Below are positions 1 to 64,000 of a stretch of 64,000 nt of DNA, piece by piece. Every line of letters begins with the position of its first letter. The first letter of the stretch is position 1. The DNA lies in the NCBI RefSeq assembly GCF_021129235.1, contig NZ_JAJOMA010000002.1:124001-188000 (forward strand), written 5' to 3'. The notes below the pieces were generated by a model, which was not told the DNA's origin, did not search any database, and saw only the letters and a program-made list of their open reading frames with translations. The position numbers were made by a program, and so were the translations under genes. This stretch comes from Kineosporia mesophila (GTDB lineage: Bacteria; Actinomycetota; Actinomycetes; Actinomycetales; Kineosporiaceae).

Positions 1-2230
1 CCGCCTGGGCGCCGCGTCCCGTAACCCGAACAGCCCGCTGCTGGAGCCGCTGCTGCGCAGTGTGCGCAGTGCGCATCCCAAGGCCGACGTCAGCATCATC
101 GAGAAGGCCTTCCAGGTCGCCGAGAAGGCGCACTCGGGTCAGAAGCGCAAGAGCGGCGACCCGTACATCACGCACCCGGTCGCGGTGTCACAGATCCTCG
201 CCGAGCTCGGCATGACCCCGGCCACCCTGGCCGCGGCGCTGCTGCATGACACGGTGGAAGACACCGACTACACCCTCGACATGCTGCGGGCCGACTTCGG
301 CGACGAGATCGCCATGCTCGTCGACGGTGTGACCAAGCTCGACAAGGTCAAGTACGGCGATGCCGCCCAGGCCGAGACCGTGCGCAAGATGGTCGTGGCG
401 ATGTCGAAAGACATCCGCGTCCTGGTGATCAAGCTGGCCGACCGGCTGCACAACGCCCGCACCTGGCGTTACGTGCCCGCGCACAAGGCCGAGAAGAAGG
501 CCCGCGAGACCCTCGAGATCTACGCCCCGCTGGCGCACCGCCTGGGCATGAACACGATCAAGTGGGAGCTCGAAGACCTCAGCTTCGCCACGCTGTGGCC
601 CAAGGTGTTCGACGAGATCGTGCGCCTGGTGGCCGAGCGTGCTCCCGCCCGGGAGGACTATCTCGCCCAGGTGCGGGAACAGGTCTCCGTCGACCTGCGG
701 GCCGGCAAGATCAAGGCCGTCGTCTCCGGCCGCCCGAAGCATTACTACTCCGTGTACCAGAAGATGATCGTGCGGGGCCGCGACTTCGCCGACATCTACG
801 ACCTGGTGGGCATCCGGGTGCTGGTCGACTCGGTGCGTGACTGTTATGCCGTCCTGGGTGCGCTGCACGCGCGCTGGAACCCGGTCCCGGGCCGGTTCAA
901 GGACTACATCGCGATGCCCAAGTTCAACATGTACCAGTCGCTGCACACCACAGTCATTGGTCCCGAGGGCAAACCGGTCGAGATCCAGATCCGCACCCAC
1001 CAGATGCACCGCCGGGCCGAGTACGGCGTCGCGGCGCACTGGAAGTACAAGGACGACGCGAACGGTGTCGCGCCGGGTGCGGGTCCGGGCAGTGCCACGG
1101 ACATGACCTGGCTGCGGCAGCTGCTCGACTGGCAGCGGGAGACCACCGACCCGGGCGAGTTCCTGGAGTCGCTGCAGTTCGAGATCCAGGCGCAGGAGGT
1201 CTACGTCTTCACCCCCAAGGGGGACGTGGTCGCGCTGCCCGCCGGGTCCACCCCGGTCGACTTCGCCTACGCCGTGCACACCGAGGTCGGTCACCGCTGT
1301 ATGGGCGCCCGCGTCAACGGTCGTCTCGTGCCGCTCGAGAGTTCGCTCGACAACGGTGACGTGGTCGAGGTTTTCACGTCCAAGACCGATGCCGCGGGTC
1401 CCAGCCGCGACTGGCTGAACTTCGTCCACAGCCCGCGGGCCCGCAACAAGATCCGGCAGTGGTTCTCCAAGGAGCGCCGCGAGGAGGCGATCGAGTCCGG
1501 GAAGGACGCGATCACCAAGGCGATGCGCAAGCAGAACCTGCCGATGCGCCGCCTGCTCACCCATGAGGCCCTGATGGGCCTGGCGACCGAACTGCGGTTC
1601 CAGGACGTCTCCGGGCTGTACGCCGCGGTCGGTGAGAGCCAGATCTCCGCCGCGCACGTCGTGCAGAAGCTGGTCGACTCCGCCGGTGGTGAGGCGGGTA
1701 CCGAGGAAGACCTGGCCGAGACCGTCACCCCGATGCGTCCCCGCCGCCCGCGCATGGGCGACCCGGGGGTCGTGGTGAAGAACGTCGAAGACGTCTGGGT
1801 GAAGCTCGCCCGCTGCTGCACCCCGGTGCCGGGCGACCCCATCATCGGATTCGTCACCCGCGGTTCCGGCGTCTCCGTACACCGCACCGACTGCAACAAC
1901 GTCACCGGCCTGCGCGAGGAACCCGACCGCATCGTCGACGTCGAGTGGGCCCCGAACCAGGCCAGCGTGTTCCTGGTGCAGATCCAGGTCGAGGCCCTCG
2001 ACCGGAACCGTCTGCTCTCCGACGTCACCAGCACACTCTCCGACGAGCACGTCAATATCCTGTCGGCGAACGTCACCACCTCGCGCGAGCGGATGGCCAT
2101 CTCCCGCTTCACCTTCGAGATGGCCGACCCGGCGCACCTCGGCCACGTGATCGCCGCTGTGCGGCGTGTGGACGGCGTGTTCGACGCCTACCGCATCACC
2201 GGCCGGCGTTCCGACACCGACCTGGACTGA
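1..2230 (+). CDS. rel: Bifunctional (p)ppGpp synthetase/hydrolase Rel, 5' end cut by window
   Basis: Makes and degrades the stringent-response alarmone (p)ppGpp from GTP/GDP and ATP in the cytosol. The frame is open to the window edge and the first visible residues ([20 protein letters not shown]) fit the family's N-terminus, so the true start is upstream; 742 residues are visible. In order: HD hydrolase domain with LLHDTVEDT near visible residue 80, synthetase domain around residue 258 ([16 protein letters not shown]), TGS domain about 399-460, a Cys-rich segment ([10 protein letters not shown]) near 603, and a C-terminal ACT domain. HD and synthetase motifs both look intact, so the enzyme should be bifunctional, as is usual for the single Rel of Actinobacteria. 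Confidence 0.97.
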
Positions 2231-2250
2231 TCGATCCCGCCCGGCCGGCA

Positions 2251-2760
2251 CTGGTCAGCGACGATCAGTGGCCCGTCGTCGCCTGGTTGTGGCAGGCGTT
2301 CCGTCACGAGCTGGCCCGCTGACCGGCGCGTTACCCGAGCCCGACGGCCGCTACCGGTCCGTCGCGCCTCGACGCCCTCCCGGGCCCGGACGGATGCGGC
2401 TACCTGCTGTGGTGGCCCCATCCCCGGACCAGGGAGCCGGCCCGGATCGGTTTCGCCGTCGTGCGGGGACTCGAGGGCCCGGAACACTCCCTGCTCGCTT
2501 TCTGGATCGTCCCCGCCGCCCGCCGTGGAGGCATCGGCCGGCAGTTCGCCCTGGACGTGATCGCCCGTCACCCGGGAGCGTGGGCCATCGCCTACCAGGC
2601 CGAGAACAAGCCGGCCGCCCCGTTCTGGTCGGCCGTCGCAGACACCGCAACCGCTCCCGGCGGACGGATGCAGTCAGCCGTCCCGGTGCCAGGCCGCCCG
2701 GAACTGCCCCCGGACCAATGGCTCCGGTTCACGACCGATCGGCGGGACACGGTCCGCTGA
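2251..2760 (+). pseudogene. GNAT acetyltransferase remnant with two frameshifts
   Basis: The pieces of one GNAT protein lie in alternating frames. Frame 1 gives WPVVAWLWQAFRHELA and stops at 2320-2322. Frame 3 over about 2310-2362 gives LTGALPEPDGRYRSVA. Frame 1 resumes with RLDALPGPDGCGYLLWW and runs to 2760, including the acetyl-CoA loop RRGGIGR and the typical RHPGAWAIAYQAEN and FWSAVAD segments. Read through, these form an ordinary GNAT of about 165 residues. No ATG, GTG or TTG precedes the first piece in frame. The order of conserved pieces argues that a once-intact gene was broken by two compensating indels; an assembly error is the alternative. Confidence 0.7.
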
Positions 2761-3056
2761 CCGGCTTCGACGATCGACAACCAGAATGGTGGACGCCTGC
2801 CCGCACCAGCCCGGGTCGCTCCAGCCCGGGTCGCTCCAGTTCGGGTGGCTTCGGTCGGGGCGTTCCAGCGCGGATGGTTCTGGTTCGGGTCACCCCAGTT
2901 GGGGTTGCGCCAGCTCAGCCCACGCAGCTCAGCCCACGCAGCTCAGCCCACGCAGCTCTGCCAGCGCTCGGAGTGACCGTCCCGCTCGGCGACCACGCCG
3001 CCGGAAGTGAACACACCGCCGGAGGGTGACCACGACGTCTTTCATCATGTTTCCCC
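2761..3056. other. Intergenic stretch without a credible gene
   Basis: About 300 bases between the GNAT remnant and the convergent AbiEi-like gene. Open frames here encode only low-complexity Ser/Arg/Pro sequence. The first part is a drifted array of words such as CGGGTCGCTCCAG; the second holds a clean 14-bp tandem repeat at 2911-2962. Confidence 0.6.
2911..2962. repeat. 14-bp tandem repeat, 3 perfect copies plus a partial
   Basis: The unit CAGCTCAGCCCACG occurs at 2911-2924, 2925-2938 and 2939-2952 without mismatch, followed by a partial copy from 2953 (CAGCTCTGCC). It is non-coding and lies between convergent genes. Confidence 0.85.
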
Positions 3057-3656
3057 TCACGCCATCTCCGCCCAGTCGCGGACCACGTCGCGGGCCCTCG
3101 CGGCGCCGCGGGCGTAGGACATGGCACCGAGCAGCTCGAGAACCTGGGGCGGGTGCACGTCGTGGAACTCCTGCAGCAGGCGCAGCAGCGGCAGGGCCTC
3201 GGCCCGGGGGAGGTCACGGGCGATGTCGGCCGACGTGCGAAGGGGATGCGTGACCAGCAGGCCCTCGATGGTCTGCAGGTGCTCGGGCGGCATGTCCACC
3301 TGGCGCACCCTCACCCCGGCCAGAGCGGGGGAGCGGCGGTTGCGGCCGATGATCAGGTCGAGCCGCTCCGGAAGAGGGTGACGAGCGCCGGCCGCGGTGT
3401 TCGAGCGGGGACAGGCCCCGGTGTGAAGCCAGGCCGCGGTACCGAAACCGACGGAACGGCCCCGCCCGGCGTCGGTCTCCCAGTCGCCGAGTTTCTCCCT
3501 GACCGCCCGGGCCCGCAGCTGTCGCGTGACCGGCACGTCGGCGGGAACCAGTACGCCGGGCAGAACCTCGCGGGCCAGGCCGTCGCGCAGCAGGGCTGTG
3601 CGCTCACGACCCCCGGCGAGCAGGAACAGGCGGGAGGAGTCGTCGGTCGTCGTCAC
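3057..3656 (-). CDS. Hypothetical protein, AbiEi-like (type IV antitoxin-type) candidate
   Basis: A 199-residue protein with a GTG start at 3656. The layout recalls the actinobacterial family annotated as AbiEi antitoxin or transcriptional regulator: an N-terminal part with REVLPGVLVPADVPVT (usually following a winged helix), a GTAAWLHTG segment in the middle, then IEGLLVTHPLRTSADIARDL. The N-terminal winged helix normally ahead of the REVLPG segment is short or missing, so DNA binding is uncertain. No cognate AbiEii nucleotidyltransferase toxin lies beside it, so a toxin-antitoxin role is not supported here. Genes of this kind are often solitary in actinobacterial genomes. Confidence 0.6.
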   Translation of the reverse strand: MTTTDDSSRLFLLAGGRERTALLRDGLAREVLPGVLVPADVPVTRQLRARAVREKLGDWETDAGRGRSVGFGTAAWLHTGACPRSNTAAGARHPLPERLDLIIGRNRRSPALAGVRVRQVDMPPEHLQTIEGLLVTHPLRTSADIARDLPRAEALPLLRLLQEFHDVHPPQVLELLGAMSYARGAARARDVVRDWAEMA

Positions 3657-3758
3657 AGGTCAACGGTGCCCGCTCGACCTCGGTGCCCGCAGGCAGCAGG
3701 CCGCACCTGTGGATGACGGTGCGGTCCTGCCGACCTGTGGACAGTGGAACCGGCCGAA

Positions 3759-5009
3759 CTAGTCGGTGAACTCGTTCATCGCCTGCTGGGCCTGGTCGAG
3801 CCAGGCGCGGCGAGAGGCGAGGGACTGCTCGAGTTCCTTGATCTTGCGGGCGTTGCCGGACGCCTGCGCCTTGGCCAGATCGGCCTCGGCGTCGGCGATG
3901 GTGCGCTCGAGCTGTGTGACCATGTCGTTGGCGCGGGCCCGGGCCTCCGGGTTGGTGCGCTTCCACTTGTCCGACTCGGCGTCCCGCACGGCCTGCTCGA
4001 CCTTGCGCAGCCGGCCCTCGATGCGCTGCATGTCGTTGCGCGGCACCTTGCCGGCCTCGTCCCAGCGCACCTGGATGTCGCGCAGAGCGTTCTTCGCGGC
4101 GTTGAGATTGGTCACCGGCAGCAGCTTCTCGGCCTCGTCGGCGAGCTGTTCCTTCACCGCGAGGTTGCCCGAGAACTCCTCGTCCAGCGCCGAGTTCGCG
4201 TCTTGACGGGCGCTGAAGAAGGCGTCCTGCGCGGCCCGGAACCGGGCCCACAGGGCGTCGTCCTCCTTCTTCGCCGCCCGGCCCGCGGTCTTCCAGCGGG
4301 TCATCAGGTCGCGGTAGGCGGCAGCCGTCGCACCCCAGTCGGTGGACTTGCTGAGTGCCTCGGCCTCGGCGATGAGCTGCTCCTTGGCCGCCTTCGCCGA
4401 GTGCCGCTCCTCGTCCAGCGCGCCGAAGTAGTGGCGGCGCTTACGGTCGAACGAGGTGCGGGCGTGGCTGAACCGCTTCCACAGCTCGTCTTCCGTGTGC
4501 TTGTCCAGCCGCTGGTCTTTCTGCAGCCGGCGCCACTCGTCGAACAGCTCGCGGAGCCGGTCGCCGGAGGTCTTCCACGGAATGCGCTGCGGGTCGGCCC
4601 CGGACAGCGCCTCCGCCTCCTCCACCAGGACGGTGCGCTCGGCGATGATCGCCGCCCGCGCCTCCTGCTTGGCCTTCTGGTTCTCCTCGCGCAGGTGCTC
4701 CACGGCGGGCGCCAGAGCGGTCAGCCGCTTCAGCAGTCCGTCGAGATCACCGACCGCGTTCGCGTCGCGGATCGACGGTTCCAGCCGCTTGATGGTCGTC
4801 TCGGAATCCGCGGGGGAGACCTGTCCGGCCTTCACCCTCTGCTCCAGAAGACTCACCTGGGCGGCCAGGTCCTCGTACTTGCGCACGAAGTAGGCCAGCG
4901 CCTCGTCCTGGGTGACACCCGGGTACTGGCCGACCTTGCGTTCCCCGTCGGCCGTCCGCACCCAGACGGTGCCGTCCTCGTCCGCGCGGCCCCACTCTTG
5001 TCCGGTCAC
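3759..5009 (-). CDS. DUF349 domain-containing coiled-coil protein
   Basis: A 416-residue, highly charged, mostly helical cytosolic protein with GTG start at 5009. Repeated units with spaced Trp and basic residues (for example DELWKRFSHARTSFDRKRR and DALWARFRAAQDAFFSARQ) are the mark of DUF349; about three or four units span residues 120-360. The N-terminus holds a short beta-rich part (GTVWVRTADGERKVGQYPG) and the C-terminus ends in a coiled coil. DUF349 proteins lie downstream of rel in many Actinobacteria; their biochemical role is not established. It could be cotranscribed with the cyclophilin gene upstream of it, about 100 bases away on the same strand. Confidence 0.85.
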   Translation of the reverse strand: MTGQEWGRADEDGTVWVRTADGERKVGQYPGVTQDEALAYFVRKYEDLAAQVSLLEQRVKAGQVSPADSETTIKRLEPSIRDANAVGDLDGLLKRLTALAPAVEHLREENQKAKQEARAAIIAERTVLVEEAEALSGADPQRIPWKTSGDRLRELFDEWRRLQKDQRLDKHTEDELWKRFSHARTSFDRKRRHYFGALDEERHSAKAAKEQLIAEAEALSKSTDWGATAAAYRDLMTRWKTAGRAAKKEDDALWARFRAAQDAFFSARQDANSALDEEFSGNLAVKEQLADEAEKLLPVTNLNAAKNALRDIQVRWDEAGKVPRNDMQRIEGRLRKVEQAVRDAESDKWKRTNPEARARANDMVTQLERTIADAEADLAKAQASGNARKIKELEQSLASRRAWLDQAQQAMNEFTD

Positions 5010-5109
5010 GATCTCACGCCTTCTGCTTCGCCACCCATGTCAACCCCGTCAACCCCGTGTGCCTTGCCAGCCTCGTGCGTGCTGTGGTGCTCGTGCTTCT
5101 CGCCCCGGT

Positions 5110-5982
5110 TCACCCGGAGACCGTCGTCGACTTGATCGACACGGCCGACACCGGGGTGCCGTCCGTGCTTCCGTCGGCGACGCCGCCCTTGGCGACCTTC
5201 TTCACCACGTCGAGACCCTTGGTGATCTTGCCGAGCACGGTGTACCCACCCGCGGCGTCGTCCGGGATGTCGGTGTCGCCGTAGACCAGGAAGAACTGGC
5301 TCCCCATGCTCTTACCATCGCCGGAGGCCCGCGCCATGGCGACCGTGCCTGCCTCGTAGGTGCGGTACGTGACGCCGTCCTTCTCGAAGGTCTTCGAGGG
5401 GGCGTTCTCGACCGGCCCGTAGGTGTACCCCGGGCCACCTGTGCCCGAGCCGGTCGGGTCGCCGCACTGCAGCACCTCGAACGAATCCGCGGTGGTGAGC
5501 CGGTGACACGGTGTGCCGTCGTAGAACCCGTCCTTGGCCAGCTGGATCATCGAGGACACGGCCTGCGGGGCGGCCTTGCCGTCCAGGCTGATCGTGATGT
5601 CGCCACAGGTGGTCTTCATCCCCAGTGACCAGGTCTTGTCCGCGGCGATCGATGTGGACGGGACCTTGTCGGTCTGCTTCGGGTCGGTCGGTGCCTTCAC
5701 ATCGACCGCGGGGCAGGTGGACTTCGCGTCCGTCGCCGCCGTGGTCGCCGCGGCCGACGCACTGGCCGCGGGAGTACTGCTCGCCGCCGACGTGCTGTCG
5801 TCCTTGCCCTCGTTCGCCAGCAGGAACGCCGCGAGGATCACCAGCACCACCACGACCGAGCCGCCACCGATGGCGAGCCGCTGACGCACCTTGCGGGTGT
5901 GCGCCTGCTTCTCCACCAGCCGGGACTGCCACTCCTCGTAACGACGCTTGTCGTAGGCGCGCTCCCGATTTTTCGGGGTCAC
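5110..5982 (-). CDS. Membrane-anchored cyclophilin-type peptidyl-prolyl isomerase
   Basis: Catalyses cis-trans isomerisation of prolyl bonds, probably outside the membrane. I place the start at GTG 5982 (VTPKNRERAYD), preceded by GGAGG at proper spacing; a longer frame to 6027 has no such site. In order: a basic cytoplasmic N-terminus, one membrane helix (about residues 36-54), a Ser/Ala/Thr-rich linker, and a cyclophilin domain with FYDGTPCHRL, GDPTGSGTGGPGY, GTVAMARA and SQFFLVYGD, matching the family's F-x-H-R, GD-x-T-x-G-x-G-G and Q-F-F core. The gene is the equivalent of ppiB beside rel in mycobacteria. Confidence 0.92.
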   Translation of the reverse strand: MTPKNRERAYDKRRYEEWQSRLVEKQAHTRKVRQRLAIGGGSVVVVLVILAAFLLANEGKDDSTSAASSTPAASASAAATTAATDAKSTCPAVDVKAPTDPKQTDKVPSTSIAADKTWSLGMKTTCGDITISLDGKAAPQAVSSMIQLAKDGFYDGTPCHRLTTADSFEVLQCGDPTGSGTGGPGYTYGPVENAPSKTFEKDGVTYRTYEAGTVAMARASGDGKSMGSQFFLVYGDTDIPDDAAGGYTVLGKITKGLDVVKKVAKGGVADGSTDGTPVSAVSIKSTTVSG

Positions 5983-6161
5983 GTGCTGCCCTCCATGCCG
6001 TCTTCGCCCCGCCCGGCCACTGCCCACGGGTCACCCGTTAGGCAGTCTAGGGGGTACGAGCTGTGTGTTCGCCGTAGTGAGCAGCCACGACGTGCCGTGC
6101 GGCGGGCGGCGGCCCGTGACGCTCCTGATGACTGCCCGATCGTGTCGGGTCCAGCCTGCCC

Positions 6162-6167
6162 TAGTCT
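6162..6167 (+). promoter_or_regulatory. -10 box TAGTCT for a possibly leaderless MBL hydrolase transcript
   Basis: TAGTCT fits the actinobacterial TANNNT consensus and ends 6 bases before the ATG at 6174, so transcription would start at or next to the start codon. No -35 consensus is evident. Confidence 0.45.
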
Positions 6168-6173
6168 CGGGGG

Positions 6174-6872
6174 ATGCTCGTTCTCGGGTTCCCGTCAGAG
6201 GTCTTCGGCACCAACTGCTACATCCTCGCCCCGGCCGCGGGCGAGGAGTGCGTGATCGTCGATCCGGGCGTCAACGTGGTGGGTCAGCTGTCGGACGTGC
6301 TGGCCGAGTACCGGCTGAAGCCCGCCGCGGTGGTGGTGACCCACGGTCACATCGACCACGTGTTCTCCGTGACCCCGGTCTGCGGCGCCCACGGTGTCGC
6401 GCTCAGCGTGCACACCGACGACCGGTACCGGCTCACCGATCCCGTCGGTTCGCTGCCCGAGGCCTTCGGCGACATGCTGCGCCAGCAGTTCGGCAGCGTC
6501 GGCTGGAAGGAACCCGACGAGATCCGGACGATGGTGGACGAGGAGACGCTCGCGTCGGCGGGTCTGGACCTGCGGGTCGTGCACGCCCCCGGCCACACCG
6601 AGGGCTCGGTGATGTTCTCGCTGGACGGGGTGCCCGAGGGTACGGCCGACGGTTCCGGCCTGACCTCCACCCTGCTGAGTGGCGACGTGCTGTTCGCCGG
6701 CTCGATCGGTCGTACCGACCTGCCCGGTGGCGACTCCGCGGCGATGGACCGGTCGCTGCGTGAACGGGTGCTGCCGCTGGACGACTCCACGCTGGTGCTG
6801 CCCGGTCACGGCGCCCCGACCACGATCGGCCGCGAGCGTCGCGACAACCCGTTCCTGCGCGCCGTGATGTAG
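6174..6872 (+). CDS. MBL-fold metallohydrolase (glyoxalase II-like)
   Basis: A 232-residue metallo-beta-lactamase-fold hydrolase. It shows the metal motif THGHIDH near residue 60, a second His in HAPGHTEGS, an Asp in LLSGDVLFAGSIGRTDLPGG, and the final PGHG motif near the C-terminus. The GRTDLPGG segment is typical of the glyoxalase II-like subgroup (hydroxyacylglutathione hydrolase or persulfide dioxygenase relatives), but the physiological thioester substrate in Actinobacteria is not known. It sits next to the divergent cyclophilin gene as in mycobacteria (Rv2581c position). The ATG follows a -10-like TAGTCT by 6 bases. Confidence 0.9.
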   Translation: MLVLGFPSEVFGTNCYILAPAAGEECVIVDPGVNVVGQLSDVLAEYRLKPAAVVVTHGHIDHVFSVTPVCGAHGVALSVHTDDRYRLTDPVGSLPEAFGDMLRQQFGSVGWKEPDEIRTMVDEETLASAGLDLRVVHAPGHTEGSVMFSLDGVPEGTADGSGLTSTLLSGDVLFAGSIGRTDLPGGDSAAMDRSLRERVLPLDDSTLVLPGHGAPTTIGRERRDNPFLRAVM

Positions 6873-6881
6873 AAGTCCCGA

Positions 6882-8195
6882 TCACAGCAGCCGGAGCTGC
6901 TCGCGTTCCGGTTCCGCGATCGGCGGCAGGCTGCCCTCGGGGTAACGGCTCTCCGGATCCCCGGGAATGCCGTTCAGGCCCGGCCCCCGTGACCGCGCCG
7001 CGGCCGGGCGACCGGAACCCGGGCGACCGGGATCCCGGCCACCGGAATCCCGGCCATCAGAAGCGGCCGGCCCGATGCGCCGGATGCCACCACCGGGCTG
7101 ACCGCCCTCCAGCGCCCCTTCGATCTCCTCACGCCGCTCACTCCTGCGCAGGTCGGCCGGCTCGAGCGATGTCGCGTGCCCGTCCCGCTCCTGCGCCCCG
7201 GGCGAGGGCGGAACGATGCCGTGCCGCCGCAGCAGCGGCTGGACCCGCGCGGCCAGCCAGCGGCGGTAGTCCTTCGATGCGTACGCGCCGCTGCCGTACA
7301 GCTCGCGATAGCGCCGCACCAGTTTCGGGTGCTCACGCTGCAGCCAGCTGAAGAACCACTCACGGGCCCCGGGCCGCAGGTGCAGGGGCACCACGGTGAC
7401 GCCGGTGGCCCCGGCCCGCGCGAGCTTCCCGATCGCCTCGTCCAGATGCTCGTCGGAGTCGGTCAGCCAGGGCAGTACCGGGGCCAGGAACACGCCGCAC
7501 GGCAGCCCGGCCTCGCGGGCCTGCCGCACCACCTCCAGCCGGGCCTTCGGGCTGGGCGTGCCCGGCTCCAGGCTCTGGTGCAGCGCCTCGTCCCAGATCG
7601 CGATCGACATGCCCAGGCCCACCGGTACCTCGGCCGAGACCTCTTGCAGCAGAGGCAGATCGCGCCGCAGGAGCCCGCCCTTGGAGAGCACCGAGAACGG
7701 GGTGCCGGAGGTCGCCAGCGCGCGGATCACCCCGGGCATCAGCCGGTACCGGCCCTCGGCCCGCTGGTAGGGATCGGTGTTGGTGCCCATCGCCACGTGC
7801 TCGCGGTTCCAGGACGGGCGCGCCAGTTCGCGGCGCAGCACCTCGACCAGGTTGGTCTTGACCACGATCTCGCTGTCGAACCCGGCCCCGGTGTCGAGCT
7901 CCAGGTAGGAGTGGGTGCCCCGGGCGAAACAGTAAACGCAGGCGTGACTACAGCCTCGGTAAGGATTGACGGTCCAGCGGAACGGCATCGGCGAGTCGCC
8001 CGGCACCCGGTTGAGGGCGCTGCGGGCCATCACCTCGTGGAACGTGATCCCCGCGAACTCCGGCGTGGTGACGGTTCGCAGCAACCCGCGGATGGCGGGC
8101 GCGTCCAGCCCGGGCAGCGACGGTGTCACCACCGGACCGGACCCTCCGTGCGGTCCGGGGGTGACACCGCTGACCCGCTGTGAATCCCAGCGCAT
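6882..8195 (-). CDS. Rv2578c-family radical SAM protein
   Basis: Contains the radical SAM cluster motif C-x3-C-x2-C (CSHACVYC), which binds the 4Fe-4S cluster that cleaves S-adenosylmethionine, in the context NPYRGCSHACVYCFARGTH. It continues with a barrel (EIVVKTNLVEVLRREL, MGTNTDPYQRAE, TPFSVLSKGGLLRRDLPLL). This matches the Rv2578c family, a relative of spore-photoproduct-lyase-like proteins with unknown substrate. Family members begin MRWDxQ, so I prefer ATG 8195; the frame extends to an ATG at 8270, which would add 25 unconserved residues. The last 110 residues are a low-complexity Gly/Arg/Pro tail (GRDSGGRDPGRPGSGRP) likely to be disordered. It is convergent with the MBL gene, 9 bases apart. 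Confidence 0.88.
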   Translation of the reverse strand: MRWDSQRVSGVTPGPHGGSGPVVTPSLPGLDAPAIRGLLRTVTTPEFAGITFHEVMARSALNRVPGDSPMPFRWTVNPYRGCSHACVYCFARGTHSYLELDTGAGFDSEIVVKTNLVEVLRRELARPSWNREHVAMGTNTDPYQRAEGRYRLMPGVIRALATSGTPFSVLSKGGLLRRDLPLLQEVSAEVPVGLGMSIAIWDEALHQSLEPGTPSPKARLEVVRQAREAGLPCGVFLAPVLPWLTDSDEHLDEAIGKLARAGATGVTVVPLHLRPGAREWFFSWLQREHPKLVRRYRELYGSGAYASKDYRRWLAARVQPLLRRHGIVPPSPGAQERDGHATSLEPADLRRSERREEIEGALEGGQPGGGIRRIGPAASDGRDSGGRDPGRPGSGRPAAARSRGPGLNGIPGDPESRYPEGSLPPIAEPEREQLRLL

Positions 8196-8351
8196 GACTT
8201 CATCGAACACCTGTTCGAACGATGGCGCAAGCACCTGCCGGTCCAGGATCGAGGACGACGCGGGACCCATGCGTGGTCGCTACGGAGTGTCACTCACTTC
8301 GCGGGATTAGTCGACCCCGAAGGCCTCGGGCGCGCCGCGCGGGGAAACCGG

Positions 8352-8381
8352 CGTGAACCGCGTGGCGCGCGTCCGTAGAAT
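8352..8381 (+). promoter_or_regulatory. Probable aspS promoter
   Basis: The -10 box TAGAAT (8376-8381) lies 18 bases after GTGAAC (8352-8357), a fair -35. The transcript would have about a 40-base leader ending in a GAGAGG ribosome site before GTG 8430. Confidence 0.4.
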
Positions 8382-8429
8382 CGCGGGCGTCCGTATTTCA
8401 GGATCAGACAAACTTCGAGAGGCCACACC

Positions 8430-10244
8430 GTGCTGCGCACCCATACGGCCGGATCCCTGCGTTCCGGTCACGTCGGCGAAACCGTCATCCTCACCGGATG
8501 GGTCGCCTCCCGCCGGGATCACGGCGGCGTGGCGTTCGTCGACCTGCGGGATGCCTCCGGCGTCGCCCAGGTGGTCGTCCGCGACGAGAAGGTGGCGCAC
8601 AACCTGCGCGCGGAGTACTGCCTGCGGGTCACCGGCGAGGTCTCGCCGCGTCCCGACGGCAACGAGAACCCGGCCCTGGCCACCGGCGCGATCGAGGTGA
8701 TCGCCACCGAGGTCGAGGTGCTCAACGAGTCCGCCCCGCTGCCGTTCCAGCTCGACGACCACATCGACGTCGGCGAGGAGGTGCGGCTCAAGTACCGCTA
8801 CCTCGACCTGCGCCGCAGCGGCCCGGCCCAGGCCATCCGGCTGCGCAGCAAGGTCAACCAGGCCGCGCGCAACGTGCTGCTCGACCGCGACTTCGTCGAG
8901 ATCGAGACGCCCACCCTGACCCGCTCCACGCCCGAGGGCGCCCGCGACTTCGTCGTGCCGGCCCGGCTGAAGCCCGGCTCCTGGTACGCCCTTCCGCAGA
9001 GTCCACAGCTGTTCAAGCAGCTGCTCATGGTCGGCGGCATGGAGCGCTACTTCCAGATCGCCCGCTGCTACCGCGACGAGGACTTCCGCGCCGACCGCCA
9101 GCCGGAGTTCACGCAGCTCGACATCGAGATGTCGTTCGTCGAGCAGGACGACGTGATCGAGATCGGCGAGTCGATCGTCACGGCGCTGTGGAAGCTCATC
9201 GGCCACGAGATCACCACGCCGATCCCGCGCATGACCTACGCCGACGCGATGGCCAGGTACGGCAGCGACAAGCCCGACCTGCGCTTCGGCAACGAGCTCG
9301 TCGACATGACCAAGTACTTCGCCGCCACGCCGTTCCGGGTCTTCCAGAACGAGTACGTCGGCGCCGTGGTCATGCCCGGCGGTGGCTCCCAGCCGCGCCG
9401 TCAGCTCGACGCCTGGCAGGAGTGGGCCAAGCAGCGCGGCGCCCGGGGCCTGGCCTACGTGCTGATCGGTGAGGACGGCGAGTTGTCCGGTCCGGTCGCG
9501 AAGAACATCTCCGAGGCCGAGCGCGCCGGTCTGGCGCAGGCCGTCGGGGCCCAGCCGGGCGACTGCGTCTTCTTCGGCGCCGGCGTGACCGCCGAGGCCC
9601 GGGCCCTGCTCGGCGCCGCCCGGCTGGAGATCGGCAAGCGCTGCGGCCTGATCGACGAGAGCCGCTGGGAGTTCGTCTGGATCGTCGACGCCCCGCTGTT
9701 CGAGCCGGCCTCCGCCGCCGTCGCCAGCGGTGACGTCGCGGTCGGCTCGGGCGCCTGGACGGCCGTGCACCACGCCTTCACCTCGCCCAAGCCGGAGTGG
9801 ATCGACAAGTTCGAGTCCGACCCGGGCAACGCGCTGGCCTACGCCTACGACATCGTCTGCAACGGCAACGAGATCGGCGGTGGGTCGATCCGTATCCACC
9901 AGCGGTCCGTGCAGGAGCGTGTGTTCACGATGATGGGTCTCAGCGACGAGGACGCCCAGGAGAAGTTCGGCTTCCTGCTCGACGCCTTCAAGTTCGGCGC
10001 CCCGCCGCACGGCGGTATCGCCTTCGGCTGGGACCGCATCGTCATGCTGCTGTCGGGCGCCGACTCGCTGCGTGAGGTCATCGCGTTCCCGAAGAGCGGT
10101 GGCGGCTACGACCCCCTGACCGCCGCGCCGGCCCCGATCACCCCGGCCCAGCGCAAGGAGGCCGGCGTGGACTACACCCCGCCGAAGCCCAAGACCGACG
10201 GTGACAAGAGCGAGAAGACGGAGGGCGAGAAGGCCAAGGCCTGA
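8430..10244 (+). CDS. aspS: Aspartate--tRNA ligase
   Basis: Charges tRNA-Asp with aspartate using ATP. At 604 residues it has the bacterial-type length: N-terminal OB fold ([19 protein letters not shown]), class II catalytic core with motif 2 region [18 protein letters not shown], the bacterial insertion domain, and motif 3 [14 protein letters not shown]. It ends in a charged Lys/Glu/Asp tail. GTG 8430 follows a GAGAGG site. In many Actinobacteria this enzyme is non-discriminating and works with GatCAB; I cannot decide that from sequence alone. hisS, usually between the MBL gene and aspS, is not here. Confidence 0.98.
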
Positions 10245-10257
10245 CCGTCCGATCGTG

Positions 10258-10296
10258 CAGAACCCCGGTCGTGTTCCGAACCCGGCCGGGGTTCTG
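10258..10296 (+). terminator. Hairpin terminator of aspS
   Basis: CAGAACCCCGG (10258-10268) pairs perfectly with CCGGGGTTCTG (10286-10296), an 11-bp stem 13 bases after the aspS stop. No long T run follows, as is common in Actinobacteria. Confidence 0.75.
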
Positions 10297-10354
10297 TGCG
10301 TCCAATGGGGGGTAGGCCCCGCGGGACGCAGGGCACGAGGCGGAGGAGCCAGGG

Positions 10355-10675
10355 ATGGGTCGGATCGGGCAGGCTCTGTGCGGTGGGCTTCTCGCCGCCG
10401 TGCTGGTGGGGATCATCGGGGCGATGCTCGACGGTGAGGGCGGAGCCAAGGCAGGTGTGGTGGTGGGCTTCGCCGGGGGATTCGCGGGCCTGCTGTCGCG
10501 GCGGCGCAACCCCGGGCGCTCGCGGTCGTACGGCGACTCGATCGACGGTTCGAGCGGCGGCGGGTCGGGAGATTCCGGCCACCACGGGCACTCCGACGGC
10601 GGATCCGACGGCGGTTCGGACGGCGGTGGTTCGGACGGCGGCGGCTCAGACGGTGGGGGCGGCGGGGGCGACTGA
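10355..10675 (+). CDS. Small membrane protein with Gly/Ser/Asp-rich tail
   Basis: 106 residues with ATG preceded by GGAGGAG at good spacing. Residues 5-48 form two short hydrophobic helices (ALCGGLLAAVLVGIIGAML and AGVVVGFAGGFAGLL) separated by a small charged loop. After a basic stretch (SRRRNPGRSRS) the rest is low-complexity repeats of SDGG. The ribosome site and the membrane-plus-charged-anchor layout support a real gene. No family recognised and no function proposed. Confidence 0.55.
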   Translation: MGRIGQALCGGLLAAVLVGIIGAMLDGEGGAKAGVVVGFAGGFAGLLSRRRNPGRSRSYGDSIDGSSGGGSGDSGHHGHSDGGSDGGSDGGGSDGGGSDGGGGGGD

Positions 10676-10759
10676 GTGAAGGTCGGCGGAACGAGGTGCT
10701 TGAGGACGCCGTGGGCCACGGCGCTCGCGGGCCGGGTTCGCGTCGTCCCCGGCTCGGTC

Positions 10760-11060
10760 GGTGACCGTCCCCGGCTCGGTCGTTGACCGTCCCCGGCTCA
10801 GTCGGTGACCGTCCTCGTTCCGTTCGCCGTGACCCGCGTCCACGAGACCGGGGGCCTGCGTTCTCAAGCCGGGGGCCTGCGTCCGCAAGGTTCGTGACCC
10901 GCGTCCCCAAGCCTTTCAATCCCGTGACCCACGCCTACGAGACGCGTGACCCGCGTCCACGACACCCGTGACCCGCGTCCACGAGACGCGTAACCCGCGT
11001 CCACGACACCCGTGGCCCGCCCTCTGAAGCCCGTGACTCGCGTCCGCACGTTGTGATCGG
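10760..11060. repeat. Degenerate intergenic array of GTGACCCGCGTCCACGA words
   Basis: The stretch between the small membrane protein and the next gene cluster holds no credible gene. It begins with three drifted copies of GGTGACCGTCCCCGGCTC and continues with at least five versions of GACCCGCGTCCACGA (for example at 10831, 10946 and 10970), spaced about 20-24 bases apart toward the end. The same word appears inverted in the array near 52.1 kb. Confidence 0.65.
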
Positions 11061-11094
11061 GAAGGTGAGCAGGCACGTCCCCCGTTCTGGCCAC

Positions 11095-11100
11095 TAATCT
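11095..11100 (+). promoter_or_regulatory. -10 box TAATCT for a leaderless leader ORF
   Basis: TAATCT is followed by exactly 7 bases and ATG 11108. The same TAATCT plus 7 bases plus ATG layout recurs at rarA (11326) and aroQ (34286). Confidence 0.5.
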
Positions 11101-11107
11101 GTTACCC

Positions 11108-11140
11108 ATGAGTCACGCAAAGATCGGTGCACAGCGATGA
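11108..11140 (+). CDS. Candidate 10-codon leaderless leader peptide ([10 protein letters not shown])
   Basis: An ATG 7 bases after TAATCT opens a 10-codon frame, [10 protein letters not shown], whose TGA at 11138-11140 overlaps the ATG of the next gene in an ATGA junction. This is what a leaderless leader ORF translationally coupled to the small membrane protein would look like. The peptide is too short for any family assignment and could be chance; the coupling geometry is the main support. Confidence 0.35.
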   Translation: MSHAKIGAQR

Positions 11141-11328
11141 CCCCGCGGCAGTGGCGGGGAGCGGCGATCCAGGCCGTGGTCGTGCTGGTGATCTGCGTGA
11201 TCATGAACCTGGTGCTCGGCAACGGGTTCCTGCCCGGGCTGGTCGTGGGTCTGTCTGCCGCCGTCGTCTCGTTCGTCGTGCAGTGGTTGCTGACCCGCTC
11301 GGGCGGGGGACCGGCCGGCGACAGCTAA
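11137..11328 (+). CDS. Small two-helix membrane protein
   Basis: 63 residues: a short N-terminus (MTPRQWRG), a first hydrophobic helix about residues 9-26 ([19 protein letters not shown]), a GNGF turn, and a second helix about 31-51 ending WLL, then a short polar tail. There is no Shine-Dalgarno sequence before ATG 11137; it overlaps the stop of the candidate 10-codon ORF, so expression may rely on coupling. It sits directly upstream of rarA. No function recognised. Confidence 0.55.
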
Positions 11329-11331
11329 TCT
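11326..11331 (+). promoter_or_regulatory. -10 box TAATCT for leaderless rarA transcript
   Basis: TAATCT overlaps the stop codon of the small membrane protein and is followed by 7 bases and ATG 11339 of rarA; there is no ribosome site between them. Confidence 0.5.
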
Positions 11332-11338
11332 TCTGCTG

Positions 11339-12730
11339 ATGGCCGATCTGTTCTCCTCCGACACCCCCGCCGCCGCCCTCAGCGCCGCCCGCCCGGGCAG
11401 TCTCGGGCAGGCCGGCACCGGCGACCGGCCGCCGCTGGCGGTCCGGATGCGTCCGCGTACCCTTGACGAACTGGTCGGCCAGGGGCACCTGCTGGGCCCC
11501 GGTTCCCCGTTGCGCCGCCTCGCCGAGGGGGCCGACGGACTGGCGGGACCCGCGTCCGTCATTCTCTGGGGCCCCCCGGGAGCCGGGAAGACCACGCTGG
11601 CCCACGTCGTCTCGAACACCGAGGGGCGCCGGTTCGTGGAACTCTCGGCCGTCACCGCCGGCGTGAAAGACGTGCGCCAGGTGATGCAGGAGGCGCGCGA
11701 ACAGCGCGATCGCCACGACATCCGCACCGTGCTGTTCCTCGACGAGATCCACCGGTTCACCAAGTCCCAGCAGGACGGCCTGCTGCCGGGCGTGGAGAAC
11801 CGCTGGGTGATCCTGGTGGCGGCCACCACCGAGAACCCCTCGTTCAGCATCATCTCCCCGCTGCTGTCGCGCTCGCTGCTGCTGACGCTGCGCCAGCTCG
11901 AGGACTCCGACATCGAGGGGCTGCTGCGGCGCGCGGTCGAGGACGAGCGCGGGCTGAATGGCACGGTGACGCTGGGCGAGGAGGCCGTCGAGGGCCTGGT
12001 ACGGCTCTCCGCCGGCGATGCCCGCCGCGCCCTGACCTCGCTGGAGGCGGCGGCCGGCAGTGCGCTCAGCCGGGGTGAGAACACCGAGATCACGGCGCCG
12101 GACGTCGAGCAGGCCGTGGACACGGCGATGGTCCGCTACGACCGGGAGGGCGACCAGCACTACGACATCACCAGCGCGCTGATCAAGAGCATCCGCGGGT
12201 CCGACGTGGACGCGGCGCTGCACTACCTGGCCCGGATGGTCGAGGCGGGGGAGGACCCGCGGTTCCTGGCCCGGCGGCTGATGATCTCGGCCTCGGAAGA
12301 CATCGGGATGGCCGACCCGACGGCTCTGCCGGTGGCGGTCGCGGCGGCCCAGGCGGTGCAGATGATCGGCATGCCCGAGGGCCGGATCGTACTGGCCCAG
12401 GCCACGGTTCACCTGGCGATGGCCCCCAAGTCGAACGCCTCGTACATGGCGCTGAACACGGCGGTCCAGGACGTGCGCGGCGGGCTGGGCGGGCCGGTGC
12501 CACCCGATCTGCGCGACGCGCACTACACCGGGGCCAAGAAGCTGGGCCACGGGCGCGGTTACAAGTACGCGCACGACCATCCGCACGGGGTGGTGCAACA
12601 GCAGTACCTGCCCGACGACCTGGCCGGGCGGGAGTACTACGTGCCGACCGACCGGGGCGCGGAACGCGGGATGACGGAGCGGCTGGCGCGGTTGCGCTCC
12701 GTGCTGCGGGGCGGTCTCAAGCGCCGCTGA
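11339..12730 (+). CDS. rarA: Replication-associated recombination protein A (AAA+ ATPase)
   Basis: 463-residue member of the RarA/MgsA/WRNIP1 family, related to clamp-loader ATPases, acting at stalled replication forks. Visible: [18 protein letters not shown], Walker [11 protein letters not shown], Walker B FLDEIHRF, sensor segment ATTENPSF, and the C-terminal tetramerisation region ending [16 protein letters not shown] and the ylpddl-type motif [12 protein letters not shown]. Length and motifs are normal for the family. No Shine-Dalgarno sequence is present, consistent with a leaderless mRNA from the TAATCT box at 11326. Confidence 0.96.
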
Positions 12731-12883
12731 AAGGCCTTTCACACGCCTGTGCGGAACCACCAGGACTGCGGTACTGCCGGACCACGATAGGGTCAACCCC
12801 GTTCGGCAGGGATCCGGCCGGTTTTCCGCGTCGGAGAAGCCCGGACAACTCACACCGCAGCGCGCGATGAAAGGGAACATCTC

Positions 12884-13240
12884 ATGTCGGTGGGCGGTAT
12901 CGCCGGACTCATCGCGGCCGTAGCCTTCGTCCTCCTCGTCGGCGCGCTCGCGTACCCCCTGATCAAGCTGGGCAAGGTGCTGGATGAGACCCGCGTGACC
13001 GTACGTGGCCTCTCGGACGGTGCTCTTCCGCTGCTGGCGGAGGTCACCACGACCGTGGCGTCGACCAACGCACAGCTCGGCAAGGTCGACACCATCACGA
13101 ACAACGTGGCCCAGGTGTCGACCAACGTGTCGGCACTGACGGCGCTGTTCGCCGCGACGCTCGGTTCGCCCGTGGTCAAGGTCGCGGCGTTCAGCTACGG
13201 CGTCCGCCAGGCGGTCAGCGGCCGCAAGCGGAAGAGGTGA
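12884..13240 (+). CDS. DUF948 domain-containing membrane protein
   Basis: 118 residues: one N-terminal membrane helix (GIAGLIAAVAFVLLVGALAYPLI) followed by an amphipathic region of Val/Thr/Asn-rich heptads (TTTVASTNAQLGKVDTITNNVAQVSTNVSAL), the pattern of DUF948, and a basic tail (SGRKRKR). ATG is preceded by GAAAGGGAAC. It is followed after 7 bases by another small membrane protein and then alaS, an arrangement common in Actinobacteria. The molecular role is unknown. Confidence 0.85.
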   Translation: MSVGGIAGLIAAVAFVLLVGALAYPLIKLGKVLDETRVTVRGLSDGALPLLAEVTTTVASTNAQLGKVDTITNNVAQVSTNVSALTALFAATLGSPVVKVAAFSYGVRQAVSGRKRKR

Positions 13241-13247
13241 GCTGAGG

Positions 13248-13562
13248 ATGGCGAGGCTCTTCTGGATCGCGGTCGGGGCCGGCGCGGGCGTGTACGTCGT
13301 GCACAAGTTCACCAAGACCGTCGAGCAGTACACACCGGCCGGGCTGAGCAGCTCGCTCAGCTCCGTCGGTGACGGCCTGCGCGAGATGGCCGAGGTCATC
13401 CGTGAGGGAATGGCCGAGCGGGAGCAGGAGTTGCGGATCGCACTGGGTGTCGACGCCGGGACTCTCGACCCGCAGGCCGCACAATCGCTGATGCAGGACC
13501 CCACCGGTCCGAGGCGTTACGACGACCCGGACAGTCCTGAGAACGACCCCCGGTACTACTGA
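13248..13562 (+). CDS. Small membrane protein upstream of alaS
   Basis: 104 residues beginning MARLFWIAVGAGAGVYVVHK, a single short membrane helix with small residues, followed by an amphipathic region (LSSSLSSVGDGLREMAEVIREGMAEREQEL) and a polar, Asp/Pro-rich C-terminus. It lies 7 bases after the DUF948 gene and so is probably cotranscribed and perhaps a partner. This companion gene is common between the DUF948 gene and alaS in Actinobacteria; no biochemical function is known. Confidence 0.8.
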   Translation: MARLFWIAVGAGAGVYVVHKFTKTVEQYTPAGLSSSLSSVGDGLREMAEVIREGMAEREQELRIALGVDAGTLDPQAAQSLMQDPTGPRRYDDPDSPENDPRYY

Positions 13563-13672
13563 GCTCCCGGTAATTCCCTGGCCGTCCACGGTGCCGACCC
13601 GGCACCGTGGACGTTGCAGGTTAACCACCGGAACGCGATGCGAATCGCACTGTGACGCGAAAGGTCAGATCC

Positions 13673-16339
13673 ATGGAGACGGCAGAGATCCGCCGCCGCT
13701 GGCTGCGGTACTTCTCGACTCGTGGGCACACGGTCGTGCCGAGTGCTCCGCTGCTGTACGACGACCCGACCCTGCTGTTCGTCAACGCCGGCATGGTCCC
13801 CTTCAAGCCCTACATGCTGGGGCAGGAGACACCGCCGTACGAGCGCGCCACCAGCGTCCAGAAGTGCATCCGGACCCTCGACATCGACGAGGTCGGCAAG
13901 ACCAGCCGACACGGCACGTTCTTCCAGATGAACGGCAACTTCTCCTTCGGTGACTACTTCAAGGAGAAGGCGATCGAGCTGGCGTGGGAGCTGATCACCC
14001 GCGACCAGTCCGACGGCGGCTACGGCCTGGACGAGTCCCGTCTGTGGGTCACGGTGCTGCAGGGCGACGAGGAGTCGCGACAGCTGTGGAAGCGCATCGC
14101 CGGCCTGCCCGACGAGCGCATCGTGCAGCGCGGCCTGGCCGACAACTACTGGCACATGGGCGTTCCCGGTCCGGGTGGCCCGTGCAGCGAGATCTACTTC
14201 GACCGCGGCCCGCAGTACGGCCCGGACGGTGGGCCGGAGGCCGACGAGGACCGCTACCTGGAGATCTGGAACCTCGTCTTCATGCAGGAGATGCTGAGCG
14301 AGGTCCGCACCAAGATCGATTTCGACGTCGAGGCACCGCTTCCGTCGAAGAACATCGACACCGGCATGGGCCTGGAGCGCATGGCCAGCCTGCTCCAGGG
14401 CGTCGACAACCTGTACGAGATCGACGAGGTCTTCCCGGTCATCGCCCGGGTCGAGGAGATCACCGGCAAGCGTTACGGCGCGAACCCGCAGGACGACGTG
14501 CGCATGCGCGTCATCGCCGACCACGTGCGCTCCGGCCTGATGCTGATCGGCGACGGCGTGACACCGTCGAACGAGGCGCGCGGCTACGTGCTGCGCCGGC
14601 TGCTGCGCCGCGTCACCCGCTCGGTGCGGCTGCTCGGCGTGCAGGACCCCTCGATGGTCGACCTGCTGACCGTGTCCAAGGACCGGATGGGCGCGTCGTA
14701 CCCCGAGCTGGAGACCAACTTCGCCCGCATCAGCCAGATCGCGCTGGCCGAGGAGCAGGCGTTCACCCGCACGCTGAGCTCGGGCACGACGATCCTCGAC
14801 ACCGCCGTGGCGAGCGCCAAGTCGGCGGGCGAGACAACGCTGTCGGGCGACCGCGCGTTCCAGCTGCACGACACCTACGGCTTCCCGATCGACCTGACCC
14901 TGGAGATGGCGGGCGAGCACGGCCTGACCGTCGACCACGACGGTTTCCGCCGGCTGATGGCCGAGCAGCGCAACCGGGCCAAGGCCGACGCGAAGTCGAA
15001 GAAGGTCGGTCACGCCGACACCTCGGTCTACCGCGCGCTGCGTGAGCCGGGCATCACCGAGTTCACCGGTTACCGCGAGCTGTCCACCGACTCGACCGTG
15101 CGGGGCCTGATCCTCGACGGCTCGCCGATCGAGGTCGCGGACAAGGGCCAGACCGTTCAGGTCGTGCTGGAGCGCACGCCGTTCTACGCCGAGTCCGGTG
15201 GCCAGATCGCCGACGAGGGCGAGATCACCGCCGACGGGGCGCGCCTGCGCGTGCTCGACGTGCAGCGCCCGGTCAAGGGCCTGATCGTGCACACCGTGGA
15301 GGTCACGGAGGGCACGATCAGCTCCGGCGCCGACGTGCTCGCGAGCGTCGACCGCGAGTGGCGGCTCTCGGCCTGCCAGGCGCACTCCGGCACCCACGTG
15401 GTGCACGCGGCGCTGCGGCAGGTGCTCGGCCCCACGGCTCTGCAGAGCGGTTCGTTCAACCGGCCCGGCTACCTGCGCCTGGACTTCGCCTGGACCTCCG
15501 CGCTGGAGTCCACGGTGCGCGACGAGCTGGAGCAGGTCGCGAACCTGGCCCTGCGGTACGACTACCCGGTCTCGGCGACCTACATGCCGATCGAGAAGGC
15601 CCGTGACCTGGGCGCGCTGGCGCTGTTCGGCGAGACCTACGACGAGGAGGTCCGCGTCGTCGAGATGGGCGGGGCCTGGTCGCGGGAGCTGTGCGGTGGC
15701 ACGCACGTCGAGCACAGCTCGCAGATCGGTGCGATCACGCTGATCGGCGAGTCGTCGATCGGTGCGGGCACCCGCCGTGTGGAGGCCTACGTCGGCCTCG
15801 ACGCCCTGCGGTTCCTGGGGCGTGAGCGGGCGCTGGTCAGCCAGCTCACCGAGGCGCTCAAGGTGCGCCCGGAAGAGCTGCCCGAGCGCGTCAACTCGCT
15901 CGTCGCGCGACTGCGCGAGGCCGAGAAGGAGCTCGAGAAGGGCCGCCGCACGGCGCTGCTCAACGCGGCGTCGTCGCTGGTGGACTCCGCGGCCGACGTG
16001 AACGGCATCGCGGTCGTCACGCACGACGCGGGCCCGGTCGACCCGGCCGACGCGCGGGCGCTGGCGCTCGACGTGCGGGGCCGGATCGCCGGTTCGCGGG
16101 CGGGCGTCGTCGCGGTCGCGGCCGTGGCCAAGGAGCGGCCGGTCGTGGTCATCGCCACCAACGAGGAGGCCCGCGCCCGCGGTGTCAAGGCCGGCGAGCT
16201 GGTGCGTGAGGCGGCCAAGGTCCTCGGTGGCGGCGGCGGTGGCAAAGACGACGTGGCCCAGGGCGGCGGTACCGACGCGACGAAGATCGCCGAGGCACTT
16301 CAGCGCATCCAGTCCGTCGTGGCCGAGCGATCGGTCTGA
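13673..16339 (+). CDS. alaS: Alanine--tRNA ligase
   Basis: Charges tRNA-Ala with alanine. I choose ATG 13673 (METAEIRRRWLRYFSTRGHT), which follows AAAGG at good spacing, giving 888 residues, normal for the family. Visible: class II core with NAGMVPFKPYMLGQE, editing-domain HxxxH (HSGTHVVHAAL), the zinc motif CGGTHVEHS, and a C-terminal C-Ala domain with GGGGGGKDDVAQGGG. The ruvX frame begins 2 bases after the alaS stop codon, as in other Actinobacteria, suggesting an alaS-ruvX-mltG-aroE operon. Confidence 0.98.
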   Translation: METAEIRRRWLRYFSTRGHTVVPSAPLLYDDPTLLFVNAGMVPFKPYMLGQETPPYERATSVQKCIRTLDIDEVGKTSRHGTFFQMNGNFSFGDYFKEKAIELAWELITRDQSDGGYGLDESRLWVTVLQGDEESRQLWKRIAGLPDERIVQRGLADNYWHMGVPGPGGPCSEIYFDRGPQYGPDGGPEADEDRYLEIWNLVFMQEMLSEVRTKIDFDVEAPLPSKNIDTGMGLERMASLLQGVDNLYEIDEVFPVIARVEEITGKRYGANPQDDVRMRVIADHVRSGLMLIGDGVTPSNEARGYVLRRLLRRVTRSVRLLGVQDPSMVDLLTVSKDRMGASYPELETNFARISQIALAEEQAFTRTLSSGTTILDTAVASAKSAGETTLSGDRAFQLHDTYGFPIDLTLEMAGEHGLTVDHDGFRRLMAEQRNRAKADAKSKKVGHADTSVYRALREPGITEFTGYRELSTDSTVRGLILDGSPIEVADKGQTVQVVLERTPFYAESGGQIADEGEITADGARLRVLDVQRPVKGLIVHTVEVTEGTISSGADVLASVDREWRLSACQAHSGTHVVHAALRQVLGPTALQSGSFNRPGYLRLDFAWTSALESTVRDELEQVANLALRYDYPVSATYMPIEKARDLGALALFGETYDEEVRVVEMGGAWSRELCGGTHVEHSSQIGAITLIGESSIGAGTRRVEAYVGLDALRFLGRERALVSQLTEALKVRPEELPERVNSLVARLREAEKELEKGRRTALLNAASSLVDSAADVNGIAVVTHDAGPVDPADARALALDVRGRIAGSRAGVVAVAAVAKERPVVVIATNEEARARGVKAGELVREAAKVLGGGGGGKDDVAQGGGTDATKIAEALQRIQSVVAERSV

Positions 16340-16341
16340 GC

Positions 16342-16875
16342 ATGTACGGCAGTACCGGCGCCGGGATGCGTCCCGGCGTGCGGCTGGGTGTGGACGTCGG
16401 CAGCGTCCGGGTGGGTCTCTCCCTCTCGGACGGTGCCGGGCTCCTCGCGACGCCGCTGGAGACCGTTCAGGTCGTCGAGGGCAGTAATGCGCACTATGAG
16501 CGAATTGCACTCCTCGTGACCGAACTGTCGGTATGTGAGGTAATCGTAGGACTTCCGCGGTCACTTTCGGGGGCTGAGGGGGCAGCGGCAGGCCTCGCGC
16601 GCGCGTACTCTGTCGAAGTCGCCCGTCGCGTTGCCCCGGTACCGGTTCGCCTCGTGGACGAGCGGCTCAGTACCGTGACCGCACACCAGCGGCTTCGCGA
16701 AGCTGGTGTGAAAGGACGTAAACGCCGACCGGTCGTGGACCAGGCGGCGGCAGTGGTGATCCTTCAGTCGGCACTGGACGGCGAACGCTCGTCCGGCCGG
16801 CCCCCGGGGTCCCCGGTCGTCCTGGAATCGGGTCCGGATGGTCCGGGCCCTGGCCATGGAGAGGCACTGACGTGA
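16342..16875 (+). CDS. ruvX: Putative pre-16S rRNA nuclease / Holliday-junction resolvase-like RuvX
   Basis: RNase H-fold protein of the YqgF/RuvX family, linked to 16S rRNA 5'-end maturation. Seen: first-strand Asp motif RLGVDVGSVRVGLSLSD, the VGLPRSLSG segment, VDERLSTVTA with the second acidic residue, and DQAAAVVILQ with the last. 177 residues, slightly long because of a Pro/Gly-rich tail after residue 150. The start codon is 2 bases after alaS, implying coupling. Confidence 0.92.
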   Translation: MYGSTGAGMRPGVRLGVDVGSVRVGLSLSDGAGLLATPLETVQVVEGSNAHYERIALLVTELSVCEVIVGLPRSLSGAEGAAAGLARAYSVEVARRVAPVPVRLVDERLSTVTAHQRLREAGVKGRKRRPVVDQAAAVVILQSALDGERSSGRPPGSPVVLESGPDGPGPGHGEALT

Positions 16876-16888
16876 GCGAGGCTGCGGC

Positions 16889-18028
16889 GTGAGCGATGTG
16901 TCGTCGCTGCATGACGTGCTCCCTGGTGGATTCTCCGGACCACCACCGAGCCGCCGCCGGCGTGACCGGCAGATGCGCAAGCGCCGGAAGAACCGGCGCC
17001 GCCGCACCACCACCGTCCTCCTGGTGTCCCTGCTCGTCGCCGCCGGTGGTGTCTACGGTGCGTATCTGGCACTGGCTCCCATCGTGTCCCGGCTGACCGA
17101 GCCCAAGGACTACGCCGGCCCGGGTTCGGGCGCGGTCAAGGTGGTCGTCCCCGAGGGCGCCTCGGGCCGGGTCATCGCGCAGGTTCTGACCGAGGCCGGG
17201 GTCACCAAGACCGCCGTCGCGTTCGTCGACGCCGCCGCCGAGGACAAGCGGGCGAACGGCATCCAGCCCGGCACGTACGAGCTGAAGAAGAAGATGTCCG
17301 GTGCCGGTGCGCTGGAGATCCTGGCCGACCCGGACAACCGGATCACCCGCCAGGTCACCATCCCCGAGGGCACCCGGGTCGCCGACGCGCTCACCAAGAT
17401 CTCCAAGGGCCTGGAGCTGAAGCGCTCCGACCTGGGCAAGGCCGCCAAGTCCGGTGAGATCGGCCTGCCGAAGGCCGCCAACGGCAACCTCGAGGGCTTC
17501 CTCTTCCCGGCGACCTACCAGTTCGGTCCGGACGTGACCGCCACCGAGGCGCTGACCGCCATGGTCGCCCGCGGCAAGCACACCTACGACGAGCTCGGCA
17601 TCCCCGACTCGCAGCTGCGCGAGACCGTGATCAAGGCCAGCATCATCGAGGCCGAGGCCGGCAACGAGAAGTACATGGGCAAGGTCTCCCGCGTGCTCAC
17701 GAACCGTCTCGACATCGGCATGAAGCTGCAGCTCGACTCGACCGTCAGCTACGCCACGGGCAAGTTCAACGTCACCACCACGTCGGCCGACCGCGCCAGC
17801 GACAGCCCGTACAACACGTACATGTACGCCGGGCTGCCACGCGGGCCGATCAGTAACCCGGGCAAGGCCGCCCTCGCGGCGGCGCTGAAGCCGACGCCCG
17901 GCGAGTGGTTGTTCTTCGTCGCCACGAACCCCACCACCGGGGAGACGAAGTTCGCCAGGACGATGGCTGAGCACGACATGTACGTCAAGGAGTTCCAGGC
18001 CTGGCTGCGCGCCAATCCCGGTAACTGA
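16889..18028 (+). CDS. mltG: Endolytic murein transglycosylase MltG
   Basis: Cleaves nascent glycan strands inside peptidoglycan at the membrane surface. 379 residues with a strongly basic cytoplasmic N-terminus (SRRRRDRQMRKRRKNRRRR), one membrane helix about 40-64, a LysM-like part (VVVPEGASGRVIAQVLTEAG), and the YceG catalytic domain with ASIIEAEAG (catalytic Glu), LQLDSTVSYATG, and SPYNTYMYAGLPRGPISNPG. GTG start. It is in the conserved alaS-ruvX-mltG-aroE order. Confidence 0.95.
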   Translation: MSDVSSLHDVLPGGFSGPPPSRRRRDRQMRKRRKNRRRRTTTVLLVSLLVAAGGVYGAYLALAPIVSRLTEPKDYAGPGSGAVKVVVPEGASGRVIAQVLTEAGVTKTAVAFVDAAAEDKRANGIQPGTYELKKKMSGAGALEILADPDNRITRQVTIPEGTRVADALTKISKGLELKRSDLGKAAKSGEIGLPKAANGNLEGFLFPATYQFGPDVTATEALTAMVARGKHTYDELGIPDSQLRETVIKASIIEAEAGNEKYMGKVSRVLTNRLDIGMKLQLDSTVSYATGKFNVTTTSADRASDSPYNTYMYAGLPRGPISNPGKAALAAALKPTPGEWLFFVATNPTTGETKFARTMAEHDMYVKEFQAWLRANPGN

Positions 18029-18032
18029 GACC

Positions 18033-18884
18033 GTGCCGCACGTGTCCACGAGCACGGCCGCGCACCGCGCGGCCGTGCTCGGCAGCCCGATCGGTCATTC
18101 GCTGTCACCCGTCCTGCACGGGGCCGCGTACGCCGCTCTCGGGCTGTCGGGGTGGTCGTACGAGGCGGTCGAGCTCGACGAGTCGTCGTTCCCGGCCTGG
18201 TTCGCCGGTCTGGGGCCGGAGTGGTCGGGCCTGTCGCTCACCATGCCGCTCAAGCGCGTCGTGATTCCGTTGCTGGCCTCGGTCACACCGCTTGCGGACG
18301 CGGTGGGCGCGGTGAACACGGTGACGTGGACTCCCGAACGGTACCCGGTGGGTCACAACACCGATGTGCACGGGATCGTCCAGGCGCTGCGCTCGACCGG
18401 GTTGTCGTCCGCCACCGTGGGCTGTGTCGTCGGGGCGGGTGCCACCGCGGCCTCGGCCGTGGCGGCGCTGGCCGGGCTGGGGTGCTCGTCCGTGGTCGTG
18501 CAGGCCCGGTCGGCCCGGCGGGCCGGTCCGGTACTGGAGGTCGCGGCGAAGCTCGGGGTGGCGGCAAGAATCAGTGATCTAACTGCCTTTGAGGACGTGG
18601 CGGCAGCTGACGCTGTCATCGTCACCCTCCCGGGGGAGGCGGCTTCGTCCTGGTCCGCCGGTCTCACCGTGACGGATCCCCCACGCGGCGCGATGCTCGA
18701 CGTCTCCTACCACCCGTGGCCGACCGATGCCGCCTCACGGTGGAGTTCGGCCGGGGGTGCGGCCGTCGGCGGGTTCGAGATGCTGCTGCACCAGGCCGCC
18801 GAGCAGGTCCGGCTGATGACCGGACTGGACGCCCCACTCGACGACATGCGGGCCGCGGGCGAGAAAGCCCTCGCCGAGCGCTGA
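18033..18884 (+). CDS. aroE: Shikimate dehydrogenase
   Basis: Reduces 3-dehydroshikimate to shikimate with NADPH. 283 residues; N-terminal substrate domain with GSPIGHSLSPVLHGAAYAAL and SLTMPLK (catalytic Lys), GAVNTVTW, and the NADP domain with GAGATAASAVAAL. The C-terminus shows GGFEMLLHQAAEQ. Starts at GTG, 4 bases after mltG; a second in-frame GTG lies 9 bases later. The type IV pilus cluster now separates it from aroC, aroK, aroB and aroQ. Confidence 0.94.
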   Translation: MPHVSTSTAAHRAAVLGSPIGHSLSPVLHGAAYAALGLSGWSYEAVELDESSFPAWFAGLGPEWSGLSLTMPLKRVVIPLLASVTPLADAVGAVNTVTWTPERYPVGHNTDVHGIVQALRSTGLSSATVGCVVGAGATAASAVAALAGLGCSSVVVQARSARRAGPVLEVAAKLGVAARISDLTAFEDVAAADAVIVTLPGEAASSWSAGLTVTDPPRGAMLDVSYHPWPTDAASRWSSAGGAAVGGFEMLLHQAAEQVRLMTGLDAPLDDMRAAGEKALAER

Positions 18885-19044
18885 GCCGCCCGAATCGCCG
18901 TCGGCGACCGTCATGCCAACGCCCCTCCACCTCGTCCGTGATCAGGCAAAACCTCCCCCCACTGCTCCGGGGCCGGAAGGGGCCTCACGTCTTGCGCCTT
19001 GATCGTGTACAGATCCGGCCGGTGGCTCTCAGCTGTCGTCGTGA

Positions 19045-19071
19045 CTCAAGCGGGAGCCCCTTTCCGCCGAA
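19045..19071 (+). promoter_or_regulatory. FliA/WhiG-like promoter motif upstream of pilT
   Basis: CTCA (in CTCAAG, 19045-19050) is followed by 17 bases and GCCGAA (19066-19071). This resembles sigma-28-type promoters, described for motile Actinoplanes as CTCA plus 15-17 bases plus GCCGAA (from memory). The same layout occurs before pilA and pilM. Confidence 0.5.
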
Positions 19072-19151
19072 AGGCCTACGGACCGGTGGCCCGTACGTGC
19101 GCCGCCGGGCGTGACCGCGGACCGCCCCGGCACGGTGCCTAGGAGGATCCG

Positions 19152-20528
19152 GTGGAGAACAGCTATCCCGGGCAGCCCGCAGCTCAGCCGGCGACCCCCG
19201 GGCTTCTCCCTCCCCAGCACGTTCCGCAACCGGTGGCCCGACCCGCCGGTCAGCCGGGAAGTCAGCCCGGGCTGATGCCGCCCACCGAGCCGGGTCTGAT
19301 GCCCGCGACGGCACCCGGGAAGCACTCCGCGCCGGCCGGCCACAGTGCCCCCCAGCCGGCCTCGATACCGCAGCAGACCCAGCGTCAGCCCGCACATCAC
19401 TCTCAGCCCCCACAACAACAGCCCCCGGTTCCGCAGCAGCAGACCCGGGGCCATGAAACACCCGGGTTCGACCTGCATGCCGTGCTCGCTTTCCTGGTCC
19501 AGCAGGGCGGTTCCGACCTGCACCTGGCCAACGGCGCCCCGCCGCTGGTCCGGATCCGCGGGCACCTGGCGCCGGTCCCGAACCACCCGCCGCTGAACGC
19601 GAACGCGATCCAGTCGACGATCTACGCGATCCTCACGCAGAAGCAGCGCGAGCGGTTCGAGGAGAACCTGGAGCTCGACTTCGCCTATGCCGTGCCCGGC
19701 GCCTCGCGGTTCCGCGTGAACGTGTACCGGCAGCGGGAGGCGATGGGGGCCGTCCTGCGGGTGATCCCGTTCGAGATCAAGACTCTGGAACAGCTCGGCA
19801 TCAACCCCCGGGTTGCCGCCATGGCGGCCCTGCCGCGCGGGATGGTGCTGGTCACCGGCCCCACCGGCTCGGGCAAGTCGACGACCCTGGCCGCGGTGAT
19901 CGACCTGGCCAACCGCACCCGGCACGACCACATCATGACCGTCGAGGACCCCATCGAGTTCCTCCACCCGAACAAGAACTGCCTGGTCAACCAGCGCGAG
20001 GTGGGGGAGGACACGCACTCGTTCGGAGCTGCTCTCAAACACGTGCTGCGCCAGGACCCGGACATCATCCTGGTCGGTGAGCTGCGCGACCTGGAGACCA
20101 TCTCGGTGGCGCTGACCGCGGCCGAGACCGGTCACCTGGTGTTCGGCACCCTGCACACCCAGGACGCCGCGCAGACCGTGGACCGCATCATTGACGTGTT
20201 CCCGCCCGAGCAGCAGCAACAGGTACGGGTGCAGCTGGCCGGCGCTCTGCAGGGCGTGGTCTGCCAGACCCTGGTGCGCTCGGCCGACGGCAAGGGCCGG
20301 GTCGCGGCCACCGAGGTCATGTTCGCCACCGGTGCCATCCGGAACCTGATCCGGGAGGGCAAGACCCACCAGATCTACTCGTCGATGCAGGCCGGTGCCC
20401 AGCACGGCATGCAGACGATGGACCAGTGTCTGGCCGAGCTGGTGAAGACCCACCGGGTCACGTACGACCAGGCCCTGGAGAAGGCGCACCACGCCGACGA
20501 CTTCCAGCGGCTCACCGGCCGGGCCTGA
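19152..20528 (+). CDS. pilT: Type IV pilus retraction ATPase PilT
   Basis: Hexameric secretion-type ATPase thought to power pilus retraction. 458 residues; GTG follows AGGAGG. The first 110 residues are a Pro/Gln-rich, probably disordered extension absent from classical PilT. The core has GGSDLHLANGAPP, Walker A GPTGSGKSTT near residue 236, the Asp box MTVEDPIEF, Walker B VGELRDLETISVALTAAETGH, and AIRNLIREGK, the hallmark that separates PilT from the extension ATPase PilB. It is the first gene of the pilus cluster and pilC follows after 11 bases. Confidence 0.93.
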   Translation: MENSYPGQPAAQPATPGLLPPQHVPQPVARPAGQPGSQPGLMPPTEPGLMPATAPGKHSAPAGHSAPQPASIPQQTQRQPAHHSQPPQQQPPVPQQQTRGHETPGFDLHAVLAFLVQQGGSDLHLANGAPPLVRIRGHLAPVPNHPPLNANAIQSTIYAILTQKQRERFEENLELDFAYAVPGASRFRVNVYRQREAMGAVLRVIPFEIKTLEQLGINPRVAAMAALPRGMVLVTGPTGSGKSTTLAAVIDLANRTRHDHIMTVEDPIEFLHPNKNCLVNQREVGEDTHSFGAALKHVLRQDPDIILVGELRDLETISVALTAAETGHLVFGTLHTQDAAQTVDRIIDVFPPEQQQQVRVQLAGALQGVVCQTLVRSADGKGRVAATEVMFATGAIRNLIREGKTHQIYSSMQAGAQHGMQTMDQCLAELVKTHRVTYDQALEKAHHADDFQRLTGRA

Positions 20529-20539
20529 GGGGCGGCGTC

Positions 20540-21763
20540 ATGGCGACCGCGACGAAGCGGTATGAGTACTCCTACCGCGACAAGCAGGGAAAACTCCTCA
20601 AGGGAAAGCTGGAGGCACCCAGCGAGGAGGTGCTGGTCCAGCGCCTGCGGCAGCAGGGCTTCGCGCCGCTGAAGGTGAAACAGGCCAACACCGGCCTGAG
20701 CGTGGAGATCAAGCTCCCCGGCAGCAACAAGGTCGACCTCAAGGACCTGGCGATCATGAGCCGCCAGTTCGCCACGATGATCGACTCCGGCCTGTCCCTG
20801 CTGAAATCCCTGAGCATCCTCGCCGAGCAGACCGAGAGCGTGCCGCTGGCCAAGGTGCTCAACGAGGTACGGGCGGACGTCGAGGCCGGCGGGGCGCTCT
20901 CGTCGGCGATGGCCAAGCACGCGAGGGTCTTCCCGCCCCTGATGGTGAACATGTGCCGGGCCGGTGAGGTCGGCGGTTTCCTCGACCAGGTGCTGTTGCA
21001 GATCGCCCAGAACATGGAGTCGGAGGTCAAACTCCGAGCCAAGATCAAGTCGGCGATGACCTATCCCGTGGTCGTTTTCGTGATCTCCATCGTGGCCGTC
21101 ATCGGCATGCTGCTGTTCATCGTGCCGACCTTCAGCAACATGTTCGCCACCCTCGGCGGCACCCTGCCGGCGCCGACGCGGGCTCTGGTCTTCCTCTCCT
21201 CGGCGATGAAGGTCGGGGCCCCGATCCTGATCGTGGTGGCGATCCCGGCCTCGATCGTCTGGGGCCGGATCAAGGGCAAGGAGAGTGTGCGCCAGATCGT
21301 CGACCCGTTGAAGCTGAAGGTCCCAATCTTTGGCGACCTCTTCAGAAAGGTTGCCATCAGTCGCTTCTCGAGAAATCTGGGCACCATGCTGCATGCCGGG
21401 GTGCCGATCCTGCGAAGCCTCGAGATCGTCGGTGAGGCGGCGGGCAACGTGGTCATCCGGGACGCGGCCAAGGCCGTCGAGGAGAGCGTGCGCCAGGGTA
21501 AACCGCTGGCGGCGCCCCTGTCGGAACACAAGGTGTTCCCGCCGATGGTCGTGCAGATGCTGGCGGTCGGCGAGGACACCGGCGCGATGGACAACATGCT
21601 GCACAAGATCGCCGAGTTCTACGACCAGGAGGTCGAGGCCACCACGGAGGCCCTGACCAGCATCATCGAGCCGCTCATGATCGCCGTCCTGGGATCGATC
21701 ATCGGCGCCATGATCGTGGCCCTCTACATGCCCATCTTCTCCGTGTTCAACCTGATCTCGTAA
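20540..21763 (+). CDS. pilC: Type IV pilus inner-membrane platform protein PilC
   Basis: Polytopic membrane protein on which the pilus ATPases act. 407 residues; start ATG 20540. Two GspF domains are visible: the first from about residue 70 (DLKDLAIMSRQFATMIDSGLSL ... AGEVGGFLDQVL), the second from about 270 (RFSRNLGTMLHAGVPILRSLEIV ... VGEDTGAMDNML). Three membrane segments lie about 172-195, 220-240 and 375-400, the last ending MPIFSVFNLIS, a typical PilC C-terminus. Probably cotranscribed with pilT. Confidence 0.95.
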   Translation: MATATKRYEYSYRDKQGKLLKGKLEAPSEEVLVQRLRQQGFAPLKVKQANTGLSVEIKLPGSNKVDLKDLAIMSRQFATMIDSGLSLLKSLSILAEQTESVPLAKVLNEVRADVEAGGALSSAMAKHARVFPPLMVNMCRAGEVGGFLDQVLLQIAQNMESEVKLRAKIKSAMTYPVVVFVISIVAVIGMLLFIVPTFSNMFATLGGTLPAPTRALVFLSSAMKVGAPILIVVAIPASIVWGRIKGKESVRQIVDPLKLKVPIFGDLFRKVAISRFSRNLGTMLHAGVPILRSLEIVGEAAGNVVIRDAAKAVEESVRQGKPLAAPLSEHKVFPPMVVQMLAVGEDTGAMDNMLHKIAEFYDQEVEATTEALTSIIEPLMIAVLGSIIGAMIVALYMPIFSVFNLIS

Positions 21764-21804
21764 ATCAAAAGCGTTAAGGGCCAGTAAGTTCTAATTTCTG
21801 GTAC

Positions 21805-21832
21805 CTCAAGTTCCGCTCAGGGCAGCCGATAC
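21805..21832 (+). promoter_or_regulatory. FliA/WhiG-like promoter motif upstream of pilA
   Basis: CTCAAG (21805-21810): its CTCA is followed by 16 bases and GCCGATAC (21825-21832), one base short of the classic sigma-28 -10 GCCGATAA. The leader to the pilin ATG would be about 80 bases, ending in AGAAGGAG. Confidence 0.55.
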
Positions 21833-21920
21833 CACGAAGGTCATCGAGTCGCGCCAGGTCAACCGGCCGGGCGGCGCGCTCAGAACACAGCCGCTTTCGT
21901 CAGATCAGAAGGAGCACTCG

Positions 21921-22376
21921 ATGCTCGCTCGCATCCGTAAGTCGATGAAGGAGAAGGACCAGGGCTTCACCCTGATCGAACTCCTGGTCGTCATGATCAT
22001 CATCGGCATCCTGGCTGCCATCGCCATCCCGGTCTTCCTCAGCCAGCGCAAGAAGGCCCAGGACAGCGCGACCAAGTCGGACGTCTCCACGCTCGGCAAG
22101 GAGATCGCCTCCTACTACGTCGACGCGGGGACCGCTCCGACCGTCGCCATCACGAGCAGTCAGTATTACGTGAACGGGGCGTCGGTGGGCAAGGTCAGCA
22201 GCAACGTCTACTTCACCGGTAGCGCCAACAAGGCCGGCGTGGACTCCACCTGGACCACCACCGCCTGGACCAGCTCCTCCTGGTGCGTTTCGCTCGCCAA
22301 CGACAGCGGCAGCAAGGTGTGGAGTTACTCCGCCGCGAACGGTTTGCAGTCTCCGGCCGCCGGTACCGGTTGCTGA
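21921..22376 (+). CDS. pilA: Major type IV pilin (PilA-type)
   Basis: Structural pilus subunit. 151 residues with a class III leader: MLARIRKSMKEKDQG, cut by prepilin peptidase after Gly15, then FTLIELLVVMIIIGILAAIAIP with the conserved Glu at mature position 5. The globular part is small and Ser/Thr/Asn-rich with two Cys (SSWCVSL and the C-terminal GTGC) that could form the D-region disulfide. AGAAGGAG precedes the ATG. It has its own putative promoter and a terminator-like hairpin right after it, as expected for the most highly expressed gene of a pilus cluster. Confidence 0.95.
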   Translation: MLARIRKSMKEKDQGFTLIELLVVMIIIGILAAIAIPVFLSQRKKAQDSATKSDVSTLGKEIASYYVDAGTAPTVAITSSQYYVNGASVGKVSSNVYFTGSANKAGVDSTWTTTAWTSSSWCVSLANDSGSKVWSYSAANGLQSPAAGTGC

Positions 22377-22398
22377 TCGCACCGCGTGTCTGACGCAC

Positions 22399-22430
22399 GA
22401 GGGCCGGCCGGTGACACCCGGTCGGCCCTC
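22399..22430 (+). terminator. Hairpin after pilA
   Basis: GAGGGCCGGCCGG (22399-22411) pairs with CCGGTCGGCCCTC (22418-22430) over 13 bp with one G-T pair and a 6-base loop. It lies 22 bases after the pilA stop and probably limits readthrough into the minor pilin genes, raising the pilin-to-minor-pilin ratio. Confidence 0.7.
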
Positions 22431-22486
22431 TGCCGTCCCACCGCTGTGCCCATCCCATGAGGAACGACCGAGGAAGAAGGGTGGCC

Positions 22487-23755
22487 GTGAGGGCAAACGC
22501 ACGGCTGCGCCGGGCCCGTACGTCGGACGCGGGGATGTCGCTGCTCGAGGTGGTGATCGCCATGGCGATCTTCGCCATCGGGGTGACGGCCATCCTCGGC
22601 ATCTTCGTGAAGACCGGTGGGGTCGCGGGTGACAACATCCGGCGCACGACGGCCGCCAACCTGGTGAATCAGCAACTGGAGGCGGCGCGTTCGCTGACCG
22701 CCCAGCAGATCCCCAGCGGCCGGAGTGTCACCAGTCAGGTGGTTGGCAACATCACCTACACGATCACCCAGACCGCGGGCTATCTGACCTCGAACGCCGT
22801 GGCCAGCGTCTGCTCGAGCACCGGTTCGGCCCTCGCCTACAAACTCGTGCGGGTCAGCGTGACCTGGACGAACATGGGCCAGACCAAACCCGTCACCGGC
22901 GACGTGCTGCGGGCGGTTGGCGTAGGCTCCGACGACGCGGCGAAAGGCACACTGGCCGTTCTTATCTCCGGCGCGACGGGACTGCCGATGTCGGGAGTCG
23001 CCGCCACCCTGGTCGGATCCACCGCCCAGCAGACCACGGGCGACGACGGGTGTGTCGTCTTCACCGGCCTCGACGACGGCAACTACTCGGTCTCGGTCAA
23101 CCAGACCGGCTACGTGGGAACCGCGAACACCCAGATAGCGCAGTCCGCCGCGCAGAGCGTCGCCGCCGGCGCGGTGAGCCGGGGAACCCTGCTCTACGCC
23201 ACCTCGCGCACCCTGAACTACGTCTTCGACGCGCCGGTCACCGGATACGTGATCCCGTCCGGCCTGCCGATCCGGATCGGCAACACCTACCTGAGCGAGA
23301 CCACCCTCAGCACCACCTGCACGGCGTCCAGCACGTCGGCGTGCCTGACCGGGGTGCCCGGAACCCTGCGCAACCTCTTTCCGGAGAAGTACACGGTCAA
23401 GGCCGGGACGTGCGTGAGCAGCGACCCGTCGCAGGGCTTGATCGACATCCGCTCGGCCACGGCCGACAACTCGACCGTGGCCGTGCCGATGGGGGCCGTC
23501 ACGGTGACGGTGAAGAAGAGCAGTACCGGTGCCGCGATCACGGGCCGCACAGTGACGTTCACCTCGAGCGGCTGCTCCACGACCGAGACCTACACCGTGG
23601 CCAGCGGTTCCACGCTCCTCTTGCCCTACGGCACGTGGAACATCTCGGTGCCCGCCTTCAGTCTGGGCGGGGTCCAGCTCGCGAATGCCACCGGGTCGGC
23701 GGCGATCGGCAGCTCGGCCCGGTCGGCGGCCGTCACCATCACGGTGGCCAACTGA
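22487..23755 (+). CDS. Minor pilin, PilV-like, with carboxypeptidase-regulatory-like beta domain
   Basis: 422 residues from GTG 22487, which has AGGAAGAAGG six bases upstream; an ATG at 22457 is also in frame but has no ribosome site. Leader of 16 residues ends AG, then MSLLEVVIAMAIFAIGVTAIL, a type IV prepilin helix with Glu at +5. A pilin-like domain follows to about residue 155. Then GTLAVLISGATGLPMSGVAATLVG and GLDDGNYSVSVNQTGYVG resemble a CarboxypepD_reg/transthyretin-like beta sandwich, and two more Thr/Ser-rich beta regions complete the protein. Minor pilins this large usually sit at the tip; an adhesive role is inference. Its stop codon overlaps the next start (TGATG). Confidence 0.8.
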   Translation: MRANARLRRARTSDAGMSLLEVVIAMAIFAIGVTAILGIFVKTGGVAGDNIRRTTAANLVNQQLEAARSLTAQQIPSGRSVTSQVVGNITYTITQTAGYLTSNAVASVCSSTGSALAYKLVRVSVTWTNMGQTKPVTGDVLRAVGVGSDDAAKGTLAVLISGATGLPMSGVAATLVGSTAQQTTGDDGCVVFTGLDDGNYSVSVNQTGYVGTANTQIAQSAAQSVAAGAVSRGTLLYATSRTLNYVFDAPVTGYVIPSGLPIRIGNTYLSETTLSTTCTASSTSACLTGVPGTLRNLFPEKYTVKAGTCVSSDPSQGLIDIRSATADNSTVAVPMGAVTVTVKKSSTGAAITGRTVTFTSSGCSTTETYTVASGSTLLLPYGTWNISVPAFSLGGVQLANATGSAAIGSSARSAAVTITVAN

Positions 23756-24429
23756 TGTCCCGGATCGTCGGCCGGCGGCGCCGCAGCGCCGCGCGTCGCG
23801 ACGACGGGGTCACCCTCGTCGAGCTGTCCGTGGCCATGGGCGTCGCCTCGATCCTGATGGTTGCCATCGGTGTGGTGTTCTTCAGCACCCTGCGCGGGGT
23901 CACGACGGTCAACACCAAGACATCGACGACGGCCGACGGGCGGATCGTGATGGAGGCGATGACCCGCACGATGCGCGTCGCCGTGCGACCGGCCCAGTTC
24001 GACAGCGCCTTCGTCTCGGCCGGGACCGGCCAGGTGTCGTTCTACTCGCTGCTCAACCGGACCGGCACCCCGGCCACGGTCACCCCTCTGGCGACACTGG
24101 TCAGCTATTCCTACGACGGCACGTGCATCAACCAGACCCTGACGCCGCCGCGCACGGACAGCACCGGGAACCAGGTCTGGGACACCGGTGCCGTCACCAC
24201 CTGTCTGGGCCGGACCACGACCCCTCCGGTGTTCACGTACTACGGCGCCGGATCCGGGACCACGTCGAAACTGTCCGCGACCCCATTGAGCAGCAACAAC
24301 CAGAAGCTCGTGCGCAGTATCCAGATCGACTTGAGTATCCAGGACTCCGCGCAGCCGTCGGTCGCCCCCGTGATCCTGACCGATCGCGTCACCCTGAGCA
24401 ATCTCCAGAAGAGCGCCTCCAACTCCTGA
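23755..24429 (+). CDS. Minor pilin, PilW-like
   Basis: 224 residues. Prepilin leader MSRIVGRRRRSAARRDDG (18 residues, strongly basic) is followed by VTLVELSVAMGVASILMVAIGVVFF, with Glu at mature position 5. The body has REVM-type helix (GRIVMEAMTRTMRVAVRPAQF) and beta-rich remainder as in PilW/GspJ relatives. Starts at ATG overlapping the previous stop by one base, so translation is coupled. It probably forms part of the initiation or tip complex with its two neighbours. Confidence 0.82.
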   Translation: MSRIVGRRRRSAARRDDGVTLVELSVAMGVASILMVAIGVVFFSTLRGVTTVNTKTSTTADGRIVMEAMTRTMRVAVRPAQFDSAFVSAGTGQVSFYSLLNRTGTPATVTPLATLVSYSYDGTCINQTLTPPRTDSTGNQVWDTGAVTTCLGRTTTPPVFTYYGAGSGTTSKLSATPLSSNNQKLVRSIQIDLSIQDSAQPSVAPVILTDRVTLSNLQKSASNS

Positions 24430-24450
24430 ACGCAGAGAAGGGCCGGATCC

Positions 24451-26079
24451 GTGGTCGGACACCGCATCTCCGGGAAGATCGAAAAGTCGCAGGCCGAGCA
24501 GGGATTCGCCCTGGTCGCGGTGGTCATGTCGATCGCGGTGCTGAGTGCCTTCCTGCTCACGGCGCTGGCCTACACGCTGAACGCCCAGGCGCCCTCCCGG
24601 CGTGACCAGGATGCCAAGGCGGCCGAGCAGGCTGCGCTGGCGGGTGTGGACGAGTACATCTCCCGGCTCAACGCCAACGACAACTACTGGAAGCTCGGCA
24701 GCACCGATGCGGACAACCCCGCCTTCAGCGATGACGGCCAGACAATCCAGGGCACCGGAGGTGCCGGGAACTCCACCGCCGCCCGCTACCAGTACACGCT
24801 GCTGAGCCTTCCGGGCCAGATCACCTCGACCGGCGTCATCCGGTTGCGGGTGACCGGGATGAGCGGTCCGGCCGGCCGCGCGTCGACAGTGAAGCGCACC
24901 GTCCTGGCCGAGCTCAACCGGGCCGGCCTGCTGAACTACGTGTATCTGACCGACTACGAGGTGACCGACCCGGACCTGGCCGGTCAATCGAGCAGTTGTG
25001 CGCGTTACTACTACGCCTCGGGCGGCACTCCCGCGCGGCCCCGCAACACCTGCTCGGAGATCCAGTGGGGTGGTAACGACGCGGTGAAAGGTCCCCTGCA
25101 CTCGAACGACGCGCTCCAGATCAACGGTGCGGTGAACTTCACCGACCCGCAGGTCGAGACCGGCTGGCCCGCGGCCGCCACGGCGACCGACGGGAAGACC
25201 TGGTGGGGCACGCAGTCCCCGCCGCTGACCAACGCGCCGCAGTACACCGGCATCATCCCGCTGCCGGAGAGCAACAACGACCTGCTCAAGAGCGTGACCC
25301 CGGACGTCGACGGCGACGGCGACGTGGGGCCCGGGTGCTATTACACCGGCGCGACCCGGATCATCCTGCAGGGCAAGACGATGAAGGTACTCAGCCCGTC
25401 CACCAAACGCTCCGACACTCCGTCCCGGTGCTACAACACCTCCATCTCCGGCAGTGAGCAGACCGTCACCATCCCTCCGGTGATCTATGTCGATTCCTCG
25501 ACCGCGAGCTGCAGCGTCGGTGCCGTCGGATATCCGGCCACCAACGAGAAGTACACGACCGGCACGTCCACCGCGGTCTCCTGGGGAACCAGCACCAACT
25601 ACGCCTGCACCCGCGGCACCGCCTACGTGTCCGGTACCGCCAACACCCAGGTGACGGTCTCCGGTTCGGACGACGTGGTGGTGGTCGGCGACCTGAAGCC
25701 GGATGCCACGAACGGCACGAACGTCGTGGGGCTGATCGCCGGCAACTGCGTGTGGGTCTACCACCCGCTCAAGACCGGTACGAACAGCAACCTCAACAGC
25801 AGCGCGAACGTCACTACGGTCCAGGCCGCGATTCTCTCGTTGCGGCACAGTTTCGTGGTGCAGAACTGGGGCTACGGCAGCGCTCTGGGCACCCTGAATG
25901 TCTACGGAGCGATCGCTCAGAAGTTCCGGGGGCCGGTCGGGACCGGAACAGCCACCGCCATCTCGACCGGTTATTCGAAGAACTACGAGTACGACGGCCG
26001 CCTGACCTTCACGCAGCCCCCCTACTTTCTCAAGGCCAGCAACTCGCCCTTCCAGATCCTCACGCTCACCGACGGATGA
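24451..26079 (+). CDS. Large PilX/GspK-like minor pilin lacking Glu5
   Basis: 542 residues from GTG with AGAAGGG upstream. Leader ends EQG at residue 18, then FALVAVVMSIAVLSAFLLTAL: position +5 is Ala instead of Glu, as in the tip subunits GspK and PilX, which lack that residue. The helix is followed by a coiled part (RRDQDAKAAEQAALAGVDEYI) and about 450 residues of Thr/Ser/Asn-rich beta sequence. At about residue 286, DVDGDGDVG has the DxDxDG pattern of a calcium-binding loop. A long stretch (GPLHSNDALQINGAVNF) resembles regions seen in actinobacterial pilus-tip proteins. I infer a pilus-tip subunit; binding activity is unknown. Confidence 0.78.
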   Translation: MVGHRISGKIEKSQAEQGFALVAVVMSIAVLSAFLLTALAYTLNAQAPSRRDQDAKAAEQAALAGVDEYISRLNANDNYWKLGSTDADNPAFSDDGQTIQGTGGAGNSTAARYQYTLLSLPGQITSTGVIRLRVTGMSGPAGRASTVKRTVLAELNRAGLLNYVYLTDYEVTDPDLAGQSSSCARYYYASGGTPARPRNTCSEIQWGGNDAVKGPLHSNDALQINGAVNFTDPQVETGWPAAATATDGKTWWGTQSPPLTNAPQYTGIIPLPESNNDLLKSVTPDVDGDGDVGPGCYYTGATRIILQGKTMKVLSPSTKRSDTPSRCYNTSISGSEQTVTIPPVIYVDSSTASCSVGAVGYPATNEKYTTGTSTAVSWGTSTNYACTRGTAYVSGTANTQVTVSGSDDVVVVGDLKPDATNGTNVVGLIAGNCVWVYHPLKTGTNSNLNSSANVTTVQAAILSLRHSFVVQNWGYGSALGTLNVYGAIAQKFRGPVGTGTATAISTGYSKNYEYDGRLTFTQPPYFLKASNSPFQILTLTDG

Positions 26080-26201
26080 CGCCGGGGAGAGCGAAGGTTG
26101 ACGGCCATCCGGAAGATCCGACAACTCTCCCTTCAAGCTGTCCAAGATCAGCGACATCTGAACCGGGTCACGGACAGATGGCGGGACGGTACGGTCTGTA
26201 G

Positions 26202-27008
26202 GTGATCGCGTCCGAGCTTCCGCCCGTCGCCGTGCTCGCCGTCGTGGCCGCCGGGTTCGGTCTTCTCGTCGGCTCGTTCCTGAACGTGGTGATCATCCGC
26301 GTCCCCCAGAACCTTTCCGTGGTGACCCCGCGCAGTGCCTGCCCGACCTGCGGGCGGCCGATCAGCGGCTTCGACAACATCCCGGTGCTGAGCTGGCTGC
26401 TGCTGCGGGGGCGCTCGCGGTGCTGCGACGAGCCGATCAGCCTGCGGTACCCGGTGATCGAGGCGGTCACGGCCGGGGCCTTCGCCGCGGTGGCGGCCTG
26501 GAAGGGCTGGTCGTGGGAGGTTCCCGCGCTGCTCTTCCTCGCCGCGATCAGCATCGCCCTGGCCGTCATCGACCATGACGTGCACCGGCTGCCGAACGCC
26601 CTCGTGCTGCCCTCCTACCCGATCGCGGCGGCTCTGCTGGTCCTCGCGGCGCTCGCCGAGGGGAAGCCCGGTCGGCTGGCCGGCGCGGCGATCGGTGCGG
26701 CGGCGCTGTACGCCTTCTACTTCGTGCTGATGTTCATCCATCCGAACGGGATGGGCTTCGGCGATGTGAAACTCGGCGGTGTGCTGGGTCTTTACCTGGG
26801 CTTCTACGGCTGGGAGGAGACGGTCGTCGGTGGTTTCGCGGCCTTCGTCATCGGTGCCGTCGTGGGCCTGGCGGCGATCGCCTTCGCCGGTGCGACGCGC
26901 AAGAGCATGATCCCGTTCGGCCCGTTCATGCTCGCCGGTGCCTGGCTGGGGCTGGTCCGGGGATACCCGCTGGTCGACTGGTACCTGCGGCTCAACGGCC
27001 TGCGCTGA
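26202..27008 (+). CDS. pilD: Prepilin peptidase (A24 aspartic peptidase)
   Basis: Membrane peptidase that cuts class III leaders after Gly and may N-methylate the new residue. 268 residues, about seven to eight membrane helices. Present: SFLNVVIIRVP, ACPTCGRPISGFDNIPVLSWLLLRG, the first catalytic Asp in AVIDHDVHRLPN and the second in GMGFGDVKLGG. The second pair of the usual zinc-binding CxxC tetrad reads RSRCCDEPIS, so one of the two Cys is shifted. GTG start. In mycobacteria a lone homologue sits in the same aroE-aroC interval (Rv2551c, from memory), suggesting an ancestral pilus locus there. Confidence 0.92.
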   Translation: MIASELPPVAVLAVVAAGFGLLVGSFLNVVIIRVPQNLSVVTPRSACPTCGRPISGFDNIPVLSWLLLRGRSRCCDEPISLRYPVIEAVTAGAFAAVAAWKGWSWEVPALLFLAAISIALAVIDHDVHRLPNALVLPSYPIAAALLVLAALAEGKPGRLAGAAIGAAALYAFYFVLMFIHPNGMGFGDVKLGGVLGLYLGFYGWEETVVGGFAAFVIGAVVGLAAIAFAGATRKSMIPFGPFMLAGAWLGLVRGYPLVDWYLRLNGLR

Positions 27009-27095
27009 GACGTTCCGGCTCCCTGACGCGAGCGTTCGTGCGTCCCCCATCGGCCGTCACCCAAAGGTGACCCGCACGTATACCTGCCGTTGAGA

Positions 27096-27122
27096 CTCAA
27101 GACCGGCTTCACCCCTCCCGAT
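27096..27122 (+). promoter_or_regulatory. FliA/WhiG-like promoter motif upstream of pilM
   Basis: CTCAAG (27096-27101): its CTCA is followed by 17 bases and CCCGAT (27117-27122), one mismatch from GCCGAT. It lies about 80 bases before the pilM ATG. Confidence 0.4.
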
Positions 27123-27204
27123 CACGCTTTTGGGCGATCGACGCAACGGACGCGTCCAACCATTAGCACCAGCACCACGCTCCCCACGGGAAGGGACTGA
27201 CGGC

Positions 27205-28254
27205 ATGGCACGACGCACGGCCATCGGACTGGACATCGGTACCTCGGTCGTCCGCGCCGTGGAGCTGTCCTTCGGACGCGACGGGGTCACGCTGGATCGT
27301 TTCGGGCAGGTGGTCCTGCCCGAGGGGGCGGTCCGCGACGGCGAGGTGGTGGACCCCGAGGCAGTCACGGCAGCCATCAAGACCCTCTGGACCGCAACGC
27401 GTTTTGGCACGAAGCGAGTGGTGCTCGGGGTCGCCAACCAGCGGGTCATCGTGCGCCAGCTCGATCTGCCCTGGATGGAGCAGAGCGAGTTGCGCAAGAC
27501 GCTCGCCTTTCACGTGGCCGACTTCCTGCCGATCTCGGTGGAGGACTCGGTGCTGGACTTCTACCCGCTGGAAGAGGTCACCAGCGACGAGGGTGCCCGT
27601 CAGTTGCGGGGGCTGCTGGTCGCGGCCCAGCGCGACACCGTGCTGCTCAACGTGCAGTGCGCGGAGAAGGCCGGGCTGCGGGTCGAGAGCGTCGACCTCA
27701 CCTCGTTCGCCGTCCTGCGCGCGATGGGCCGGCAGACCGACCTGACCGTCGGCACCGAGGCCCTCATCGATGTCGGCGCCCGCGTCACCAACATCGTCGT
27801 TCACTCGGCCGGTGTGCCGCGCTTCGTGCGCATCCTGCTGATGGGAGGCCAGGACGTCACCGACGCGGTGTCCGAGCAGCTGGGTGTGCCACTGGACCGG
27901 GCCGAGGGCCTCAAGCAGAACTTCGCCCAGTGGGGCTCCGACGACCAGATGACGATGGTGTCCCGGACCGTCGCCACCACCGCACAGGACTTCGTCGACG
28001 AGATCCGGGGTTCGCTCGACTACTACGCGGCCTCCTCGCCGGCGCAGCACGTGGAACGAATCGTCATCTCCGGCGGTGGTTCCCGGCTCGAAGGACTGGC
28101 CGAGACACTGGCCGCGGGCACCCGGTTACCGGTCGTGCTCGGTGACCCGTTCTGGCCGCTGAAGCTGGGCCGCACCGGGCTGGACGCCGAGCAGATCGAG
28201 TTCATCAAGCCGCTCGCCGCGGTCCCGGTCGGGCTCGCGCTGGGGGCGATCTGA
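27205..28254 (+). CDS. pilM: Type IV pilus assembly protein PilM (actin-like ATPase)
   Basis: Cytoplasmic actin-fold protein that links the pilus motor to PilN/PilO. 349 residues from ATG 27205, preceded by GGAAGGGA. Contains the PHOSPHATE-1 loop GLDIGTSVVRAVEL, the HVADFLPISVEDSVLDF segment, phosphate-2 DVGARVTNIVVHS, the adenosine motif ISGGGSRLEGL and the C-terminal KPLAAVPVGLALG. Overlaps pilN by ATGA-type junction (TGATG), so the pair is coupled. PilM, PilN and PilO form one alignment complex in didermous and monodermous bacteria. Confidence 0.94.
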   Translation: MARRTAIGLDIGTSVVRAVELSFGRDGVTLDRFGQVVLPEGAVRDGEVVDPEAVTAAIKTLWTATRFGTKRVVLGVANQRVIVRQLDLPWMEQSELRKTLAFHVADFLPISVEDSVLDFYPLEEVTSDEGARQLRGLLVAAQRDTVLLNVQCAEKAGLRVESVDLTSFAVLRAMGRQTDLTVGTEALIDVGARVTNIVVHSAGVPRFVRILLMGGQDVTDAVSEQLGVPLDRAEGLKQNFAQWGSDDQMTMVSRTVATTAQDFVDEIRGSLDYYAASSPAQHVERIVISGGGSRLEGLAETLAAGTRLPVVLGDPFWPLKLGRTGLDAEQIEFIKPLAAVPVGLALGAI

Positions 28255-28976
28255 TGAGCGAGTCCACGACCGAGGTACCACCGGCCGTCGCCACCGGGCC
28301 GAAACCCGTCAGCTGGGCGCCGGTCCCGAAGGTCAATCTGCTGCCGGTCGAGATCCTCGAGGACCGCTCGTTCCGGCGCACCCAGCTCGTGCTGATCGGT
28401 GTGGTCGTGCTGGTCGTGGGGGCGATCGCGGCCGGTACCGTGATCGAGAAGAGGGCGGTGGACGACGCCCAGGCCGAGGCCGACGCGGCCCAGGGGCGGG
28501 TGACCGTGCTCCAGCAGCAACAGTCCGAGTACGCCGAGGTACCGAAGATCTACGCCCAGGTCGAGGCGGCCACGGCGGCCCGGAAGCAGGCCTACGTCGG
28601 GGACGCCCCCTGGTACCGGTACCTGCGGGAGCTCGACAAGGCACGGCCCGGCGAGGTGGAGTTCACCAGTGTCGTGATGACCCTGTCGGTGGCCGGCGCG
28701 TTGCCGGTGAACCCCCTCACGCCAGTGGCGTCCGCCTCGCTCAGCATCGAGGGAACCAGCCCTGACTACAGGCGGGTCGCGCAGTGGATGGACAACTTCG
28801 ACGCGGTCCCCGGGCTGCAATCGGCCACCCTGGCGAACGCCGCCCAGCCGGACGAGGACGGCGCGGAGACGACGTTCAGCACGACCGGGGTGGTCGGGGC
28901 GAGCGCGCTCTCCGGTCGATATCAGACCGATGACGACCAGCCGGCCACCCAGGATTCGCAGAGCTCCACGTCGTAG
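28254..28976 (+). CDS. pilN: Type IV pilus assembly protein PilN
   Basis: Bitopic membrane protein. 240 residues: short cytoplasmic N-terminus carrying PKVNLLPVEILEDR, the conserved INLLP-like motif that binds PilM, one membrane helix about 46-66 (VLIGVVVLVVGAIAAGTVI), a coiled coil (about 70-110) and an outer ferredoxin-like domain. The last 30 residues are Asp/Ser/Thr-rich. Starts within the pilM stop codon. Confidence 0.92.
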   Translation: MSESTTEVPPAVATGPKPVSWAPVPKVNLLPVEILEDRSFRRTQLVLIGVVVLVVGAIAAGTVIEKRAVDDAQAEADAAQGRVTVLQQQQSEYAEVPKIYAQVEAATAARKQAYVGDAPWYRYLRELDKARPGEVEFTSVVMTLSVAGALPVNPLTPVASASLSIEGTSPDYRRVAQWMDNFDAVPGLQSATLANAAQPDEDGAETTFSTTGVVGASALSGRYQTDDDQPATQDSQSSTS

Positions 28977-29032
28977 CGCGGTGGATCGCTGCCGCACCCC
29001 GTTCTCCGTCATCGAGGGATGAGTCGCCTGTC

Positions 29033-30064
29033 ATGTTTGCCAACCGGACCGTCCGATGGTCGCTCGGGGCCGCGGCCCTGTGCCTGGTGCTGATCGCCGC
29101 TGCCTGGTTCCTCCTGCTCAGCCCCCGCCGGGCCGACGCCGCAGCGTTGAGTGACCAGGCCGACGCGTCCGACCAGCAGGCCCAGTTACTGCAGATCAAG
29201 CTCGCCCAGCTGAAGAGCCAGGCGGCGGATCTACCCCGGCAGAAGGCGAAACTGAAGCAGATCGCCGCCGAGCTGTCACCGGACGCCGACATCCCGAAAT
29301 ACCTGAATGTGCTGCAGGAAACCACTGCGGCGTCCGGCACCGTCCTGACGAGTGTGGCTCCGGGTACGCCGGCGCTGGTGACCCTGAGCGCCGCCGCCGG
29401 AACCTCGGCCGCGAGCGGACTCGGCGCTCCCGGGGACCTGGTCTCGATCCCCATGAACATCCAGGTGAAGGGCGACTACCCCGAGCTGACCCAGTGGCTG
29501 CAGCAACTCCAGACCAAGGTCAGCCGGTCGTACCTGGTCAACGGCTTCACCCTGACCCCTCCCAACGGCAGCGGGGGGAGCACGACGGAAGAATTGTCCG
29601 GGGCATCCATCGACGAGGGCGGTTCATTCGGGTCTGCGGCGACCAGCGAGCCTACCTCGACCTCGAAGGGCCAGGAGGGGGTGACGCCCACGGCGACCGC
29701 GACGGTTGCCCCGGGCGCCACTGCCACCGGCAGCGCGAACACATCCACCGGCGGAACCGGCGGAACCGGCGGAACCGGCGGAACCGGCGGAACCGGGGGA
29801 ACCGGGGGAACCGGGGGAACGACGGACGGGAGCACCACGAGCGATACCCAGTGGACGCTTTCCCTGACCGGCGTGGTCTTCGTCCTCCTGACCGATGACT
29901 CCACCCTGGAGAAGGTCCAGGCCGACGCGGCCGCAGCCCAGGCCTCGCTGGCCGGCACCTGGACCGAGGTGACCCCCAGCGCGACCGCGACCTCCCCGGC
30001 CGGGGCGACCTCGTCGTCCACTGCTACCACCGCACCGAACAGCAGCGGGACCGGGACCAACTGA
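29033..30064 (+). CDS. pilO: Type IV pilus assembly protein PilO with Gly/Thr-repeat tail
   Basis: 343 residues: membrane helix about 8-28 ([21 protein letters not shown]), coiled coil (about 35-80, [21 protein letters not shown]), and a PilO core with [20 protein letters not shown]. The normal PilO is near 200 residues; here residues about 180-280 are a Thr/Ser/Gly-rich insertion with eight TGG repeats, after which [14 protein letters not shown] returns to a beta strand and the C-terminus is again Thr/Ser-rich. The repeat is a 9-bp DNA tandem and could vary in number. It lies 56 bases after pilN and completes the pilMNO unit. Confidence 0.85.
29747..29818 (+). repeat. 9-bp in-frame tandem repeat in pilO (8 copies)
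   Basis: Five copies of ACCGGCGGA are followed by three of ACCGGGGGA, coding for eight Thr-Gly-Gly units. The block of identical third-position bases in each subtype suggests recent unit duplication. A 9-bp unit keeps the reading frame for any copy number. Confidence 0.9.
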
Positions 30065-30140
30065 CCGGCACCACCGACCGGCTTCCCAGGAGCAGCCGCC
30101 CGTTTCCGGCCCCGCCGCGGGCTCGTGGGAGTATCACTCC

Positions 30141-31367
30141 ATGCTTCGTTGGCTCACTGCGGGCGAGTCCCATGGCCCCCTGCTGACCGGCGTCCTCGAC
30201 GGGCTGCCGGCCGGTGTTCAGATCACCACCTCCCAGATCCAGGCCGCTCTGGCCCGGCGCCGGCTGGGCTACGGCCGCGGTGCCCGGATGAAGTTCGAGC
30301 AGGACGAGGTGCGGGTGACCGGGGGGCTGCGCCACGGCCTGTCCCAGGGCGGGCCGTTCGCGGTGCAGATCGGCAACACCGAGTGGCCCAGGTGGGAGTC
30401 CGTGATGTCGGCCGACCCGCTGGTCACCGAGGTCACCGACGACCCGGACGACAAGCCGCTCGACGGCCAGGGCCGCAGCGCCCCGCTGACCCGGCCCCGG
30501 CCGGGCCACGCCGACCTGGCCGGCATGCAGAAGTACGGCTTCGACGACGCCCGCCCGGTGCTGGAGCGCGCCTCCGCCCGCGAGACCGCGGCCCGCGTCG
30601 CGCTCGGCCAGGTGGCGGCGAACTTCCTGGAGCAGGCCGCGGGCATCCGGCTGGTCAGCCACACCGTCTCGGTCGGGCCGGTGGGCACGCCCGACGACGC
30701 GCCACTGCCCGGCCCGGACGACGTCGAGGCCCTCGACGCCGACCCGATGCGCAGCTTCCACGGCCCCACGAGCGCGGCGATGGTCGCCGAGATCGACGAC
30801 TGCCGCAAGGCCGGTGACACCCTCGGTGGTGTGGTCGAGGTGCTGGCCTACGGTCTGCCGCCGGGCCTGGGCAGCCACGTGCACTGGGACCGCCGCCTCG
30901 ACTCCCGGCTGGCCGGGGCCCTGATGGGCATCCAGGCGATCAAGGGCGTCGAGGTCGGCGACGGCTTCCGCACCGCCGCCCGCCGCGGAACGGTCGCGCA
31001 CGACGAGATCGAGCGCGGCGACGACGGCCTGCTGCGCCGCCGCACCGACCGCGCCGGTGGCGTCGAGGGCGGCATGAGCACGGGCGAGATCCTCAAGGTC
31101 CGCGCCGCGATGAAGCCGATCTCCACGGTGCCCCGCGCCCTGGACACGGTCGACGTGGCCACCGGCGAGAAGGCCGTCGCGATCCACCAGCGCTCCGACG
31201 TGTGCGCCGTGCCCGCCGCCGGCGTGGTGGCCGAGGCGATGGTGGCGCTGGTGCTGGCCGAGGCCCTGGTCGAGAAGTTCGGCGGCGACAGCGTGCCCGA
31301 GACGGCCCGCAACGTGCGCAGCTACCTGGAGTCGATCCCCGAGCTCCAGCGGTCGGACATCCGGTGA
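30141..31367 (+). CDS. aroC: Chorismate synthase
   Basis: FMN-dependent lyase converting 5-enolpyruvylshikimate 3-phosphate to chorismate. 408 residues starting [13 protein letters not shown], with the conserved [37 protein letters not shown] (FMN contacts), and [13 protein letters not shown] segments. It overlaps aroK by 4 bases (GTGA), opening the aroC-aroK-aroB operon. Confidence 0.98.
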
Positions 31368-31888
31368 ACCGTCCGCTCGCCATCCTGATCGGCCCGCCCG
31401 GGGCCGGGAAGACGACCGTCGCGCACGCGCTCGCCGAAAGGCTGGGGCTGTCCGTGCGCGACACCGACGAGGACATCGTCGCGAGCACCGGCCGGACCAT
31501 CGCCGATATTTTCGTCGACGACGGTGAGGCCCACTTCCGCGAGCTCGAGCACGCCGCTGTGGCCCAGGCCCTGGCCGAGCACGTGGGGGTGCTCGCCCTG
31601 GGCGGCGGCGCCGTGCTCGACCCGCGCACGCAGGAGGCGCTGACCGGGCACACCGTGATCTTCCTCGACGTGCGCATCACCGATGCCGCGCGGCGGGTCG
31701 GCTTCAACCGCGACCGCCCGCTGCTGCTCGGCAACCCCCGCGCCCAGTGGACGATCATGATGGACCACCGCCGGCCGATCTACACGCAGATCGCCACCCA
31801 CCGCGTCGCCACCGACGGTCTCACCCCCGAAGAGGTGACCGAGGCCGTGCTCTCGGCCCTGGAGCTGAAGGGGAGTGCCGTTGACTGA
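31364..31888 (+). CDS. aroK: Shikimate kinase
   Basis: Phosphorylates shikimate with ATP. 174 residues from GTG 31364, overlapping the aroC stop. Walker [15 protein letters not shown] at residues 10-17, shikimate-binding DTDEDI, a GGGAVLD motif, and the lid Arg in FNRDRPLL. Normal family length. Confidence 0.95.
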
Positions 31889-32963
31889 CACCGCCGCGAA
31901 GATCACCGTGGGCCGGGACGAGGTGTACGAGGTCACCATCGGGTCCGGCGTGCTGGCGGGCCTGCCCGCCGCCCTCGGCCCGAAGGTCACCCGGGTCGCG
32001 ATCGTCCACCCGCGCACGCTGCGGGCCCTCGGGCGCACCGTGAACCAGCAGATCACCGACGCGGGCCTGCGTCCTCTGCTGATCGAGGTGCCCGACGGCG
32101 AGGCCGCCAAGACCGCCGAGACGCTGACCATGTGCTGGGCGCTGCTCGGGCAGGCCGGGTTCACCCGGTCCGACGCGGTCGTCGGGCTGGGCGGGGGAGC
32201 GGTCACCGACCTCGCCGGGTTCGTCGCCGCCAGCTGGCTGCGCGGTGTCGCGGTGGTACAGGTGCCCACCACGCTGCTCGGCATGGTCGACGCCGCGGTC
32301 GGGGGCAAGACCGGCATCAACACCGCCGAGGGCAAGAACCTGGTCGGCGCCTTCCACCCCCCGCGCGCCGTGATCTGCGACCTGGACGCGTTGCGCACCC
32401 TGCCGCACGCCGACCTGGTGGCCGGTCTGGCCGAGGTGGTGAAGTGCGGCTTCATCGCCGACCCGGCCATCCTCGACCTGGTCGAGCGCGATCCGTCCGC
32501 CGCCACGTCGTGGGACTCGGACGTGCTGCGCGAGCTCGTCGAGCGCGCGATCGCGGTCAAGGCGAAGGTCGTCACGAACGACCTGAAGGAGTCGGGGGAA
32601 CGCGAGTTCCTTAACTACGGGCATACTTTCGCGCACGGGGTGGAGCAGGTCGAGCAGTACACCTGGCGGCACGGCGAGGCCGTCGCGGTCGGGATGATGT
32701 ACGTCGCCCGCCTCGGTGAACTGGCCGGCCGCACCCCGCCCGAACTCGTCGCCCGGCACAGTGCAGCCCTGGCGAGCCTCGGCCTTCCGCGCACCTACCG
32801 CGGCGACCGGTGGCCCGCCCTCCTCACGGCGATGGGTCGCGACAAGAAGAACCGCGGCGACCTCATGCGTTTCATCGTGCTCGACGACCTCGCCGCCCCC
32901 GGTCGTCTCGAGGGCCCCGAGCCCGCCCTGCTCGAAGAGGCCTACCGGCTGATCAGCGAGTAG
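31875..32963 (+). CDS. aroB: 3-dehydroquinate synthase
   Basis: NAD- and metal-dependent enzyme converting DAHP to 3-dehydroquinate. 362 residues from GTG 31875; a TTG at 31881 is equally plausible because AAGGGGAG sits six bases before it. Seen: GGGAVTDLAGFVAASWLRGV, TTLLGMVDAAVGGKTGIN, EVVKCGF, NYGHTFAHGVEQ and HGEAVAVGMMY, which supply the NAD and metal ligands. It overlaps aroK and is followed by a perfect terminator hairpin. Confidence 0.97.
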   Translation: MPLTDTAAKITVGRDEVYEVTIGSGVLAGLPAALGPKVTRVAIVHPRTLRALGRTVNQQITDAGLRPLLIEVPDGEAAKTAETLTMCWALLGQAGFTRSDAVVGLGGGAVTDLAGFVAASWLRGVAVVQVPTTLLGMVDAAVGGKTGINTAEGKNLVGAFHPPRAVICDLDALRTLPHADLVAGLAEVVKCGFIADPAILDLVERDPSAATSWDSDVLRELVERAIAVKAKVVTNDLKESGEREFLNYGHTFAHGVEQVEQYTWRHGEAVAVGMMYVARLGELAGRTPPELVARHSAALASLGLPRTYRGDRWPALLTAMGRDKKNRGDLMRFIVLDDLAAPGRLEGPEPALLEEAYRLISE

Positions 32964-32980
32964 TCACACCAGCTTTCGGC

Positions 32981-33008
32981 GCCGCCCCGGGCTTCGGTCC
33001 GGGGCGGC
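32981..33008 (+). terminator. Terminator of the aroC-aroK-aroB operon
   Basis: GCCGCCCCGG (32981-32990) pairs perfectly with CCGGGGCGGC (32999-33008), loop of 8, followed by ATCAGTGCTTTT with four T bases. Confidence 0.85.
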
Positions 33009-33115
33009 ATCAGTGCTTTTGGACGTCTTCGACTGTTTGGTTTTTCGCCGTATCTTTCGGGATTATCGGGTATTGTGGCCGTGTTGCCGCGAGAACGTCA
33101 GAAGGGGGCATCGCG

Positions 33116-33685
33116 ATGACACTGGCCTGGCTGGACGTACTGAAGGCCTACGAAGAGGTCGACGTGCCGCAGGGGTGGCGGCTCTCGCACGTGACGGTGA
33201 GCGAGATGCTGATCTATCCGGTACTGGAATCGCCCTACGCGGTGATGGTCGACGAGCTGATCGCGCACTGGCGGCACGCACATCTGGGTGGCGCCTTCCT
33301 GCTGGAGCCGGAACTCCCGGTATCGCTGGGCCGGGCCGGCATCTTCGTCCCCGATCTGTGCGTGGTCCATCGGGAGGTCGTGAACGGGAGAACTCTCCGC
33401 ATCCCGTTGAACGAGTTGCTCCTGGCGGTCGAGATCACGAACACGGGCAGTGCCGTGGCCTCGCGCAACCGGAAACTGCGGGCCTACGCGAAAGGCGGTG
33501 TGCCGCAATACCTGCTCATCGACGCGCACGATCCGGGCGGCCCGACGGTCACGCTCCACACCGACCCCGCTGAAGACGGCTACCTGGATTCGGTGCGGGT
33601 GCTGTTCGGGGAACCGATCACGCTCCGGGATCCGCTGGCCATGACGATCAGCACCGCGAACTTTCCCGTGCCGGATCCGGACTGA
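33116..33685 (+). CDS. Uma2 family endonuclease-fold protein (DUF820)
   Basis: 189 residues from ATG 33116, preceded by AAGGGGG. The PD-(D/E)XK-like core shows FVPDLCVVHREV (Asp), LLLAVEITNTGS (Glu) and NRKLRAYAKGGVPQYLLID (Lys), the Uma2 pattern. Uma2 proteins are abundant in Cyanobacteria and some Actinobacteria; their true substrate is unknown. The upstream leader (33010-33090) is unusually AT-rich for the region, and the gene with its broken copy interrupts the aroB-aroQ order, so acquisition by transfer or an expanded family is likely. Confidence 0.85.
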   Translation: MTLAWLDVLKAYEEVDVPQGWRLSHVTVSEMLIYPVLESPYAVMVDELIAHWRHAHLGGAFLLEPELPVSLGRAGIFVPDLCVVHREVVNGRTLRIPLNELLLAVEITNTGSAVASRNRKLRAYAKGGVPQYLLIDAHDPGGPTVTLHTDPAEDGYLDSVRVLFGEPITLRDPLAMTISTANFPVPDPD

Positions 33686-33730
33686 GTCGGCGTGCACATG
33701 TCTTCTCCCTGGTGAGAGGAGGGTTTCGCC

Positions 33731-34272
33731 ATGACGATTCCTGTCGAGCGCCCGCACCGCCGGGGCGACGCTGAGTGCCGCACCGTTCCGGGACAGGGCA
33801 CAGGAGGACTTCCCCTGGTCGAGACAACTGCCGGCCGGAGTGGGCTCGAGCAGGTCCTTCGTATCTGGAACGAACTTGATGTCCCGGAGGGCCTCCGGGT
33901 CGTCCAGGTGACCCTGGAAGGTGTTCTGATGACGCTGGCACCCGGCCCGCGCCACCGCAATACGGTTGAAGAGCTCCACCGCGTACTCGTCGCCGCCCTC
34001 GAAAAGACGTAGCCGTCGAGGTGACATCACCCGGCAACCCGGACAACGATCGGGAGAGGAAATATCGGGCCTACGCCAGGGGTGGGGTGCAGCAGTGCCT
34101 GCTCATCGATCCCGTTCCGAAGAAGGTGAAGACGGCGACGCTGTTCACCCAGCCGGTCGGCGACGAGTACACGAAGTCGGTACGGGTTCTGTACGGCGAA
34201 TGCCTCACCGTCGAGTACCCCGTCCCGATCGTCATCAACACCCGTGAATTCCCCCTCCACGACGGAGACTGA
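33731..34272 (+). pseudogene. Broken second Uma2 gene (internal deletion and frameshift)
   Basis: A first frame (33731-34012) ends in EELHRVLVAALEKT and stop; its LDVPEGLRVVQVTLEGVLM matches the N-terminal half of the intact Uma2 gene just upstream. A second frame resumes with VAVEVTSPGNPDNDRERKYRAYARGG and runs to 34272, matching the C-terminal half. The middle, about 50 codons with the catalytic PDL segment, is missing, and a frame change sits near 34000-34012. The remains of a tandem duplicate or sister gene is the best reading. Confidence 0.75.
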
Positions 34273-34285
34273 GCACCCGACTCGG

Positions 34286-34291
34286 TAATCT
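34286..34291 (+). promoter_or_regulatory. -10 box TAATCT for leaderless aroQ transcript
   Basis: TAATCT is followed by 7 bases (CGCCCCC) and ATG 34299; no ribosome site lies between. Confidence 0.5.
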
Positions 34292-34298
34292 CGCCCCC

Positions 34299-34739
34299 AT
34301 GACCACCGTCCTCGTCCTCAACGGTCCCAACCTCGGCCGCCTCGGCGTCCGGGAGCCCGACGTCTACGGCAGCGACACCCTCGCCGACCTGGCGAAGGCC
34401 TGCGAGGAGCAGGGTGCCGCACTGGGGCTCGAGGTGGAGGTCCGGCAGACCGACGACGAGTCGGAGATGATCGGCTGGCTGCACGGGGCCGTCGACGCGG
34501 GGGCCCACGTGGTGCTCAATCCCGCCGCCTTCACGCACTACTCCTACGCGATCCGCGACGCCTGCGCGATGGTGACGAAGGCCGGGCTGACGCTGGTCGA
34601 GGTGCACCTGTCCAACCCGGCGGCCCGAGAGGTGTTCCGGCACACCAGTGTGGTGGGAGCGGTGTCGACGGGCACGATCGCCGGTTTCGGCCGGGAGGGC
34701 TACCTGCTGGCCCTGCGGGCGGTCGCCGCGCGAGCGTGA
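34299..34739 (+). CDS. aroQ: Type II 3-dehydroquinate dehydratase
   Basis: Dodecameric type II enzyme giving 3-dehydroshikimate. 146 residues with [18 protein letters not shown] (catalytic Tyr and Arg region), [15 protein letters not shown], and [17 protein letters not shown]. Called aroD in M. tuberculosis. Probably transcribed from its own TAATCT box because the Uma2 genes and a terminator separate it from aroB. Confidence 0.96.
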
Positions 34740-34753
34740 CCTCGCGCAGAGGC

Positions 34754-34759
34754 TAGACT
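34754..34759 (+). promoter_or_regulatory. -10 box TAGACT, probable efp-nusB promoter
   Basis: TAGACT lies 15 bases after the aroQ stop and about 75 bases before the efp start. No clear -35. Confidence 0.35.
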
Positions 34760-34834
34760 TCACCGAACTCCAGACCATCGCGCGGGCGGCACCCCCGGCC
34801 CGCGCGTCCGCTTGCAGACGAGAGAGATCCACAC

Positions 34835-35395
34835 GTGGCATCGACGAACGACCTGAAGAACGGCCTGGTGCTGAACCTCGACGGGCAGCTCTGGGCCGTC
34901 GTCGAGTTCCAGCACGTGAAGCCCGGCAAGGGGCCCGCCTTCGTGCGCACCAAGCTGAAGCACGTGCTGAACGGCAAGGTCGTCGACAAGACGTTCAACG
35001 CGGGCACGAAGGTCGAGACGGCTAACGTCGACAAGCGCGACATGCAGTACCTGTACAAGGACGGCGAAGACTTCGTCTTCATGGACAACGACACGTACGA
35101 CCAGCTGTACGTCCCGGGGGCCACGGTCGGCGACGCGGCGAACTTCATGCTGGAGAGCGATCAGGCCGTGGTCGCGACGCACGACGGCACCCCGCTCTAC
35201 GTCGAGCTCCCGACCTCGGTCGAGCTGCTCATCAGCTACACCGAGCCGGGCCTGCAGGGCGACCGCTCCACGGGCGGCACCAAGCCGGCCACCCTGGAGA
35301 CCGGGGCCGAGATCCAGGTCCCGCTCTTCGTCGTGACCGGCACCAAGGTCAAGGTGGACACCCGCTCGGGTGACTACCTCGGTCGCGTCAACTGA
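34835..35395 (+). CDS. efp: Translation elongation factor P
   Basis: Rescues ribosomes stalled at polyproline. 186 residues, three beta-barrel domains; the loop KPGKGPA near residue 32 carries the Lys equivalent to the one modified in other bacteria. C-terminal domain ends [14 protein letters not shown] start. The pepQ gene that separates aroQ from efp in mycobacteria is absent here. Confidence 0.97.
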
Positions 35396-35433
35396 CCGCC
35401 GTCACAACAGCCGGAAGCGAGCAGCACAAGCGC

Positions 35434-35847
35434 ATGGGAGCACGGAGCAAGGCCCGGAAGCGGGCTCTCGACATCCTGTTCGAGGCCGACGTCCGCGGGG
35501 ACGACCCGCTGACGATCATGGCCGGCCGGAAGGACGACGAGGATCCGAACCGGGCGCTCCCGGAGTACACGGTGGAGCTGGTCCAGGGCGTGACCGCGCA
35601 GACCGAACGCATCGACGAGCTGCTCTCGACGTACTCGCACGGCTGGACCGTCGACCGCATGCCCGCGGTCGACCGCGCCGTGCTCCGGCTGGGCACCTGG
35701 GAACTGCTCTACAACGACGACGTGCCCGACGCGGTCGCGATCGACGAGGCGGTCGAGCTGGCGCGCACGCTGTCCACCGACGACTCGCCGAACTTCGTCA
35801 ACGGCCTGCTGGCCCGCCTGCTCGAGGTCAAGACGTCGTCCTCCTGA
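35434..35847 (+). CDS. nusB: Transcription antitermination factor NusB
   Basis: RNA-binding protein of the rRNA antitermination complex. 137 residues beginning [21 protein letters not shown], the typical NusB start, with [21 protein letters not shown] and [13 protein letters not shown]. It is 38 bases after efp, likely one operon. bldD and pyrR follow in Streptomyces; here a GGDEF gene is inserted before bldD. Confidence 0.96.
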
Positions 35848-36049
35848 GTTGCACCCGTCCGCCCTGTCGCAGCGTCATCACCGGTTACGCCGATCAGGCG
35901 TTTCTGGGGCAGCACGGAGAGAAACGCGCACACAGAGACATCATTCCTGCCCAGGACCTCTGTAGCGTGTCACCTCCACTGCCGATGGGGCCGGTACCTG
36001 GCTCCTGTCGGTGTCAGGGTCGGTGCTCGTCTGGTGCGGAGGGGGCGCG

Positions 36050-37798
36050 ATGGATTCGTCCGACGGCCTGCGCGCCGGTGCTACCACGCACCGGCACCCG
36101 GACGAGGCGGTGCGCCTCGGTGAGCTGCTGTCCTCGTCCGTCGCCGCGCTCGACAACGGCCGCTGCGAGCGGGGCATCGACCTCTCGCGGGAGGCGATCA
36201 CGCTGTCGGGCCGGCTCGGCGACCGGCGGGCCGAGGCCGCCGCTCTGGGGCTGCTGGCCCGGCACCTGAGCCGGGCCGGCGACAACGAGCGCTGCAGCGA
36301 CGTCTGTGACCAGGCCGCCCAGGCCCTGCGGGCGCTGAACGACGAGACCGGGCTCGGCGAGATCCTCGTCGTGCAGGCCCTGGCGCTCAACGAGCTGGGG
36401 CTCTCCGAAGAGGCGCTGAACCGCCTGGCCGTCGCCCGCGAGGTGGCCGCCCGGCTGAACGACCGGCAGCTGCTGTTCTGGGTGCTCAACCGGATCGCGG
36501 TGGTGCACTCGGGCATGCAGGACTTCGCCCGGGCCAAGGAGTTCCAGCTCCGGGCCCTGGAACTGGCGTCCAGCCTGAACGTCGACGCCCGGTTCTGCAT
36601 CGTCAACAACATCGCGGACAACTCGATCGGGCTGTACCGGCGGCTGCTGGCCGACGGCGGCGCGGGCACCGCCGAGGCCGCGACGGCGCTGCGCGAGGGT
36701 CTCGACCACTCGGTGCGGGCCCTCGAGCTGTCGCAGCACCCCACCTCCGGCACGCCCTACCGGCAGTCGCTGGCCTGGGACAACCACGGCATGCTGCTGG
36801 CGCTGTCGGGTGACACGCGGGCCGGTCTGGCCGCCATCCTGCAGGCCCGGCGCATCGCTGTGGAGCACGGCTTCCAGTCCATGGAGGTCGCCACGCTGCA
36901 CCACGGCGCCTTCGTACAGCTGGAGCGGGGCGACGCCGCGCAGGCGGTCGGCGAGCTCACGGTCGCGCTGGCGCGGGCCACGGCGATGGGCGAGCTGGCC
37001 ACCCGGATGGAGATCGCCCAGGAGCTGTCCCGCGCGCTCGAGGCGACCGGGCAGTTCGAGAAGGCGCTGCACCACTACAAGGAGTTCACGGCGCTGGAGC
37101 GCCAGGTGAGTTCCGCCGTCGCCGCCACCCGGGCCCGGCGCCTGGAGCAGCTCGTCGAGGTGGACCACGCCCGGCTCGACGCCGCGGACGCCCGCACCGA
37201 GTCGCAGCTGTACCGCGAGCGCAGCCGGGCCCTCGAGATGGAGATCCAGGCGCTCGAGCGGCTCGCCGCCGACCTGGACCGGCGGGCCAACGCGGACTCG
37301 CTGACCGGGCTGTCCAACCGGCACCACATCGAGCACGAACTGCCCCGGCTGATCGACGAGGCGGCGGCGCAGGGCCGTCCGCTGAGCCTGGCGGTCGTCG
37401 ACATCGACCACTTCAAGCACGTCAACGACACCTGGGGTCATTCCGTGGGGGACGAGGTGCTGGTGGCCCTGGCGGCGCTGCTGCAGCGCTCCAGCCGCGG
37501 CGGTGACCTGGTCGGGCGGCTGGGCGGCGAGGAGTTCCTGATCGCCCTGACGGACCTCACCGAGCAGTCGGCGGTGGACGTGTGCCAGCGAGTGCGACGC
37601 AGTGTGCAGGACCACGACTGGTCCGTGGTTCGGCCGGGGCTGCGCGTCACGATCAGTATCGGGGTGTGCGACCTGGTGGTCGGTGACGATGTGCGGGCCC
37701 TGATCGACCGGGCCGACGAGCGGCTCTACCGGGCCAAGCGGGCCGGTCGCAACCGCGTCGAGTCGTATCCGGGCCGGGTGGGGAAGGAAGCCTCCTAG
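36050..37798 (+). CDS. TPR-containing diguanylate cyclase (GGEEF)
   Basis: Makes cyclic di-GMP from two GTP. 582 residues from ATG 36050, which has GGAGGGGG upstream (a GTG at 36011 is less likely). Residues about 15-370 are tetratricopeptide-like helical repeats (for example LGLSEEALNRLAVAREVAARL), then a coiled coil about 370-415, then the GGDEF domain from ADSLTGLSNRHHIEHEL. The active site is GGEEF at 492-496, an active variant, and an inhibitory RxxD site (RGGD, 483-486) sits at the canonical five-residue spacing, implying product inhibition. No membrane segment, so it is cytosolic and probably regulated by a partner bound to the TPR part. It is convergent with bldD, whose product binds c-di-GMP. 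Confidence 0.93.
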   Translation: MDSSDGLRAGATTHRHPDEAVRLGELLSSSVAALDNGRCERGIDLSREAITLSGRLGDRRAEAAALGLLARHLSRAGDNERCSDVCDQAAQALRALNDETGLGEILVVQALALNELGLSEEALNRLAVAREVAARLNDRQLLFWVLNRIAVVHSGMQDFARAKEFQLRALELASSLNVDARFCIVNNIADNSIGLYRRLLADGGAGTAEAATALREGLDHSVRALELSQHPTSGTPYRQSLAWDNHGMLLALSGDTRAGLAAILQARRIAVEHGFQSMEVATLHHGAFVQLERGDAAQAVGELTVALARATAMGELATRMEIAQELSRALEATGQFEKALHHYKEFTALERQVSSAVAATRARRLEQLVEVDHARLDAADARTESQLYRERSRALEMEIQALERLAADLDRRANADSLTGLSNRHHIEHELPRLIDEAAAQGRPLSLAVVDIDHFKHVNDTWGHSVGDEVLVALAALLQRSSRGGDLVGRLGGEEFLIALTDLTEQSAVDVCQRVRRSVQDHDWSVVRPGLRVTISIGVCDLVVGDDVRALIDRADERLYRAKRAGRNRVESYPGRVGKEAS

Positions 37799-37906
37799 GA
37801 GGCCCCTGGAGTGCCCTCAGAGGCTGCTTGAGGACGATGTGGTGCGCGGGGATGCCCGGTCGCCTTTGCGGGCCCCTGGGCCCCGGACCGGGAAGGCCCG
37901 AAAGCG

Positions 37907-37973
37907 TGATGTGACGGTGCCAGCCGCTCCTAGGTCCTCTCACGGACCAGGGGCTGCTCGCACCGCCACATCA
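37907..37973. other. Long imperfect inverted repeat, structured RNA or terminator
   Basis: TGATGTGACGGTG (37907-37919) pairs with CACCGCCACATCA (37961-37973) in 12 of 13 positions. Inside, GGTCC (37933-37937) pairs with GGACC (37944-37948) with further partial pairing between. It may end the cyclase transcript or be a small structured RNA. Confidence 0.45.
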
Positions 37974-38012
37974 TTGGTGGTTCGGGTGGAACCTAGGTGG
38001 AACGGTTGGGTC

Positions 38013-38039
38013 GAGGACGCCGGCCGCCCCGGCGTCCTC
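38013..38039. terminator. Bidirectional hairpin terminator between cyclase and bldD
   Basis: GAGGACGCCGG (38013-38023) pairs perfectly with CCGGCGTCCTC (38029-38039), 11 bp with a 5-base loop, between convergent genes. Confidence 0.7.
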
Positions 38040-38112
38040 TGCGGTGGAACTCCGCCCCTCCCTCACTCAGGGCGGAGGTGGTGCCGTGGGCAGCGTTCCC
38101 AGGGTTCCTGGA

Positions 38113-38610
38113 TCAGTCTTCCTGGGCGACCGCGCGGCGGGCGTCCGCGTTGAGGACCCCCCACGTGATCAGCTGCTCGGCCAGTACGGCCGGCGGAACG
38201 TCGTAGATCACCGCGAGCGTGCGCAGGTCATCGGTCCGGATCGAGAGGACCTTGCCGTTGTAGTCGCCGCGCTGACCCTGGATCGTCGCCGCGTAACGGG
38301 CCAGGGGGCCCGCCTTCTCCGCCGGGACGGACTGCAGCCGCTCGAGGTCGAGCACGAGCTTCGGCGGGGGTTCACTGCTCCCCGTCGGAGCCGCGTCAGG
38401 CAACAGGGCCTGGACCGGGACGCCGTAGAAATCAGCGAGCTCCGCGAGCCGCTGAACCGTGACCGCCCGGTCGCCGCGCTCGTACGATCCGACCACGACC
38501 GCCTTCCAGCGACCTTCGGACTTCTCTTCCACCCCATGAAGGGACAGCCCCTGCTGGGTGCGGATCCCACGCAGGCGGGCGCCGAGCGCCCTGGCGTAAT
38601 CAGATGCCAT
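38113..38610 (-). CDS. bldD: Developmental master regulator BldD (c-di-GMP-responsive)
   Basis: XRE-type repressor that in Streptomyces holds back sporulation genes when dimerised by tetrameric c-di-GMP. 165 residues from ATG 38610 (MASDYARALGARLRGIRTQQ); an upstream ATG at 38625 is in frame. N-terminal helix-turn-helix GLSLHGVEEKSEGRWKAVVV is nearly identical to Streptomyces BldD. The C-terminal domain keeps both ligand motifs: RGD at 114-116 and RTDD (RxxD) at 125-128. The position between nusB and pyrR matches Streptomyces synteny. A BldD-box-like palindrome lies just upstream, suggesting autoregulation. Confidence 0.95.
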   Translation of the reverse strand: MASDYARALGARLRGIRTQQGLSLHGVEEKSEGRWKAVVVGSYERGDRAVTVQRLAELADFYGVPVQALLPDAAPTGSSEPPPKLVLDLERLQSVPAEKAGPLARYAATIQGQRGDYNGKVLSIRTDDLRTLAVIYDVPPAVLAEQLITWGVLNADARRAVAQED

Positions 38611-38621
38611 GCCGATGATAG

Positions 38622-38634
38622 TCACGGAGAGTCA
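38622..38634 (-). promoter_or_regulatory. BldD-box-like palindrome upstream of bldD
   Basis: TCAC-GGAGA-GTCA on the + strand (TGAC-TCTCC-GTGA on the coding strand) fits the BldD consensus TNAC-N-GTNA. It starts 12 bases before the bldD ATG. BldD represses its own gene in Streptomyces, so autoregulation is a reasonable reading. Confidence 0.45.
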
Positions 38635-38730
38635 CTGACTCCGTCAAGTCACATTGGGAAAGTTTTCGAAGGAATTCGCCACTCGGCGTAGGCGAAGAGG
38701 GTCCGAGCTACACGGCCGGTCACCGGCTGG

Positions 38731-38736
38731 TAGCCT
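38731..38736 (+). promoter_or_regulatory. -10 box TAGCCT, possible promoter of the pyr operon
   Basis: TAGCCT fits TANNNT and would start a leader of about 80 bases that contains the PyrR-binding hairpin. No convincing -35. Confidence 0.3.
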
Positions 38737-38777
38737 CCGGGGGCCGAAAGGCGCTCCAAAACGCCATCAGCGACCAG

Positions 38778-38812
38778 TCCTTTAACGATCCGTCCCGTGA
38801 GGCGGAGAAGGA
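38778..38812 (+). promoter_or_regulatory. PyrR-binding RNA hairpin overlapping the pyrR ribosome site
   Basis: TCCTT (38778-38782) pairs with AAGGA (38808-38812) and CCG with CGG around the loop TCCCGTGAGG, which has the PyrR-site pattern (UCC ... GAGG). The 3' arm merges into the purine-rich GGAGAAGGAGGGGG ribosome site before ATG 38825. No terminator or antiterminator alternative is visible, so PyrR bound with UMP probably blocks translation, as reported for mycobacteria. Confidence 0.65.
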
Positions 38813-38824
38813 GGGGGTCGACAC

Positions 38825-39442
38825 ATGTCGCCCGCACGCCCTGCCCAGAGCTCACCCAGCGCACCGGAAGATCCACCCGTCGTGAACGACGGGGTGGAGG
38901 TCGTCCGGGCCGTCCTGGAACCCGCCGAGATCAGCCGCGCCCTGTCCCGCATCGCCCACGAGGTGCTGGAGCGGAACAAGGGTGCCGAGCACCTCGTCCT
39001 CCTGGGGATCCCCACCCGAGGTGTGACCCTCGCCCACCGTCTCGCCGCGCGCCTGGCCTCGATCGAGGGCACCGAGGTCCCGGTGGGCACCCTCGACGTC
39101 ACCATGCACCGCGACGACCTGCGCCGGCAGGCCTTCCGCACGATCGCGCGCACCGACCTGCCCGAGGGCGGCATCGACGACCAGATCGTGGTGCTGGTGG
39201 ACGACGTGCTCTACTCCGGCCGCACGATCCGCGCCGCCCTGGACGCGCTGTCCGAGTTCGGCCGCCCGCGCGCCGTGCGCCTGGCCGTGCTGGTCGACCG
39301 GGGCCACCGCGAGCTGCCGATCCGCGCCGACCATGTGGGTAAGAACCTGCCCACGTCCACGCTGGAACGCGTGCGGGTGCGGCTGAGCGAGGTCGACGGG
39401 GGAGAGGACGTCGTGAGCATCACCGGAGGTGTGGCCAAGTGA
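38825..39442 (+). CDS. pyrR: Pyrimidine operon regulator PyrR / uracil phosphoribosyltransferase
   Basis: RNA-binding attenuator protein that senses UMP and keeps phosphoribosyltransferase activity. 205 residues with a 25-residue Pro/Ser-rich N-terminal extension, then [16 protein letters not shown], the PRPP loop [18 protein letters not shown], and the basic RNA-binding face (MHRDDLRRQ). First gene of the operon; its stop overlaps the pyrB GTG. Confidence 0.96.
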
Positions 39443-40401
39443 GGCACCTGCTCTCCACCGCCGATCTGTCGCAGGCCGAGGCCATCCAGATCCTCGACGT
39501 CGCCGACCAGATGGCGGCCACGCAGAAGCGCGAGATCAAGAAGCTGCCGACCCTGCGCGGCCGCACCGTGGTGAATCTCTTCTACGAGGACTCCACGCGC
39601 ACCCGGATCTCGTTCGAGGCCGCGGCCAAGCGCCTGTCGGCCGATGTGATCAATTTCTCGGCGAAGGGATCGAGTGTCTCCAAGGGCGAGAGCCTCAAGG
39701 ACACGGCCCTGACCCTGAAGGCCATGGGGGCCGACGCGGTCGTCGTCCGCCATTCGGTCTCCGGGGCACCGCACCGGCTGGCCCACGCGGGCTGGATCGA
39801 CGGCACCATCGTCAACGCCGGCGACGGCACGCACGAGCACCCCACCCAGGCCCTCCTGGACGCCTACACGCTGCGCCAGCGGCTGGTGCCCGACGCGATC
39901 GGCGCCGACCTCAAGGGCAAGCGGGTCGCGATCGTCGGCGACGTGCTGCACAGCCGGGTGGCGCGCTCGAACGTGACCCTGCTGAACACCCTGGGCGCCG
40001 AGGTGGTGCTGGTCACGCCACCGACGTTGCTACCGGTGGGGATCGATCACTGGCCGTGCACGACCTCGTACGATCTGGACGACGTGGTGAACGGTGGCCA
40101 CGGCGACCTGGACGCGGTGATGATGCTGCGGGTGCAGCGGGAGCGCATGCACGACGCGTTCTTCCCCAGCGCCCGCGAGTACTCCCGCCGCTACGGGCTC
40201 GACGCCCGCCGGATGAACCGGCTGCCCGAGGGCGCGCTGGTCATGCACCCCGGGCCGATGAACCGCGGCCTGGAGATCACCGCCGAGGCGGCGGACTCGC
40301 CGCGCTCCACCATCGTCGAGCAGGTGGCCAACGGGGTCGCCGTGCGGATGGCCGTTCTCTACCTGCTCCTGTCCGGGCAGGCCGAAGGAAAGGACGCCTG
40401 A
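39439..40401 (+). CDS. pyrB: Aspartate carbamoyltransferase catalytic subunit
   Basis: Joins carbamoyl phosphate and aspartate. 320 residues, GTG start inside the pyrR stop. Shows the carbamoyl phosphate loop [26 protein letters not shown] (catalytic Lys loop), [11 protein letters not shown] and [10 protein letters not shown]. No regulatory pyrI gene follows; pyrC does, as in other Actinobacteria. Confidence 0.98.
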
Positions 40402-41708
40402 TGGGCTCCTACGTGATCAAGGGCGCCCGTCCGCTGGGCGGTCCGGCGACCGACATCCTGATCGAGGACGGTCTGGTCACCCAGGTCGGCCCCGTCACCG
40501 CGAGCGGTGCCCAGGTGATCGACGCGGACGGGCTGATCGCCCTGCCGGGTCTGGTCGACCTGCACACCCACCTGCGCGAACCCGGCCGGGAAGACGCCGA
40601 GACGGTCGAGACCGGCACCCGGGCCGCCGCGATGGGCGGCTGGACGGCCGTGCACGCCATGGCCAACACCGATCCGGTGGCCGACACCGCCGGCGTGGTC
40701 GAGCAGGTCTGGCGGCTGGGCCGCGAGTACGGCTGGGTCGACGTCCGCCCGGTCGGCGCGGTCACCGTCGGACTGGCCGGTGAGCGCCTGGCCGAGCTCG
40801 GCGCGATGGCCGACTCCGCCGCCGGCGTGCGGGTGTTCTCCGACGACGGCCACTGCGTCTGGGACCCGGTACTGATGCGCCGCGCCCTGGAGTACGTGAA
40901 GGCCTTCGACGGGGTCGTCGCCCAGCACGCCCAGGAACCGCGCCTGACCGAGGGCGCGCAGATGCACGAGGGGTCGGTGTCGGCCGAGCTCGGCCTGACC
41001 GGCTGGCCGGCCGTCGCCGAGGAGGCGATCATCGCCCGCGACGTGCTGCTGGCCGGGCACGTCGGCTCCCGCCTGCACGTCTGCCACGTCTCCACCGCCG
41101 GGTCGGTCGAGATCCTGCGCTGGGCCAAGGGCCGCGGCATCGACGTCACGGCCGAGGTCACGCCGCACCACCTGCTGCTGACCGACGAGCTGGTGCGCAG
41201 CTACGACCCGGTGTTCAAGGTCAACCCGCCGCTGCGCACCGCCGCCGACGTCCAGGCCGTGCGCGAGGCCCTGGCCGACGGCACGATCGACATCGTCGCC
41301 ACCGACCACGCCCCGCACCCGGTCGAGGCCAAGGACTGCGAGTGGGGCGTCGCCTCGATGGGCATGACCGGCCTGGAGACCGCGCTGTCGATCGTGCAGG
41401 AGGCCATGGTCGACACCGGCCTGCTGACCTGGGACCAGGTCGCGGACCGGATGTCGGTCAAGCCCGCCCGGATCGGTCGGGTCGCGAGCCAGGGCCGCCC
41501 GATCGCGGCCGGCGAGCCCGCCCACCTGACCCTGGTCGACCCCACCGCCCGGTGGGAATGCGATCCTGCAACCCAGGCCACGATGGGCCGTAACTCTCCG
41601 GTGCGGGGCCGGACGATGCACGGTCGTGTCGTGGCGACCATCTACGCGGGACGCCCGACCGTTCTGGACGGCGTCCTCAACGAGGCTCTTTCGGAGGTGC
41701 CGCTGTGA
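40401..41708 (+). CDS. pyrC: Dihydroorotase
   Basis: Zinc amidohydrolase forming dihydroorotate. 435 residues from ATG 40401, overlapping pyrB by one base. Metal motif [10 protein letters not shown], second-shell [22 protein letters not shown], and catalytic Asp in [13 protein letters not shown]. Class I (long) dihydroorotase. Overlaps carA by 4 bases. Confidence 0.97.
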
Positions 41709-42824
41709 CATCCGTCCCCGCAGTCCTCGTGCTCGAGGACGGGACCAGCTGGCGCGGACGCGCCTACGGTGCCGTCGGCAGCACGGTCGGCGAGGCGGTG
41801 TTCTCCACCGGGATGACCGGTTACCAGGAGACGCTGACCGACCCGTCGTACCACCGCCAGGTGGTCGTCATGACCGCGCCGCACATCGGGAACACCGGTG
41901 TCAACGACGAGGACAACGAGTCCTCGAAGATCTGGGTGGCCGGGTACGTCGTCCGTGACCCCGCGCGCCGTTCCTCGAACTGGCGCGCGCAGCGCGAGCT
42001 GCCCGGCGAGCTGTCCGCGCAGGGGGTCGTGGGCATCTCCCACGTCGACACCCGCGCCATCACGCGTCACCTGCGCGAGCGGGGCGCGATGCGGGTCGGG
42101 ATCTTCTCGGGCCCCGACCTGCCCGCCGACGACGCCCTGCTCCAGCAGGTGCGTCAGGCCCCGGAGATGAGCGGCGCCTCGCTGGCCGACCAGGTCAGCA
42201 CCGCCGAGCGCTACGTGGTGCCGGCCGTCGGCGACAGGCGGTTCACCGTGGCCGCGATCGACCTCGGCATCAAGGCGATGACGCCGCACCGGATGTCGCA
42301 GCGCGGCATCGAGACCCACGTGCTGCCCTCGACCGCCACCCTGGACGACGTGCTCGCCGCGAACCCCGACGGCGTGTTCTTCTCCAACGGCCCGGGCGAC
42401 CCCTCGACCATGCAGGAGCAGATCGGCCTGCTGAAAGAGGTGCTGGACCGGCGGATCCCGTTCTTCGGCATCTGCTTCGGCAACCAGATCCTGGGCCACG
42501 CCCTCGACCTGGGCACCTACAAGCTGGGCTACGGCCACCGCGGCATCAATCAGCCGGTGATGGACCGCACCACCGGCCGGGTCGAGGTCACCGCGCACAA
42601 CCACGGTTTCGCCGTCGACGCGCCCCGGGACGGCACCTTCGCCACCCCGTTCGGGTCGGCGCAGGTGAGCCATGTCTGCCTCAACGACGACGTCGTCGAA
42701 GGTCTCAATCTTGTTGACGGGCCTGCATTCTCGGTGCAGTACCACCCCGAGGCGGCAGCCGGCCCGCACGATGCGGGCTACCTGTTCGACCGTTTCGCCG
42801 ATCTGATGGGGGAGCACAGCGCCG

Positions 42825-42841
<17 letters not shown>
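41705..42841 (+). CDS. carA: Carbamoyl-phosphate synthase small (glutaminase) subunit
   Basis: Hydrolyses glutamine and channels ammonia to CarB. 378 residues; GTG start. N-terminal CPSase domain ([18 protein letters not shown]) and class I amidotransferase with [10 protein letters not shown], the nucleophile Cys in [12 protein letters not shown], and the His-Glu pair in [14 protein letters not shown]. Overlaps carB by 17 bases. Confidence 0.98.
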
Positions 42842-46141
<3,300 letters not shown>

Positions 46142-46145
<4 letters not shown>

Positions 46146-46996
46146 CCTCGTCGCCGGCTGTTTCCTTCGGGTCGAGATTGAGGACGTCGGTCGGCTCGCG
46201 GGGGGCTCTGTGTGTCGGGATCGACCCGCACCCGGCGCTGCTGGCGCAGTGGGGTCTGTCCGACGACGTGGCCGGGCTCGAGCGTTTCACCCTGACCGTG
46301 GTGGAGGCCCTGGCCGACCGGGTCGCGGTGATCAAGCCGCAGGCCGCGTTCTTCGAGCGGTTCGGCTCGGCCGGCGTGGCGGTGCTGGAGAGGGCCCTGG
46401 TGGGCATCCGGGACGGCGGTGCGCTGAGCATCGTCGACGCCAAGCGCGGCGACATCGGATCGACCATGGCCGCCTACGCCGACGCGTTCGCGGGGCCGGG
46501 CTCGCCGCTGGCCGGTGACGCGGTGACGGTCTCGCCGTTCCTCGGATTCGGCTCGCTGCGGCCACTTCTCGACCTGGCCGCGGCCAGCGGCACGGGGGTG
46601 TTCGTGCTGGCCCTGACCTCCAACCCGGAGGGCGGGCAGGTGCAGCACGCCCGGCAGCCGGACGGGAAGACCGTGGCGCAGACCGTGATCGACGCGGTGG
46701 CCGCGGAGAACGCCGGGGCCTCGCCGACCGGTTCCGTCGGGGTCGTGGTCGGCGCGACGGTCACCGGAGTGGGCCGCGAGCACGACCTCTCGGCGATCAA
46801 CGGCCCGATCCTGGCCCCCGGTATCGGGGCTCAGGGGGCCACGCCGGACGACCTGCGCGCAGTGTTCGGCGCGGCCCGGGACCAGGTGCTGCCCAACTCC
46901 TCGCGCGAGGTGCTGGGCGCGGGGCCGGGTGTGGCGGGGCTGCGGGAGGCCGCCGCCCGGTCGGTGGACGCCGTGGAGAAGGCCCTGCGGGCCTGA
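46142..46996 (+). CDS. pyrF: Orotidine 5'-phosphate decarboxylase (type 2)
   Basis: Last step to UMP. 284 residues of the long type found in Actinobacteria: [16 protein letters not shown], the catalytic [17 protein letters not shown], and [17 protein letters not shown] overlaps the carB stop. A strong terminator follows, closing the pyrR-to-pyrF operon; pyrD and pyrE are not in this window. Confidence 0.97.
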
Positions 46997-47026
46997 CCCC
47001 CCGCTGACCCTGTACTGATCGACCGG

Positions 47027-47065
47027 AACGCCCGGTCGCCGGATCTTTCCGGCGGCCGGGCGTTT
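47027..47065 (+). terminator. Terminator of the pyr operon
   Basis: AACGCCCGG-T-CGCCGG (47027-47042) pairs with CCGGCG-G-CCGGGCGTT (47049-47064) with one internal mismatch, loop ATCTTT, followed by TTTCTG. Confidence 0.9.
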
Positions 47066-47519
47066 CTGTGTCCGGTTCGTGGCGGGAGGTCCGGGAACGG
47101 GACTTCTCTCAGCGTTTTACTGATGACGGAGAGCAAGAAACGACAGTTGACGGTTAGAAGACTGTCGAGTCCGTATGTATCCGCACACTCTGCGTAAACC
47201 GCACTTGACGCCCATAACTCAGCAGTGACAATGTTGCACCCCTCAGGGCCACATCCGTATCAAATCGGATGCGGCACAACGGGTGTGCCCACGGCGCCCG
47301 AGATCCCCCCTGTACTTGCTCACCATGCCGGAAACGTTCACACGGACCCGGACTCAGGAGATCGTCACTGCCCGACGGAATGCGAGCCTTCTTTTTGCGC
47401 GCTGGGTGATGGCTCCCAGCCTGCGGCAGCTCGTGGCCCGTCCCACCCCCTAGCTCCTGGAGGGTGGAGGGCGTGGCCCGTACCCTCGGTCCCGGGGTTC
47501 GGGAAGGAATGCCGTCTCG
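47066..47519. other. Long upstream region of the conservon
   Basis: About 450 bases without a credible gene before cvnA. Two TTGACG hexamers (near 47146 and 47204) are candidate -35 elements, with weak -10s. An imperfect inverted repeat, GCCACATCCG with CGGATGCGGC, spans about 47248-47275. The A/T content near 47110-47230 is higher than around it, as expected for a promoter region. A GGGAAGGA ribosome site precedes the ATG. Confidence 0.45.
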
Positions 47520-50423
47520 ATGGCTCCGAAGGCCCGCGGTCCTCGAACGCGAATGGGTGGCCGGTCGATCCGGACGCGCATCCTGCTGCTCGGCTGGGTC
47601 CCCAGTCTCTCCCTCCTCGTCGTCGGTGTGATCCTCGCCGGCTATCTGGCCCTGTCGGCCCGCGACATCCGCGACGGCAACAGCGTCATGGAGACACAGC
47701 TGGGTTCGTCCCGCGCCTTCATCCCCGAGGCCGAGCGGGAGGGCCGCCTGAGCGTCGCCTACCTGGCCGACCCGAAGGCCGGCCGGACCGAGCTCGACGC
47801 CCAGCGCGCGCGGACCGACCAGGTGCTCTCCACGCTGAACGCGGACGCGGTCCTGTTGCAGGAGAACGCACCCGACTACCTGGCCCCGGTCTTCGCCGAC
47901 CTGGGAGTGCTCGGCGGCGGCATGGCGAAGATGCGCCAGAGCGTGGACGATCGCACCCTTCCGGCGGCCGACGCCCAGCAGTACTGGAGCAACTTCGTCG
48001 ACCTGACGTACCGCTCCATCTCGCTGATGGCCCGGACCACGCCCAACGGTGAGTCCGGCCAGCAGGAGCGCGAGGCGTCCGAGCTGATCCACCTGGTCAA
48101 CCAGATGTCGCAGGGCAACGCGCTGGCCTATCTGGCCCTGTCGAACCAGGGGCTGACGCCCGATGAGTACCAGACCTTCGTCAAGACCGGTGGGGTCTAC
48201 CGCGACCGTCTGGAGTTCCTCTCCAAGATGATCACGGATCCCGGGGTCCTGGCCAAGATCACCGCGCTGACCGAGAGCGACAGCTGGCGTCAGCAGGCCC
48301 GGGTCGAGCAGGCCGTACTCAACGCCGACGCGCTGACCGTGCGGGAACGCGCGAAACTGCTGGCCGGCACGCCCGTCGCCACCGTCACCGGGGCCCCGAA
48401 CACCCTGCTGGACAGTGAGCCGACGCCCGCCCAGATCCGGAACGGCAACGTCAAGGCCGATCTGCCGATCCCGTCGTCGGCCTGGGAGACCGCCCACAAC
48501 GACGTCACCGACCAGCTCGTCGACATCGCGATCAGCCAGCTCGCCTACTCCTCGAGCATGGCGGTCGACCTGGCCGAGAAGCGCTACTCGCAGTCCATCG
48601 CCGGTGGTATCGGCCTGGTCATCTTCGCCGCCATCGTGCTGTCGCTGACCGCCCGCGAGTCCAACCGCCTGGCCCGCCGCCTGCGCGGTCTGCGCGACCA
48701 GACGCTGGACCTGGCCGACAACCGGCTGCCCGCCCTGGTCGAGGGCCTGCGCACCGGTGAGGTCGACGACGAGACCCGGCAGATGCCCAAGCTGCACTAC
48801 GGCCGGGACGAGATCGGCGAGGTCGCCAGCGCGTTCAACCACGCGCAGGAGGTCGCCGTCAACGCGGCCGTGCAGGAGGCCGAGACCCGCAACGGTCTGC
48901 GCGAGGTGTTCCTCAACATCGCCTACCGCAGCCAGGTCATCGTGCACCGGCAGCTGGGCGTGCTGGAGAAGGCCGAGCGGTTCGAGGAGGACCCGGAGCA
49001 GATCGAGCTGCTGTTCGAGCTCGACCATCTGGCCACCCGTGCCCGCCGCAACGCCGAGAACCTGGTCATCCTCGGTGGTGGCCAGCCCGGTCGCCGCTGG
49101 CGCAACTCGGTCGAGCTGCTCCAGGTCGTGCGCTCGTCGATCTCCGAGGCCCAGGACTACGCCCGGGTGTCGGTCGGTCGCCTGCCCCGCCTGTCCATCA
49201 ACGGTGGCGCGGTCGCCGACGTCATCCACCTGCTCGCCGAGCTCGTCGACAACGCCACCTCGTTCTCGCCGCCGATGTCCAAGGTCGAGGTGCGGGGCAA
49301 CCTGGTCGGGAAGGGCCTGGTGCTCGAGATCGAGGACCAGGGCCTGGGCATCCCGGCCGACAAACTCACCGAGCTGAACGAGATGCTCACCACGGCACCG
49401 GACTTCCACGCGCTGACCCTGCGCGAGGAACCCCGCCTGGGCATGTTCGTGGTGGCGCAGCTGGCCGCCGGCCAGAACATCCGCGTCACCCTCACCCCGT
49501 CGCCGGCCTACGGCGGTACCAAGGCCGTCGTCCTGATCCCGTCCGACCTGTTCGACGCCTCCGGCGGCGGTGTCACCGGTGGTACCGGCACGCTGGCCCT
49601 GGACGGCGCCGACGACAGCGCGGTGGCGCCCGGGGCGCGGTCCCTGCACGAGCGGATGGCCATCACCGGCGAGATGACCGGTGAGATCACGGTCGTCCCG
49701 GGCGACGGAGTCCCGGAGCGGCCCGGCCGTTCCTCCGCGCCGGCGCTGTCCGTGGCCCCGGCCGAGCCGCGCAACCCGACCGGTCCGTTGCAGCGCATCG
49801 GGCGTGGGCGCGAGCAGGCCGGCCAGAACGGTCAGGGTGGCTCGAACGGTCAGGGCACCCCGGGTGGTCAGATCCGCCCGATGCCCTCGTCCTCCCGCGC
49901 GCCGGAGCCGATGCGTCCCGCGCAGCCGGGCTACACGCCGTCCTCACGGATCGACCAGTCCGGTGGGGGGAGCGAGCCGATGGTGAACCCGCAGGCCCGC
50001 GCCGACTACCTGGCCTCGCGTTCGGCCGGTCCGTCGACCGGCAGCCTGCCGGTGCGCAGCAGCGGGATGTCGCAGACCCCGATGCCGCAGGGCCAGATGC
50101 CGACCCCGATGCCTGCGCCGATGCCGAGCCCGGCCGGTCTGGCCAAGGGGGCGCCCACCCCGCCCGCGGGAGTACGGGGCAGTGCGCCGGGAACCTCGGT
50201 GACCCGGGGCGCGACCCGCACCGGCCGTCCCGAACTGCCCCGCCGCGTCCGGCAGGCGAACCTGTCCGACCGGCTGAAGAGTTCCCCGGTGTCCAGCACC
50301 GGGGCGATGCCCCAGGGCTCCGAGACCACGGGCCCGTTGGACCCGGAGGCGGCCCGCAACCGGATGGCCGCGTTCCAGCGCGGTACCCAGCGCGGCCGCA
50401 CGGAACGGCCCGATGGCGCCTGA
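47520..50423 (+). CDS. cvnA: Conservon sensor CvnA: NIT-domain histidine-kinase-like membrane protein
   Basis: 967 residues. Membrane helix about 21-46, a large extracytoplasmic helical region with nitrate/nitrite-sensing (NIT) character to about 355, a second helix about 360-378, a HAMP-like linker, then a kinase-like core: degenerate phosphoacceptor region (FLNIAYRSQVIVHRQLGVLEKAE), N box AELVDNATSFSPP near 565 and G box EIEDQGLGIP near 600. The final 230 residues are Pro/Gly/Met-rich and probably disordered. It heads a four-gene conservon as known from Streptomyces, where CvnA-D assemble at the membrane. The sensed ligand is unknown. Confidence 0.9.
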   Translation: MAPKARGPRTRMGGRSIRTRILLLGWVPSLSLLVVGVILAGYLALSARDIRDGNSVMETQLGSSRAFIPEAEREGRLSVAYLADPKAGRTELDAQRARTDQVLSTLNADAVLLQENAPDYLAPVFADLGVLGGGMAKMRQSVDDRTLPAADAQQYWSNFVDLTYRSISLMARTTPNGESGQQEREASELIHLVNQMSQGNALAYLALSNQGLTPDEYQTFVKTGGVYRDRLEFLSKMITDPGVLAKITALTESDSWRQQARVEQAVLNADALTVRERAKLLAGTPVATVTGAPNTLLDSEPTPAQIRNGNVKADLPIPSSAWETAHNDVTDQLVDIAISQLAYSSSMAVDLAEKRYSQSIAGGIGLVIFAAIVLSLTARESNRLARRLRGLRDQTLDLADNRLPALVEGLRTGEVDDETRQMPKLHYGRDEIGEVASAFNHAQEVAVNAAVQEAETRNGLREVFLNIAYRSQVIVHRQLGVLEKAERFEEDPEQIELLFELDHLATRARRNAENLVILGGGQPGRRWRNSVELLQVVRSSISEAQDYARVSVGRLPRLSINGGAVADVIHLLAELVDNATSFSPPMSKVEVRGNLVGKGLVLEIEDQGLGIPADKLTELNEMLTTAPDFHALTLREEPRLGMFVVAQLAAGQNIRVTLTPSPAYGGTKAVVLIPSDLFDASGGGVTGGTGTLALDGADDSAVAPGARSLHERMAITGEMTGEITVVPGDGVPERPGRSSAPALSVAPAEPRNPTGPLQRIGRGREQAGQNGQGGSNGQGTPGGQIRPMPSSSRAPEPMRPAQPGYTPSSRIDQSGGGSEPMVNPQARADYLASRSAGPSTGSLPVRSSGMSQTPMPQGQMPTPMPAPMPSPAGLAKGAPTPPAGVRGSAPGTSVTRGATRTGRPELPRRVRQANLSDRLKSSPVSSTGAMPQGSETTGPLDPEAARNRMAAFQRGTQRGRTERPDGA

Positions 50424-50504
50424 CCGCCACGGCCGGACACCAGCATCACCAATGAGAAGGAAGGCGAGAACACTGTTCCCGCGAACCACTGACTGGAAGG
50501 CGAG

Positions 50505-50930
50505 ATGACGCAGAACAGCGCGATGGGTGGCCTGGACTGGCTGGTGGAGGATCTGCTCCGCCGGCTCCCGGGCGCGGACCGGGCGATCGTTCTCTCGTCC
50601 GACGGCCTGCTCATCGGCCGGTCCAGCAACCTCAACCGTGATGACGGCGAGCACCTGGCCGCGGTCGCCTCCGGCTTCCAGAGCCTGGCCCGCGGTACCG
50701 GTCGCCACTTCGGCGGCGGCGGGGTGCGGCAGACGGTCGTCGAGATGGACAACTATTTCCTGGTCGTCACGGCGGCCGGTCAGGGCGCGTGTCTTGCGCT
50801 CCTGGCCGACGTCAACGCGGACATGGGCATGGTCGCCTACGAGATGAACCTGCTGGTCAAGCAGGTCGGCACCTACCTCAGCTCGCAGCCTCGGGAGGAT
50901 GCGTCGCCCGGGGCGGGACCGAGGCCGTGA
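50505..50930 (+). CDS. cvnB: Conservon CvnB: roadblock/LC7 protein
   Basis: 141 residues with a roadblock/LC7 fold (LDWLVEDLLRRLPGADRAIVLSSDGLLIG ... YEMNLLVKQVGTYLSS). Such proteins bind small Ras-like GTPases; MglB of Myxococcus is a relative that acts on MglA. Overlaps cvnC by 4 bases (GTGA), so translation is coupled. Confidence 0.93.
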   Translation: MTQNSAMGGLDWLVEDLLRRLPGADRAIVLSSDGLLIGRSSNLNRDDGEHLAAVASGFQSLARGTGRHFGGGGVRQTVVEMDNYFLVVTAAGQGACLALLADVNADMGMVAYEMNLLVKQVGTYLSSQPREDASPGAGPRP

Positions 50931-51292
50931 CCCCGTCGGATCAGCACTGGTTCGACGAGGAGGCCGGGCCGCTGGTCCGGCCGTACGCGCTGACCCGTGG
51001 GCGCACCACCAGCAAGCAGCGCGATCTCGCGATGATCACGCTGGTGGTGGCCCTGCAGCGGGTGACCCCCCAGCTGGCCGACAATCTGGAACCCGAAGGG
51101 CTCCAGATCGTCACCATGTGCCAGCACCCCAAGTCCATCGCCGAGGTTTCCGCCGACCTGGGCCTGCCGCTCAGCGTCGTGAAAATCCTCATCGGTGACC
51201 TCATCGACCGGCAGCTGCTGATGTTCCGGTCGGCCGTCACCCCCGACATCAACGTCCTTCAGGCGGTTATCAATGGCATACGCCGACTCTGA
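50927..51292 (+). CDS. cvnC: Conservon CvnC: DUF742 protein
   Basis: 121 residues from GTG 50927. DUF742 with LVRPYALTRGRT, LEPEGLQIVTMCQHPKSIAEVSADLGLPLSVVKILIGDLIDRQLL, a winged-helix-like region. Always found between the roadblock and GTPase genes of conservons. Overlaps cvnD by 20 bases. Confidence 0.93.
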   Translation: MTPSDQHWFDEEAGPLVRPYALTRGRTTSKQRDLAMITLVVALQRVTPQLADNLEPEGLQIVTMCQHPKSIAEVSADLGLPLSVVKILIGDLIDRQLLMFRSAVTPDINVLQAVINGIRRL

Positions 51293-51869
51293 CCCGAACC
51301 AGCGGCCCGGGGTGCGCGCGACGGCGGTGAAGCTGCTCATCGCGGGCGGCTTCGGGGTCGGGAAGACCACCATGGTCGGCACGATCAGCGAGATCCCGCC
51401 GCTGCGTACCGAGGAGCTCATCACCGAGCTCAGCCGCGGTGTCGACGACCTCTCCGGCGTCGAGCAGAAGAAGACCACTACGGTGGCCCTCGACTTCGGC
51501 CGCATCACGATCAGCCCCGAACTGGTGCTGTACCTCTTCGGCACGCCCGGCCAGGACCGATTCTGGTTCATGTGGGACGAGCTGGCCGAGGGCGCGATCG
51601 GCGCCGTCGTGCTGGCCGACACCCGCCGGCTGGAGAGCTGTTTCCCGGCCGTCGACTTCTTCGAGCGCCGGGGCATCCCCTTCGTCGTCGGCGTGAACTG
51701 CTTCGACGGGGACGAGCAGTACCAGCCCGACGAGGTACGCGTCGCCCTCGACCTCGACGACCGCGTGCCGATCGTCCTGGCCGACGTGCGTCAGCGTGCC
51801 TCGTGCAAGGAGTTGCTGGTCACCCTGGCCGAGCACGCCATCAGCATGGCCACCGCGGCCCCGGCCTGA
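51273..51869 (+). CDS. cvnD: Conservon CvnD: Ras-like GTP-binding protein
   Basis: 198 residues. G1 loop GGFGVGKTTMVG near residue 25, switch region with EQKKTTTVALDFG, G3 LFGTPGQDRFWFMW (Gly-Gln as in Ras), and a G4-like VNCFD in place of NKxD. Related to MglA-type GTPases. With CvnB it makes a GTPase-roadblock pair controlled by the CvnA sensor. Confidence 0.93.
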   Translation: MAYADSDPNQRPGVRATAVKLLIAGGFGVGKTTMVGTISEIPPLRTEELITELSRGVDDLSGVEQKKTTTVALDFGRITISPELVLYLFGTPGQDRFWFMWDELAEGAIGAVVLADTRRLESCFPAVDFFERRGIPFVVGVNCFDGDEQYQPDEVRVALDLDDRVPIVLADVRQRASCKELLVTLAEHAISMATAAPA

Positions 51870-51904
51870 CCAGCGATTCACGACCCAGCACCGCAGCACG
51901 AGAA

Positions 51905-51944
51905 CCGGGCACCTCCGGCGCCACCGGCGTCCGGGGGTGCCCGG
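51905..51944 (+). terminator. Terminator of the conservon
   Basis: CCGGGCACCTCCGG (51905-51918) pairs with CCGGGGGTGCCCGG (51931-51944) with one mismatch, and CGCC/GGCG (51919-51922, 51926-51929) extends the stem. It lies 36 bases after cvnD. Confidence 0.8.
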
Positions 51945-52020
51945 ACCCATGTCGGGACCCGGATGCGACCGGCGGACCCGGGTAGCCGGACGACGCGGGT
52001 GGTCGGTGGTCAGGGGTGGC

Positions 52021-52245
52021 GGGTGGACGCGGCAACTGGCTCACGGGGGACGGTCAGGTGACGCACGTGGTTGGCGGGTGGACGCGGTGAGCCGGCTTTG
52101 ATGGGGTGGTCAGGGGACGCACGTGGTTGGTGGGTGGACGCGGTGAGCCGGCTTTCATGGGTGGTCAGGGGACGCGGGTGGTCGGCTGACGCGAGGAAGT
52201 GCCCTGAGGCGGGTGGCTGGTGGACGCGGTGAGCCGGCTGACGCG
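52021..52245. repeat. About 55-bp tandem repeat, three full units and a partial
   Basis: Units start with GGGTGGACGCGG at 52021, 52076 and 52132, continue with GTGAGCCGGCTTT, GGTGGTCAGGGGACGC and CACGTGGTTGG, and a partial unit starts near 52218. The second and third are closest. The core GTGGACGCGGGT is the reverse complement of the word repeated near 10.9 kb. Confidence 0.8.
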
Positions 52246-52872
52246 GGGTTACCGGGGTAAGGGCTGCCGGAGTGGGGGTTGCCGACGGACGGGGACGACC
52301 GGCGCACGTCGGCTGGTCCGGGAGTGCGGGGAGCTGGTGGACGGGCGGGTGACCGGGGTGCATCGAGAGAGCTCGGCCTGTCGGCAGACCCCGGTTGCCG
52401 GGGGAGGGCCGCGTCCGTCGGTGGCCGGCCGGGGGACCGTGGCGGTCGGGTGGCCCATGGCTCGGTGGCGTCCGGGCGGGGCTTCGCCGGTGGACGTCCC
52501 CCGCGTGACCGGCACGAGGATCGGATCGGCCCAGGCTGCTGAGGGCCTGTGCTGCCCGCTGCGCCCCGCTGTGACCTCCCGGTGACCTTCCACCCCTCAG
52601 GCCGGCCCGGCCGCGCTCCGGGAGCCCTCCCACGGTCTCTGGCACCGATCCGTGCCGCCGTGGGGGCGGGATTCGGCGATGGGGTGAGCCTCGAGCCGGT
52701 TCTGGGCGGGCTCCAGAGTGTCCCCAGTGGGCCCCGGGCTGGTTCGGAGCCCGGTTCCGGGTGGGTGGCAGGCCAATTTCGACTCGGTTCGGGGCGGGGT
52801 CAGGGTCAACTTGGGTCAGGCTCTGCTCGACTCGGTGCCGACTCAGGCCAACTCTGGGCCGGCTCTGCCCAA

Positions 52873-52957
52873 CTCGGACTCCGGCGCCGACTCGGACTTC
52901 GGCGCCAACTCGGACTGGTTCGGCGCCGACTCGGACTGGTTCGGCGCCGACTCGGGG
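52873..52957. repeat. 18/21-bp tandem repeat CGGCGCCGACTCGGACTGGTT
   Basis: CGGCGCCGACTCGGAC-type units occur four times, alternating 18 and 21 bases in length (TTCGG or TGGTTCGG before GCGCC). Reading frames across it give only repetitive Asp/Ser or Arg/Leu sequence, so it is taken as non-coding. Confidence 0.65.
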
Positions 52958-53219
52958 CTGATCCGGGCCGATTCAGGCCGGATCCAGTTGGCTCGGGGCT
53001 GACTCGGGTGTGCTCCGGAGAATTCTTTTCAGGGCCGAACCGGCGGTCAATGGATACCGCCGGTGGGGGCCCGACAACGCTCTGGCAGGATCCAGCCGGG
53101 CAATCCTGGAGAAAAAACCCGGTCAGGACCGCTGAACAATCGCCGGATGCCGGTTTCACGGCGCGTCCTGGCGGACATGAATACCAGTATGTCTGGATTA
53201 GCCGTTAGTGTCGGCTCCC

Positions 53220-53248
53220 ATCGGTGCACCGATCATTCTCGATCGGTG
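53220..53248. promoter_or_regulatory. Nested palindromes of ATCGGTG, possible operator
   Basis: ATCGGTGCACCGAT (53220-53233) is a perfect 14-bp palindrome. Its right half, CACCGATC (53227-53234), pairs again with GATCGGTG (53241-53248) across ATTCTC. Three alternating copies of one half-site look like a protein-binding site about 240 bases before mihF. Confidence 0.4.
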
Positions 53249-53488
53249 CTCCGTGGCGACCGGAACACGGCTGGAAGCTGGCGGTACGGGCGAACGAAAG
53301 GCCCGCGGATCAGGGAAGTGGCGACACGGCCCCCCGCGTTGCCCTCCGGGATACCGACTCGCTAGGTTCGGACCAGATTTCGCGGTCTGCCTGCGCCGAT
53401 CGGATAGGAATGATCGGCTGGACGGCCGGAATTACTCCGGTACGGCTCAACTACCTACTGAGTTCGACGAACAACTGAGGTGACTCAA

Positions 53489-53803
53489 GTGGCTCTGCCC
53501 CCCCTGACTCCCGAGCAGCGGGCCGCCGCCCTGGTGAAGGCGGCCGAGGCTCGGCGTGCTCGTGCCGAGATCAAGAACAGGCTCAAGTACTCGCAGGGCT
53601 CACTCGGGGAAGTGATCAAAGAGGGGCAGGAGAACGAGGTGATCGGCAAGATGAAGGTGTCGGCGCTTCTCGAGGCTCTGCCCGGCGTGGGCAAGGTGCG
53701 TGCCCGTCAGATCATGGAAGAGATCGGCATCTCCGAGTCCCGGCGTGTACGTGGTCTCGGCTCCAACCAGATCGCTGCGCTGATCAAGCGCTTCGGGAGC
53801 TGA
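53489..53803 (+). CDS. mihF: Actinobacterial integration host factor
   Basis: Small nucleoid protein of the mIHF/sIHF family, essential in mycobacteria and involved in development in Streptomyces. I take GTG 53489 ([20 protein letters not shown]), which has GAGG eight bases upstream and matches the family start; a GTG at 53480 would add three residues. 104 residues with a long N-terminal helix, then the helix-two-turn-helix [23 protein letters not shown] and the [13 protein letters not shown] end. gmk follows after 7 bases. Confidence 0.97.
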
Positions 53804-53810
53804 ACCACCG

Positions 53811-54449
53811 GTGACCGGGACGGAGCGGCAGAACCCGTCGGGGGGCGGGGAGGTTCGGCCAGGACGGCTGACAGTACTGGCAGGGCCCACGGCGGTGGGG
53901 AAGGGAACGGTCGCGGCCGACATCCGCCGCCGCTATGAGCAGATCTGGCTCTCTGTCTCGGTCACCACCCGGCCCCCGAGGCCGGGAGAGGTTGACGGCG
54001 TCCACTACTTCTTCGTGGACGACGCCAAGTTCGACGAGCTGATCGCGACCGATCAGCTCCTGGAGTGGGCGGTGGTGCACGGCCGGCACCGGTACGGCAC
54101 CCCGCGCGCCGCGGTCGAGCAGGTTCTCTCGCAGGGCCGTCCGGCCCTGCTGGAGATCGATCTGCAGGGCGCCCGGCAGGTCCGCGAGAACATGGCCTCC
54201 GCGTTCTTCGTCTTCCTCAAGCCGCCCAGCCTGGACGAACTCGTCCGCCGGCTGGTCGGGCGGGGCACCGAGGACAGCGAGGAGCGCGCGCGTAGGCTGC
54301 GCACGGCGGAGGTCGAGATGGCCGCCGAGTCGGAGTTCGACATCAGCATCGTGAACGACGATGTCCTGCGCGCCACGAACGAGCTCGTATCATGGATGGG
54401 CCTGACCCCGACCGACAGCCCGGTCACCAGGGTCGACTCGCACCACTGA
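53811..54449 (+). CDS. gmk: Guanylate kinase
   Basis: Phosphorylates GMP to GDP. 212 residues: P-loop [15 protein letters not shown], the GMP-binding [33 protein letters not shown], and the lid [21 protein letters not shown]. The P-loop has Thr-Ala where Ser-Gly is usual (GPSGVGKGT). In the conserved mihF-gmk-rpoZ-coaBC order. Confidence 0.97.
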
Positions 54450-54517
54450 ACTACCCTGGTCGCGACGCGGCCCGTTCGTGTCGAGCTCACACCGCACCAT
54501 CGAAGCCTGGAGTTTGC

Positions 54518-54778
54518 GTGTCCGGAACTGTTGCCAGCCCCGAAGGCATCACCAACCCGCCGATCGACGACCTGCTGTCGACGGTGGACTCGAAGTATTC
54601 GCTGGTCATCTTCGCCGCCAAGCGCGCGCGTCAGATCAACGCCTACTACTCGCAGCTCGGCGAGGGCCTGCTGGAGTACGTCGGCCCGCTGGTCGAGACG
54701 CACGTGCAGGAGAAGCCCCTCTCCGTCGCCATGCGCGAGATCAACGAGGGTCTGCTGACCGCCGAGAAGCACGACTGA
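54518..54778 (+). CDS. rpoZ: RNA polymerase omega subunit
   Basis: Chaperone-like subunit of RNA polymerase. 86 residues from GTG 54518, preceded by TGGAG. Shows [20 protein letters not shown] and the conserved [20 protein letters not shown]. Normal actinobacterial length. Confidence 0.96.
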
Positions 54779-54791
54779 CCAGGGTCATCCC

Positions 54792-56066
54792 CTGAAAATC
54801 GTTCTCGGCGTAGGTGGCGGCATCGCCGCCTACAAGGCCTGCCTCCTGCTGCGCCTGTTCAAGGAGGCCGGTCACGACGTCCGGGTGGTTCCCACCCAGG
54901 CGGCGCTGACCTTTGTCGGGGCTCCGACCTGGGCGGCCCTCTCCGGGCACCCGGTCTCGGCCTCGGTGTGGGACGACGTCTACGAGGTGCCGCACGTCCG
55001 GATCGGCCAGCAGGCCGACCTGGTCGTGGTGGCTCCCACCACTGCCGACCTCCTGGCCCGGGCCGCGCACGGTCTGGCCGACGACCTGCTCACGAACGTC
55101 CTGCTCACCGCGCGATGTCCGGTGCTGCTCGCACCGGCGATGCACACCGAGATGTGGACGCACCCGGCCACCGTCGCCAACGTCGCCACCCTGCGCGAGC
55201 GTGGCGTGACCGTGGTGGAACCCGCCAGTGGCCGGCTCACCGGCGCCGACAGCGGCCCGGGCCGGCTGCCCGAGCCGGAAGACCTGTTCGCCGCCGCCCT
55301 GGCCCTGCTGGACAGCCGGGGACCCGGCCGCGAAGGCGCCGCACCCGCACCGGTGCCCACCCGTGTCCTCCCTTCCGGTCCGGCCCTCGATGATCGTGCG
55401 CTGGCCGGACGCCACGTGGTGGTCTCCGCCGGCGGCACCCGCGAGCCTCTCGACCCGGTGCGCTTCCTCGGTAACCGCTCGTCCGGCCGCCAGGGCGTCG
55501 CCCTGGCGAAGGCCGCCCTCGAACGGGGCGCCCGGGTGACGCTGGTCGCCGGCCCGATCGAGGTGCCTCCCCCCGACGGCGCCGACGTGGTGCGGGTGGA
55601 GAGTGCGCTGCAGATGCGCGAGGCGATGACCGTCGCCGCGAAGGACGCCGACGTCGTCGTGATGGCCGCGGCCGTGGCCGACTTCCGCCCGGCGCAGGTG
55701 GCCGAGCACAAGATCAAGAAAAGTGCGGATGCAGACGACGCGCCGGTCGTGACTCTCGTCCGAAATCCCGACATCCTCGCCGGGCTCGTGGCCTCGCGCC
55801 GGGCCGGTCAGGTGGTGGTCGGATTCGCCGCCGAGACCGGTGACGAAACCGGCAGCGCGCTCCGGCACGCCACCGCCAAGCTCGCCCGGAAGGGCTGTGA
55901 CCTGCTGGTACTGAACGATGTCGCGGCCGGGAAGGTGTTCGGCAAGGACGACACCGAGGTGACGTTACTGTCCGCGGACGGCACGGTGACTCCCGTGCCG
56001 GCGGGCACCAAGGAGACGGTGGCCGGAGCGATCTGGGAAGCCGTCGTCCCTCTGCTCGTCCCGTAG
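54792..56066 (+). CDS. coaBC: Bifunctional CoaBC (4'-phosphopantothenoylcysteine decarboxylase/synthetase), CTG start
   Basis: Two coenzyme A steps in one protein. The conserved flavin-binding N-terminus KIVLGVGGGIAAYKACLLLR is preceded by CTG at 54792, with AGGG seven bases upstream; the frame holds no ATG, GTG or TTG between the in-frame stop at 54756-54758 and residue 32, so translation most likely begins at CTG. Length 424. CoaC domain: SGHPVSASVWDDVYEVPHVRIG (catalytic His), APAMHTEMW. CoaB domain from about 210: SAGGTREPLDPVRFLGNRSSG, AAAVADFRPAQ, and EHKIKK. Confidence 0.93.
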   Translation: MKIVLGVGGGIAAYKACLLLRLFKEAGHDVRVVPTQAALTFVGAPTWAALSGHPVSASVWDDVYEVPHVRIGQQADLVVVAPTTADLLARAAHGLADDLLTNVLLTARCPVLLAPAMHTEMWTHPATVANVATLRERGVTVVEPASGRLTGADSGPGRLPEPEDLFAAALALLDSRGPGREGAAPAPVPTRVLPSGPALDDRALAGRHVVVSAGGTREPLDPVRFLGNRSSGRQGVALAKAALERGARVTLVAGPIEVPPPDGADVVRVESALQMREAMTVAAKDADVVVMAAAVADFRPAQVAEHKIKKSADADDAPVVTLVRNPDILAGLVASRRAGQVVVGFAAETGDETGSALRHATAKLARKGCDLLVLNDVAAGKVFGKDDTEVTLLSADGTVTPVPAGTKETVAGAIWEAVVPLLVP

Positions 56067-56195
56067 TTCGCCCAGGGCGTGCCGACCACCGGCCTTCCTT
56101 GTCGACCAGGATGGTTAGAGTAGTCGGCGCGGCCGAGGTATCGCCGCCCGTAACCGTTCACAACTCTGCTCGTCATCACACCCTTCGGGAGTGCC

Positions 56196-57386
56196 GTGTC
56201 CGATCGCCTGTTCACCTCTGAGTCCGTCACCGAGGGGCACCCCGACAAGATCTGTGACCAGATCAGTGACGCGATCCTCGATGCCCTGCTGGAGCAGGAC
56301 CCGACCTCCCGCGTGGCGGTCGAGACGATGGTCACCACCGGCCTGGTGCACGTGGCCGGCGAGGTGACCACGAAGTCCTACGTCGACATCCCGTCGATCG
56401 TCCGTAAGACGATCCTGGACATCGGGTACGACTCCTCGACCAAGGGCTTCGACGGCAACTCGTGCGGGGTCGAGGTGAGCATCGGGGCGCAGTCCCCGGA
56501 CATCGCGCAGGGTGTCGACACCGCCTACGAGGCGCGGGTCGAGGCCGGCGCGGACCCGCTGGACCTTCAGGGCGCGGGTGACCAGGGTCTGATGTTCGGG
56601 TATGCGAACGACGACACGCCTGAGCTGATGCCGTTGCCGATCTGGCTGGCGCACCGTCTGGCCGAGCGCCTGACCGAGGTGCGCAAGTCGGGTGAGGTGC
56701 CTTACCTGCGCCCCGACGGTAAGACCCAGGTCACCATCGCCTATGACGGTGACCGGGCCGTGCGCCTGGACACGGTCGTGGTGTCGAGCCAGCACGCGGC
56801 CGACGTCAGCCTGGAGAACCTGCTGCAGCCCGACGTGGTCGATCACGTGATCAAGCCCGTGCTGGACCGCGTCGACATCGACACCTCCGACTACCGGCTG
56901 CTGGTCAACCCCACGGGCCGGTTCGAGGTCGGTGGCCCGATGGGCGACGCCGGTCTGACCGGCCGGAAGATCATCGTGGACACCTACGGTGGTTTCGCCC
57001 GTCACGGTGGTGGCGCGTTCTCGGGCAAGGACCCGAGCAAGGTCGACCGTTCGGCCGCGTACGCGATGCGCTGGGTGGCCAAGAACGTGGTGGCCGCCGG
57101 CCTGGCCAAGCGGTGCGAGGTGCAGGTCGCGTACGCGATCGGCAAGGCGCAGCCGGTGGGTCTGTACGTGGAGACGTTCGGCACCGAGACCGCTCCGGTC
57201 GAACGGATCACCAAGGCCATCCGTGAGGTGTTCGACCTGCGCCCGGCCGCGATCATCCGTGACCTGGACCTGCTGAAGCCGAAGTACCACCAGACCGCTG
57301 CTTACGGTCATTTCGGCCGCGACCTCCCGGGCCTGACCTGGGAGCAGGCCACCCGCGTCGACGCGCTGCGCGCAGCGATCGGGTAG
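56196..57386 (+). CDS. metK: S-adenosylmethionine synthase
   Basis: Makes SAM from methionine and ATP. 396 residues from GTG. Seen: [34 protein letters not shown], the P-loop-like [23 protein letters not shown], and the C-terminal GHFGRD. No SAM riboswitch is recognisable in the 130-base leader. A terminator follows, so it is separated from priA. Confidence 0.98.
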
Positions 57387-57435
57387 CCATCCAGTAGTCA
57401 CCAGGTGGGCAAGACCCCTGAGTTGTCCACAGGCC

Positions 57436-57461
57436 GGCCGTCACCCGCGAGGGTGGCGGCC
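57436..57461 (+). terminator. Terminator of metK
   Basis: GGCCGTCACCC (57436-57446) pairs with GGGTGGCGGCC (57451-57461), 11 bp with one G-T, loop GCGA, followed by GTTCTGCTTT. Confidence 0.8.
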
Positions 57462-57470
57462 GTTCTGCTT

Positions 57471-57476
57471 TAGGTT
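57471..57476 (+). promoter_or_regulatory. -10 box TAGGTT for leaderless priA transcript
   Basis: TAGGTT is followed by 7 bases and ATG 57484, directly after the metK terminator. Confidence 0.45.
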
Positions 57477-57483
57477 GGGACCC

Positions 57484-59631
57484 ATGAGCACGGGATCCGA
57501 CGCCAGCAGCTCCGGCGACCAGCTGGAACTGCTCCGCGCCGCGACCCGGGGCCGCAAACCCAAGCCCCCCGCGGCCGCCGCGGCGCAGCTGCCCGTCGCC
57601 CGGGTCACCGTCGATGTGCCGTTGCCCCACCTCGACCGGGTCTTCGACTACCTGGTGCCCGAGCCGATGTCCGTCGCGGCGCAGCCCGGCGTGCGGGTGC
57701 GGGTGCGGTTCGGCGGGCAGGACATCGAGGGCTACCTGCTCGAGCGGGTGGACGAGTCGGGGCACCAGGGGCGGCTGGCACCGCTGCGCAAGGTGGTGTC
57801 GCCCGAGCCGGTTCTCACCCCGCCCGTGCTGCGCCTGTGCCGGGCGGTGGCCGAGCGCTACGCGGGCAACCTCACCGACGTGCTGCGTCTGGCCGTGCCG
57901 CCCCGTCACGCCCGCGTCGAGCAGGCCGGCCGGCCCGAGGCCCGGGAACCTCTCCCGCCGGAGACGGTCGCCGGCTGGGAGCGGTACCGCGCCGGTCCCG
58001 CCCTGCTGGCCCGTATCGCCGCCGGTGACGCTCCCCGTGCGGTGTGGCAGGCCTTGCCCGGCCCGGCCTGGTGCGACGACCTGGCCGCCGCGATCGAGAC
58101 CGCGCTGCGGGCCGGCCGCGGATCGCTGGTGGTGCTGCCCGACAAGCGCGACGTCGATGCCCTCGACCAGACCCTGACCCGGCGGCTGGGTCCCGGGCGG
58201 CACGCCCGCCTGGAGGCCGACCTCGGCCCGACCACCCGGTACCGCAACTTCCTGGCGGTCTCCCGGGGCGACGTGAAGGTGGCGATCGGCACCCGCGCCA
58301 CCGCCTTCGCACCCGTCCACGACCTGGGCCTGGTCGTGATCTGGGACGACGGCGACGAGATGCACGCCGAACCGCGCTCTCCCTACCCGCACGCCCGGGA
58401 GGTGCTGGCCCTGCGCGCCGAGCTGGAGGGCGCGGCCCTGATCGCGGGCTCCTGGTCGCAGTCGGTGGAGTGCGCGGCCTGGCTGCGCACCGGCTGGGCG
58501 CGGCCGGTCGCGGCCGACCGCGCCGTGGTGCGCGGCGCCTGGCCGCGGATCCAGGTCGCGGCCACCGCGTTCGGCGGCGGTGACGACCCCAGCGCTCACG
58601 GCCGCCTGCCGAGCCCGGCCTGGCGCGCGATCAACGACGGGCTGAAGCGCGGGCCGGTGCTGGTGCAGGTGCCGCGCGCCGGTTACCTGCCCGGCCTCGC
58701 CTGCCAGGACTGCCGGCACCCGGCCCGGTGCGAGCACTGCCACGGCCCGCTCGGGTTCCCGTCCGCGTCCCGGGGCGACCAGGCCGGCCTGCCCGAGTGC
58801 CGCTGGTGCGGCCGGGTCACGGCGGCGTGGCGCTGCACCACCTGCCAGAGCCGCCGGCTGCGGGCCACCACGGTCGGGGTCGGGCGCACGGCGGAGGAAC
58901 TCGGCCAGGCGTTCCCGGGCGCCGCGGTGGTGGTGCCGCAGGCCGACGGGCCCACGCCGCACGTCCCGGCCAACGCGCTGGTCGTCTCCACGCCCGGCAT
59001 CGAGCCGCCGGTCGAGGGCGGGTACGCCGCCGCCGTGCTGCTCGACGCCGGCCGGCTGCTGGAACGTCCCGACCTGCGGGCCAGCGAAGACGCACTGCGC
59101 CGCTGGCTCGGTGCGTCGGCACAGGTGCGTCCCTCGCAGGAGGGCGGCGCGGTCGTGATCACCGCCGACCCGCAGGCCCCGGCCGTGCAGGCGCTGGTCC
59201 GCATCGACCCGGGCAGCCAGGCCGAGAGGGAGCTCGACGAGCGCACCGAGCTCGGTTTCCCGCCGGCGGTCGTGCTCGCCGACGTGACCGGCACCGCGAC
59301 CGCGGTGAACTCCCTGGTCCGCACCGCCCAGCTCCCGGAGGGCACCCAGACCCTAGGGCCGACCGAGGTGCTCACCTCGTCCGTCGCCGATGAACCGCGC
59401 GCCCAACCGCCGCGCCGGCACATCCCGAGGGCCGCCACCCTGGCCGGCCTCGAGGAGAAACGCGACGAGCCCGAGGAGATCGACGAGACCCAGGTGCGGG
59501 TGCTGCTGCGCGCACCGCGGGGAGAACTGGCGAACCTGGCCCGGGCTCTGCACGCGGCCGCGGCGATCCGCAGCTCACGCCGCGAACCCGGGGCCACCCG
59601 CATCCAGCTCGACCCGCTGAACCCCGGGTGA
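57484..59631 (+). CDS. priA: Primosomal protein N' (PriA), actinobacterial type without Walker A
   Basis: Replication-restart protein. 715 residues from ATG 57484. N-terminal 3'BD domain (ARVTVDVPLPHLDRVFDYLVP). Where a helicase would have GxTGSGKT, this protein reads ALPGPAWCDDLA, and the DEAH box is WDDGDEMH, so ATPase activity is probably lost, as noted for actinobacterial PriA. The zinc clusters CQDCRHPARCEHC and CRWCGRVTAAWRCTTC are intact. It may act as a DNA-fork-binding scaffold. Confidence 0.93.
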   Translation: MSTGSDASSSGDQLELLRAATRGRKPKPPAAAAAQLPVARVTVDVPLPHLDRVFDYLVPEPMSVAAQPGVRVRVRFGGQDIEGYLLERVDESGHQGRLAPLRKVVSPEPVLTPPVLRLCRAVAERYAGNLTDVLRLAVPPRHARVEQAGRPEAREPLPPETVAGWERYRAGPALLARIAAGDAPRAVWQALPGPAWCDDLAAAIETALRAGRGSLVVLPDKRDVDALDQTLTRRLGPGRHARLEADLGPTTRYRNFLAVSRGDVKVAIGTRATAFAPVHDLGLVVIWDDGDEMHAEPRSPYPHAREVLALRAELEGAALIAGSWSQSVECAAWLRTGWARPVAADRAVVRGAWPRIQVAATAFGGGDDPSAHGRLPSPAWRAINDGLKRGPVLVQVPRAGYLPGLACQDCRHPARCEHCHGPLGFPSASRGDQAGLPECRWCGRVTAAWRCTTCQSRRLRATTVGVGRTAEELGQAFPGAAVVVPQADGPTPHVPANALVVSTPGIEPPVEGGYAAAVLLDAGRLLERPDLRASEDALRRWLGASAQVRPSQEGGAVVITADPQAPAVQALVRIDPGSQAERELDERTELGFPPAVVLADVTGTATAVNSLVRTAQLPEGTQTLGPTEVLTSSVADEPRAQPPRRHIPRAATLAGLEEKRDEPEEIDETQVRVLLRAPRGELANLARALHAAAAIRSSRREPGATRIQLDPLNPG

Positions 59632-59707
59632 ACCTGGCCGGTGGCGTGCCCGGATCCCTCGCCATCGTCCCTCCATCACCGTAGTGTCGGACGAAGAGGT
59701 GGTGGAG

Positions 59708-60208
59708 ATGGCGGAGACGACGTTCCGGATCGCCTATACGCACAGCATGCGCCGGCTGCTGGGCGTGCTGGCGTGCGGTCCTTCGGTGAGCGGCATCGTC
59801 GTGACGGACGACGAGGTGCGCGTGTGGATGGGGTGGGCCTTCCAGGCCACGATCCCGCGTCACGCGATCGCCACCGTGGAGACCGACGACCGCGCCGTGA
59901 TCAGTGTGGGTGTGCACGGCTGGCGGGGCACCTGGCTGGTGAACGGCAGCACGCAGCACCTGGTCCGGATCCAGCTCGGTATCGGCGTCCACGCCCGCGT
60001 GCTGGGCTGGAAGGTTCCCCTCACCACCCTCTTCGTGAGCGTGGAGGACCGGGACGAGTTCATGCGGCTGATCCGCCCGAAAGGACCGGGCGGGGGAGCC
60101 CGTAAGGCTGCCCGCGCCCGGCGTATCCGGCTGCCCTCCCCGGCGATCAATCCCGGCCTGAAGCCGGGACTGGCCCGCGACGGCTACGTGATGAACGAGA
60201 AGAGCTAG
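59708..60208 (+). CDS. Hypothetical protein, PH-like beta fold
   Basis: 166 residues from ATG 59708, with GAAGAGG eight bases upstream; a GTG at 59684 is an alternative. Beta-rich body with VVTDDEVRVWMGWAFQATIPRHAI and VGVHGWRGTWLVNGST, which resembles small PH-domain-like actinobacterial proteins of unknown function, followed by a basic C-terminal tail (ARKAARARRIRL). Its stop overlaps the convergent permease stop by 4 bases. Confidence 0.7.
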   Translation: MAETTFRIAYTHSMRRLLGVLACGPSVSGIVVTDDEVRVWMGWAFQATIPRHAIATVETDDRAVISVGVHGWRGTWLVNGSTQHLVRIQLGIGVHARVLGWKVPLTTLFVSVEDRDEFMRLIRPKGPGGGARKAARARRIRLPSPAINPGLKPGLARDGYVMNEKS

Positions 60209-60978
60209 TCCGAGAACCGGGCCAGCACGACCTGCTCGATCAGCCCCAGCACCGTGTACAGCACCACCGACACGGCGGTGAGGACGATGATCGACGCCCA
60301 CAGGTGGTCGTAGCCGAAGGCACCGATGTCCCGCAGGATCTCGCCGCCCACGCCCTTGCCGGTGGCCAGCCACTCGGCCACCAGAGCACCGATCAGGGCC
60401 CCGGGTACGGAGATGCGCATCGCCGCGAACAGCGAGGGCAGGGCACTGGGGAACGCGACCTTGCGCAGGGCCGTGAAGCTGCTCCCGCCGTAGGCCGCGA
60501 CCAGGTCCTGGGCCAGCGGGTTCACCGAGCGCAGCCCGAACACGATCGTCACCAGCGCCGGGAAGAACACCACGATGCCCGCGATCACGCAGACCCCGGT
60601 CAGACCCCGGCCGAACACCAGGGTGACCAGCGGTGTCATCGCGACCAGAGGCACCGAGCGCAGCAGCATTGCCACCGGCAGGAAGGCCTGCTCGACGCTG
60701 CGGAACAGCACGAACGTCACGGCCACCAGCACCGCCGCGATCATGCCGCCGGCGAACCCGAGAGCGCCGTCCTTCAGCGTGACCAGCAGCGGATCGATCA
60801 CGGACGTGCGGTTGGCGGCGGCCTCGGGGGCGGTGAACAGGTACTCCCAGACCGCGGCCGGGTCCTTCCCGATCAGCGGGTTCACATCGAAGGCGCGCAG
60901 GAACAGCTCCCACGCGACCACCGCGACCACGGCCGAGACGAGCAGCGGGGCCAGGGCCTTGCCCAGGGCGCGGCTCAT
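60205..60978 (-). CDS. ABC transporter permease (second of two)
   Basis: Membrane permease of a SsuC/ThiX-type importer. 257 residues with six predicted membrane helices and the EAA-type loop AAYGGSSFTALRKVAFPSALPSLFAAMRI. I take ATG 60978, which overlaps the stop of the upstream permease as ATGA; a GTG at 60990 is in frame. Last gene of a four-gene importer operon (63624 to 60205). Confidence 0.88.
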   Translation of the reverse strand: MSRALGKALAPLLVSAVVAVVAWELFLRAFDVNPLIGKDPAAVWEYLFTAPEAAANRTSVIDPLLVTLKDGALGFAGGMIAAVLVAVTFVLFRSVEQAFLPVAMLLRSVPLVAMTPLVTLVFGRGLTGVCVIAGIVVFFPALVTIVFGLRSVNPLAQDLVAAYGGSSFTALRKVAFPSALPSLFAAMRISVPGALIGALVAEWLATGKGVGGEILRDIGAFGYDHLWASIIVLTAVSVVLYTVLGLIEQVVLARFSD

Positions 60979-61742
60979 GAGGTCCGCCACGGTGTCGCGA
61001 ACCGGGCCAGCAGCGCGAAGAACGCGTAGCCGAGACCGGCCAGGGCCCCGGTGACCAGGGCCAGGGACCAGGTCCGGGGCACGATGTACTGCTGTTGCGC
61101 CACGGTCAGCGCCACCCCCAGGCCGTTGTCGATGCCGCCCAGGTACTCACCGAGGATCGCGCCGAGCATGGCGGCCGGTGCGGCGATCTTGAGCGCGTTG
61201 AACACGTGGGGCAGGGCCGCCACCACGCGGACCTTCCGCAGTTGCTGGAACCGGCCGCCGCCGTAGGCCGCAACCAGGTCGAGGCTGGTGCGGTCGGCCG
61301 CCTTGAGCCCCAGCAGCGACCCGATCAGCGTGGTGAAGAAGACCGAGAGCGCCGCCAGGAAGATCGAGGGGGCCCGCCCGCCGAAGATCACCAGCACGAT
61401 CGGCCCGATCGCGGTCAGCGGCATGCAGTAGCTGATCACGGCGAGCTGCGTGGCCACGGTCTCCAGCGGAGGCACCAGCAGGGCGAGCACGGCCACGGTG
61501 AGGGCCGCGACGTTGCCCCAGAGAAAGCCGAGCGACGCGCTGCGCAGCGTGATGCCGGCGTTGGTGGCGTAGAAGTCCCATCCGTCGTCCGCCATCTGGG
61601 TCACCACCGACCAGGGGGTCGGCACCGACCCCGAGCCGGAGAACACGGTCAGCGCCAGCAGCCACCAGAGGGCCAGGAGCACCACGGTGCCGACCAGGCC
61701 ACCCGACCAGGCGGGCAGGGAAACCCGGCGGGACGTACTCAC
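60975..61742 (-). CDS. ABC transporter permease (first of two)
   Basis: 255 residues, six membrane helices, EAA loop [29 protein letters not shown] and [15 protein letters not shown]. Forms the channel with its neighbour. It begins 4 bases inside the ATPase stop region, so the operon is tightly coupled. Confidence 0.9.
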
Positions 61743-62545
61743 TCGGCACCCATCGCGGCGCCGCCCTGGCCGAACAGCAGGTCGGACAGCCGGTCGTGGA
61801 TCGCGTGGAACTCCGGCGTGCGCATCATCTCGGGCGTCCGGGGGCGGGGCAGATCCACAGGCACCAGCTCGAGGATGCGACCCGGCCGCGGGCTCATCAC
61901 CGCCACCACGTCGGACAGGAACACCGCCTCGGCCACGCCGTGCGTGACCATCAGCGTGGTGGCCGGCTTCTGCGTCCAGATCCGCAGCAGCTCCAGGTTG
62001 AGCCGCTGACGGGTCATGTCGTCCAGTGCCCCGAACGGCTCGTCCAGCAGCAGCACCGACGGCTTCACCACCAGCGCCCGGGCGATCGACACGCGCTGGC
62101 GCATACCGCCGGACAGCTGCGCGGGCCGGGCCTTCTCGAACCCGGTGAGGCCGACCAGCTCGATCAGCTCGTCGATGTAGTCCGGATCCGCCTTCAGCCC
62201 GGAGATCTCCAGCGGCAGGCGGATGTTCGTGCGCACGCTGCGCCAGGGCAGCAGCGCGGAGTCCTGGAAGGCGATGCCGAGGTGATGACGCCCGCGCAGC
62301 TGCTGCGGGGTTTCGCCGTGCACCAGCGCCCGGCCGGTGGTCGGCGTCTCCAGCCCGGCCAGGATGCGCAGGATCGTCGACTTGCCGCAGCCCGAGGGGC
62401 CGAGCAGGGTCAGGAACGATCCCTGCTCGGTCTTCAGGTCGGCGTTGTCCAGGGCCGTCACGGTCTTACGGCCCATCCGGAAGGTCTTGCCCAGACCCTC
62501 CAGGGTGATGCCGGAGGTGACGTCGGGGGTGGTGCCCTCGCTCAT
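61739..62545 (-). CDS. ABC transporter ATP-binding protein (nitrate/sulfonate/HMP type)
   Basis: 268 residues: Walker [10 protein letters not shown] near residue 50, Q-loop [15 protein letters not shown], signature LSGGMRQR, Walker [14 protein letters not shown], and H-loop [11 protein letters not shown]. The sequence LPWR in the Q-loop is typical of the SsuB/TauB/ThiZ subfamily. Starts 4 bases before the end of the lipoprotein gene. Confidence 0.93.
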
Positions 62546-63624
62546 GCGCTCTTCAGCTCGGGGTTCTCGGTGTAGACCTCTTCCAGCAGCGAGAGGTCGA
62601 ACAGCTGCTCGGCCGTGATCGTGACGCCCGACAGCGCGAGCACCTCGATGTTCGCGTCGATCAGCTCCTGGGTCATGGTGAAGAGCCCGTTGGCCTTGGT
62701 GTCGTCGCTGACGATCAGGTCGTTCTGCGCCGTGGCCTCCTTGACCTGCTCCTCCAGCTTCAGGCCCTGGTCCTTGCCGAAGTTGGTGACGGCCAGGTCG
62801 GCGGAGTCCTCCGGGCTGGCCACGGCGTCGGTCCAGCCCTGGATCTCCGCCTTGAGGAACGCCTTGACCTTGTCGCGCTCCTTGTCGATCGACTCCTGCA
62901 GCACCGTGAACGTCTCCGCGACGAACGGCAGCTTGTGGTCGGCCATCAGGAACGTGGTGACCTCGAAACCGCGCGCGGCCAGCAGGATCGGCTCGTTGGT
63001 GATGTAGCTCATGAAGCCGTCGACCTCACCGGTGGTGACCACCGTCGGGTCGAACTGCACCGGCACGATCTCCACGTCGCCCTCGGCGATGCCGTTGGCC
63101 TTCAGCAGCGCGGCGAAGATGACCTGGTTGGCGCCGGTCTGCACACCGATCTTCTTGCCCACCAGGTCGGCGGGGGAGGCGATCGGCTTCTTGTCGATCG
63201 ACAGGATGCAGAAGGGGTTCTTCTGGTAGGTCGTGCCGACGATCTTCAGCGGCGCGCCCTTGAGGATGGCCGGCGCGACCACGGTCGGGGTGGAGAGCCC
63301 GACGAAGGCCTTGCCGGTGGCCAGCGCCGACTCCGCGGTGGTGCCCGAGGCGCCGCCCGCGACCAGCTCGACCTTGGTGAAACCGGCCTTCTCGTAGTAG
63401 CCCTTCGTGGTCGCCATGTACTCACCGGCGAACTCGATGTTCTTGATCCACGACAGCTGCACGGCGATCTCGCCGAAGCTCGCGCCGCCCCCGTCGCCGG
63501 GGGTCGCGGCGGCGTCGCTGTCCGAACCGCAGGCCGCGAGCAGGGGCACGCCGGCCAGCACCAGGGCCCCGGCCTGGAAGAGACGACGGCGGCCGAGCAG
63601 GGCGGGTTCGGGACGACGCGACAT
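62542..63624 (-). CDS. NMT1/THI5-like substrate-binding lipoprotein
   Basis: Binds the imported ligand outside the membrane. 360 residues from ATG 63624 with GGAG upstream (an ATG at 63696 in frame is less likely). Signal peptide with RRRLFQ, possibly Tat-directed, and lipobox LLAAC with Cys32. The mature part has [21 protein letters not shown] and [20 protein letters not shown], the NMT1/THI5-like fold that in characterised members binds thiamine pyrimidine precursors (ThiY) or riboflavin (RibY). No TPP or FMN riboswitch lies upstream, so the ligand is unproven. Confidence 0.87.
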
Positions 63625-63728
63625 GGTGCTCCGATCTAGGTACCAACTGTGATCGGCTGAGGCTAGGAGCGGTGCATTGCGGTGTTGTTTCGCCATGTTC
63701 CGGTCTTATGTCAGTTCCGGCGGGCTCC

Positions 63729-63752
63729 GGGCCGGGAATTTGCGCCCGGCCC
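63729..63752. promoter_or_regulatory. Inverted repeat over the def promoter
   Basis: GGGCCGGG (63729-63736) is the exact inverse of CCCGGCCC (63745-63752), with loop AATTTGCG. It touches the -10 box TAGACT and covers the -35 and spacer, so a bound protein would block def transcription; a cruciform is the other option. Confidence 0.35.
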
Positions 63753-63758
63753 GTAGAC
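63753..63758 (+). promoter_or_regulatory. -10 box TAGACT for leaderless def transcript
   Basis: TAGACT is followed by 7 bases and GTG 63766; there is no ribosome site between. Confidence 0.45.
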
Positions 63759-63765
63759 TCGTTCG

Positions 63766-64000
63766 GTGCCTATCCAGACCATCCGCCTGTTCGGCGACCC
63801 CGTGCTGCGCTCCCAGGCCGAGCCGGTCGTCGATTTCGACCGTGAGCTGCGCACCCTGGTCAAAGACCTCCAGGACACGATGATGGACGCGCCGGGCGCC
63901 GGCCTGGCCGCGCCGCAGATCGGGGTCGGGCTGCGGGTGTTCACCTACTACGTGGACGGCCGGCTCGGGCACCTCGTCAACCCCGACCTCGACCTGTCCG
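63766..64000 (+). CDS. def: Peptide deformylase, 3' end cut by window
   Basis: Removes the formyl group from new proteins. 78 residues are visible from GTG 63766: VPIQTIRLFGDPVLRSQAEPV, then motif 1 GAGLAAPQIGVGLR. The metal motifs EGCLS and HExDH would lie beyond the window. priA-def order is normal in Actinobacteria, with fmt expected next; here the ABC operon separates priA from def. Confidence 0.92.
   Translation, partial: MPIQTIRLFGDPVLRSQAEPVVDFDRELRTLVKDLQDTMMDAPGAGLAAPQIGVGLRVFTYYVDGRLGHLVNPDLDLS

Follow-up and report, generated by a model that had tools for sequence, protein, structure and literature searches.

Which codon starts the translation of coaBC in Kineosporia mesophila? 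The question arises in a contiguous stretch of 64,000 nucleotides of its genome, here called the window, where mihF, gmk, rpoZ, coaBC and metK follow one another in this order, with gaps of 7, 68, 13 and 129 bases, respectively (Table 1). The coaBC product is phosphopantothenoylcysteine decarboxylase/phosphopantothenate-cysteine ligase, and the gene ahead of gmk is a mihF-like one, provisionally called mihF. The closest named matches to the window include K. babensis and K. rhizophila (81% in the best segment). Upstream of mihF, at about 52000-53200, the window is GC-rich, with repeat-like peptides in its translated open reading frames and little conservation in two other Kineosporia genomes, G005 and G003.

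The coaBC frame opens after an in-frame TGA (54756-54758) and reads ccg ccg aga agc acg act gac cag ggt cat ccc CTG aaa atc gtt ctc ggc. Up to the GTG at 54885, which is codon index 42 of the open frame and stands 31 codons after the CTG, there is no ATG, GTG or TTG. A first-pass annotation of this DNA had pointed out that ordinary start codons are missing here although the conserved N-terminus is encoded, and direct reading of the frame confirms this. The AGGG motif that it had placed ahead of the CTG is present at a spacing of 7 nt with correct coordinates, and its arithmetic, by which a gene caller confined to ATG, GTG and TTG would shorten the protein by 31 residues, is right. Its principal proposal, a start at CTG 54792, is backed by the lack of any other NTG codon, a constrained N-terminus, the sister species and CTG-only cases elsewhere, and we regard it as very probably correct.

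Table 1. Features at the rpoZ-coaBC junction and around it, and initiator tRNA clusters in three Kineosporia genomes
Feature	Position	Strand	Remarks
mihF-like integration host factor gene	53480..53803	+	From the open reading frame list; upstream neighbour of gmk
gmk, guanylate kinase	53811..54449	+	TIGR03263; GTG start here, CTG in several relatives
rpoZ, RNA polymerase omega	54518..54778	+	GTG start; TIGR00690, 76.6 bits, cut-off 23.6
rpoZ stop codon TGA	54776..54778	+	13 nt upstream of CTG 54792
Predicted outer stem	54760..54810	+	Pairs the rpoZ 3' end (54760-54767, 54771-54774) with the first coaBC codons (54799-54810)
Predicted 5-bp hairpin CAGGG/CCCTG	54780..54794	+	Pairs the Shine-Dalgarno-like site with the CTG; MFE fold of 54757-54826, z -1.90, weak evidence
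AGGG, modest Shine-Dalgarno-like site	54781..54784	+	7 nt upstream of CTG 54792
CTG, proposed coaBC start codon	54792..54794	+	Sole in-frame NTG from TGA 54756 to the flavin fold
coaBC (dfp)	54792..56066	+	424 aa from the CTG, stop TAG; TIGR00521, Pfam, 6tgv
GTG, first ordinary start codon	54885..54887	+	Within the flavin fold; open reading frame 54885-56066, 393 aa
metK	56196..57386	+	GTG start; next gene 3' of coaBC; TIGR01034, 567 bits
Initiator tRNA cluster (L270, L275, L280)	G000:C34:49994-51975		
Initiator tRNA cluster	G005:C1:1382213-1385396		
Initiator tRNA cluster	G003:C1:3585884-3589003		

The coaBC product scores 382.1 bits against TIGR00521 (cut-off 219.7) and contains the Pfam domains Flavoprotein (PF02441) and DFP (PF04127), both far above their cut-offs. 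The solved CoaBC structure 6tgv aligns from residue 2 of the CTG-started query and through the flavin loop GVGGGIAAYK. By score, by the presence of both domains and by an intact N-terminal flavin-binding strand and loop, the protein belongs to the CoaBC/Dfp family. Two other matches in the genome, 29% and 34% identical, cover the flavoprotein part alone, and a second full-length CoaBC was not found in this genome. Six relatives were compared over the 29 codons 54798-54884. No replacement change separates the window from G002, G003, G004 and G005, which carry 11, 8, 12 and 1 silent changes, respectively; K. rhizophila shows 10 silent changes and one replacement, and the more distant G011 seven of each. 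Judged from these sequences, the N-terminus ahead of GTG 54885 is demonstrably under constraint at the protein level. The GTG is the first codon that an ATG/GTG/TTG caller can accept, but a start there, with the 31 codons before it untranslated, is hardly credible, as these codons encode the flavin-binding strand and loop aligned with 6tgv and have undergone silent changes alone in four of the six relatives.

The base at 54792 could be checked in relatives. In the sister genome G005, whose protein is 94% identical, ccc CTG aag stands at the same place, again without an ordinary start, and the next codon differs synonymously (aag versus aaa). One altered base would suffice for the CTG to be a sequencing or assembly error for ATG, GTG or TTG; the shared codon in G005 with its synonymous neighbour excludes a sequencing error at 54792, CTG-only starts recur in other families, and we give the error reading almost no weight. 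The window species and G005 form a clade with a support of 98 in a tree of 163 CoaBC sequences. In the other members of the genus group that were read, G002, G003, G004 (K. babensis) and K. rhizophila, an ATG or GTG lies further upstream by two to five codons, and the CTG of the window species and G005 looks derived in this comparison. Kineosporia sp. R_H_3, Kineosporia sp. A_224 and one metagenome-assembled genome, which belong to a different genus group, g5, are also without an ordinary start.

The rpoZ-coaBC junction was then surveyed across Actinobacteria. The set comprises 163 distinct junctions from 266 loci including duplicates; it leaves out L060-L111 except L063 (nearly all of them non-actinobacterial) as well as L002 and L003, loci without an rpoZ motif match give no row, and two rpoZ matches without a recognisable coaBC were set aside. 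Ordinary starts were sought between a point 30 nt upstream of the rpoZ stop and strand beta-1. They are present in 147 junctions, the nearest being ATG in 75, GTG in 70 and TTG in two. The remaining 16 lack ATG, GTG and TTG, and every one of them carries an in-frame CTG at position -4 or later relative to the rpoZ stop. By batch, the start-less rows number 8/29, 2/20, 1/14, 0/13, 2/2, 1/36, 1/37 and 1/12. The 2/2 batch, G060 and G065, came from searches directed at families that were already under suspicion, and without it 14 of 161 junctions are start-less; the eight positives among the first 29 indicate that close relatives are over-represented among the start-less rows. In the tree, which was computed with a quick LG model lacking a mixture model, the 16 rows fall into seven groups and require at least seven changes, a count that is silent on gain versus loss. 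One group joins family f18 with two Nanopelagicales at a support of 58; because the CTGs of f18 and of the Nanopelagicales lie at different places, eight slots are counted instead of seven.

Relative to the rpoZ stop, the CTG is found at -4 in four rows, +1 in four, +5 in three, +13 in two, +34 in one and +37 in two, L020 being scored at +1 (it has another CTG at +40) and f18 at +5 (it has another at -4). Thirteen of the 16 CTGs thus lie between -4 and +13, and the positions +34 to +37 belong to g5 and g46 rows. A CTG at +5 or closer occurs in 11 of the 16 rows, compared with 19 of the 147 nearest canonical starts, the -4 cases being partly automatic. These weigh less, since a CTGA arises whenever the upstream gene ends in NNC TGA. 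All four genomes of family f5 in the set, from three genera, have the CTG at +1 after the rpoZ TGA with differing codons beside it, and the three genomes of f18 in the set keep it at +5 while neighbouring codons vary. In the two Nanopelagicales the CTG and the stop overlap as CTGA, with GAGGA six bases ahead. The position that corresponds to the usual start, one residue ahead of beta-1, is CTG in 6 of the 16 start-less rows, but in only 2 of 92 rows that start further upstream (Fisher p 1e-4, kinship ignored); in the 55 other rows it holds GTG in 28 and ATG in 27. With CTG making up 2.5% of codons in canonical rows, the chance of an in-frame CTG is 0.10 to 0.54 per start-less row, and the product over the eight groups, one row each, is 4e-6, a value to be taken as a guide only. 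Local GC was rejected as a driver, since it has no simple effect: 11 of 137 rows at or above 68% locus GC are start-less, and 5 of 26 below. In one of the surveyed loci, L177 (G081, family f8, g46), a stretch of about 15 bases is duplicated, which makes the CoaBC N-terminus longer downstream of the putative CTG start.

The survey also bears on two ways of dispensing with the CTG. The coaBC frame shares 20 bases with the end of rpoZ, its stop among them (54759-54778), so that the two genes might be joined by programmed frameshifting or stop readthrough with no new start; however, the same rpoZ 3' end occurs in Kineosporia with a coaBC ATG or GTG of their own, no slippery run was found by eye, and the CTG-only relatives differ in their rpoZ ends and spacings, which leaves such joining scarcely believable. 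Initiation might instead occur at another near-cognate codon, for example ATC 54798. The literature offers precedents: infC of Streptomyces uses ATC and sigR uses GTC (PMC5472188), and in mycobacteria a leadered start functioned with ATT but not with CTG (PMC4633059). Against this, ATC 54798 matches the conserved Ile/Val codon that opens beta-1 in relatives starting further upstream, lies 13 nt from the AGGG, and as a start would drop the usual M-[KR] lead of the protein. Moreover, ATC, ATT and ATA are missing from some start-less rows, whereas CTG is in all of them. We therefore rate a near-cognate start other than CTG as very unlikely.

At the mihF-gmk junction, for which a sequence motif served as the mihF marker, 10 of 53 distinct junctions are without an ordinary start, nine of them with a CTG at -4 or later. 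L113 is a start-less junction without CTG, and in L116 the sole CTG is the automatic one at -4, heading a long frame. In genus g13 of family f8, all six gmk sequences in the set (L013, L142, L144, L148, L150 and L152) have a CTG 16 codons (48 nt) before the P-loop segment. This CTG overlaps the mihF stop as CTGA in four of the six, while in L150 and L152 the stop is displaced and lies 5 and 16 bases ahead of it, respectively. As the place of the CTG is kept although the stop has moved, the CTG follows the coding sequence and not the stop, and the g13 gmk appears to start at it. The gmk-rpoZ and coaBC-metK junctions, which are wider-spaced in the window, gave no start-less case among 90 and 48, respectively, although these rpoZ and metK controls are less sensitive, in that a chance ordinary start in a longer upstream frame can mask a CTG. 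Pooled, CTG cases amount to 25 of 216 at close-spaced junctions versus 0 of 138 at controls; we do not rely on the pooled p-value, because the rows share ancestry and CTG starts may go unseen in the longer leaders of the controls. A control with a short look-back, superseded by the junction test, left 5 of 97 metK and 2 of 103 rpoZ genes without an ordinary start. Read by eye, four of these metK cases (L012, L027, L185 and L194) have an in-frame GTG just beyond the look-back, the fifth is L022, and the two rpoZ cases are Nakamurella loci.

Within the genome itself, codon usage was screened blindly in the 283 coding frames of at least 100 codons on the 420,807-base contig C12, of which the window covers positions 124001-188000 (the assembly has 7.78 Mb). 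Six frames have a coding signal ahead of the first ordinary start, and coaBC ranks first with a log-likelihood of 13.7, a value for a stretch that takes in 11 codons before the CTG because rpoZ was outside the selected frames. By eye, the other five candidates are one shadow frame and four genes with a plausible ordinary start. The screen errs on the cautious side: where an ordinary codon happens to lie upstream, a CTG start goes unnoticed. From the 74 window frames, ten whose first ordinary start looked distant by eye were submitted to Pfam: in nine the best-scoring domain begins downstream of an ordinary start, the tenth has no domain, and a second CTG gene was not found among these ten. Elsewhere in the window, an 87-codon frame on the plus strand (38622-38882) has no ATG, GTG or TTG and is 97.7% identical in G005 and 83.7% in G003; it has no Pfam match, overlaps its neighbouring frames on either side and could be a shadow.

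How, then, would the CTG be used? We propose that the CUG at 54792 would be read by initiator fMet-tRNA to give a 424-residue CoaBC starting (f)M-K-I-V-L-G-V-G-G-G. Most ribosomes using it would have just terminated on rpoZ, 13 nt upstream, and would restart there by termination-reinitiation, helped by the AGGG and possibly by melting of the AGGG-CUG hairpin; the nearby rpoZ stop would make the weak start codon tolerable. The 13 nt between the two codons are within the stop-start distance of a termination-reinitiation pair, and the closeness of CTGs to upstream stops across the survey fits restart by ribosomes that have just terminated. The joint reading, a CTG start together with rpoZ-coupled restart, is likely on these comparative grounds; for the coupling step on its own, the balance tips only slightly in favour.

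The duplex of the AGGG with the 16S tail has an energy of -3.8 kcal/mol, compared with a median of -3.0 at random positions, and the Shine-Dalgarno signal at the g5 and f8/g46 rows is no better than at random positions; some CTG rows have strong sites of up to -7.9 kcal/mol. In the window, the segment from -30 to +24 has a local z of -2.19, which 2.7% of the 147 canonical rows reach. It is thus itself among the more structured, but CTG rows taken together show no more structure than canonical rows (p 0.14), and RNA structure is not supported as a common feature of CTG starts. The predicted fold, in which the hairpin of AGGG with CCCTG sits within the longer outer stem and would be opened by a ribosome finishing rpoZ, is suggestive only (z -1.9 to -2.2).

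Changes in the initiation machinery were considered as well. A mutant initiator tRNA accepting CUG was rejected, as the full-length matches in eight genomes, CTG users and non-users, are ordinary, with the three G-C pairs of the anticodon stem (GGG/CCC). Loss of IF3 was rejected too, the factor being present in all eight genomes. With an ordinary initiator tRNA and IF3 in place, no global loss of start discrimination is evident. As a separate observation, each of the three Kineosporia searched carries three full-length initiator tRNA genes clustered over a few kb, and this includes G003, which does not use CTG for coaBC; the five other genomes have one full-length match each, and two of them also a weak partial match.

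The strongest competitor of rpoZ-coupled restart is ordinary de novo initiation at the CTG. Here a low level of CoaBC would be adequate or even advantageous, the start might be repressed by IF3 like that of sigR, and rpoZ termination would be irrelevant. The ordinary initiator tRNA, the presence of IF3, the strong Shine-Dalgarno sites of some CTG rows and the sigR and infC precedents (PMC5472188) all agree with it. By itself, however, it leaves the clustering of start-less cases unexplained (16/163 and 10/53 versus 0/90 and 0/48, the controls being less sensitive), and we consider it a serious possibility that is nonetheless doubtful.

Published data make CUG a poor start codon. In E. coli its output is 0.86% of that of AUG; it accounts for 0.024% of bacterial starts, a figure biased by annotation that forbids CTG, and its avoidance by bacteria despite tolerance of first-base mismatches is called unclear (PMC11497404). 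Only one GUG-to-CUG switch was seen among 5,080 ancestral GUG starts (PMC5622118). CTG was neither selected for as a leadered start in mycobacteria (0.03%; PMC4633059) nor enriched there in Ribo-RET (PMC9094748). That the CTG limits CoaBC output, as the first-pass annotation had suggested, would follow by analogy with ordinary initiation in E. coli and mycobacteria, but perhaps not for ribosomes that arrive from rpoZ. Restart in E. coli relies on features of the initiator tRNA no less than fresh initiation does, needs IF2 and is lowered by extra IF3 (PMC2268962). IF3 is reported to accept nothing but Watson-Crick pairs at the first two positions of the codon (PMC10158994). Both findings argue against easy restart at CUG.

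Several known systems resemble the present case in part. The start of sigR in Streptomyces coelicolor is likewise actinobacterial, outside ATG, GTG and TTG and missed by start-codon rules, but the codon is GTC instead of CTG, sigR comes first in its coupled pair, and IF3 repression has been shown for it (PMC5472188). Similarly, infC is an essential housekeeping gene with a weak start codon, ATT in E. coli and ATC in Streptomyces; it differs in its IF3 feedback loop, of which none is apparent for CoaBC (PMC5472188). Termination-reinitiation at overlapping or adjacent genes shares the short stop-start distance (PMC6728339, PMC12548453), and NTGA is the commonest spacing motif according to a review of translational coupling (PMC12548453). 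Neither CTG nor CTGA was found in the one source (PMC6728339), and CUG was not found in the other (PMC12548453). In eukaryotic viruses, restart near a stop tolerates near-cognate and non-cognate starts; the mechanism there is a different one, involving the 40S subunit and tethering by 18S rRNA, and the likeness is an analogy only (PMC5972666). Among the literature matches listed, from which subscription papers are mostly absent, none describes CTG as the start codon of coaBC or gmk.

CTG starts are a known, very rare kind. The coaBC of the window is one instance of a recurring pattern at close-spaced housekeeping genes, and the pattern deserves more attention than the single gene. Tentatively, actinomycete ribosomes restarting after a stop may accept CUG far more readily than ribosomes that initiate afresh, so that tightly packed housekeeping genes would have drifted repeatedly to CTG and many essential N-termini would be mis-annotated; if this holds, readier restart at CUG would explain why coaBC behind rpoZ and gmk behind mihF have drifted in this way. 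Natural, repeated CTG starts near stops would suit testing whether restart relaxes the choice of start codon. A likely annotation error follows for CoaBC here and for gmk in a related family, which would lose N-terminal residues under rules restricted to ATG, GTG and TTG, and these residues matter for structure prediction and for drug-target work on CoaBC.
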